37,096 nt of DNA, taken from the NCBI GenBank assembly GCA_011364925.1, contig RDOA01000039.1, positions 1 through 37,096 of the forward strand, in the 5' to 3' direction. The DNA comes from Promethearchaeota archaeon. GTDB lineage: Archaea > Asgardarchaeota > Lokiarchaeia > Sigyniarchaeales > SOKP01. Both the position numbers and the translations under genes were made by a program. Every line of letters starts with the position of its first letter. Position 1 is the stretch's first letter. Under the pieces are notes generated by a model. That model worked only from the letters and a program-made list of their open reading frames with translations. It searched no databases and had not been told where the DNA came from. Shown piece after piece: positions 1 to 37,096 of this stretch.

Positions 1-60
1 CCTATAAAAAGAGAATCAAGTTTTAACATTGATATTAAAAATAGAAATTTCCAATATTAT

Positions 61-477
61 TTAGCTTTCTTGAACAACATAGAAATAAATTACTAATACT
101 AATAACCCAATGAATGTAAAAGAGAAAACTGTTGAATTTTTAAACGCTTGTATCAACGAAAGTATAAAAATCAAAAGGATTAGCTTAAAATCTAGTGGTT
201 TACCTGTTAATTCTTTATAATTTCCAATGCTAATCATCATAAAGATGAAGAAAAACAAGATAATAAGGATTTTAAGAATGACATCTATACTTACCCAGAT
301 CAATTCATCGCTTGTAAAAATAACAACAAACTCTCCATTTATAATAACCGATAATACTAAAAACACACCTCCAAGTATAGCTGAAAATATAACTGAACGG
401 TAAGCAGTTTTTTCAACAAACATAGGCTCTTTTTTAAGCGATTCAGGTTTCGCGGTATCTTTTCTTATTTTTGACAT
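61..477 (-). CDS. Small four-helix membrane protein, unknown function
   Basis: A 138-residue protein with a charged, lysine-rich cytoplasmic N-terminus (about residues 1-25) and four hydrophobic segments at roughly 26-48, 58-83, 96-114 and 116-135. I recognise no enzyme motif or family. Its start lies one base after the stop of the upstream gene on the same strand (the CBM9-like membrane protein), so the two are almost certainly co-transcribed and probably translationally coupled. The pairing suggests they work together at the membrane, perhaps one as a membrane partner of the surface protein, but that is inference. The gene is complete; only about 60 bases of the window lie beyond its stop. 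Confidence 0.75.
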   Translation of the reverse strand: MSKIRKDTAKPESLKKEPMFVEKTAYRSVIFSAILGGVFLVLSVIINGEFVVIFTSDELIWVSIDVILKILIILFFFIFMMISIGNYKELTGKPLDFKLILLIFILSLIQAFKNSTVFSFTFIGLLVLVIYFYVVQES

Positions 478-478
478 T

Positions 479-1336
479 TTAGCTCCTTATTCTTTCGATT
501 TTTTTCTTGAGTTGGGTAATTCTATATAGATAAAATATATAAAAAGCTCCTATTGCAGAAAAAACGATTATTGTAGAGACTAATATTATAAGCTCACTGA
601 TATCTTCTGCTGGTTTCCTAGGTGGGTCTAAATATATCGAAACGATATTAGATACAATTATACCATCAGGATATATTGCTGTCTTACCATAGACAATTTT
701 AAAATCAAATTCGGCAACATGTTCTAATTCTACATCTTCAATCCCCCCCTCTCCTTTTTCAACTGGTATAGAAAATTCGTAAACAATTTCATTTCCATCC
801 AATTTAGCAACACCTTCTCCGTTAGACACCGAATCTTCATAGTATGCATTATCTGTAATATAATAATCGAGATATTGTTGAGTATTTCCACTAATATTTG
901 AAAATTGAACAATCTTAGCGTCAGTAAAGTTTAAACGATTATCCCAATCTGCGATTAATATTCCTACAAATTCATTATCATATTCGCTTGAACTATGATC
1001 ATTCAAATTGAAGCGAATTAAGAAGTCTAAATTGTATATCCCTTGACTGGGTTCTGTTTGTAAAATCCAAAAGTCAATAGGCAAACCATTAGTCTCATTA
1101 TCTAGATCTTGAAATAAATCAAGGTTTAGCTTTCTTGCAGAACTCCATTCGCTATTTGTCAAATCCAATATTCCATCTATAACAGGCGCTTTACCAAATC
1201 CCACGTCTGTCTGGATTGGGGTTCCTTTGCCACTTAATATAAAACATGTTGAAATAAGGAATATCTGAGTAAAAAATAAAAGAATAATTATTTTGAGTGT
1301 GTTTCTCTTCAATGTTATAAATCCACTTTTTTTCAA
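479..1336 (-). CDS. Membrane-anchored extracellular protein with CBM9/DOMON-like beta domain
   Basis: A 285-residue protein starting at a TTG codon. Residues about 12-34 form a signal peptide or signal anchor. Residues about 45-240 form a beta-rich exposed domain that opens with the pattern APVIDGILD...EW and contains the phrase IVYEFSIPV, both typical of CBM9/DOMON-like domains of surface-bound proteins. A second hydrophobic helix at about 247-270 is followed by a short basic tail, giving a type I topology with the domain outside. Ligand unknown: CBM9-like domains bind carbohydrates or other small ligands, but binding residues cannot be assigned here. First gene of a two-gene unit with the four-helix membrane protein, one base apart. 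The 173-base gap upstream separates it from the RNase P operon and is AT-rich enough to hold its promoter. Confidence 0.7.
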   Translation of the reverse strand: MKKSGFITLKRNTLKIIILLFFTQIFLISTCFILSGKGTPIQTDVGFGKAPVIDGILDLTNSEWSSARKLNLDLFQDLDNETNGLPIDFWILQTEPSQGIYNLDFLIRFNLNDHSSSEYDNEFVGILIADWDNRLNFTDAKIVQFSNISGNTQQYLDYYITDNAYYEDSVSNGEGVAKLDGNEIVYEFSIPVEKGEGGIEDVELEHVAEFDFKIVYGKTAIYPDGIIVSNIVSIYLDPPRKPAEDISELIILVSTIIVFSAIGAFYIFYLYRITQLKKKIERIRS

Positions 1337-1509
1337 TTAAGGTTTTGTTCAAATTTGCTTTTAAGAGACTTAATAAAAGTGATAATTAAAATTGAATTTA
1401 ATATTTTTTCTTTGTTACATTAATTTTTAAGGATTTCAAATCAATTATGAACAATTCTGATCCTATAAGACATAGACTCAAATCTAATATTTCAAGACTT
1501 GATTATAAC

Positions 1510-1959
1510 TCAGGATAGACTATTAGGGAGTAACACACTACAATTAAACTTAGTCAAATAAGCTACAATATAATTTATCAATCGCTTTATATCTCGTTTA
1601 GCTTCAAGTATATTACTATTATTATATTCTGCAAATGCTTTTGGACCTATTGCAATCAACAAACCTGAGAGATCCTTTTCTCTTTTTATAAGAAGCCAAA
1701 AGGGGTTCTTTTTTTCGTTATCTTTAATTAAAAGGAGCATCCAAGCATTTTCAGTCCAATCCTTTGCATCCGGCCCAATAATGCGCTCTATCGCATGTCC
1801 CGTTGTATACTTTTTCGTCATCTTAATGGCTTTGACTAATCGTGCAAAGTAAGATCGTTTTAAACTTAAATATCCATTGAAATATGCTTTTGCATCGTAT
1901 AGTTCTAATTCATTTGCCATTCCATCAGAGAATTTCAAATAAATTTTCCATATGTCCAT
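1510..1959 (-). CDS. Conserved-looking protein of unknown function, end of RNase P operon
   Basis: A 149-residue soluble protein that I do not recognise. The N-terminal part (KIYLKFSDGMANELELYDAKAYF) looks like two beta strands plus a helix. A central segment (WMLLLIKDN ... FWLLIKR) looks like a beta hairpin, followed by a long helix to the C-terminus. No cysteine cluster, P-loop or catalytic motif is visible. It lies 19 bases downstream of the previous gene, in one transcription direction with rnp3 and rnp2, so an RNA- or translation-related role is a reasonable guess, no more. In many archaea proteasome or SBDS genes follow the RNase P pair; neither is present here. Confidence 0.65.
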   Translation of the reverse strand: MDIWKIYLKFSDGMANELELYDAKAYFNGYLSLKRSYFARLVKAIKMTKKYTTGHAIERIIGPDAKDWTENAWMLLLIKDNEKKNPFWLLIKREKDLSGLLIAIGPKAFAEYNNSNILEAKRDIKRLINYIVAYLTKFNCSVLLPNSLS

Positions 1960-1978
1960 TAAGATTCACTTCAAACTA

Positions 1979-2407
1979 TTACAAACTTAACTCTTCTATT
2001 CTTATATCTTTGAATTTACTTTTATTTTTATCCAGAAATATTTTTAAATCATTAGATTTTTCGTCATCTAAAGCCAGATCAAGATAACACTCAAAATATA
2101 TTCTTCCATCTAATAAAACTAATCCTGATGAATGAATAATATTATACTTTTGGAGTTCTCTGGAAAAGATTTCAATATTTTCATCGATTTGCGTCAAACC
2201 AATAAGCGTGACTTTAAGTACTTTTTCATTCTTTATCGGATATACTGTGAATTTTGCATAATGGGTTGTTTCTGATTTTATAGTTAATACATGTTTATAA
2301 TTTTTAATTCCATCTATATGTGTTAAAGATGTCGTGATCTCAAGATCAGATGATTCGCCTATTTTCGTAATTCGAGCTGAAGTAAGATTTGGGTTCTCCA
2401 TTGCCAA
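1979..2407 (-). CDS. Unknown protein with possible ferredoxin-like (ACT-like) C-terminal half
   Basis: A 142-residue protein of unknown function. From about residue 62 the strand/helix order looks like beta-alpha-beta-beta-alpha-beta (KVTLIGLT, then a helix, VLLDGRIYFECYLDL, a helix, IRIEEL), which would fit a ferredoxin-like or ACT-like fold; this is a judgement by eye. The first half (KIGESSDLEITTSLTHIDG) is also strand-rich. Two starts are possible: TTG at the given position with AGGAT just upstream, or the ATG two codons later. It sits 29 bases downstream of rnp2 and 19 bases before the next gene, so it belongs to the RNase P operon. Confidence 0.6.
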   Translation of the reverse strand: MAMENPNLTSARITKIGESSDLEITTSLTHIDGIKNYKHVLTIKSETTHYAKFTVYPIKNEKVLKVTLIGLTQIDENIEIFSRELQKYNIIHSSGLVLLDGRIYFECYLDLALDDEKSNDLKIFLDKNKSKFKDIRIEELSL

Positions 2408-2436
2408 TTATCCTATTTATTGTTTCTGTAAGGTTA

Positions 2437-2778
2437 TTACTTCTTATTTAACATTAAATCTTTAACATTTTTTATGTTACGAATTGTTCCAGTGGTTTTA
2501 ATAGGAGACAAGATAACTTGGTTCCCTGAAATTTCGTTAATTAAAGTTAGTGATGACATAACTATTTCTTTTGTTTGATGAGAACAATGTATTATGCCAA
2601 AATTATCTTCAAAATTAACATCTAACAACCATAAACCTACTTTACTTGCCTCCTTTAATCCAAAATATTTCCAAATCGATGCCCATAGTGAATTTATAAT
2701 ATCCTTTTTATTTAATACTACAGTTGTATCTTTTATAATTTTAAATAAGATATATCTATGTTTCTCTTTTTTAACTAT
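2437..2778 (-). CDS. rnp2: Ribonuclease P protein component 2 (Pop5), apparent AUA start
   Basis: Protein subunit of archaeal RNase P, which matures tRNA 5' ends; Pop5 pairs with Rpp30. The conserved Pop5 core is clear: HRYILFKI near the N-terminus, SLWASIWKYFG, KVGLWLLDVN, GIIHCSHQT and SLTLINEISG. Homology begins far upstream of the first canonical in-frame start. Reading back in frame, the only sensible start is ATA (2776-2778), giving M-V-K-K-E-K-H-R-Y, which matches the usual Pop5 N-terminus. This ATA overlaps the TAG stop of rnp3 by two bases, and a strong G-rich Shine-Dalgarno (AGGGGGG) lies about 6 bases before it. Length would be 113 residues, within the family range. A sequencing error in the start codon is the alternative. 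Directly follows rnp3, the conserved archaeal order. Confidence 0.85.
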   Translation of the reverse strand: MVKKEKHRYILFKIIKDTTVVLNKKDIINSLWASIWKYFGLKEASKVGLWLLDVNFEDNFGIIHCSHQTKEIVMSSLTLINEISGNQVILSPIKTTGTIRNIKNVKDLMLNKK

Positions 2779-3527
2779 TGGATGTCCCCCCTTCCGATTA
2801 GTTTCACACCGAGTTCATAATAGTTTTTATCTTGACGCATTTTAACACGATTGATAAGAGCTAACACATTATCTGAAAAGGCTTTTTTAGCTGTTAAAAG
2901 AGGAATGCTCAATAGAGTATGCGAAACGCTAATTAGAGCTCGAGGGTGCCTTAAATTATAAAAATTATCAACATTTCCACTGATAATAAAGTTAGCATTT
3001 AATTGCATAGATAATTGCAAAGCTCGGTATAGGCTTCTAAGAACCCTAGATTGAATAACTTTGCTTTTTGTCATTAATAGTCCTAAGGAAAATTCAATAA
3101 ACGAATTATTTTGTTTTGTAAGAGAGATTATACCTGGAGTTAATGTTTTAATCACATTTTCGTCTGAAAACGAAATTAAATCCACTCGTGAATCTCTGGC
3201 GGCTTGAATTTGAACTTCTTTATCTGTAGACTCAACTGCAATAATATTTGATACATTAATGTATTGCTTAAGCTTATTTCTTAAGTCGTCTAAATTCTTA
3301 GGTTTAAATGTTGTACGATAATATATTTTAAATTCTGAAAAACTGCTAATTTTATCCATTAGCTCCGGTTTTATGTTTTTAACACCATTTTCAAACTCTA
3401 AGATTAAGTACTTAATTCCTAGATTTTTACAGAAATCTAATTTCTGCTCAATATCCTCAAAATCATTAGAATTTACTTTTAATCTTGATTCAAAATATGG
3501 CACGAAAATATACCCTCGATCGTTCAA
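2775..3527 (-). CDS. rnp3: Ribonuclease P protein component 3 (Rpp30)
   Basis: A 250-residue subunit of archaeal RNase P with a PHP-like TIM-barrel fold. Recognisable family features include the repeated strand-helix units with DLISFSDE, the SFIEFSLGLLM segment, ALQLSMQLNANFIISGNV (a typical Rpp30 helix and strand) and NLRHPRALISVSHTLLSIP near the C-terminus. Translation appears to start at a TTG codon, giving M-N-D-R-G-Y-I-F. It is the first gene of the operon rnp3-rnp2-unknown-unknown. A TATA-like TTTTTATTTAAAACT on the minus strand about 40-50 bases upstream fits a short leader. The intergenic region is shared with a divergent gene on the plus strand. Confidence 0.88.
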   Translation of the reverse strand: MNDRGYIFVPYFESRLKVNSNDFEDIEQKLDFCKNLGIKYLILEFENGVKNIKPELMDKISSFSEFKIYYRTTFKPKNLDDLRNKLKQYINVSNIIAVESTDKEVQIQAARDSRVDLISFSDENVIKTLTPGIISLTKQNNSFIEFSLGLLMTKSKVIQSRVLRSLYRALQLSMQLNANFIISGNVDNFYNLRHPRALISVSHTLLSIPLLTAKKAFSDNVLALINRVKMRQDKNYYELGVKLIGRGDIQ

Positions 3528-3637
3528 AAAGGATTTTAATAATGTCTTTTCGGTTGTTTTAGTAGTTTTAAATAAAAAAAAATTTAATAGAATATATATT
3601 TTACATGTTATACTGATTTGTAATATAAGTGGTTCTT

Positions 3638-4927
3638 ATGCCTAATAAACGAAAGCTTTCTGAAATAAGGAGTAAAATTAAGAATGGCACTGCGAATGTT
3701 ATTACAGTTCAAGAATTTATCACGCGAATAAAAGATGGAGAACCCGTCAAGTTCGAGGATGTTGATGTAATTACTACTGCCACCAAAGGTTTGATGAGTG
3801 GAATAATGGGAGTTTTCTCGTTCAGACTAAGTCTACCAAAAACTAATCGGAAATTTACTGAAATAAGTATGAATGGTATATCTGCATTTCCAGGTCCTTG
3901 TCCAAACGAGTATCTAGGAATTGCAGATCTTATCGTTTATGGAACTGCTCAAAGCCAAACAAGAGAACATTACTGTGGAGGGTCCCTATTTAGAGAACTT
4001 GTTGAAGGTAAACCTATTGAAGTTATTGCTAAAAGTAGTGAAGGAGAAGTAATCGAAAGAATATTAACTTTAGAAGATATGCAATATGCGAATTTAATGG
4101 GAACTAGACAAGCTATAAAGAATTACAATGCCATGCTTAACTGTGAATCGTACCAAGTAGATACAATATTTTCCTGCCTTCCATTTGAACCTGATAAATC
4201 ACAACTTACCTTTTCTGGATGTGGAGCTCTAAATCCGTTCCAAAACGATCCTGAATTTCAATCTTTCGGTGTAGGTACTCCACTTCTTGTAAATGGAGCT
4301 ATAGGGTATCTTATAGGACCGGGAACCCGTAACTACATCGAAAAACCTAACATGATGACAATAGCTCCAATGAGTCAGATGAGTCCAGAATATATGGGTG
4401 CATTTAAAACTTCTTATGGAGTTGAACCAATTTGCTCGATCGCCGTTCCTATTCCTATTCTTAACGAAAAAATATTTAATAATGTAGTTAAATCTGATAA
4501 AGATGTAAAACTGAAGATATTAAGTCTAGTTGGGAGAGAAAAAGTAGGAGAAATAACATATGGAGATGTCTGGGATAATAATTTTGTTATGAAATTCAAT
4601 CCTGATGCGTGTAAAAAAGGGTATGAATGTAAAGTTATTGGTAAATGCCCAACAGATGCTTTCATAATAAAAGATGAACTCATTGTCGCTATTGATAGAT
4701 CACGATGTTTCAATTGTGGTAACTGTGCCTGGTTGTGCCCAGAAGCCTTTAAATTAGATCTCAAATCAATCTCTTTTGAAAGTAATAATATTCCAGTCGT
4801 TTTAAGGCAATCAGACCGCGCTGGTGCAATCCTTTTAGCTGAACAGTTAAAACAAATGATCCTCAACGAAGAATTCCCACTGAAAAAGCCTACTGGAGAA
4901 CTAGATTTTGCAGAAAGCATCAAATAG
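3638..4927 (+). CDS. COG1900/DUF39 aspartate-semialdehyde sulfurtransferase-like protein with fused ferredoxin domain
   Basis: A 429-residue protein. The first about 320 residues belong to the DUF39/HcyBio family (COG1900), which in methanogens is implicated in making homocysteine from aspartate semialdehyde and sulfide (MA1821 type). Visible signatures include ATKGLMSGIMGVFSF, FPGPCPNEYLGIADLIVYGT, HYCGGSLFRELVEGK and the glycine-rich GYLIGPGTRNYIE. The C-terminal about 90 residues are ferredoxin-like, with one perfect CxxCxxCxxxCP motif (C357, C360, C363, C367) and an upstream atypical Cys trio (C-x5-C-x5-CP). In methanogens the partner ferredoxin (MA1822 type) is a separate gene; here it is fused. 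I prefer the ATG at 3638 over an in-frame GTG three codons upstream, because a TATA-like stretch at 3591-3604 would give a very short leader and there is no Shine-Dalgarno for either. Confidence 0.85.
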   Translation: MPNKRKLSEIRSKIKNGTANVITVQEFITRIKDGEPVKFEDVDVITTATKGLMSGIMGVFSFRLSLPKTNRKFTEISMNGISAFPGPCPNEYLGIADLIVYGTAQSQTREHYCGGSLFRELVEGKPIEVIAKSSEGEVIERILTLEDMQYANLMGTRQAIKNYNAMLNCESYQVDTIFSCLPFEPDKSQLTFSGCGALNPFQNDPEFQSFGVGTPLLVNGAIGYLIGPGTRNYIEKPNMMTIAPMSQMSPEYMGAFKTSYGVEPICSIAVPIPILNEKIFNNVVKSDKDVKLKILSLVGREKVGEITYGDVWDNNFVMKFNPDACKKGYECKVIGKCPTDAFIIKDELIVAIDRSRCFNCGNCAWLCPEAFKLDLKSISFESNNIPVVLRQSDRAGAILLAEQLKQMILNEEFPLKKPTGELDFAESIK

Positions 4928-4949
4928 AGCGTGAAAAAAACACGCTTTT
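4928..4949 (+). terminator. Intrinsic terminator after the COG1900 gene
   Basis: Starting at the base after the stop codon, AGCGTG (4928-4933) and CACGCT (4941-4946) form a perfect 6-bp stem around an A-only loop, followed by TTTT. This is a compact hairpin with U-tract and would end transcription before the next gene at 5004. Confidence 0.75.
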
Positions 4950-5003
4950 CCTAACTCTTAGCGTTCTAAAAAAGTTTATTTTTAATTTACAATACTTCAA
5001 TTT

Positions 5004-6746
5004 ATGTCTAAACAAAATATTGGTCCTATAGATGGTGGAGATCTAGTTGTTAAAAGCCTTCTTAAGGAGGGAATTACAAAGGTTTTTGGACTTGTTGGCG
5101 GAGAACTATTACGGATTTATGACGCTATAGAACGCTATGGCCGTGAAGAAGGTATTGATACTATTATGGTTCGCCACGAACAAGCCGCTGGACACATGGC
5201 AGATGCTTGGGCGAGGGCAACCGGTAAATTAGGAGTATGTTTAGGAACTGCGGGTCCTGGCGTCGCTCATCTCGTTCCAGCTGTAGCAGCGGCATGGGCA
5301 GATTCTATTCCACTTCTAGTAATAGGAGCGCAAATCGCTAGAATGTTTGATGACACAGGGATTCTCCAAGGCGGGTTAGATCAAATGAAATTAATGGAAC
5401 CGATCACTAAACTTCAAATTTCTGTCGAAGAACCCTATGAGATACCTAAAGCAATACAAAGAGCGATTAAAGCTGCAATGTCAGGCAGAAGAGGGCCTGT
5501 CTTTTTAGAATTTAGAGAAACTGCTTTAGTACGAAAAGCTAGTGAAGAAGACTTAAACAACATACTTGATCCTGAGCAATATAGACCTATTAATCGACCT
5601 GCTGGGAATTCAGATGAAATAAAAAAAGCAGTACAAATCCTAAAAACTGCCAAAAAGCCATTAATCATTGCTGGTGGGGGTGTTCACGCATCTGATGCGT
5701 CTAATGAATTAAAAAAATTATCAACCACTTATAAAATTCCTTGTGGTACATCTATTAATGGCGTTGGTACAATTGATGTTCGGACTGAAACTTATGTAGG
5801 TTCATATTTAGTCGCTAATGCATACAGAAAAGCAGTAGCTGAAGCTGATGTGGTCATATCTTTCGGTACTAAATGGGATTACACAATACTGTTTGGTGCT
5901 CCACCTATTTGGAATACAAATGCAAAAATAATCCAAAACGATATCGACCCAGAAATGATTGGAAGAAACCGAAAGGTTAGTGTGGCAATTATTGGGGACG
6001 CTAAAGCTGTAATCAACCAACTCCTTGCTGAAATGGAAACTTCACTCCCTAAAGATAAAATTACTCAATGGACGGAATGGAATATGTTTCTTACCGAAGT
6101 TAAGCAAAACGACGCTCTCGAGATTCAAAAATTGTTAAAATACAATAAATTACCTATGAAACCAGAAAGATTTGTATATGAAGTATTAGATTCAATAAAA
6201 CACGATTCTCAATTAGTAATTGACGGTGGCGATATTGCAGTTTTTACTTTTGGATTAATTAGCAATTTTCCGCGCGATCCAAGAACACTATACTTTCCAA
6301 TAACTATGGGGCATCTAGGAACAGGTATCCCGCATGCCATTGGTGCTCAAATTGCGAACCCAGATAAACAGGTTGTTGTAATAAACGGAGACGGTAGCTT
6401 TATGTTTAATGTTCAAGAACTAGATACAGCAGTGAGATTAAATCTACCAATAATCGTAATGATTGCTAACAACTGTGCGTGGGGCATGATAAAAAGCAAA
6501 CAAAAGGGAGAATTTAAGAAGAGATATTGCGATGTTGATTTGCCTCCAACTAATTACGCTGAAATTGCGAAAGGTTTTGGGTGTTACGGTGAAAAAATTG
6601 AAAACCCAGAGGATATCAAACCCGCCATCCAAAGAGCTATAGAATCTAAAAAACCAGCGGTTATAGATGTAGATATCGCTTTTGAAACTCCAATTGCCAT
6701 GAAAGTAATTGCAAATCTTAAAAAAAATCGAGGACTTTATGGCTAA
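5004..6746 (+). CDS. Thiamine-diphosphate enzyme, acetolactate synthase-like large subunit
   Basis: A 580-residue enzyme with the standard three-domain layout of acetolactate synthase/benzaldehyde lyase-type ThDP enzymes: PYR domain (about 1-175), central domain (about 200-335) and PP domain (about 375-560). The catalytic glutamate that activates ThDP lies in VRHEQAAGHMADAWAR (E59). The ThDP/Mg motif is GDG at 462-464 followed about 27 residues later by NN. The family includes acetolactate synthase, sulfoacetaldehyde acetyltransferase, oxalyl-CoA decarboxylase and others. No IlvN regulatory subunit or other ilv genes are nearby, so a role in branched-chain amino acid synthesis is not supported by context. 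Substrate unassigned. It is preceded by a terminator and followed by T-rich sequence, so it is probably a single-gene unit, convergent with micropeptide unit 1. Confidence 0.85.
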   Translation: MSKQNIGPIDGGDLVVKSLLKEGITKVFGLVGGELLRIYDAIERYGREEGIDTIMVRHEQAAGHMADAWARATGKLGVCLGTAGPGVAHLVPAVAAAWADSIPLLVIGAQIARMFDDTGILQGGLDQMKLMEPITKLQISVEEPYEIPKAIQRAIKAAMSGRRGPVFLEFRETALVRKASEEDLNNILDPEQYRPINRPAGNSDEIKKAVQILKTAKKPLIIAGGGVHASDASNELKKLSTTYKIPCGTSINGVGTIDVRTETYVGSYLVANAYRKAVAEADVVISFGTKWDYTILFGAPPIWNTNAKIIQNDIDPEMIGRNRKVSVAIIGDAKAVINQLLAEMETSLPKDKITQWTEWNMFLTEVKQNDALEIQKLLKYNKLPMKPERFVYEVLDSIKHDSQLVIDGGDIAVFTFGLISNFPRDPRTLYFPITMGHLGTGIPHAIGAQIANPDKQVVVINGDGSFMFNVQELDTAVRLNLPIIVMIANNCAWGMIKSKQKGEFKKRYCDVDLPPTNYAEIAKGFGCYGEKIENPEDIKPAIQRAIESKKPAVIDVDIAFETPIAMKVIANLKKNRGLYG

Positions 6747-6813
6747 TTATTTTACAATTTTCTTTTTATTCAACTTCTTTTCAATTTGAAATAACTTATT
6801 AGGTATTTATTTT

Positions 6814-6883
6814 AAAAAAGAAAGGGAAGTAAGTAGTGTTCAATTGGAGAGCTTCATAATAAAGCACTCTAATAATAAACACC
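6814..6883 (-). terminator. Hairpin and pyrimidine tract of micropeptide unit 1
   Basis: Downstream of the 9-codon ORF, read on the minus strand. The outer arm AACAC (6878-6882) pairs with GTGTT (6836-6840), and an inner stem of AGAG and CTT pairs with one bulged base around a 7-base loop. CTTTCTTTTTT (6814-6824) follows after a short spacer. The same order (UUUGGUG, hairpin, CUUUC then U run) occurs in the other three units with different stem sequences. Confidence 0.6.
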
Positions 6884-6886
6884 AAA

Positions 6887-6916
6887 TTACGGATTTATAG
6901 AACCTTGACCGGGCAA
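6887..6916 (-). CDS. Micropeptide 1, MPGQGSINP (9 residues)
   Basis: A 9-codon ORF, TTG CCC GGT CAA GGT TCT ATA AAT CCG TAA, one of four related tiny ORFs in the window. GGTGAT, an exact complement of the archaeal 16S rRNA 3' end, lies four bases before the TTG; this spacing is identical in all four copies. An in-frame ATG two codons upstream overlaps that Shine-Dalgarno and is less likely to be the start. Position 1, the PG at 2-3 and the last residue (P9) are shared by the family, while the codons used differ (Pro2 CCC here, CCT/CCA elsewhere; Gly3 GGT here, GGA/GGC elsewhere). That points to selection on the peptide rather than only on the RNA. It lies downstream of peptidase gene 1 on the same strand with its own promoter and terminator. 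Too short for any database family; function unknown. Confidence 0.65.
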   Translation of the reverse strand: MPGQGSINP

Positions 6917-7012
6917 AACCATCACCTTTTATATAAATTCGATTTACATTGTCGTAAATCCTAAGAAAAGTTAGAGTTTTTTCATCCTTTTCATTTTATT
7001 TTATTCATTACT

Positions 7013-7026
7013 TATTTAAACTTCGA
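7013..7026 (-). promoter_or_regulatory. BRE/TATA promoter of micropeptide unit 1
   Basis: Minus-strand CATCGAAG followed by TTTAAATA (7013-7020), about 97 bases upstream of the TTG start. It is the most divergent of four matching promoters but keeps the CG-A-G-TTTAAATA core. Transcription would start about 25 bases downstream, giving a leader near 70 bases. From here to the stop of peptidase gene 1 at 7189 (about 160 bases) I see no further gene. Confidence 0.55.
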
Positions 7027-7188
7027 TGTTTCTTTTTAAATCAATTAAAATAAGGGAGTAAAATTCTAAATTAAAATATCAGAAAACTTTATATCTAATT
7101 AAATTTAAATTATCTAGGTGAAACTGCCGAACTCTAAATATATCTGTAAACTAACCAGAGTTAAATACGAGAATTATTAAGAACAATT

Positions 7189-8397
7189 CTAGTTTAAGTC
7201 AGAAGGTAGAATTGGATTAACAAGCAAACTTTTATATTCTTTTATAGATGGAATTTTGCCATATTTTTTTCTTAAAATGTTTGTTCCGAGATAATATAAA
7301 AAAGCATTTTTCGAGTAAACAGGATTTAATATCCTTTCAATTTCGTTTTTTAATTGTTCTTCGCTAAAAAGACCAATACCTTTTCCAAATTGAACGAGTT
7401 CCTCCTCGTTATATTTGTCTACTAAAGCGTGATAGGCAAAATTGTACCAAAAAACAGAAATTTTAGCTTTAATTTCGTCTTGTAATATCAATATTTCAAG
7501 AGGGACTTCTTTTGATATATCTGGACAAAATTCTCTTAAAGAAATTTCTGCAGATTCAATGTTTGAAAAGAGAATTGAATTGGCTAATTTCGCAATTCCT
7601 TCTGAAATAATCATCTGAGGAGAATGGATAATCAATATTGATTGCTCAAAGTGATTTAACTCGTGATATAACATTTGTTCTTTTACAGAGAATTCCGTGT
7701 GATGCCCTGGATATCCTTCATGACTAGCAGCTGATAGAAATGCAGTCCAATACATGTCATATTTTGGGTTGAGTTCAATTCTGGATTTGTAATTACCTTG
7801 ATACCAGTTATAGAAAGACCACTTTAAATTGTAATTTGATTGTTCGACCAAATCAATAGAAATCTGCTCTTCTTTAGGTAAGAGATTGGGGAGTATTTTT
7901 TTAGTCTGTTTTCTCACAATGTTCAATGCTTTTTGAAACATAGTGAAGACTTGCGCTTCGGGAACTCTTCGCGTCAGTCTTAAATTAGCCATATGCTCTG
8001 TTATGTTCCCAGGACCTTCATATGCTTCATTAATTTCCTCTTTTAAGTTTTTTAACTCTATCTCATAAGCTGGATCTAAATTTACATCATAAAGTTTTAA
8101 AAATTGGTCTTTTATTGAATAATCGATTCCATTTAACATTTCTATCGATGTTTTCATAGAGGTTATAATTTTTTCAAGGAACCGTTCTCGTTTAAGGTCA
8201 TAACCTTGAGATTGTAAATGTTGTATCAAAGCTCTTGAATCTTTTAATAATCTAATAGGTGCCATTGGAAACTCACTTTCTACGATTTTTCTTAGATTTT
8301 CTGGTCCATAATAAAAATCAACATAACCTTTAATATGCTTATTAATCCGGAGTGCTAATAGTAAATAATCTTCTTCAAATTTGGAAAGTTTTATCAT
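7189..8397 (-). CDS. DUF885-like zinc metallopeptidase, paralogue 1
   Basis: A 402-residue soluble protein with the motif HEGYPGHH at residues 226-233, the hallmark of DUF885-type putative peptidases (HExxPGHH), followed about 45 residues later by SEGIAKLA, which matches the downstream SEGxA motif thought to supply the third zinc ligand. No signal peptide or membrane helix is visible, so it should act in the cytoplasm. It is shorter than typical DUF885 proteins (often more than 500 residues). It aligns along its entire length with the gene at 10343-11554 (shared LLLALRIN, GYxDFYYGPE, RRVPE, YKSRIE, HEGYPGHHTEF, ending PILPSDL). Micropeptide unit 1 lies immediately downstream on the same strand, an arrangement repeated at the second paralogue. 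The substrate is unknown; the neighbouring micropeptides are an obvious candidate. Confidence 0.75.
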   Translation of the reverse strand: MIKLSKFEEDYLLLALRINKHIKGYVDFYYGPENLRKIVESEFPMAPIRLLKDSRALIQHLQSQGYDLKRERFLEKIITSMKTSIEMLNGIDYSIKDQFLKLYDVNLDPAYEIELKNLKEEINEAYEGPGNITEHMANLRLTRRVPEAQVFTMFQKALNIVRKQTKKILPNLLPKEEQISIDLVEQSNYNLKWSFYNWYQGNYKSRIELNPKYDMYWTAFLSAASHEGYPGHHTEFSVKEQMLYHELNHFEQSILIIHSPQMIISEGIAKLANSILFSNIESAEISLREFCPDISKEVPLEILILQDEIKAKISVFWYNFAYHALVDKYNEEELVQFGKGIGLFSEEQLKNEIERILNPVYSKNAFLYYLGTNILRKKYGKIPSIKEYKSLLVNPILPSDLN

Positions 8398-8423
8398 ATT
8401 GATTTAACATAATAATTATTTTA

Positions 8424-8447
8424 TAAGGAGTTGATCTAAAAATCAAC
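8424..8447 (-). promoter_or_regulatory. Anti-Shine-Dalgarno-like element in peptidase 1 leader
   Basis: On the minus strand, 27 bases upstream of the peptidase 1 start, the leader reads GATCAACTCCTTA, close to the 3' end of 16S rRNA (GATCACCTCCTT). It lies within a small hairpin (GTTGAT 8430-8435 with ATCAAC 8442-8447). The second peptidase has GATCAGAATCTCCTTA at the same place. Either could pair with Shine-Dalgarno sites such as GGAGTGAT of the micropeptide RNAs. It may also simply be sequence inherited from the duplication. Confidence 0.3.
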
Positions 8448-8584
8448 AATTTTAAGAAAATTTAAATGAATCTTTTTTTTACAAATTAATTTAACTTTAA
8501 AATAAACATTTAATTCAATGTTTAATACATCTAATTCAAAATCTCTAATTTTAATTTCTCACAATAACTAAAAGGTGTTTTAAA

Positions 8585-9391
8585 ATGTCGGAAGATAAAT
8601 TTTTAAAAGGAAAGGTAGCTCTAATAACCGGCGCTGGTAGTGGATTTGGCCAAAAAATGGCTATCGCATATGCCGTGAAAGGAGCCGATTTGGTTTTAAA
8701 CGATATTAACGAAGATGGTCTCGAAGAGACACGTAATTTAGTTCTGGAACAATACAATTCTAAAATTCTCTTAGTTAAAGCTGATGTTTCAAACTCCAAA
8801 GAAGTTGAAGAAATGGCTAAAAAGACATTTGAAACTTTTGATAATGTATTTGTGTTAGTGAATAATGCTGGAATAGACGGTGGACTTTATACTGCTTTGA
8901 AAGCCAAAGAGTCTGTATACGATAAAGTGTTTGCCGTTAATGTTAAAGGTCCGTTGAACGTTACTAAAGCGTTCTTTCGGAATATGAAGCGACAGAAGCA
9001 GTTCCAACCAATAGCTGGTAAAATTATAAACATTGCTTCAGTTGCGGGAACTCCAAATGGTCATAATCCGATGCTCGGAATTTATAGCGCAAGTAAAGCG
9101 GCATTAATAGCGTTTACGAAACTATGGGCTCTTGAATTAGGAAAAAGCAACATAACTGTTAACGCTATAAGTCCTGGTGTCTTTCTTACGCCTATCTATA
9201 ATAACGATCCTAAATTAATTCGCCAATTTCTTGAGACAAGAAATGTAAAAATACCAATTGATAGGATCGGTGAGGCAGAATGGGTCGCTGACTTAGCAGT
9301 GTTCTTAGCATCTTCAACAGCAGATTACATCACTGGACAAAACTTCATTATAGACGGTGGAATGAGTATATCAGTCAACAAGCTAAATTAA
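8585..9391 (+). CDS. Short-chain dehydrogenase/reductase (FabG-like)
   Basis: A 268-residue classical SDR with a Rossmann fold. The cofactor motif TGAGSGFG spans residues 15-22, NNAG is at 93-96, and the catalytic Ser-Tyr-Lys set is S152, Y167 and K171 (YSASKAA). An aspartate after the second strand (VLNDIN) favours NAD(H) over NADP(H). The C-terminal GQNFIIDGGMSI is typical of 3-oxoacyl-ACP reductase-like members. Substrate cannot be assigned. It lies alone on the plus strand between the two peptidase/micropeptide loci, which are on the opposite strand, so any functional link with them is unproven. Confidence 0.85.
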   Translation: MSEDKFLKGKVALITGAGSGFGQKMAIAYAVKGADLVLNDINEDGLEETRNLVLEQYNSKILLVKADVSNSKEVEEMAKKTFETFDNVFVLVNNAGIDGGLYTALKAKESVYDKVFAVNVKGPLNVTKAFFRNMKRQKQFQPIAGKIINIASVAGTPNGHNPMLGIYSASKAALIAFTKLWALELGKSNITVNAISPGVFLTPIYNNDPKLIRQFLETRNVKIPIDRIGEAEWVADLAVFLASSTADYITGQNFIIDGGMSISVNKLN

Positions 9392-9425
9392 TCTTATGAT
9401 ATCTTTTATTATTCTATAACATTTC

Positions 9426-9492
9426 TAAAAAAAGAAAAGAAAGTAAGTGGTAGGCTTATACGGAGCATTCCTATGCTCTTATAAGTAGTACC
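9426..9492 (-). terminator. Hairpin and pyrimidine tract of micropeptide unit 2
   Basis: The best-formed hairpin of the family: GGTA (9449-9452) pairs with TACC (9489-9492), CTTATA (9455-9460) with TATAAG (9480-9485) and GAGCAT (9463-9468) with ATGCTC (9473-9478), with a 4-base loop. On the minus strand a pyrimidine/U tract (9426-9442) follows. It could be a terminator, a stability element, or the functional part of a small RNA. Confidence 0.65.
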
Positions 9493-9495
9493 AAA

Positions 9496-9525
9496 TTACG
9501 GACAAATACCATTTTCGCCTGGCAT
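9496..9525 (-). CDS. Micropeptide 2, MPGENGICP (9 residues)
   Basis: A 9-codon ORF, ATG CCA GGC GAA AAT GGT ATT TGT CCG TAA, with GGAGTGAT as Shine-Dalgarno four bases before the ATG. It is the only member of the four with a cysteine (C8). It has its own BRE/TATA promoter about 109 bases upstream and a hairpin with U tract directly after the stop, so it is an autonomous unit. It lies in the array of three units downstream of peptidase gene 2, last in transcription direction and convergent with the SDR gene. No export signal. Function unknown. Confidence 0.7.
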   Translation of the reverse strand: MPGENGICP

Positions 9526-9633
9526 TTTAATCACTCCATTAGATTTTAAAAATATAAATATATCTATCTAAAATATGAGATTTTTGAACTCAGTTTCCAG
9601 TTTTTTCTCACTTATCTTGTGTATTAAATTGAT

Positions 9634-9650
9634 TATTTAAAATCCGAAAA
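9634..9650 (-). promoter_or_regulatory. BRE/TATA promoter of micropeptide unit 2
   Basis: Minus-strand TTTTCGGATTTTAAATAATC, with TTTAAATA at 9634-9641 and the CG-containing BRE side at 9642-9650. It matches the unit 4 copy at nearly every position and lies at a similar distance from its start codon. A second AT-rich TATA-like stretch at about 9550-9565 is not conserved in sequence between copies. Confidence 0.65.
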
Positions 9651-9683
9651 TATTTGAAAAAAGATACTCTTGATGTTTTTTCT

Positions 9684-9749
9684 TAAAAAAGAAAGAGAAA
9701 TAAGGGTGTATATATTAAGAGTCTCAATATAGATTACTCTTATAACACC
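9684..9749 (-). terminator. Hairpin and pyrimidine tract of micropeptide unit 3
   Basis: GGTGT (9705-9709) pairs with ACACC (9745-9749), and AAGAGT (9717-9722) pairs with ACTCTT (9736-9741), around a 13-base loop. The minus-strand tract CTCTTTCTTTTTT (9685-9697) follows. The paired bases differ from those in units 1 and 2 but pairing is kept. Confidence 0.6.
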
Positions 9750-9752
9750 GAA

Positions 9753-9782
9753 TTAAGGCAATGTACCATTGTCTCCTGGCAA
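9753..9782 (-). CDS. Micropeptide 3, MPGDNGTLP (9 residues)
   Basis: A 9-codon ORF, TTG CCA GGA GAC AAT GGT ACA TTG CCT TAA. Its Shine-Dalgarno, GGATTGAT, is weaker than in the other copies, and the start is TTG, so expression may be lower. It keeps P2, G3, an acidic residue at 4, N5, G6 and P9, as in copy 2, with different codons at several of these positions (GGA/GGC, CCT/CCG). A decayed 3' end of a peptidase gene lies just upstream of its promoter, which suggests this unit once followed a full-length third peptidase copy. Confidence 0.65.
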   Translation of the reverse strand: MPGDNGTLP

Positions 9783-9887
9783 ATTAATCAATCCTTCTAA
9801 ATTTTGAGAAATTTCTTTTCTGTCTTAAATGAATTTAAATATTCTATAGTGTTTTTTTTTACAGTCATTAATATGATTCAAAATAAA

Positions 9888-9905
9888 TATTTAAAATACG
9901 AAAAT
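9888..9905 (-). promoter_or_regulatory. BRE/TATA promoter of micropeptide unit 3
   Basis: Minus-strand CATTTTCGTATTTTAAATAT, with TTTAAATA at 9888-9895 and the TTTTCGTAT element upstream at 9896-9905, about 106 bases before the TTG start. Shared with units 2 and 4 over a block of about 20 bases. Confidence 0.65.
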
Positions 9906-9982
9906 GTAGTGTGAGAAAGTTATACAATTTTTCACTATATTTAAATTCCAGTATTAATAGAAGGATGAAAAATTTTGAAATT

Positions 9983-10042
9983 TTACATTAAATCAGAGAG
10001 TAAAGTTGGATTAATACATAAATTAATAAAATTTTTTAATGA
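9983..10042 (-). pseudogene. Remnant 3' end of a third DUF885-like peptidase copy
   Basis: Minus-strand reading gives KNFINLCINPTLLSDLM followed by TAA, which aligns with NNFRNLLIKPILPSDLL at the C-terminus of peptidase 2 and with KEYKSLLVNPILPSDLN of peptidase 1. Homology at the DNA level continues a little past the stop. About 60 bases of coding sequence survive; going upstream the frame meets a stop near 10049, and the unit 4 terminator begins at about 10056. It is therefore the tail of a deleted paralogue, located exactly where a peptidase would precede micropeptide unit 3. Confidence 0.7.
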
Positions 10043-10055
10043 GTATTTTTTAGAG

Positions 10056-10122
10056 TAAAAAAAAGAAAGGAAAATAATTGTTTAGCTTAAGAAGAGCATT
10101 CAGACAAATAGCTCTCATAAGC
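10056..10122 (-). terminator. Hairpin and pyrimidine tract of micropeptide unit 4
   Basis: GCTTA (10085-10089) pairs with TAAGC (10118-10122), and AGAGC (10093-10097) pairs with GCTCT (10111-10115). The minus-strand tract CCTTTCTTTTTTTTAC (10055-10070) follows after an A/T spacer. The outer GGTG arm seen in units 2 and 3 pairs poorly here. Confidence 0.55.
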
Positions 10123-10131
10123 AGCACCAAT

Positions 10132-10161
10132 TTAGGGGTTAGTACCAGGTTCTCCAGGCAT
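10132..10161 (-). CDS. Micropeptide 4, MPGEPGTNP (9 residues)
   Basis: A 9-codon ORF, ATG CCT GGA GAA CCT GGT ACT AAC CCC TAA. GGAGTGAT precedes the ATG by four bases. It is the first of three units after peptidase gene 2 (stop at 10343), about 180 bases downstream, with an independent promoter. It carries three prolines among nine residues plus a Pro-stop end. After Met removal the product would start with Pro-Gly, which would resist many aminopeptidases. Function unknown. Confidence 0.7.
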   Translation of the reverse strand: MPGEPGTNP

Positions 10162-10273
10162 TTTAATCACTCCTTTCATATATTAAAAATCATGAATCTA
10201 TTCTTCTCTTTTATATATTGTTTAGTGTAGGCATTCCTGTTTTTTCTTCACTAATAGTAAGATTAAAATTGAT

Positions 10274-10291
10274 TATTTAAACTACGAAAAT
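10274..10291 (-). promoter_or_regulatory. BRE/TATA promoter of micropeptide unit 4
   Basis: Minus-strand TTTTCGTAGTTTAAATAATC, with TTTAAATA at 10274-10281, 113 bases upstream of the ATG. It lies only about 50 bases beyond the stop of peptidase gene 2, so the micropeptide unit is probably transcribed separately from the peptidase. An additional TATATAAAAG lies nearer the start (about 10210-10220) and could be an alternative box. Confidence 0.65.
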
Positions 10292-10342
10292 AACGTAACA
10301 GTCTTTAATAAAAATGTTGAACTCAGGTTTTGAATATTAATA

Positions 10343-11554
10343 TTACAACAAATCAGAGGGTAAGATCGGTTTAATCAAAAGATTTCTAAAATTATTAGCT
10401 GATGGAAATTCCCCGTATTTATTTTTGATCATATTCATTCCGAGATTATATGTAAAAACATTTTTCGAGTAGACAGGATCTTTAAGGGCTCTAATTTGGT
10501 TTACAAGTAGATCTTCATTAAAGAGCTCATGACTTTTGCCGTAATTAATTAATTTAGCATCAGTGTAATTATCAATGAGTGCATGATATGCAAAATTATA
10601 CCAAAAAAGTGAAATCTTGTGTTTTACGCTATATTGTCCAATCATAGTTTCAATCGAATCTTCATCAAAAATATTTGGACAAAACTCATTCAATCCAATT
10701 TCTACCTGATCTCTATAAGAAAAGAGCACATTTACAGCAATATCTGCTATACCTTCACTTATTATTAATTTAGGAGAATTTAGGAGCAAAATTGAGTGTT
10801 CAAATTGATTTAATTCTCTACACAATTTTAATTCTTTAACGACAAACTCTGTGTGGTGACCTGGATACCCCTCATGAGCAGAATGCATAAGTAAATTAGT
10901 CCAATACATATGAAATCTCGGATTAACTTCGATTCGACTCTTATAATTACCTAAGTACCAATCATAACAAGTCCATTTTATACTGTCCTTGTCTGTTTCT
11001 TCTGTTATTTCTAAAAATATTTCTTCATTTTCAGGTAAGAGATTGCTAAATAATTCCTTTGTGCGTTTTTCTACGATATCGAGTGCTTTTTTAAAAAATT
11101 CATAAACTTTTTCTTCGGGAACTCTTCTTTTAATTCTTAATTTTTTAATGCGTTCTTCAAGATTTCCATTACTACCGTGAGCATCTGCATATTCTCTTTT
11201 TAAGTTATCCAGTTCTGTTTCATTCGCTGGTTGTAATGTAACATCATAAATCTTTAAAAATTGATTTTCAATAGAAATATTGGAACCGTTTAAAATTTCA
11301 ATAGAGGTTTTCATAGCTATTAATAATTTCTTTAGATAGCACTCGCGTTCTTTATCATAACCTTGTGATCCTAATTGTTTAATTAAAGAAATTGAATCTT
11401 TTAACAATTTACTCGGCGATGTAAGAGGTTCAGTTTGAACAATTTGACTAAGTTTCTCTGGTCCATAATAGAAATCAATATAACCCTTAAAATGTCTATT
11501 AATTCTCAAGGCCAATAGTAGAAATTCTTCCCCAAAACATGATAGTTTTACCAT
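10343..11554 (-). CDS. DUF885-like zinc metallopeptidase, paralogue 2
   Basis: A 403-residue paralogue of the protein at 7189-8397, alignable end to end. It keeps HEGYPGHHTEF and the downstream SEGIADIA, so both proposed zinc-binding motifs are intact and the enzyme should be active. Variable regions are mainly the helical part before the motif (about residues 100-200) and the C-terminal third, which could carry substrate differences. No signal peptide. An anti-Shine-Dalgarno-like leader element lies about 12-27 bases upstream of the start. Three micropeptide units and a fragment of another peptidase lie downstream on the same strand, indicating tandem duplication of a peptidase plus micropeptide cassette. 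Confidence 0.75.
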   Translation of the reverse strand: MVKLSCFGEEFLLLALRINRHFKGYIDFYYGPEKLSQIVQTEPLTSPSKLLKDSISLIKQLGSQGYDKERECYLKKLLIAMKTSIEILNGSNISIENQFLKIYDVTLQPANETELDNLKREYADAHGSNGNLEERIKKLRIKRRVPEEKVYEFFKKALDIVEKRTKELFSNLLPENEEIFLEITEETDKDSIKWTCYDWYLGNYKSRIEVNPRFHMYWTNLLMHSAHEGYPGHHTEFVVKELKLCRELNQFEHSILLLNSPKLIISEGIADIAVNVLFSYRDQVEIGLNEFCPNIFDEDSIETMIGQYSVKHKISLFWYNFAYHALIDNYTDAKLINYGKSHELFNEDLLVNQIRALKDPVYSKNVFTYNLGMNMIKNKYGEFPSANNFRNLLIKPILPSDLL

Positions 11555-11565
11555 AATAATTTCAG

Positions 11566-11581
11566 TAAGGAGATTCTGATC
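11566..11581 (-). promoter_or_regulatory. Anti-Shine-Dalgarno-like element in peptidase 2 leader
   Basis: Minus-strand GATCAGAATCTCCTTA, placed like the GATCAACTCCTTA element of peptidase 1 and sharing GATCA and CTCCTTA. Complementary to AGGAG-type ribosome binding sites. No hairpin around it is apparent here. Confidence 0.25.
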
Positions 11582-11666
11582 AAATTAATATAATTCCCTG
11601 TGATTATTAAATTTACTAAGTAAAAATCAGATTTATTTAAGAAAGAAAAAGCTGAAAAGAATTATA

Positions 11667-12251
11667 CTACTTGCCACGACCTTTATTTGCTCCTAAACTT
11701 GGTCTTGTTTTTTCAGAACCCCAGCCTTTTTTATGTAAACCTCTGGCTCTTTGACCCGCAGAAGTTAAGCCTCGAGAAGCTCTTCGAGTATGTTGAGGTT
11801 CGCAAATCCAATTGATTTTTGGATCTGATTTAATAACGGGATGGTTTGGATCGACCAAAATTACTTCGTAATACCAACTCCTTCCATCCACATAAACTTT
11901 ATAGCTATTTAGTACCTCTAAATTTGGATATTTTCTTTGTACGCGCTCTTCAGCGACCCACTGCAGATTTTTACCAGTCGTGTACTTAGAGACACCCATA
12001 GCTCTGGGTTTCCTTCCCCGTTTAGGTCGAACTTTATGCATTCCACCTTTTCTGATTCTTGCTCGAACAATGACATAGCCTTGTTTGGCTTTATAGCCTA
12101 ATGTTCTTGCTCTATGTAATTTCGTCGGTTTTTCAACGCGTTCGATCGCTTTCCCTTTTCGATATTTAATCCCTCGTTCCCAATGAGGTGTTTTATATCC
12201 AGAATCGTGTTTTTCGAACGTATCCTTCACATATTGATATCCAGACTTCAT
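11667..12251 (-). CDS. rpl15e: Large ribosomal subunit protein L15e
   Basis: A 194-residue, strongly basic protein of the archaeal and eukaryotic large ribosomal subunit; bacteria lack it. Hallmarks include the N-terminal GYQYVKDTF, RARTLGYKAKQGYVIVRARIRKGG, KVRPKRGRKPRAMG, the NLEVLNSYKVYVDGRSWYYEVILVDP block and the C-terminal RGLTSAGQRARGLHKKGWGSEKTRPS. Full length and intact. Codon use in its basic blocks is richer in GC than neighbouring genes, as expected for a highly expressed ribosomal protein. It is monocistronic here, divergent from the conserved archaeal gene at 12407. Confidence 0.95.
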   Translation of the reverse strand: MKSGYQYVKDTFEKHDSGYKTPHWERGIKYRKGKAIERVEKPTKLHRARTLGYKAKQGYVIVRARIRKGGMHKVRPKRGRKPRAMGVSKYTTGKNLQWVAEERVQRKYPNLEVLNSYKVYVDGRSWYYEVILVDPNHPVIKSDPKINWICEPQHTRRASRGLTSAGQRARGLHKKGWGSEKTRPSLGANKGRGK

Positions 12252-12406
12252 GATCTAAGTAGTCTCTAATTTTGTAATAAATAATGAAATCAAGAAAAAT
12301 TAATTAATTTTATTATTTTATCATCTTTTTGGATTGTAAATAATTTTATAACCTCACTCTGATTTTTATAAGTAACACACCCTCGTTTATTTTAGAGCTC
12401 GTAACC

Positions 12407-12904
12407 ATGGAAAGCGAAGAGAAAAAGGAAAAAGGACCGAAGAAGAATTTAGATGTAACGGATAAGGACGGTTTGAAAATCGCTTACGATACCGAGGAAT
12501 TTAAGCGCCAGTTTCCTCAATTAATGCAAGAATTATCTGAAAAGAAGAAATCTCTAAAAATCGAAGGCGTTGATTACGAAATTGAGCAACAAAATGTAGA
12601 ACCAATAGAAAATCAAAATACAAAATATTGCGAAAACTTACATAATCCAAGTGCTATTGATTTTATCAGGCGATGTACAAAAGTAGAGGATGCTTTGGGG
12701 ATTTTAGATTATTTACTAAAAAGACAAGAGTTAGATTTTCAAGATTACAATATATTAAAAAATCAGATTAACGAAGAGGGTGGATTAGAGAAATTAATAG
12801 CTGATTGCGGTGGCTTGAAAACTCCGGGATATTACGAAAGGAAGTTTCCAAGGAAAATTAATACTTTAGAAGACGATCAAACTAAAACTAAGAATTTAGA
12901 TTGA
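12407..12904 (+). CDS. Conserved archaeal protein, DUF2095-like
   Basis: A 165-residue soluble protein with a highly charged N-terminus (residues 1-16). Two blocks look conserved: EEFKRQFPQLMQEL (about 31-44), and from about 84 on NPSAIDFIRRC, EDALGILDYLLKRQEL and CGGLKTPGYYERKFP. I associate this layout with the archaeal DUF2095 family, but from memory only. No catalytic motif; function unknown. A TATA-like ATTTTTATAAG at 12361-12371 gives a short leader. Its stop codon overlaps the C box of a candidate structured RNA, so the last codons may be constrained by that RNA. Confidence 0.75.
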   Translation: MESEEKKEKGPKKNLDVTDKDGLKIAYDTEEFKRQFPQLMQELSEKKKSLKIEGVDYEIEQQNVEPIENQNTKYCENLHNPSAIDFIRRCTKVEDALGILDYLLKRQELDFQDYNILKNQINEEGGLEKLIADCGGLKTPGYYERKFPRKINTLEDDQTKTKNLD

Positions 12905-12979
12905 TGATGAACTTATGACAATTGTAAGAGCTATTGCTCGTAGCAATGACGTTGTCGCCCCAAACTGAAATCTAAATTC
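12892..12979 (+). ncRNA. Candidate C/D-box-like RNA with long terminal stem
   Basis: GAATTTAGATT (12892-12902) and AATCTAAATTC (12969-12979) are perfect 11-base inverted repeats. Directly inside them lie a C box, ATGATGA (12904-12910, consensus RUGAUGA), and a D box, CTGA (12965-12968). This is the layout of a C/D sRNA with its kink-turn. Inside, GACAA (12917-12921) can pair with TTGTC (12952-12956) and ATTGCT (12933-12938) with AGCAAT (12942-12947). D' and C' boxes are not convincing, so it may be a single-guide or a different kink-turn RNA. The 5' half overlaps the end of the DUF2095-like gene. Its rRNA target was not identified. Confidence 0.5.
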
Positions 12980-12982
12980 GAT

Positions 12983-13237
12983 TTAAAAATTTGATTCAAT
13001 TTTATCTCTAAAGCTTAGTCCTTTATCAGTTAAAACATATCCCTCATCATTTTTTACAACGAGTTTTAGCTCCAAGAGCACTGGAACTCGTCCTTTAATA
13101 CATGCCATTGGTAGACCAGAGAAAATTTTCATTGTTTCAAAGTCTTTTGCTCCCTTATCAATAGCAAGGAAAATATCAACACCCATGTTTCCAAGTAAGT
13201 ATTTTAAATCCTGGAATGACTCGTCTTCTTTGCTCAT
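12983..13237 (-). CDS. Small winged-helix-like protein
   Basis: An 84-residue protein. Residues about 10-80 fit a winged helix: helices over KYLLGNMGVDIFLAI and FETMKIFSGLP, a recognition-like helix CIKGRVPVLLELKLV, then a wing VVKNDEGYVLTDKGLSF. It starts 6 bases after the stop of the longin-like gene on the same strand, so the two form an operon. Because the partner also carries winged-helix domains, the pair may act as one complex. DNA binding versus protein-protein role cannot be decided. Confidence 0.7.
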   Translation of the reverse strand: MSKEDESFQDLKYLLGNMGVDIFLAIDKGAKDFETMKIFSGLPMACIKGRVPVLLELKLVVKNDEGYVLTDKGLSFRDKIESNF

Positions 13238-13243
13238 ATCTGC

Positions 13244-14419
13244 TTAATCCCCTTTCGGTTTATACTTTTTTGCGATAACCGGTTTCGATTCTTTCGGAAG
13301 CGATTTTCTTAAGTATTCGGGAAACGCTGTGCTTATTTGGATATTAGCTTTTAAAAAGATATATCGCTCGTTTTTGTATTTTAATTCTTCAATAACATCG
13401 TGTTTTTTAAGGAATGAAAGTGAGGAATTAAGATGATCTAGAGCCCGTTTCGACACTAGTTTCGGTAATTTATCTTTAGAGATTAATCCACTCCTTAATT
13501 CTGAAAGAAGATTGTATTTTCTAGGATCTGATACGATTTGAAATAATGCAAATGAGTCTTCTTCTAGTTCTTCATCAGTTTTTTTTTCGTAGATACTAAA
13601 ATATTCTTGAACTTTTGGGAGAAACAGCTCTATTAATTCTAGTTCTATTAAATCAGGATTTTCATCAATATATTCGATAACACTATCAGGAGGTATGCGT
13701 TCAGCATTCACTTCTTTTAATAATAACACATATTTCTCGACTATTCCGATTTGATTTATGAATATGAATTGCTTTGAAACCAGCGTATCGATAAGTTCTT
13801 TAAAATCTAAATTTGGAAAAGTATCATTATACCACTCTCTTAATTCCTCTAATGCAATTGGACCTTTAGATAACTTTTTAAGAGTTAGGAATATAAACTT
13901 TTTATTTAATAACGCTGCGATTTTTTCTTCTTCGCTTTTTTCCCTTGTATCTTCAAGAGTAGCCCAGTATAACTCTTTAACCCATAATTTTATCAAGGAA
14001 TTGTTTTTATAGATAAGATCCTTATCGGGTTCGTCAAAATTATTGATGTCGTTAATGTAAAATGCAGTATAAATCTCTTCATTAGATAAGAGTTTCTCTA
14101 AAAATTCAGTACATAATGCATTTACATTTTGTTCAATTTCAGAATTAATTTGTTGATCAAAAATAATAGAAACCATTAGCATTTCCTTATTTCCACGAGC
14201 CCAATCAGAGTAAATTTCGAAGTAATAATTATTCGAACTATTTTTTTCAAATGAGTGAGTAAAAAAACCTTCGCTAACCGTTTGATCCATTATATTCGCT
14301 ATTCTGGCTGATAGTTGTTCGTCTAACATGTTTTCCGGATAGGAATAAAACACCAACGGACCTATTTTTCGATGGAAATAACATAAAGCTACAATTGGTT
14401 TCAATTGTTGGATCTCCAT
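13244..14419 (-). CDS. Longin-like domain protein with C-terminal winged helices
   Basis: A 391-residue protein. Residues about 8-120 look like a longin/profilin-like fold opening with ALCYFHRKIGPLVFYSYPE, followed by strands and a C-terminal helix. Residues about 178-245 (KFIFLTLKKL...VSKQFIFINQIGIVEKYVLLL) and about 295-375 (VSDPRKYNLLSELR...LSFLKKHDVIEEL) look like two winged helices. The N-terminal phrase F-H-x(3)-G-P-x(3)-Y-x(2)-P-E resembles the start of eukaryotic NPRL2, which also has a longin domain followed by winged helices. This comparison is from memory and speculative, but longin-domain proteins are characteristic of Asgard archaea. First gene of an operon with the small winged-helix protein. 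Confidence 0.65.
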   Translation of the reverse strand: MEIQQLKPIVALCYFHRKIGPLVFYSYPENMLDEQLSARIANIMDQTVSEGFFTHSFEKNSSNNYYFEIYSDWARGNKEMLMVSIIFDQQINSEIEQNVNALCTEFLEKLLSNEEIYTAFYINDINNFDEPDKDLIYKNNSLIKLWVKELYWATLEDTREKSEEEKIAALLNKKFIFLTLKKLSKGPIALEELREWYNDTFPNLDFKELIDTLVSKQFIFINQIGIVEKYVLLLKEVNAERIPPDSVIEYIDENPDLIELELIELFLPKVQEYFSIYEKKTDEELEEDSFALFQIVSDPRKYNLLSELRSGLISKDKLPKLVSKRALDHLNSSLSFLKKHDVIEELKYKNERYIFLKANIQISTAFPEYLRKSLPKESKPVIAKKYKPKGD

Positions 14420-14556
14420 TTATTTTTGTATTATGGTTTTTCTTAAATTTTTAATAGTCTTCCCTAGAATAAATTAATATTAAAGGTTATATATTCATAA
14501 AAATAAATAAATTTATTTTAATTAAATGAATTTGGAAGGATTTCCCTAGATAAACT

Positions 14557-15297
14557 ATGAGTCCTATAAAACTTGTAGGCTTTGACCTCGATGATTGTCT
14601 TTTTAATTCAACGGGTCTTTCTCAAATAGCAAGAATTAAGGGGATCGATGCGATGATTAATCTAGGGTTAAAAATTGGACGCCAAAAAGCTCTTCTATTA
14701 ATACAAGAAATTGTAGATGAGTATGGTTCAAATTCTTCGAATCATTACGATTACTTTATTAGACGATTAAACCAATATGAAAATTATTCAATTTCTTTCA
14801 ACGAACAAGTTAGGTACGTAGCAGCAGCAGTAATGGCTTACCACGCCCAAAAAATTAAGCTTATAGCACTATACGACGATGTCAAGAAATGTTTAGAGAA
14901 CCTTAAAGATAATTTAATAAAAACAGCGATAATTACTGATGGTATACCGGTAAAGCAATACGAAAAGATTTTACGACTGGGCATCAACGATTTAATCGAT
15001 TTGGTTGTAATATCTGATGAAATTGCTATTAGAAAACCTAATCCTAAGTTATTTTCCTATTGTCTAAACAAATTCCAAGTTAAGGGACATGAAACTATCT
15101 ATGTAGGGGATAATATCTATAAAGACATAGTTCCCGCAAAACAAAATAAAATCCATACTGTCTATATCCACCGGGGGGGTAAATACGATATCAAAATAAC
15201 AGGTGAAAAGATTGCTGATGAGAACAAACCGGACTATGAAATCTCTAAATTAAACGAAATTTTTGATATAATAACTGAACTTAATAAAAAGTATTAG
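14557..15297 (+). CDS. HAD-superfamily phosphohydrolase
   Basis: A 246-residue haloacid dehalogenase-like hydrolase. Motif I is VGFDLDDCLF with nucleophile D10 and acid D12, motif II IITDG, motif III lysine in RKPNP and motif IV VGDNIYKD. A helical cap (about residues 20-100) places it among COG1011-type phosphatases. Substrate unknown; HAD members of this type act on sugar phosphates or phosphoglycolate-like molecules. It ends 11 bases before the nitrilase gene and forms an operon with it. Confidence 0.85.
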   Translation: MSPIKLVGFDLDDCLFNSTGLSQIARIKGIDAMINLGLKIGRQKALLLIQEIVDEYGSNSSNHYDYFIRRLNQYENYSISFNEQVRYVAAAVMAYHAQKIKLIALYDDVKKCLENLKDNLIKTAIITDGIPVKQYEKILRLGINDLIDLVVISDEIAIRKPNPKLFSYCLNKFQVKGHETIYVGDNIYKDIVPAKQNKIHTVYIHRGGKYDIKITGEKIADENKPDYEISKLNEIFDIITELNKKY

Positions 15298-15308
15298 TCG
15301 GCAAAAAA

Positions 15309-16127
15309 ATGGTTCAAATTGCATGTATTCAGCCAGAGGTTAGTCAAGATAATGAAGCATGCTATTTAGAAATTGAGGAACTAATTAAGAAGTTCTTTTC
15401 GAAACATAACTCTTGCGATATTATTTGTTTACCGGAAAGATGGGTTCCCTTAATAAATGAAAAAAAAATAAATGTTCAAAAAGAAAGAGGAAAAAATTAT
15501 CAATTCATTAAGAATCTTGCTAAAGAATATAGCATAGGTATAATCTCGGGAGCTATTTGGGAAAAGAGAGATGCTTCAAATAGACCAAGGATAACTAGCT
15601 ACTTTTTTGATGATTCTGGAGAAGAGATTGGAAGACAAGATAAGCTTCATTTATATTCTCATGAACAAAAAAATTTCGAACCAGGAGAATGCCTTTATTT
15701 ATTTTCTTATAAGAATTTCTGCTTTGCAATTTTAATTTGTTTTGATATGGCATTTTTTGAAACTCCAAGATTAGCTGCTGAAAGTGGGGCTGAAATTCTG
15801 TTCTCCCCTACTCAGATTAGAGAAGAAGGGATAAAAAATTGGGATATTTATTTAAAAGCTCGAGCACTTGAAAATAGAATCCCTGTTGTAGCATGCAATA
15901 CCTATGGAACATTTTTAAAAAGGAACTTTCCAGGACATAGTAAAATCATATCCTTTGTTGAAGATTTTATTTCACCCTCTAAATTAAAGATTGTTGAAGC
16001 TCCCTTTAATTCAAGCGGTTTTGCGTTTGATGATTTTGATTTAAACTTCCCAAAAAAGCTTAGAAAGTTACGATTTAAAGAAATTATAGAAAAAAGCAAA
16101 ATTACTGTAAAGAAAGCAGGTTTATAA
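15309..16127 (+). CDS. Carbon-nitrogen hydrolase (nitrilase superfamily)
   Basis: A 272-residue amidase-like enzyme with the complete Glu-Lys-Cys catalytic set: E43 in CLPERW, K112 in RQDKLHLY and C144 in LICFDMAFFE. The sequence around the cysteine (FDMAFFE instead of the common YDLRFPE) is unusual, and the substrate cannot be assigned. The N-terminal MVQIACIQPE is the typical first strand. Second gene of an operon with the HAD phosphatase. A GC-rich hairpin about 100 bases downstream may terminate the operon. Confidence 0.85.
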   Translation: MVQIACIQPEVSQDNEACYLEIEELIKKFFSKHNSCDIICLPERWVPLINEKKINVQKERGKNYQFIKNLAKEYSIGIISGAIWEKRDASNRPRITSYFFDDSGEEIGRQDKLHLYSHEQKNFEPGECLYLFSYKNFCFAILICFDMAFFETPRLAAESGAEILFSPTQIREEGIKNWDIYLKARALENRIPVVACNTYGTFLKRNFPGHSKIISFVEDFISPSKLKIVEAPFNSSGFAFDDFDLNFPKKLRKLRFKEIIEKSKITVKKAGL

Positions 16128-16227
16128 GAGAATTCTTTACATATCCTTGTTTTTCAGGCTAAAATCTTTACAATATATTACTGATCAGTTAAAAATGCTA
16201 CATCTTTATATCCTTTTAGATCCAATG

Positions 16228-16257
16228 ACCCCTCCGTCTCTCGGGGGGTTTAAATAT
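16228..16257 (+). promoter_or_regulatory. GC-rich hairpin with G6 run abutting a TATA box
   Basis: ACCCCTCC (16228-16235) can pair with GGGGGGT (16243-16249; seven pairs including one G-T), in a region otherwise almost free of G and C. TTTAAATA (16249-16256) follows at once and is a good TATA box for the Orc1/Cdc6-like gene at 16303. The element could be a terminator for the nitrilase operon, an operator, or an origin-recognition-box-like G string, since archaeal ORB elements carry such runs near orc1/cdc6 genes. A 10-base palindrome ACTGATCAGT lies at 16180-16189. Confidence 0.4.
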
Positions 16258-16302
16258 GAAAAGTCAAATTAAAAGTAAAAAATTAAAAATAAAAAAAGAA
16301 AA

Positions 16303-17496
16303 ATGATTTCAACACAGAATAATAATAGCAATTTTGTAGGACCCCGAGCTCTATTTGATCAATCTTATATCCCCCCTCAGATTCTATACCGAAAAAAAGA
16401 AGAAAAGTCTCTCTTCTCAATTCTAAATGATTCATTTTCAGACAATTTCAGTTTAAATGTATTATATCAAGGTATCCAAGGGATTGGAAAAAAAGTCATA
16501 ATAAACAAAGTTATCAGAGATTTATCACTTCTAAATCCCGAACTCTCAACCATTCATAAGGCATATGTAGATTGTACAGATAAAAATTTGGACGAGATTC
16601 TTATTTCTCTCTTATCTGAAATAGGAGCTCATCAGAACTTAAATTTTGATTTTAAGAGCATTATAAATTCAAATATATCTGACTTATGGAATATATTTAA
16701 ATTGACTTGTAAAAAAGCAGATCACAATCTATTATTTGTGTTCAACAATATTGAACAGTTAAAACCAGAATTTTTCAAAAAATTTCTTCAATATGGAAAA
16801 GAAACTAATATAAGCCTAGTTTCTACTGGGAATCAAATCCTAAAAACTTCCACATTAGATGTTTTACCTGAATTCGACATAAAAAAACGATTAAGTTACT
16901 TTTCATATAGGGAACTTCACGATATTATAAAGCAGAGGATTAGTTTGGCTTTTAAACACGAAGTGGATAAAGAATTGATAGAATTCATAACTGATATGAT
17001 TTTTGAGCATCATGTTCCTGTACCCGGTAAAGGAATAGAAATTCTTAGAGATCTTTACCCCTTTTTAAGTAAACAAGTAGAGTTAAATCATTTAGAGATT
17101 TTAGACATACTCCAAAATCAGTTAGAATCTTTACAAATTACGGACGAATTCAGCATGCTTTCGTACATTTCAGAAGCAGAATTATTAATAATAATTTTTC
17201 TCGACAACTTATCTAATTATTTCCTAAAAAAGTCTAATTTCTATATTACAGTAGAGGAATTAAAAGAATTGTATTATGTCTCATGCGAATCCATTAACTT
17301 TGAAAAAAGTGAAGAGGAATTTAAAAATTTAATTACAACGATGAGAAATATTGGAATAATCAATGCTTCAAAGAAAAATTCTATGAACGATTTCAGATAT
17401 TTCAGCGAGAACATCCTAAATTATAATTTTTACTTTATGGTTATCAATCCTCAAAATCTGAAACACATCGTTGATGCAATTTTTAGCAAGCATTAA
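16303..17496 (+). CDS. Orc1/Cdc6-like AAA+ protein with degenerate ATPase motifs
   Basis: A 397-residue protein with the layout of archaeal Orc1/Cdc6: an N-terminal stretch YIPPQILYRKKEE, a P-loop region, the SYFSYRELHDIIKQRISLAF segment typical of the Orc/Cdc6 lid, and a C-terminal winged-helix-like part (about 290-390). The ATPase motifs are damaged: Walker A reads GIQGIGKK (57-64) with lysine in place of Ser/Thr, and the Walker B region FVFNNIE has N148-N149 instead of Asp-Glu. It is therefore probably unable to hydrolyse ATP. It is located about 160 bases upstream of smc in the same direction, which suggests a role in chromosome organisation or loading rather than a conventional initiator. 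A diverged STAND-like ATPase is an alternative. Confidence 0.65.
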   Translation: MISTQNNNSNFVGPRALFDQSYIPPQILYRKKEEKSLFSILNDSFSDNFSLNVLYQGIQGIGKKVIINKVIRDLSLLNPELSTIHKAYVDCTDKNLDEILISLLSEIGAHQNLNFDFKSIINSNISDLWNIFKLTCKKADHNLLFVFNNIEQLKPEFFKKFLQYGKETNISLVSTGNQILKTSTLDVLPEFDIKKRLSYFSYRELHDIIKQRISLAFKHEVDKELIEFITDMIFEHHVPVPGKGIEILRDLYPFLSKQVELNHLEILDILQNQLESLQITDEFSMLSYISEAELLIIIFLDNLSNYFLKKSNFYITVEELKELYYVSCESINFEKSEEEFKNLITTMRNIGIINASKKNSMNDFRYFSENILNYNFYFMVINPQNLKHIVDAIFSKH

Positions 17497-17596
17497 TACA
17501 ATCAGAAACCGGTTAATATCACTTACAGAGTTAGAATTATCGTTGATATATGAAAAACTTAAAACTAAACTCTAATTTTTTTTAATGCTGAGTAAG

Positions 17597-17606
17597 TATA
17601 TATATA
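17597..17606 (+). promoter_or_regulatory. TATA box of the smc gene
   Basis: TATATATATA about 60 bases upstream of the smc TTG start. Transcription would begin near 17630, leaving a leader of about 30 bases that contains the GGCGGT ribosome binding site. Confidence 0.5.
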
Positions 17607-17659
17607 GATGAAATTACTCTTTAATTTTATAATAGGATGATGAAATGGCGGTATAAAAA

Positions 17660-20600
17660 TTGACGCATATAAAGAAAATCTCGATGACCGGATTCAAATC
17701 ATTTGGTGATCGTACCGTTACTTTGCGGCTCTCCTCAGGGTTTACATGTATCGTTGGTCCTAACGGGGCTGGTAAATCAAATATTATTGATGCGTTAACA
17801 TTCGCATTAGGTCGACTAAGTAAAAAAACGATGAGAGCCAAAAGTCTCGAAGATTTGATTTTTGCTGGCTCTCGAGGTAAAAATCCTTCAAATAGGGCCT
17901 CGGTTACTTTATACTTCGATAATTCAGATAAAGTATTTCCAGGTGGAACTGATACTTTTGAAGTAACTCGGACAATTCAAAGAGGTGGGGGCGGAGGTTA
18001 TAAAATGAATGGAAAGAATGCTACACGACAACAGATCCTTAATGCCCTCGCAGCTGCAAACATTGATCCTGACGGTAGCAACCAATTCGTTTTGCAAGGG
18101 AAAATTGTTGAGATGACTCACATGAATCCCGAATCTCGTAGAATTTTTATTGAAGAGCTTATAGGACTTCAGAAGTACGACGAAATGAAGGATGCAACAA
18201 TGAAGGAGTTAGAAAAAGCAGAACGAGACCTCGGGCAATTTGAAGCTATTTTTAAAGAGGTGTCAGCCCAATTAAAGAAAGTGGAAAAGGAAAAGAACGA
18301 TGCTTTAGCTTGGAAGGAATTAGATGAAAAGATTAAACTATATAATGCTCAATTAATTGCTTTGAAGATTGAAAAATTAAGAAAAGAAGAAAATGAATTA
18401 GAAGCAAAAATAGAAGAAACTAACGCAGCTATAGAAGAATTACAAGAAAAAATAACAAGACAAGAAGAAATCTTAAAACAAGAATCATTAGTAATGGATA
18501 ATATTCAGAAAACTATATCTGAAAAAGAAAGAGAGAGAGAATTAATCAATGAAGGCATTACTCAACTTAAAACGCAACAATCCTCAAATCAAACCTCGTT
18601 AAACATAGCAAATAAATCAATTGATAAGATTTCACAAGAAATAAAAACACTAGAAAATCTTCAAATGGTTCTCGAAGAAGGCCAAACCTATGATTCTTTA
18701 ATCGAATCAGAATTAAAAATTGTTACTGATACGGAGAATCAAATTGAGGGCGCTAAAGGTGAAATAGAAAGTAAGCAACAGAAACAAGCTGAAATCGATG
18801 TTAACATAAAAAATAACAGCGATACTCAATCGGGTTATAAAGGAGAGATTTCTACAATCAAACAGAATATCTCTTCGAATAAAGCTCAAATAAAAGTTCT
18901 AAAAGAAAATATAAAAAAAAATGAAGAGAAGAAAAAGAAGTTAGAAATAGAACTTAGTAGGTTAAAAGGGGAATCTGAAAGCGTTGAAGAAGCTGTAAAA
19001 AATACAAATCAGGAAGCTGAATTAATAAGAAAAGAAATTAGCAATTTAAATATAAATATCTCAAAAGAAAACGATAATCAACAAGAATTAGAAAAATTAA
19101 TAAGCGGTTTAAGAGAAGAAAACAATCTTCTAAATTCAAAAATAGCAGATCTTAACTCTACATTATCCTCTCTAAATACTGAAATCTCTATGAATACAAA
19201 TAGAATAGAAAAGTTAAAATCTAGTAAAGTAGAAACAGAGAATAAGATTAAAGAATTGAGTAAAGGAAAAGATACAGAAGAAGCTTTAAAAGAATTATTA
19301 AAAGAAAGAGAATCCTTCGTTCATGATATTAATAAGTTTAAAACTCAAATAAAAGAAGAAGATTCTAATTATAGAAAAAATGAACAAGAATTAGAATTAT
19401 TACTAATGAAACAAGATTCTGTTGAATCAGAAATCAATGATAATAAGACAAAAATAGATAATATCAATACCAAATTAAAATTATTAAAAAGAGAACTTAC
19501 AAATCTTGAAAGAGAAAAACGCGATCTAGATTTAAAATCGTCCACATTAAGCGAAAGTTTAACAACGGCAGAAAATGAATCACAAAAACTTAATACGAAA
19601 AAACAAAACATTCAAAGACGGATGGGAGAACTTACTACGGAAAAAGATAATTTAACCGTTAAAATCGAAAATACAGAAAAAGAATATAATCAAAATACGG
19701 AAGATATTACAGGAATTCTTCAGATTTTGAACATGTTGACTCAGAACATCAATATATCCGTTGAATCGATAAAAAGTAACATCCAACAATCAAACGCTGA
19801 GGCTATTGAAACATCTGCAACCAATTTTAAGCAATTCGTCCTTGACATAGTCGATATCATGAAAACCGTCGAAGACGTTTCTGCGGAAGCTGAAGCAGAA
19901 GAAAAAACCGAAACTTCTGAGGTATCAGAAACCCTCAAATCAATTCTTCAAACTTTAACGCTATTTACAGAGAATGTCGATACAACGATTGATCAATTAA
20001 TAGATGGCGTAAAAGAATCCGCAGACATAGAGATACAACAATCTACTTCCACATTTGACAGTTTCGTTCAAGATTTAATGGAAATATTAGAAAACGTCTA
20101 CCTCTCTTTAAGGAAGTTAACGATGTCAAAATCTCAAGAGTTGTATAAACAGCTTGAAGAAATCACAGAAAATATCAATTCTCAGAATAATGACTTGAAC
20201 ATCATTGATCAAGATTTAACACGAATAAATACCCAAAACAAACACGATTCAGAAGATTTGGCTACGAACGCAAGGAGATTAGAAGAAGTTATTAAAAGAA
20301 TTAGTGAGATAAATGAAAAAGTTGAAAAATCTGAAAGCGAAATTGAACAGAGAAATAAGTTGATAATTGAAAGACAAAAAGAAAATTTCAAGGCTGATAT
20401 CGAAAGTTTTAAACAAAAAAAAGAAGAATATTGGAATACAGTCTCTAAAATTAAAGAAGAAATGGATATAAAACAAAAAGGTTTAGACGATTTACAAATA
20501 AAACTGCAAGAACTTCAAGGAATTCAGACTTTTTACGAGAAAATATTAGAGATTGAAAAGAACGTACAAGAGTTAAGTGCTGCTATTGACGATAAGAAAA

Positions 20601-22126
20601 ATGTAATAGTCAACACAGAAGAAAACATCAAAAAGATTAAACTTGAACAAGATGGTCTAAATACAGAGATTGAGAGTAAAATAACGGAAAAAAATAATTT
20701 TTGGGAAAATACTGAAAAACTACGGGCACAAATCGACGAACAAAATAAGAAACTAGAAGTTACTATGGATAAATTAAGAGCTCTCGAAAATGTTATGATG
20801 ATAATCAATTCAATTGATGAACTATCGAAAGAAAATGTCGAAGCAAATACAAGTATTAGCCAATCCAATAATGATATAGAAAACCTAAACTCTCAAGTGG
20901 AAGAAAAACAAAAGAAAGTTGATGAAGTAGAGGTAATAATAGACTCTTTGAGAGAAGAAAAAGACAAAGAGTTAGAGGCACAAAAGAAAGCACAAAAAGA
21001 GTTAAATAAACTAAATAAAGACCTTCAAAAATCTCAATCAAAACTGAACGAATTGAATAAAAATAAGGAAAGAGAACAAAAAATTATTTCGCTAAATGAT
21101 GATATAAAAACCACTGAAAAACAAATCGAGTCCATATTAAAAGATATCGAGAAAATTGAACTTGAACTGAAACAAGAAGATGCTAAAAAGAACATCAAAC
21201 AAGAAGAAATCAATAAAGAAATTCAAGGAAAGGATTTATCGTGGAAAAAGCAGAAGAACTATCAAAAACAAATCAATGATCTAAAAGCAGATCACTCGAT
21301 GGAAAATTCTAAATTAAATAACTTTGAATCTAAAAAGATCATCACAACTGACCAAATCGAAACCCTATATCAACGATCTAAAGATTATGGCGCTTTACCC
21401 CCAGTTACTGACGATTTGTCTGAATCAGGACTGCAATCAGATATCTCTACTGCTGATAACAAGAAAAAAGCCCTAGAACCCGTTAATCTAAAGGCTATTA
21501 AGCAATATGATACCGTAAAAGAACGATTTGATGAAATTGATATGAGAAGACAAACGATACAGAGGGAAAGAAAATCAATCCTTGACGCAATCGAAAAAAT
21601 CGAGCTGGAAAAAACTCGGACGTTCATGAAAGCGTATCACGAAATCAATCGAGAATTTGCCCGTCTATTCCAAAAACTCTCCCCTGGAGGCTCTGCTAAA
21701 ATGATTCTAGATCGCCCAGACAAGCCGTTTGAGGGTGGCGTAAGTATCGAAGCTCGACCCCGTGGAAAAAAAATCAGCAGCCTCGAAATCCTCAGTGGAG
21801 GAGAGAAAACGCTCGTGGCTCTCTCGTTCATCTTCTCGGTGGAAGAGTTTATGCCAAGCCCTTTTTATATTTTAGACGAGATCGATGCGGCCCTCGATGG
21901 TCCCAACGTCCACAGAGTTTCCATGCTCTTAAAGGACTTTGCGCATCAAGCGCAATTTTTAGTGATTAGTCATCGCGAGGAGAATATCGTGAACGCGGAT
22001 CGGATTTATGGGGTGACGATGCAGCAGTCGGGCATTACGGACATATTTAGCGTGGACTTAGAGGAGGAGGCGAAGCGGTTATTGGAGTTACCGGACGTAG
22101 AGCCTCAGGTGGGGGACAATATTTAA
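17660..22126 (+). CDS. smc: SMC chromosome-segregation ATPase, very long, without recognisable hinge
   Basis: A 1488-residue SMC protein, about 300 residues longer than usual archaeal SMCs. The N-terminal head has Walker A GPNGAGKS (33-40); the C-terminal head has signature LSGGEKT (from L1378) and Walker B FYILDEID (D1406, E1407). Between them lie two coiled-coil arms (about 170-685 and 820-1340) rich in Lys, Glu, Asn and Gln. The usual hinge (a glycine-containing globular domain with GVxGxxxDLI-like sequence) is absent by eye. Instead, the exact middle holds two related helical modules, about 686-741 (ILQILNMLTQN...FVLDIVDIM) and 762-817 (ILQTLTLFTEN...FVQDLMEIL). Translation starts at TTG, seven bases after GGCGGT; the ATG overlapping that site is quickly closed by TAA. 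scpA and scpB follow downstream. Confidence 0.93.
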   Translation: MTHIKKISMTGFKSFGDRTVTLRLSSGFTCIVGPNGAGKSNIIDALTFALGRLSKKTMRAKSLEDLIFAGSRGKNPSNRASVTLYFDNSDKVFPGGTDTFEVTRTIQRGGGGGYKMNGKNATRQQILNALAAANIDPDGSNQFVLQGKIVEMTHMNPESRRIFIEELIGLQKYDEMKDATMKELEKAERDLGQFEAIFKEVSAQLKKVEKEKNDALAWKELDEKIKLYNAQLIALKIEKLRKEENELEAKIEETNAAIEELQEKITRQEEILKQESLVMDNIQKTISEKERERELINEGITQLKTQQSSNQTSLNIANKSIDKISQEIKTLENLQMVLEEGQTYDSLIESELKIVTDTENQIEGAKGEIESKQQKQAEIDVNIKNNSDTQSGYKGEISTIKQNISSNKAQIKVLKENIKKNEEKKKKLEIELSRLKGESESVEEAVKNTNQEAELIRKEISNLNINISKENDNQQELEKLISGLREENNLLNSKIADLNSTLSSLNTEISMNTNRIEKLKSSKVETENKIKELSKGKDTEEALKELLKERESFVHDINKFKTQIKEEDSNYRKNEQELELLLMKQDSVESEINDNKTKIDNINTKLKLLKRELTNLEREKRDLDLKSSTLSESLTTAENESQKLNTKKQNIQRRMGELTTEKDNLTVKIENTEKEYNQNTEDITGILQILNMLTQNINISVESIKSNIQQSNAEAIETSATNFKQFVLDIVDIMKTVEDVSAEAEAEEKTETSEVSETLKSILQTLTLFTENVDTTIDQLIDGVKESADIEIQQSTSTFDSFVQDLMEILENVYLSLRKLTMSKSQELYKQLEEITENINSQNNDLNIIDQDLTRINTQNKHDSEDLATNARRLEEVIKRISEINEKVEKSESEIEQRNKLIIERQKENFKADIESFKQKKEEYWNTVSKIKEEMDIKQKGLDDLQIKLQELQGIQTFYEKILEIEKNVQELSAAIDDKKNVIVNTEENIKKIKLEQDGLNTEIESKITEKNNFWENTEKLRAQIDEQNKKLEVTMDKLRALENVMMIINSIDELSKENVEANTSISQSNNDIENLNSQVEEKQKKVDEVEVIIDSLREEKDKELEAQKKAQKELNKLNKDLQKSQSKLNELNKNKEREQKIISLNDDIKTTEKQIESILKDIEKIELELKQEDAKKNIKQEEINKEIQGKDLSWKKQKNYQKQINDLKADHSMENSKLNNFESKKIITTDQIETLYQRSKDYGALPPVTDDLSESGLQSDISTADNKKKALEPVNLKAIKQYDTVKERFDEIDMRRQTIQRERKSILDAIEKIELEKTRTFMKAYHEINREFARLFQKLSPGGSAKMILDRPDKPFEGGVSIEARPRGKKISSLEILSGGEKTLVALSFIFSVEEFMPSPFYILDEIDAALDGPNVHRVSMLLKDFAHQAQFLVISHREENIVNADRIYGVTMQQSGITDIFSVDLEEEAKRLLELPDVEPQVGDNI

Positions 22127-22127
22127 T

Positions 22128-22141
22128 TCTTTTTTTTTTTA
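22128..22141 (+). terminator. Poly-T terminator after smc
   Basis: A run of T residues begins a few bases after the smc stop codon, with no hairpin needed; archaeal RNA polymerase terminates at such U tracts. Confidence 0.6.
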
Positions 22142-22275
22142 ATTTCTCCATATTTTACATATGCTTTTGATAGAAAAGTATAAAAGAAAAATAAAATTCC
22201 TTGCATTAATTTTTTTCGAAACTCAATTTTAAATGTAAGAACTATAAACTAATAGGAAAAAAGAGGGATGTTACT

Positions 22276-22476
22276 ATGGCAAATGTGCTAAGATTAATCG
22301 CATCGATAATTTTAATGAGCGTTGGATTTCTGATTTTATTTTTAAGCGTGATATTTGGAGTTACGCTTGGCTATAATTATTCGACGCCGGTAATGGGGGG
22401 AGTGATAGGCTTGTTAGGCCTTAGTTTGGGAGTTGTAGGGATTCTATTCTTGATAGATGCGATCAAATCGGATTAA
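22276..22476 (+). CDS. Small two-helix membrane protein
   Basis: A 66-residue protein with two hydrophobic helices, about residues 4-30 and 40-61, the second glycine-rich (MGGVIGLLGLSLGVVGILFL). It has a GAGGGATG-like ribosome binding site about 5-10 bases before the ATG. No family recognised. It lies between smc and the divergent MBL-fold gene and has an AT-rich promoter region of about 130 bases. No further gene is convincing between its stop and the MBL gene end at 22665; an overlapping 63-codon frame there is judged spurious. Confidence 0.65.
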   Translation: MANVLRLIASIILMSVGFLILFLSVIFGVTLGYNYSTPVMGGVIGLLGLSLGVVGILFLIDAIKSD

Positions 22477-22664
22477 GAATAGCAATAATGGATATAATAT
22501 ATATAAAAATCTTTTTTTTTATTTCGGTAAGTTAATTTCTAATAGGTTTTTTTTGGTCACTTCTAAGATAAAAGTACCCTCCTCTTATCGAAAAGCTCAA
22601 ATTGTAAATTTAGTCAAAGAATTTAAAAGAAAAAATAAGGATTCATAAAAGTATAATTTAACAT

Positions 22665-23498
22665 CTATAAGGCTTTCTTATAAAAATTGTACCAGTGATT
22701 AACTGATGATACTTTTAAATCTGGTCTATCTAGCTCGAATGATGCAGTTATTTCGACCTTTTCGGGGGCAATTCCATCAGAAATAGCACTTTTTATGGTT
22801 GCGCGAAAATCTTTAAAAAATTGGATGTATTCATCTAATGCATTATAACCTTTTAATACTTTACCGTGACCAGGGATTATAAGGTCCGGTTTCATTTCTT
22901 TCATCATTTCGAGTGCCTTGATGTATTGTTCTGGATTACAAGTAGCGTCTCCCGCAAAAGGAAACATGTTTGTAAAAATTAAATCCCCCGCAAAAAGAAC
23001 TTTTTCATAAGGAAAATATACAATACTCGAGCCTGAAGTATGCCCTCCAGTATGAATCGCTTCTATATAGAGGTCCTCATCCCTAATTATTAATTTGTTA
23101 TTGAAAGCTACATCTGGGAGTTCAAATACCACACCCTCAGCCAAGGGATCTGCTTTTATGAATTCTGATACTCTTTGTTCATATGCTTGCTTAATAGAAT
23201 TGGATTGCATATTTTTAAGCATTTGTTCACTACAAAAACTCACGATGTCTTTGAACGCACCAATTCCAAAAATATGATCTGCATGATAGTGAGTAAAGAT
23301 AAGAAATTTTACTGATAAGTTAAAATGATTCTCAAGATTCTTGCGAAATAATTGGGCAGTTTTTGCATAAATTGTAGAATCAATAGCAATTACAAAATTT
23401 CTTAAACTCACTGCTCCAACATTTCCCCTGCCTAATCCCGTTGTATTTGCAACCGTATGAGACGAAACTTCCTCTACATCGTATATTAAGTCCGTCAT
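22665..23498 (-). CDS. Metallo-beta-lactamase-fold hydrolase
   Basis: A 277-residue enzyme with the full MBL metal-binding set: THYHADH (H70, H72, D74, H75), the third-site histidine in TGGHTSGS, the bridging Asp in FAGDLIF and the last histidine in IPGHG. The spacing and the SSIVYFP and KVLFAGDLIF strands are typical of glyoxalase II-like or general hydrolase members; no RNase or flavodiiron domain is attached. Substrate unknown. It runs opposite to the smc/scpAB genes and splits them, so a functional tie to chromosome segregation is not implied. Confidence 0.88.
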   Translation of the reverse strand: MTDLIYDVEEVSSHTVANTTGLGRGNVGAVSLRNFVIAIDSTIYAKTAQLFRKNLENHFNLSVKFLIFTHYHADHIFGIGAFKDIVSFCSEQMLKNMQSNSIKQAYEQRVSEFIKADPLAEGVVFELPDVAFNNKLIIRDEDLYIEAIHTGGHTSGSSIVYFPYEKVLFAGDLIFTNMFPFAGDATCNPEQYIKALEMMKEMKPDLIIPGHGKVLKGYNALDEYIQFFKDFRATIKSAISDGIAPEKVEITASFELDRPDLKVSSVNHWYNFYKKAL

Positions 23499-23686
23499 AA
23501 TATCACTTTGATTTTATGGTATAAAACATTTAGTTGCTTAAGACATTTATTTGGATAATCTTTAAAAAAGCGATTCTTGAGTAAAAAAGAATTTTAAGGA
23601 ATATTAATATCATCATTCTACTTAAATTAATTAAGGTAAAATCCGGTATTATTATTAAATAGTGAAATAAAATCTAACGGTGAAAA

Positions 23687-24697
23687 ATCGTATCAGAAGA
23701 TAAGGATGTAGAGAAAAAACATAACTTTACTGAATGGACAGTAAAAAACTTGAGAGATTTTGCCAGTCGTAATAACATTAAACTTCCTGTCAAATCTAAG
23801 AAGAACGAAATCGTTAAGTTTTTAGAACAAGTAACTTCTCATCCAGAATTTATTGATAGAACCATAGAAGATGAGGATTCAGACCAGGAATTAGAAGTGG
23901 AATTAATTGCTGGTGAGGAAGAAGATCCCGCTTTGCTACACAAAGAAAAGATGGAACTCAAATTTTGGCAAAAGCCTCCATATTCTAGTTTACTGGATCC
24001 AGAAGTGGCAAAAGAGTCTAATGTCGCTTTTTATGACCTCTCATCGTTAGTAGATAAATTTTTTAATAATATGCTCCACGAAGAATTAATCAATTACAAG
24101 ATTTCAGGTATAGCACTAAAAACTTCAGCAGTGCTACATCATTACAAAATATCAAGCATAATTCACGAGGAAGAACAAATACAAAAAAAAGAGGAATTAG
24201 AACGCTTTAGAGAAAAGCATGGTAGATCAATACCCAAAACCTTACCACAACCCATTCAACCTAAAATGTTGATATCTACAAAGGAAGAATTATTTGAAGC
24301 AATGAGGTCTGCTATAATAGAAACAATGCAGAACAAAGAGAAATTAAAGCGTAGAAGAATGAGAAGAGAAGAACTGAAAGAACAAAAACTTCAATTTGAA
24401 TCTAAAGCACATCTACCAAAAGAATTGTTAAAACATATTAGTGGACGGGAACAAACTGTAGAAGAGTTACATGAATCATGGTACAACCGAATCAAATCTA
24501 CAATCCAATTAGAAGATAAAGAAACATCTTTTTTTGATATGGCAGAGCTAATAAATAACGAAGAAGAGAGCGAGATCGGTAAGAAGTTCGCTTTCGTTCG
24601 CATGTTTTTAGCGTTAATGTTCCTTTCAACAGGTAATAAACTAGAATTATTCCAAGAAGAGGATTTTAAAGATTTTTCAATAAATTTAAAAAAATAA
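23687..24697 (+). CDS. scpA: Segregation and condensation protein A, with N-terminal SAP-like domain
   Basis: Kleisin partner of SMC. The N-terminal SMC-binding part contains YDLSSLVDKFFNNML; the C-terminal winged helix (FVRMFLALMFLSTGNKLELFQEEDF) should bind the other SMC head. The middle is a charged coiled coil. Before the kleisin, about residues 14-45 (EWTVKNLRDFASRNNI, VKSKKNEIVKFLE) resemble a SAP DNA-binding motif. That domain begins upstream of the first canonical in-frame start (TTG at 23750). Upstream, the frame is open back to a TGA at 23681, so the likely start is ATC at 23687 (M-V-S-E-D-K) with GGTGA just before it, or GTA at 23690. A sequence error is the alternative. About 336 residues in total. 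Followed 28 bases later by scpB. Confidence 0.8.
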   Translation: MVSEDKDVEKKHNFTEWTVKNLRDFASRNNIKLPVKSKKNEIVKFLEQVTSHPEFIDRTIEDEDSDQELEVELIAGEEEDPALLHKEKMELKFWQKPPYSSLLDPEVAKESNVAFYDLSSLVDKFFNNMLHEELINYKISGIALKTSAVLHHYKISSIIHEEEQIQKKEELERFREKHGRSIPKTLPQPIQPKMLISTKEELFEAMRSAIIETMQNKEKLKRRRMRREELKEQKLQFESKAHLPKELLKHISGREQTVEELHESWYNRIKSTIQLEDKETSFFDMAELINNEEESEIGKKFAFVRMFLALMFLSTGNKLELFQEEDFKDFSINLKK

Positions 24698-24725
24698 CGA
24701 AATTTACTGAATTTGGCGATAAAAT

Positions 24726-25577
24726 TTGAACGAAAATCACGAAAAGGAACCAGAAGATCAATTGGAAATTAAAGCCAATGAAGAAACACCGTTGGATGGA
24801 GCCGTTGATGACCTTCCTCAAGAGGAAGGCAATTTAGAAGGGAGTGAGACACTTTCAGAGACTGAAAAAATAATTGAAGAAGAGGAAGAGGATATCGAAG
24901 GAATAATTGAAGAAGAAATTGCTATTGAGGAAGAAGAATCATTGAGTTCCGACTCGTTAGAAGAAGAAGAAGGTGAAAACGATACTGAATCTGTTGGAGA
25001 TGAAGAAGTGGAACCTCAAGTACTTCAGGAACTCACAAAAGAAGACTTAGAATTACAACTAAAAATTCTAAGGAGAAATTTAATAGAAGGTGCTCTTTAT
25101 GCAGCTGGTAGACCTTTAGATGTGGAAGAATTATCAACGAAATTAGAAATCCCTAAAAAAGAAGTCGAAGAACTCGTAAGAGTTGTTGCTTTTGACTATT
25201 TAGAGCGTGAAGGTGCTTTGATTGTTGCCCAAATTGGAGAAAAGTATCAAATGCAGCTTAGACCTGAACTTACCGAGACGGTTTCTAAATTTGCAAAAGG
25301 TGGCGCAATCGCAGAACGCTATTTAAGAACGCTTACTCTTATTGCGTTAAAGCAGCCTATTTTAAAGTCCACAATCATTAAATTAAGAGGAACTGGTGCT
25401 TACGAGCATATAAAATATTTATTAGATAACGATCTAATTTCAGCGGAAAAAAAGGGAAGATCTGCTGAATTAACTACTACAGATAAATACTCCGACATGT
25501 TTGGATTGCCTAAAAATAAGCAAGAATTGAAAAGAATGATGATTTCCCAGTTAGGATTGGGGGAAAATAACGAATAA
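24726..25577 (+). CDS. scpB: Segregation and condensation protein B
   Basis: A 283-residue protein of the SMC-ScpAB condensin. Residues about 1-100 are an acidic, low-complexity extension rich in Glu. The rest has the two winged helices of ScpB: RRNLIEGALYAAGRPLDVEELSTKL and YLRTLTLIALKQPILKSTIIKLRGTGAYEHIKYLLDNDLI, the latter containing the conserved RGTGAY-like turn (RG..AYEHI). Start codon TTG five bases after GGCGAT. It directly follows scpA and is almost certainly co-transcribed with it. Confidence 0.9.
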   Translation: MNENHEKEPEDQLEIKANEETPLDGAVDDLPQEEGNLEGSETLSETEKIIEEEEEDIEGIIEEEIAIEEEESLSSDSLEEEEGENDTESVGDEEVEPQVLQELTKEDLELQLKILRRNLIEGALYAAGRPLDVEELSTKLEIPKKEVEELVRVVAFDYLEREGALIVAQIGEKYQMQLRPELTETVSKFAKGGAIAERYLRTLTLIALKQPILKSTIIKLRGTGAYEHIKYLLDNDLISAEKKGRSAELTTTDKYSDMFGLPKNKQELKRMMISQLGLGENNE

Positions 25578-25681
25578 ATCTTAATTTCTTAACATAGATT
25601 TTATCAGTTAAGCCCCTTTTAACATTTGAATGTTCTATGATCATTCATCAAGAAGTATTAGTTTAGAATTGCCAAAGTAAT

Positions 25682-25697
25682 TTTTTATATATTAAAA
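25682..25697 (+). promoter_or_regulatory. TATA box giving a leaderless transcript
   Basis: TTTTTATATATTAAAA is centred about 24 bases before the ATG at 25714, so transcription should begin at or next to the start codon. No Shine-Dalgarno is present, consistent with leaderless translation. Confidence 0.6.
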
Positions 25698-25713
25698 AGC
25701 ATTCTGATTAGTA

Positions 25714-26442
25714 ATGCCATTAAAGAGTAAATTTGAAACCGAGAAGAGCAAGGAAAAGAATATTAGTTTCAAGGGCAAAGTCATTGGGGAACCTATTTTA
25801 AGTATTGGAGATTTGGTGGTAAATCCCGGACGAATAAGCCTGAGCTTTCCAATAGAATTAGAAGCAAGCATTGAATTTACCTTCAAAAAATCGGGTCCAA
25901 TGATGTTAAATCGTCTTAGCAACATCATTGTTAGTTTAGAGGGAGGAGCTTTTTTTAGAAAGGGTGATAGCGTCCACCTGAAGGGTAGGATCATCAAGAT
26001 CACGCATCCAGAAAGACCACCTTCCTTATATATAAAATCAAAATGGTTTTATAATGAAACTTTGAACTCGTTCATTAGTTACGATAAAGAGATGGGCTGG
26101 GAAAGCTCAATTGAAAAGGATATTTTAATCAAGGGAAGAGTCATCAGTAAAACCACGGAATTCATTGATGTTAATTTGAACTTCTTTCTTAGTTTTTTGA
26201 TGGAACTCGAGCACCCCCTAAACGCAAATTTTCAAAAACACGGAAATATTTCTTTATCCAAGGGAGATTCACTAATAATCTCATGTTATAATAAATTATA
26301 TTTTAAAGAGGGAGACATGTTAGAAATGACGGGTAGAATGATCCTCATTTCTTTGGAAGGAAGAGTGTCTTATTACTTCGATCCAGAGCCTAATAATCCT
26401 CCGTATAATGTGACGATGGAGTTCTTTTACAGTTCTAAATAA
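25714..26442 (+). CDS. Protein with two OB-like beta repeats, unknown function
   Basis: A 242-residue, beta-rich soluble protein built from two related halves. Half 1 (about 18-100) runs FKGKVIGEP ... FPIELEASIEFTFKKSGP ... FFRKGDSVHLKGRIIKI. Half 2 (about 133-225) runs IKGRVISKT ... FLMELEHPLNANFQKHGN ... YFKEGDMLEMTGRMILI. The pattern of a strand with K-G-x-V, a middle part and a closing strand G-D-x-(x)-x-x-G-R-(I/M) resembles OB folds. No zinc site or catalytic residue. Possibly a nucleic-acid-binding or assembly protein; unassigned. Leaderless promoter; convergent with valS. Confidence 0.65.
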   Translation: MPLKSKFETEKSKEKNISFKGKVIGEPILSIGDLVVNPGRISLSFPIELEASIEFTFKKSGPMMLNRLSNIIVSLEGGAFFRKGDSVHLKGRIIKITHPERPPSLYIKSKWFYNETLNSFISYDKEMGWESSIEKDILIKGRVISKTTEFIDVNLNFFLSFLMELEHPLNANFQKHGNISLSKGDSLIISCYNKLYFKEGDMLEMTGRMILISLEGRVSYYFDPEPNNPPYNVTMEFFYSSK

Positions 26443-26451
26443 TAAATTTCG

Positions 26452-26483
26452 ATAATTTTTGATATCTCATCTTAAAAAATTAT
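26452..26483. terminator. Bidirectional AT-rich terminator between convergent genes
   Basis: ATAATTTTT (26452-26460) and AAAAATTAT (26475-26483) form a perfect 9-bp inverted repeat, located between the stop codons of the OB-like gene (plus) and valS (minus). Each arm supplies a U tract for one direction. Confidence 0.6.
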
Positions 26484-26488
26484 TATAA

Positions 26489-29089
26489 TTAGTCAAAGAT
26501 TGAGATAACCAAATCTAATTCTTCGTAGTATTCTTTAAGCATGGGTTTCTCGATAAGTTCTTTTTCTTTTTCCTTGTCAATAACTTCAAAATTTTTGATT
26601 CGTATTGTGTTAAATATATCATTTTTAATTTTTTCAATCTGACTAATTAAATCCTTACTTGTAAGTACTACTACTCTACTAATTTCTTGGTTTAACGGTA
26701 TTTGTAGTTTTGATTTACAATTTCTAAGAATTTTGATAATCTCAATTGCCAATTTTCCTCTGATGGCTAACTCATTAGGTATGTTATCAAAAGGAAGAGG
26801 CCATTGTTCTTGATGGATCGATTCTAACTGGATATATTCTGAATAGATAATCGAGTATATTTCTTCTGTAATGAATGGCATCATAAAAGCAAATGTAATT
26901 AAGATTTTATAAAATAAACTTAAAGCAGACTTTAAAGCATTTTGTCTTATTCTTTGGTTTTCGGAATAAAACTTGTACTTTATAGCTTCAATGTAATTAT
27001 CACAAAGATCATTCCAGAAAAAACTACGCAACGACATAAGTGCTTCGTGCCAATTATACTCGTTATTGTAAACGGTAATCTCATCTAGAACTCTGTTAAA
27101 TTCAGAAAAATAGTAATAATCGATTTCGGTTAATTCCTCAGATTTAAGGTTTAAATTAGAGATTTCGATGTTCTTTTGGTTAAGATATAAAAATCTGTAT
27201 GCGTTCCACATTTTTGTTATAAACCGTGATGCTCCGGTTAACTGTTCAAAATTTCTACTATATTTTTTAAAAAACTTATCAGGTGATAGCTTTTCCTTCT
27301 CGATTTCTATATCTTTTTTTGAGATTGGTTGCTTAGTGTGAGTGTTTATCCAAGTAAACTCAAATGGATAATCGTCTCCCAAAGAACCCATAGCTGCCCA
27401 ATGTCTAACGGCGTCTGCTCCAAATTCAGGCATGACTTCGTCTGGAGAAACCACATTTCCATAACTTTTTGACATATGGCGCCCATCAGGGCCGGCAACC
27501 ATACCGTTTATCATAGCTTCGGAAAACGGTGACTTTCCGGTCAAAATTTTACAGCGAAATAATGTATAAAACATCCATGTACGGATAATCTCGTAACCTT
27601 GCGGGCGATGAACCTCTGCTGTTAAATATGCTTTTTTGAAAAATTCATCGTTTTCTAACCACTTAGCCATTGCGAGTGGTGAAATACTAGAATCTATCCA
27701 ACAATCGCAGACATCTTTCTCTCCAATTATACTAGTGCTTCCACATCTTGGGCAGTTTTTAACTGGCGGAGGAAATATAACTGGATCTAAAGGTAAATCT
27801 TCTCTTTTTGGAGGGATAATTTCATTGCATTCCTGACAATACCAAAAGGGAATAGGTGTTCCAAAGACCCGTTGACGGGAAATTACCCAATTCCAATCTA
27901 AACCCTCTGCCCAATCTATTAGTCGTTGCTTGTGCTTTTCAGGATACCATTTCATCGAATTAGCAGATTCAATTATTTCTTGAGTAGAATCCTTAACATT
28001 GATAAACCACTGATAAACCGGTAAATATTCAATAGGGGTTCTACACGATGAGCGTTCGGTATGAATAATAATACTATGTTCGTATTCTTCTATTTTTTCT
28101 AATAATCCCATACTGTCAAGATCGTCTACTATTTTTTCTCGAGCTTCCATAATCGTAAGTCCTTTATATACTGAATTATTGTTCATATGGCCGTTTTCAG
28201 TGAATATTTGAATTTCATCGAGGTTGTATTCTAACTTCCACTTTATATCCATTTCATCTCCATAGGTGCAAACATAGACCACACCTGTGCCGAAATTCAT
28301 ATCAACTCTATCATCCATATACACGCGAACGATTCGGTTAGCAATTGGTAGCTTGACCTCGGCAGCAGAAAGATCGTAATACCTATCATCATTTGGATTT
28401 ATAAGAACAGATACACACGCCTCCATATATTCGGGTCGTGTAGTTGCTATTGTTAAGTATTTGTCTTCCCTCTCGACTATGGGTAATTTGATGTACCAAA
28501 GATTACCTATTTCGTCATTATATCCTACTTCGGCTTTTGCTACTGATGTCTCACAATTAACACAGAAATGAGTTGGAAATTTTTCCCTGTAAAGTAACCC
28601 CTTTTCATAGAATTCCAAAAGGGAGATTTGAACTTTTCGTTTATACTCATCGCTCATTGTACGATAAGTATACCTCCAATCTGTTGAATATCCTAACTCA
28701 TCCAACTGCTTAGTCATGTTGTCGATATTATCGTTGACCCACTCAACGCATTTCGCTAAGAATTCTTCTCGATTGTCTTTTGAAACACCATAATACTTTG
28801 CAACTGCTAGTTCTACTGGAAGTCCGTGACAATCAAAACCCTGTGGGAAATATACATTATCACCTTTCATTCTATGATATCGAGCAACAAAATCGATCCA
28901 TGAATGATTTAAAATGTGTCCCATGTGTAAAGACCCACTTACAAACGGTGGAGGAGTATCAATAGAAAATAATTTCAATTTTGGATCGAAATCAAAATTA
29001 TAAAGTTTAGATTCTTGCCAAAATCTACTCCATTTTTTCTGTATATCCATAAACTTAAATCGTTTAGGGAATTGACTCTCTTGAGACAT
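26489..29089 (-). CDS. valS: Valyl-tRNA synthetase
   Basis: An 866-residue class I aminoacyl-tRNA synthetase. The HIGH motif is HMGH (55-58) within FVSGSLHMGH, the KMSKS motif is HMSKS in DGRHMSKSYGN, and the editing domain contains ATTRPEYMEACVSVLINPND. Val-specific segments are WVISRQRVFGTPIPFWYC, the CxxC...CPRCG zinc knuckle, DVCDCWIDSSISP and HRPQGYEIIRTWMFYT. The C-terminal helical anticodon-binding domain is present; the bacterial-type C-terminal coiled coil seems absent. It lies 36 bases downstream of tRNA-Ala on the same strand and may share its transcript. Confidence 0.95.
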   Translation of the reverse strand: MSQESQFPKRFKFMDIQKKWSRFWQESKLYNFDFDPKLKLFSIDTPPPFVSGSLHMGHILNHSWIDFVARYHRMKGDNVYFPQGFDCHGLPVELAVAKYYGVSKDNREEFLAKCVEWVNDNIDNMTKQLDELGYSTDWRYTYRTMSDEYKRKVQISLLEFYEKGLLYREKFPTHFCVNCETSVAKAEVGYNDEIGNLWYIKLPIVEREDKYLTIATTRPEYMEACVSVLINPNDDRYYDLSAAEVKLPIANRIVRVYMDDRVDMNFGTGVVYVCTYGDEMDIKWKLEYNLDEIQIFTENGHMNNNSVYKGLTIMEAREKIVDDLDSMGLLEKIEEYEHSIIIHTERSSCRTPIEYLPVYQWFINVKDSTQEIIESANSMKWYPEKHKQRLIDWAEGLDWNWVISRQRVFGTPIPFWYCQECNEIIPPKREDLPLDPVIFPPPVKNCPRCGSTSIIGEKDVCDCWIDSSISPLAMAKWLENDEFFKKAYLTAEVHRPQGYEIIRTWMFYTLFRCKILTGKSPFSEAMINGMVAGPDGRHMSKSYGNVVSPDEVMPEFGADAVRHWAAMGSLGDDYPFEFTWINTHTKQPISKKDIEIEKEKLSPDKFFKKYSRNFEQLTGASRFITKMWNAYRFLYLNQKNIEISNLNLKSEELTEIDYYYFSEFNRVLDEITVYNNEYNWHEALMSLRSFFWNDLCDNYIEAIKYKFYSENQRIRQNALKSALSLFYKILITFAFMMPFITEEIYSIIYSEYIQLESIHQEQWPLPFDNIPNELAIRGKLAIEIIKILRNCKSKLQIPLNQEISRVVVLTSKDLISQIEKIKNDIFNTIRIKNFEVIDKEKEKELIEKPMLKEYYEELDLVISIFD

Positions 29090-29125
29090 TTAAATGCTAA
29101 ATTTACAAAATAATTAAAATATTAG

Positions 29126-29197
29126 TGGACCTGACGGGAATTGAACCCGTGACCTCTTACGTGCGAAGCAAGCGATCTGCTACTGATCTACAGGCCC
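29126..29197 (-). tRNA. tRNA-Ala (anticodon CGC)
   Basis: A 72-base cloverleaf on the minus strand: acceptor GGGCCTG/CAGGTCC with a G3-U70 pair (the alanine identity element) and discriminator A; D stem GATC/GATC with a 7-base loop; anticodon stem CTTGC/GTAAG with loop TTCGCAC, anticodon CGC; variable loop AGGTC; T stem ACGGG/CCCGT with loop TTCAATT. The 3' CCA is not encoded. No intron. Confidence 0.96.
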
Positions 29198-29207
29198 ATT
29201 TTTATCA

Positions 29208-29220
29208 CATTTAATATTAA
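29208..29220 (-). promoter_or_regulatory. TATA box of tRNA-Ala
   Basis: Minus-strand TTTAATATTAAAT, centred about 17 bases upstream of the tRNA 5' end, consistent with a start a few bases before the mature end. Confidence 0.5.
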
Positions 29221-29292
29221 AGAGAAATAACGATAAACTAAAAATTTTTGGGATTTTGATTAAATAAACTATTTTTCATACTTTCAATGGAG

Positions 29293-31671
29293 TTAATATT
29301 GCGTTCGAGCAATAATATCGTCTTGGGCTTGCTTAGATAGTTCTGTAAATAGAACAGAATATCCTGCGATCCTTACTACTAACCCTTGGTATTCTTCGGG
29401 ATTTAGCTGGGCATCGCATAGAGTTTCTTTCCCTATTACATTGAATTGGATGTGAAACCCTCCATTTTCTACGAAATAAGTTCTAATAAGAGGTACGAAT
29501 AACTCCATTTTAAGTGTATTAGGGTGAAATGAAATAATGATTGAGTTCCCGTTTGTCATTAGTTCGTTATCTAACTTTTTAATCGAATTAAGAATAGCTG
29601 TAGGCCCGTTCTTATCCCTCCCATTAGTAGGACCAATTCCATTCGAAAGATATTCTCTTGATTTGCGTCCATCTGCTGTGGCTGCCGTAAAAACTCCTAA
29701 AGCTAAGTGAAATGAAGTAGAATAAATCCCAGGATTGTACTTTCCTCCTCTATAGTTATTTTGCTTAAGAATTTCTTCACAAAAGAGATTAGCAACATCG
29801 CGAGCTATGTAATCGACATAGTCGTCGTCGTTTCCAAACTTAGGGATTTTGTTAATGAAGAATTGCCTCCATTCTTCGCCTTTTTTCCCACTATACGTAC
29901 CCCTATAATTCTTTGAGAGCATTGTAATCATATCTTCGAAAGAAAGTAATTTATCCTCAAAAACAACTTTTTTAATAACTGCAAGACTATCAGCAACAGT
30001 AGCTAAACCTATTAATTGAGTTGTGGTAAAATCGTATTTAGCACCTCCATTTGTGATATCTATACCTTTTTCAAAGCAATCATCTGTAGTCGCTGACAAA
30101 AATGGTTGTGGATTGAGTTCTGCAATCGTTTTTTCCAAGAAATTCATTGTTTCTACCATATTTTTAACAAAATAGCTAAGCTGAGACGAAAATTCCTCCC
30201 ATAGATCAGAGTATGTGGAGATTTGCTTTGAATTCTTAAGACCATATTCCTTGCGAGTAAACATATCTATTCCGTTATTAAGCGTTAATTCTAAAACTTT
30301 TACAATATTCATCTGTGTGGCGTTAGTACATCCGAATGATTTATGGGGATGTACTGGCTCTACGCATCCTATTGGTGCATATTCCCGGGCATCTTCGAGA
30401 GTATAACCAAGGTCAATTAACCCCGGAATCATTACTAAATCATTAAACAAAGCTATACTCGCTCCAGACTTTATAGCTTCTCCGGTCTGAATTACTAAAT
30501 CATCTGGAGTGTTATTATGAACTCGAACCGAAAAAGCAGGTTGAACCGTTTTTAAGTTGTTATAAGCTTCCAAGAGAATATAAGATAATTCGTTAGTAGC
30601 GTCATTACCATCTCTATCTATGCCTCCGATTGTTAGATTTTCAGCAATCGGTGGGCCTTCACCAGCTACAATTCCCTTATGGAGAACATAATTCCATAAA
30701 GTCGATAGTTTCAAGTAGAAGCATTCAATCAGAAATCGAACTTCCTCGTCAGTAATAATACCAACCTTTTTATCCTTAATATAATAAGGGTAGAGCACTT
30801 GATCCAAACGACCGATACTAATTGCAAAACCTCCGTCTTCTAAACCAGAAATAATGTGAGTGAAATAAATTAGTTGAAGCGCTTCTTTAAATGATTCAGG
30901 TGGATTAGAGGAGATTTTAGAACAGATTTCAGATATCTCCAAGAGTTCGTTTTTCCTCGAATTTATTGGTTCGTTTTCTGCCATTTCATTTGCTAAAGTT
31001 GAAAACCGTTGAATAAATCTTTGAACGCCTTCTAAAACGATGATAACTGCATCAAGAAAGTTAAGTTTTTCTCGATCTTTTGAAAAATCGTTTTTCTTAG
31101 CTTTAGCTGTTTGAATCAAACCATTAAATCCCGATTTTAAGACATTTTTGTGTCCAGGAAAAAAATGACCGACTCCATTTGTCATATTAGTGTCTACAAT
31201 ATAGAGCAAATTCAACATAAGGGCTGTTAATTCTGGATTAAGATAAGAATCAAACCTAGACTTAACGGTTTCCTCTTCATTCTTCCAATAAGGGATAATT
31301 TCCTCCCTTAAAACTTTTTTATCCTCCTCAGAGAGTAAAAATCGCTGCACATCACGATTACTATACAATTCTAAATCTTGTTCTATCGTATCAACGCGCA
31401 CTTCAGGATAAAGTGGTGTTCCTATAAACTTGGAACACCGATTTCCTACGATAAATTCGTCATCCCATATTAAAATTGTCATATTATTCAGTAAATGGTA
31501 CATAGCTTTCGCAAATCTGATGTTTTGAGGTTCATTTTTAGTAGTCTTATATGATTCGGTGAAAAGTTTAGCTCTTTCTATACAGAGTTCATGCCGTTTC
31601 GAAATTACTTCTTTTTTCATTCTTAAAATGCGATCTTTATAATCAGACGGAGAAATCTGTTCTACCTGCAT
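29293..31671 (-). CDS. Glycyl radical enzyme (pyruvate formate-lyase-like family)
   Basis: A 792-residue enzyme of the PFL/glycyl-radical superfamily. The radical glycine is G770 in VRIAGYSVLF near the C-terminus. The active-site cysteine is C436 in YAPIGCVEP, with the downstream glutamate E438 that acts as base in diol dehydratase and C-N/C-S lyase-type members. True pyruvate formate-lyase has a Cys-Cys pair and no such glutamate, so a dehydratase/lyase-type reaction is more likely; the substrate is unknown. Oxygen-sensitive, implying anaerobic life. The radical-SAM activase normally encoded beside such genes is not in this window. Monocistronic, with a TATA-like stretch at about 31717-31735. 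Confidence 0.9.
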   Translation of the reverse strand: MQVEQISPSDYKDRILRMKKEVISKRHELCIERAKLFTESYKTTKNEPQNIRFAKAMYHLLNNMTILIWDDEFIVGNRCSKFIGTPLYPEVRVDTIEQDLELYSNRDVQRFLLSEEDKKVLREEIIPYWKNEEETVKSRFDSYLNPELTALMLNLLYIVDTNMTNGVGHFFPGHKNVLKSGFNGLIQTAKAKKNDFSKDREKLNFLDAVIIVLEGVQRFIQRFSTLANEMAENEPINSRKNELLEISEICSKISSNPPESFKEALQLIYFTHIISGLEDGGFAISIGRLDQVLYPYYIKDKKVGIITDEEVRFLIECFYLKLSTLWNYVLHKGIVAGEGPPIAENLTIGGIDRDGNDATNELSYILLEAYNNLKTVQPAFSVRVHNNTPDDLVIQTGEAIKSGASIALFNDLVMIPGLIDLGYTLEDAREYAPIGCVEPVHPHKSFGCTNATQMNIVKVLELTLNNGIDMFTRKEYGLKNSKQISTYSDLWEEFSSQLSYFVKNMVETMNFLEKTIAELNPQPFLSATTDDCFEKGIDITNGGAKYDFTTTQLIGLATVADSLAVIKKVVFEDKLLSFEDMITMLSKNYRGTYSGKKGEEWRQFFINKIPKFGNDDDYVDYIARDVANLFCEEILKQNNYRGGKYNPGIYSTSFHLALGVFTAATADGRKSREYLSNGIGPTNGRDKNGPTAILNSIKKLDNELMTNGNSIIISFHPNTLKMELFVPLIRTYFVENGGFHIQFNVIGKETLCDAQLNPEEYQGLVVRIAGYSVLFTELSKQAQDDIIARTQY

Positions 31672-31779
31672 TAAAAATCAACAAAGATAATATTATTTAT
31701 GACGATTAAACACATTTTATTAAATTTAAATATAATTATAAAACTAAATAAAAGTTGTCCATATTAAATATTAAATCTC

Positions 31780-32604
31780 TTAGTTAAGGATTAAGACTTC
31801 ATCGATTAATCCTCTCTTCTGGGAAATGCTATTTATATTTCGCTTCGCTTTCAAGGTCACAATTCTATAATCTTTATACAAATCTAATATGAACTCAGAA
31901 TAGGAATTATTAAGAATAATATAACAGCCTTTCTTATCAAGTTCTTTAAACACATCAAATAATTTTTTCTGCGATGTTTTATCGAAATTACTTTTAGTAT
32001 AACTTGTAAATAGAGCAGTTTCAGAGAGTGGGTGATAAGGAGGGTCTAGGTATACAAAATCACCTTGTTTAGCAAAGTTTAAACACAGTTCAAAAGAACC
32101 TAAATATATCTCAACATTTCTTAAAGCTCGACTAACTCTTCTTAAATTTACATCGTCACATATCTTTGGGTTTCTATGTCTTCCAAAAGGAACGTTAAAG
32201 AATCCCTTACTATTAACCCGATATAATCCGTTATATCCACTTTTGTTAAGATAAATTGTTCGGGAAGCTTTCTCAACATCAGAAAGTTGTGCAAATCCAT
32301 TACGATCCCGGTCGAGAGCTCGAACTTTATAATAATAATTTTTCTCATATGTGTGTTTTCTTAGAGATTTTATTAAATTCTCCACATCCTCTTTTATAAC
32401 CTTGTAACAATTTATCAAATCAGGATTATTGTCTGATATAATTGAAATTTCTGGTAATAAGTGGAAGAAAATAGCTCCTCCACCAATAAAAGGTTCTATA
32501 TATTTATTATAATTTTTAGGAAAATATTTAGCCATTTGTGGAATTAATTGCCTTTTACCCCCAGCCCATTTTAAGAAAGGATGTGGTAGAATATTTTGTG
32601 TCAA
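31780..32604 (-). CDS. D12-class DNA adenine N6-methyltransferase (Dam-like)
   Basis: A 274-residue methyltransferase. SAM-binding motif region PFLKWAGGKRQLIPQM and FIGGGAIFF near the N-terminus, catalytic DPPY in FVYLDPPYHP, and the D12-class RTIYLNKSGYNGLYRVNSKGFFNVPFG recognition segment. The start is set by an AGGAGGA site (32608-32614) placed before a TTG at 32604; a TTG further upstream would include this site within the gene and is unlikely. No restriction endonuclease is adjacent, so it is an orphan methylase or part of a dispersed system. Target sequence probably GATC-like by family, but unproven. Divergent from the MoxR operon. Confidence 0.88.
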   Translation of the reverse strand: MTQNILPHPFLKWAGGKRQLIPQMAKYFPKNYNKYIEPFIGGGAIFFHLLPEISIISDNNPDLINCYKVIKEDVENLIKSLRKHTYEKNYYYKVRALDRDRNGFAQLSDVEKASRTIYLNKSGYNGLYRVNSKGFFNVPFGRHRNPKICDDVNLRRVSRALRNVEIYLGSFELCLNFAKQGDFVYLDPPYHPLSETALFTSYTKSNFDKTSQKKLFDVFKELDKKGCYIILNNSYSEFILDLYKDYRIVTLKAKRNINSISQKRGLIDEVLILN

Positions 32605-32730
32605 TTTTCCTCCTAAGTTCAAAATATTTTTTGTACAGTTTATACTATATAAAAATATAGATTAAAAATTAACAATTACTATAACCATAAATAAATTAAA
32701 TTTAGAATCCTTATTCCAGTCGACTTTAAA

Positions 32731-33672
32731 ATGATAGATAAGCAAAAATTTGAGGAGCTGTTTAACAAACAACTTATCAAGGATATCTCTGAGGAACAAA
32801 TTGATATAGTTCTATCTGGACAATATGGCAAAGCTTTAGAATTACTCAGGGACGCAGAAGCAACAGGATTATTCCCGGCGCTTGTAGGACCACCAGGAGT
32901 TGGAAAAACTATTTTATGTCGTTATTTTGCTAGATTGAGAGCTGAAGAAAACAAAAATAAGAATTTTCATTGGTTAACGATGGACGAATCTATAAAACCT
33001 AGTCACTTTATCGGTAGTTTTGATCCGGCTATAACATTGAAAAAAGGCTTTGTGCTAGAAGCATTCAATCCTGGCCCTCTTTTAAGAGCAATGTTAGAGG
33101 GTGGGACATTTTTAGCGAATGAAATAAATCGAGCAACCGAATACTCTCAGAATACATTATTAGAACCATTAGAAGAAGCATCAATTAGCATACCTCATTT
33201 AGGGAGAATTAGAGCAGATAAAGACTTTTTTTTCATATCTGCGATGAATCCAGAGGAACTTTCAGGCACTCATAGGTTATCTGAGGCATTAAAGGATAGA
33301 ATTAAAGTTTGGATTAAATTATCATATCCCGATAAAGCAACTGAGCTCGATATAATAAGAATTAATCTACCAGAACATTTTATTATTGAAGAATCCGAAT
33401 TGGAGTTGATTTATTCGATTATAAACGAGACAAGGAGAAATAAAATAGACATCGAAGTCCCTGCGTCTATTAGAGCTGGCATAGCGATTGCTAAACTACT
33501 AGCACATAGAAGAATGCTTGAGAAAAAAGCCGATATAAAGGAAGGGACATCCATCCATAAATACCTTTCAGAAATTACCCAAAATGTATTATTAGGAAGT
33601 ATTAAACCTAAACCGGGAATAAAAGTTGAAAACATAATCGATAATATTATCCATAAAACGTTAGGTGCCTAG
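32731..33672 (+). CDS. MoxR-family AAA+ ATPase
   Basis: A 313-residue AAA+ ATPase. Walker A is GPPGVGKT (53-60). The Walker B segment reads GGTFLANEINRA; the usual ADEINRA aspartate is Asn, as in some MoxR relatives, while the catalytic Glu is kept. Sensor 1 lies in FFFISAMNP, with an arginine-finger-like region SEALKDRI and a C-terminal helical lid. MoxR ATPases act as chaperones with VWA-domain partners, and the next gene is such a partner. First gene of a three-gene operon. Confidence 0.88.
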   Translation: MIDKQKFEELFNKQLIKDISEEQIDIVLSGQYGKALELLRDAEATGLFPALVGPPGVGKTILCRYFARLRAEENKNKNFHWLTMDESIKPSHFIGSFDPAITLKKGFVLEAFNPGPLLRAMLEGGTFLANEINRATEYSQNTLLEPLEEASISIPHLGRIRADKDFFFISAMNPEELSGTHRLSEALKDRIKVWIKLSYPDKATELDIIRINLPEHFIIEESELELIYSIINETRRNKIDIEVPASIRAGIAIAKLLAHRRMLEKKADIKEGTSIHKYLSEITQNVLLGSIKPKPGIKVENIIDNIIHKTLGA

Positions 33673-33690
33673 GAGGTAAATGGAAGGTTT

Positions 33691-36183
33691 ATGGGGGTTT
33701 TTCCTGAGAATCCTTGTGAATTTGCTGTAGATTTCATTCGTAAAATGCGAAACCATCGAGATATTGTTCAAATTCCCTCCTCTCGTCAAGTCTTATCTAT
33801 TCCTAAATTAATTTTATCGAGATATTATCGTAAAGGCTTAGTCACCCCTAACGATTATATCGAAATAAGCACAGTAACTTCTTTTCCAGACAATCAAGAG
33901 CTAGCAAAAGATATCGCATTTCAGGTATTGTTTCCAAATTATAAGAAGGATTTCATCGAATCCTTTTTTAATGGTAACGATAGCAGTGATACTGAAGAAT
34001 TCTTAGGAGACGATATTCAATCAGAATTGGACAAACTTCAAGAAATGATCGACGAAATTGAGATGACTAAATCTATAGATACCGATAAAATCGAAAAATT
34101 AGAAAAATTTCTTGAAGAGATAAATTCTAGAAGGGAAGAAGACCCATATAAATCAGCACTACATTTCTTTAACGACGATTCAGAACTATATAAAGAAGAG
34201 ATATCATCTTTAGAAGATTTAATTAAGGAAGCTAAGAACAGGCTAGAACAAAAAATTAACTCGCTAAATCCCGAAGATTTAATGGCCAGTTCGAACCTAG
34301 GTCTCAACGATTTGGTTCAACAAAAATCATTAAGAGAATGGGAAAAATTGGCAAGTAAAGCTCTAAACAAAGAAAATATTGCTGAAGATTTATCAAATTT
34401 GATGAGTTCAAATAAATTGGATGATCTTTTAAAATCTATCAGATTTATCAGTGAAACCTCAAATAATAAAAACATAAAGGAACAAATACAAAACATTAAA
34501 AATCAGCTTCAAAACCAACTTCAAAATCTAGATCAACTCTTCAACGCAGCTAAGACTTTGGGTGAAATTCCAAAGTTTGATCAAGATACCATTCTGAATA
34601 AGTCTTTAGAGCAATCTTCATTTGAGCATAATTTTAACCTAGCAGACTCATTAGATCAATATTTTGGAACCAATCTTAGAGAACAATTACTTAATAAACT
34701 TAATCAGCAAATGGCTGGATCAGATATTAAATTATCATTAGAGAGTTTAACAAAAAATGCGTTTGCTAATAAATCCTGGAATGATTTATTTAATCAAGCT
34801 CTTGAAAGTGCTATAGCGGATGCTAATGACCAGAATATACCATTTGAAGCCTTTAAGTCTCTTTCTCATCAGATACAACAATTAATGAATAGTTGCCCAA
34901 ATATGCATTGTTCTCAAAAAATCTCGCAAAAATTACCAGAATTAATTTCAAAAACGCTTGATGTTTGTGAAACAGCTGAACAGTTAAAAAATGCAACAGA
35001 ATTCTTAAGAAAGATTGGTTTAAACCCTGACCCAGAGGATATTAAACGCAACGGGACAAAGTTAAGTATGTCTGAAGAAGAAATATATGAATTGCTTGAA
35101 CCTAACTATCAACTCCTTAAGAAAATGGTAGAAAAGGGCAATGCCAACTTTCAACAAATTAGTAATTTGATGGAACAAATACAAGATCAATTGAATCAAG
35201 AAAGAATTAAAGAACTCTTAGGTAGTGCTTTAGCTAATAACAATAGAGACGCGTTAGGTGCTATTGGACATTACGATTTAAGTGAAGCCTTAAAAGAAGC
35301 TCAGAAAGTTGGTGGAAAAGAAGGTCAGAATAAAGTTATTTCTTGTTTATCTGCTGGAAGCGGCGAAAATCTTCTAAAACAATGGTTTATTCATAGGAAT
35401 GAATTACCAGAGCAAGCAAAAGCAAAAGTAAAAGAAATCGCAAAGAAAATGCTCATCGACTTAGGTATTTATTATTCAAGAGCTCGTTTAGGAAGCGCCA
35501 CCACTGGAACCATTCCTATTAATGTAGTAAGACCTTATACTATAGGAGATGATTTTGAAAACATTGATTTAGAAGAAACAATATTCAATCTTTTAGAAAA
35601 GGGGAAGAAATTAGACCACATTAATTACGATGATTTTTACGTTTACGAGACAGCGAAAGGACTACGGTCATTTTGTTTTGAACTTGACATAAGCGGTTCA
35701 ATGTCGGGTGAGAAACTTGCATATATGGCTATTTGTGTAACGATGTTAGTCTATGGCATGCGAAAAGACGAAATTGGTGTCGCTTTTTTCGAATCTGATA
35801 CACACGTGTTGAAGAATTTATCTGAAAAAGTCGAAATGGAAAAATTTGCTGACGAATTACTTACGGTATCAGCTAGGGGAGGTACCAGACTCCAAAGTGC
35901 GTTAGAATGGGCGAATAAACAGTTTAAAGATAACTCTACCTCTCGTGAGAAATTAAATGTCTTGTTTACTGATGCGGAAATATTTGACATCAAACAAGCG
36001 ATAGAAGAATTACGGAAATTCCGTTCCTTAAGTGTAGATTTCATTTTGGTAACTCCTGAATCTTCTTTCAATTTAAAAGAAGCTGAAAAAATGGTAAAAA
36101 TATCTGGAGGACAACTTTTGACCATTAAAGATTGGAATGAATTTCCAAAATTAATGTCAGAGATTATAAAGTCGAGATTTTAG
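33691..36183 (+). CDS. Large VWA-domain protein, MoxR partner
   Basis: An 830-residue protein. The C-terminal about 180 residues are a von Willebrand factor A domain with a complete MIDAS: DISGS (D666, S668, S670), the threonine in ARGGTRLQ and the aspartate in LFTDAEIF. The first 600 residues are helical and rich in Asn, Gln and Leu, with coiled-coil-like stretches; no transmembrane segment. Together with the MoxR ATPase upstream it forms the classical MoxR-VWA pair for metal-dependent protein remodelling. AGGAGGT overlaps the moxR stop, but a nearer GGAAGG lies 3 bases before the ATG. The third gene starts 4 bases after its stop. Confidence 0.85.
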   Translation: MGVFPENPCEFAVDFIRKMRNHRDIVQIPSSRQVLSIPKLILSRYYRKGLVTPNDYIEISTVTSFPDNQELAKDIAFQVLFPNYKKDFIESFFNGNDSSDTEEFLGDDIQSELDKLQEMIDEIEMTKSIDTDKIEKLEKFLEEINSRREEDPYKSALHFFNDDSELYKEEISSLEDLIKEAKNRLEQKINSLNPEDLMASSNLGLNDLVQQKSLREWEKLASKALNKENIAEDLSNLMSSNKLDDLLKSIRFISETSNNKNIKEQIQNIKNQLQNQLQNLDQLFNAAKTLGEIPKFDQDTILNKSLEQSSFEHNFNLADSLDQYFGTNLREQLLNKLNQQMAGSDIKLSLESLTKNAFANKSWNDLFNQALESAIADANDQNIPFEAFKSLSHQIQQLMNSCPNMHCSQKISQKLPELISKTLDVCETAEQLKNATEFLRKIGLNPDPEDIKRNGTKLSMSEEEIYELLEPNYQLLKKMVEKGNANFQQISNLMEQIQDQLNQERIKELLGSALANNNRDALGAIGHYDLSEALKEAQKVGGKEGQNKVISCLSAGSGENLLKQWFIHRNELPEQAKAKVKEIAKKMLIDLGIYYSRARLGSATTGTIPINVVRPYTIGDDFENIDLEETIFNLLEKGKKLDHINYDDFYVYETAKGLRSFCFELDISGSMSGEKLAYMAICVTMLVYGMRKDEIGVAFFESDTHVLKNLSEKVEMEKFADELLTVSARGGTRLQSALEWANKQFKDNSTSREKLNVLFTDAEIFDIKQAIEELRKFRSLSVDFILVTPESSFNLKEAEKMVKISGGQLLTIKDWNEFPKLMSEIIKSRF

Positions 36184-36187
36184 CAAC

Positions 36188-37096
36188 ATGTCTAAAGAAT
36201 TGCTTATTGATAAAATAATAGAGAAATATGGAAAGGAACGGTATAGAAAATCAGTTGAATTTCCGAAAAATAAAGTTAATATAATCTCGTTAAGAGAAGA
36301 ACCAGTAAAGATTAGAGCAATCATTTTAGATAATGACCGCGAATATCATTTAATCATTAATGAAAGTAAAAATGAAATTTTTCATGATTGTCCGACTTTT
36401 TTAATACACAGCGAAATTGATGAGAAGGTTTGTATTCATCTTTTGAACCTCTTATTTACGCTTGATCCAGTAATTTCTTTAAAAATTATAGAAAATCTCA
36501 ATTTATTTAATTTAACATCTGAAGATTTTGGCTCAAAAAAAAAAAGTTCGAATTATCTAAAATTAGCAAATATGTGCATTAATAGTAATAATTGCGTCGA
36601 AGGTTTAAACTATTTAAATAAAGCTATTGTTAATCAGAAAGAATGTGAGCCGATAATTGAACGGTATTTGAAAACAGCGATTGAAAATAATTTATTCATT
36701 GAATTTTTTGAGTTTTTACAATCAGCATATAACAACGAGTTAGGGAATTACTTGCTCAAATACAACCACTACATCGAAAAAGGTATGAAATTATTTTTGA
36801 AATCTGCCTCAAAATACACATTCTTTGAAATATTACGAATAATTGAATTCAGTGATAAATTTTTAGATTTCTATAAATTCCAAAGTGAATCATTTGTTAA
36901 TTCTATAGCAGCAGAATTATTAGAAATGGCTAATTCAAATAATTTTGAAGAGAAATACTTTTCTCTGTATTTCATTAAGAAGAATTACGAGGCTTTAATT
37001 CGACTTAATCCACTTTTCAAAGAAGTAATCACTTCAACAAACTTTTTATCATTTCGAGACGATCTTATTAATTATTTTACAAATGAAATCGAAAAC
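36188..37096 (+). CDS. Third gene of the MoxR/VWA operon, helical-repeat-like protein (truncated by window end)
   Basis: An open frame of 303 codons running off the window. The N-terminal about 90 residues are strand-rich (IRAIILDNDREYHLIINESKNEIFHDCPTF) and end in CIHLLNLLF. The spacing D-C-P ... C-I-H resembles a degenerate SWIM zinc finger (CxC...CxH) that has lost one cysteine; SWIM proteins often accompany MoxR-VWA pairs. From about residue 120 on it is helical, with TPR-like pairs (KLANMCINSNNCVEGLNYLNKAI). Starts at ATG 4 bases after the VWA gene, so it is in the same operon. Function unknown. Confidence 0.7.
   Translation, partial: MSKELLIDKIIEKYGKERYRKSVEFPKNKVNIISLREEPVKIRAIILDNDREYHLIINESKNEIFHDCPTFLIHSEIDEKVCIHLLNLLFTLDPVISLKIIENLNLFNLTSEDFGSKKKSSNYLKLANMCINSNNCVEGLNYLNKAIVNQKECEPIIERYLKTAIENNLFIEFFEFLQSAYNNELGNYLLKYNHYIEKGMKLFLKSASKYTFFEILRIIEFSDKFLDFYKFQSESFVNSIAAELLEMANSNNFEEKYFSLYFIKKNYEALIRLNPLFKEVITSTNFLSFRDDLINYFTNEIEN

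Follow-up and report, generated by a model that had tools for sequence, protein, structure and literature searches.

The hinge is usually taken to be an essential part of SMC-kleisin complexes, in which it serves dimerisation, contact with DNA and opening of the arms, and MukB, MksB and JetC all keep a small one. In Bacillus subtilis, Smc requires dimerisation at the hinge to function. A strain whose Smc carries the zinc hook of Rad50 in place of the hinge shows normal growth on rich medium, and the authors of that work regarded the fold of the dimerisation domain as irrelevant (Burmann et al. 2017, PMC5344682). The converse exchangeability of hinge and zinc hook is reported in a further paper (PMC6969161). 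SMCs devoid of a hinge have been described in marine Actinobacteria, with no replacement domain described (Sussfeld et al. 2025, PMC12153180): the premise of the first-pass annotation of the locus presented here, namely that all known SMC-ScpAB proteins possess a hinge, is consequently not strictly true. A literature search, with preprints and most subscription papers lying outside its reach, retrieved no account of a hinge-replaced SMC in Asgard archaea.

The window, that is, the whole stretch of 37,096 nucleotides analysed here, is contig 49 of a Lokiarchaeia genome that is 100% complete with 4.2% contamination, and the features of interest are collected in Table 1. The SMC reading frame opens with a TTG start codon and has no internal stop. 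Its product carries a split ABC ATPase head in which all head motifs are present (Walker A GPNGAGKS, signature LSGGEK and Walker B DEID), and it scores 585 bits against the NCBI model SMC_prok_B, above the cut-off of 567 bits. The N-terminal head is the lowest-entropy part of the protein among 46 orthologues, and head identity to hinge-bearing Asgard relatives is about 37–54%. For entropy, arm lengths and repeat comparison, the residue numbers of the orthologue set equal the window residue plus one, owing to one extra upstream codon at that reference locus. A degenerate Orc1/Cdc6-like reading frame (16303–17496, plus strand; 4e-15, below cut-off; Walker A GIQGIGKK) precedes the SMC gene in the window and sits immediately upstream of it in most genomes of family f1.

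Table 1. Positions in the window of the long SMC gene, its parts and the linked ScpA and ScpB genes
Feature	Position	Strand	Details
SMC, hinge replaced	17660..22126	+	1488 aa; ORF, Pfam, SMC_prok_B, profile-profile
N-terminal ATPase head	17660..18184	+	Walker A at residue 33; Pfam SMC_N 8e-44
N-terminal coiled-coil arm	18185..19705	+	residues about 176-682
Apical repeat 1	19706..19882	+	residues 683-741; outgoing hairpin side
Acidic linker and turn	19883..19933	+	residues 742-758
Apical repeat 2	19934..20110	+	residues 759-817; returning hairpin side
Conserved segment 3' of repeat 2	20111..20149	+	RKLTMSKSQELYK
C-terminal coiled-coil arm	20150..21514	+	residues about 831-1285
C-terminal ATPase head	21515..22126	+	LSGGEK, DEID; SMC_N second stretch 1.7e-29
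Divergent ScpA (kleisin)	23750..24697	+	PF02616 matches in homologues; AlphaFold winged helix
ScpB (kite)	24726..25577	+	PF04079 1.1e-32

The SMC gene is linked to genes for a divergent ScpA kleisin and for a ScpB kite protein. Taken by itself, the candidate ScpA matches no family; PF02616 matches are found in 14 of the 26 members of its family (best 5.2e-6), and the C-terminal winged helix of its AlphaFold model has ScpA and other kleisin C-domains as best matches (target TM 0.84, 4i99_C). As the only ScpB and the only ScpA-like match of the host genome lie beside the SMC gene, in an order (SMC-ScpA-ScpB) that is kept across families f1, f2 and f3, the locus is considered the SMC-ScpAB operon of this genome. 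The N-terminus of ScpA is variable in the order: seven f2 proteins (L103, L104, L109, L113, L116, L119 and L120) bear a long Lys/Thr/Ser-rich tail resembling that of histone H1, one f1 protein (L088) begins with an apparent helix-hairpin-helix domain and three genes (L086, L090 and L121) begin with a C2H2-like zinc finger.

A Pfam search detects no SMC_hinge in the long SMC, and across the whole genome the sole PF06470 match above cut-off is a distant SMC of 1165 residues encoded elsewhere. In profile-profile comparison the hinge profile matches the centre of the long SMC with a probability of 0.1%, as opposed to 64–99.6% for seven divergent single-sequence hinges used as positive controls, which include hinges too degenerate for HMM search that still reach at least 64%. 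Residues 683–819 contain 1–7 glycines and prolines per orthologue compared with 13–22 in the hinges of relatives, and a CxxC zinc hook is absent from residues 600–920 in all 46 orthologues. The first-pass annotation had read the protein as an SMC without canonical hinge and had proposed that the central region be compared with hinge profiles; the controlled comparison and the predicted structure bear this reading out, as no globular PF06470 fold is found in mid-protein. The long SMC is called a hinge-replaced SMC variant and not a standard member, a name that is chosen because its heads are those of an SMC both by sequence and in the tree. The annotation had also entertained a divergent hinge reduced to helices. 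The apical module does occupy the hinge position, and in the sister SMCs of families f5, f6 and f25 the hinge is already divergent or shortened; however, an extreme divergence in which the sheets were lost is very unlikely in view of a hinge-profile match (0.1%) far below those of other degenerate hinges, a match of just 0.4% between the module and the sister hinge regions, an AlphaFold model with no strand, and a duplication of one helix that accounts for the internal repeat.

A purpose-built hinge HMM that included coil flanks was dropped: it gave noise of 1e-5 to 1e-3 on some long SMCs and missed the reduced hinge of L162. Since it was able to miss such a hinge, the hinge-only profile-profile comparison with controls was used in its place. 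L162 itself (G051, family f9) is a further Asgard SMC whose hinge is strongly reduced and is overlooked by ordinary HMM search. The SMCs of family f25 (L055, L164 and L168) have a hinge about 20 residues shorter than usual and, located as they are on a branch beside the hinge-less clade, may represent the first steps of hinge decay.

The apex is built from two repeats with an offset of 76 residues (686 pairs with 762, and 741 with 817), exactly as the first-pass annotation had it. Aligned with each other, the repeats score 87, versus a mean of 27 and a maximum of 56 in 2000 shuffles and a best arm-arm score of 82 among 2850 segment pairs. Profiles of the two repeats drawn from the 46 orthologues match with a probability of 97.8% (E 7e-13) in an ungapped alignment of 58 columns, and 82 control comparisons of repeat with arm profiles give 5.4% at most. 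AlphaFold, supplied with 56 orthologous sequences, predicts two helices (601–746 and 753–909) and no strand, with a mean pLDDT of 85, a confidence of about 60–80 in the apical segment and a pTM of 0.46. The turn falls in the acidic linker, whose length varies from 8 to 22 residues among orthologues, and each repeat constitutes one side of a single hairpin. The two sides mirror each other about a centre at residue 750 or so, close to the midpoint of about 752 given in the annotation. Its phrase 'duplicated helical hairpins' thus holds for the duplication but not for the number of hairpins: the monomer prediction that it had proposed yields one all-helical hairpin, free of a hinge fold, whose two sides are the duplicates. 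The hairpin arose by duplication of a helix of roughly 58 residues.

The repeats also differ from the arms in conservation and composition. Mean entropy is 0.69–0.92 bits in the repeat blocks and 1.4–2.1 in the neighbouring arms; charged residues make up 17 and 23% of the repeats and 38–40% of the arms, whereas large hydrophobic residues account for 38–40% and 26–27%, respectively. In hydrophobicity all four repeat stretches lie above every one of the 29 arm windows, a pattern that helices buried on several faces should show. In a two-stranded coil about two positions out of seven have to be buried; the repeat helices exceed this number, in keeping with their packing against another hairpin. 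A Foldseek search with the apical model returns general hairpins and coils alone. The best neighbours are the hairpins of chemoreceptors, which assemble into four-helix bundles; the match is weak (E 1.3e-3, TM 0.46) and may reflect no more than a long hairpin. Sequence searches for relatives of the module in the PDB give de novo bundles and chance matches only, and none were found in viral contigs. Weak matches in three other genomes (E 8e-5 to 6e-3) are ascribed to chance: in G001 and G077 the reading frames read as a cysteinyl-tRNA synthetase-like protein, and in G110 the frame is interrupted by stops.

The arms are antiparallel coiled coils of matched length, a hallmark of SMCs, and both are longer than normal, as the annotation had noted: 651 residues separate Walker A from the apical domain and 560 separate the latter from the signature, against 499 ± 3.5 and 422 ± 4.6 in hinge-bearing relatives, an excess of 152 and 138 residues over hinge-bearing Asgard SMCs. 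Arm lengths are constant in 45 of the 46 orthologues (652–653 and 549–551). In family f3 the protein is shorter by about 190 residues: 96 are gone from the N-terminal arm (three genomes in agreement) and 88–90 from the C-terminal arm (two genomes). Both arms are shortened together and the module stays apical; an antiparallel arm tipped by the module would have to lose nearly the same length on either side, as is seen here, although the co-variation represents one evolutionary event.

The repeat pair is found in 66 of the 79 genomes of the host order, with no exception among the 17 high-quality ones, and is absent from the four genomes that represent the remaining orders of the class. In the rest of the phylum sample the module occurs solely on one contig of a Hodarchaeota bin (G130), whose long SMC was set aside as the contig measures 8.6 kb and is probably mis-binned. 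Every sequence stems from metagenome assemblies, a source in which a chimeric assembly or a frame artefact could arise; as the duplication without a hinge recurs in 46 distinct full-length copies, some of them on single-contig genomes, misassembly is excluded and an artefact is hardly credible. In a tree of head domains the long SMCs form one clade with a support of 100; their sisters are the hinge-bearing SMCs of f5 and f6, from the same class, together with f25 (support 82), and the whole assemblage lies within other hinge-bearing Asgard SMCs. This nesting indicates that a hinge was replaced; its loss and the acquisition of the module most likely both date to the stem of the order. Profiles, predicted structure, conservation, phylogeny and symmetric arm lengths all agree with the annotation's view of a replacement apical domain made by duplication. 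Most f1 genomes keep no SMC with a canonical hinge; in f1 (g4 and g5), f2 and f3 some genomes retain a canonical SMC as well, which usually has a ScpB of its own. Two SMC-ScpB systems thus coexist in one archaeon, as illustrated by L052–L054, L129, L133, L134 and L136, where a canonical-hinge SMC has a ScpB gene nearby.

The preferred reading, which is probable, is that of a lokiarchaeal, condensin-like SMC-ScpAB complex whose hinge has been replaced by the duplicated hairpin and whose two chains are joined by an apical helical bundle. Dimerisation by way of two such hairpins, implied by the annotation's 'replacement dimerisation domain', is an inference that is likewise held to be probable: the two SMC chains would join at the apex, their hairpins packing into a helical bundle, probably of four helices. 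Together with the heads and ScpA-ScpB, this bundle would close a ring, which would move or loop DNA through ATP-driven engagement of the heads. The homologous helices are predicted to run antiparallel, mirrored about the turn, and would endow the hairpin with an internal two-fold pseudo-symmetry, by virtue of which partner hairpins could meet either side by side or head-on through much the same contacts.

A related hairpin occurs outside the SMCs. Four genomes, all of them f2, encode a protein of 927–1044 residues (for instance at L183:4000–7131 and L184:3915–6695, both on the minus strand) that lacks an ATPase and contains two tandem copies of the hairpin (E 5e-23 and 1e-16 in one protein, 2e-26 and 3e-12 in another), a middle domain and a Lys-rich, histone-H1-like C-terminal tail, in which K and R make up 33–44% of the last 110 residues and a weak resemblance to HC2 is apparent (E 0.012). 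The hairpin is accordingly a movable domain, and the protein may point to a binding partner of the SMC apex. If the hairpin is a general interaction module, as its double occurrence in this protein would have it, the apex may be a docking site for another protein: either the SMC chains would be joined only at the heads via ScpA-ScpB, or the apex would bind a partner such as the tandem-hairpin protein or a chromatin factor. The marine actinobacterial proteins show that a hinge can be dispensed with in an SMC (PMC12153180). This alternative is rather unlikely: the module is conserved throughout the order, whereas the tandem-hairpin protein is missing from most of its genomes, the host genome included, and hinge dimerisation is indispensable to B. 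subtilis Smc (PMC5344682). A more speculative and doubtful proposal is that the hairpin provides a novel, reversible type of apical coupling for SMC motors, in which its pseudo-symmetry would allow two arms to be joined side by side or head-on, and that the f2 tandem-hairpin protein would co-assemble with the apices and tether them to chromatin.

The host genome harbours a second SMC (L060:2716–6210, minus strand, contig 32), a very divergent protein of about 1150–1165 residues with a weak hinge, for which the closest matches of known structure are SMC heads in general. Almost all genomes of the class have it, not adjacent to ScpB, and this wide occurrence would make it available as a heterodimeric partner of about 1155 residues for the long SMC. 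Such a pairing is nonetheless highly improbable, as its hinge-like domain has no counterpart on the long SMC, its arms are much shorter (1165 versus 1488 residues in total) and it is very distant in the head tree.

The findings suggest that a core component of a chromosome-folding ring machine has been exchanged in the course of evolution. A whole archaeal order seems to have replaced the hinge in its SMC-ScpAB operon, which in many of the genomes is the sole one. A natural swap of this kind, in a lineage near the root of the eukaryotes, makes it possible to test the role of the hinge in loop extrusion; the small helical module may in addition prove a useful dimeriser. The lokiarchaeal system shares with SMC-ScpAB of B. 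subtilis and Pyrococcus the ATPase heads, the long antiparallel arms and the adjacent ScpA and ScpB, but differs in the missing hinge, the duplicated apical hairpin and arms that are longer by about 140–150 residues per strand. MukB, MksB and JetC, compared here only through coil matches, are similarly SMC-like proteins with unusual apices or coils. Rad50/SbcC and archaeal ASRP/ClsN also have an apex without SMC hinge that is joined by a non-hinge element; the long SMC, in contrast, has no CxxC at its apex and scores 585 bits against SMC_prok_B compared with 152 for ASRP and 79 for Rad50. The hinge-less SMCs of marine Actinobacteria likewise combine SMC heads with the lack of hinge and zinc hook (PMC12153180). 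They are bacterial, however, and no replacement domain has been described at their apex, whereas the lokiarchaeal protein carries a duplicated, conserved module, longer arms and linkage to ScpAB, and its clade nests among Asgard SMCs in a head tree built without actinobacterial sequences. The strongest precedent is experimental, namely the engineered zinc-hook Smc, in which the hinge was also replaced by an unrelated apical dimeriser (PMC5344682): that protein is a laboratory construct, whereas the lokiarchaeal exchange is natural and order-wide.
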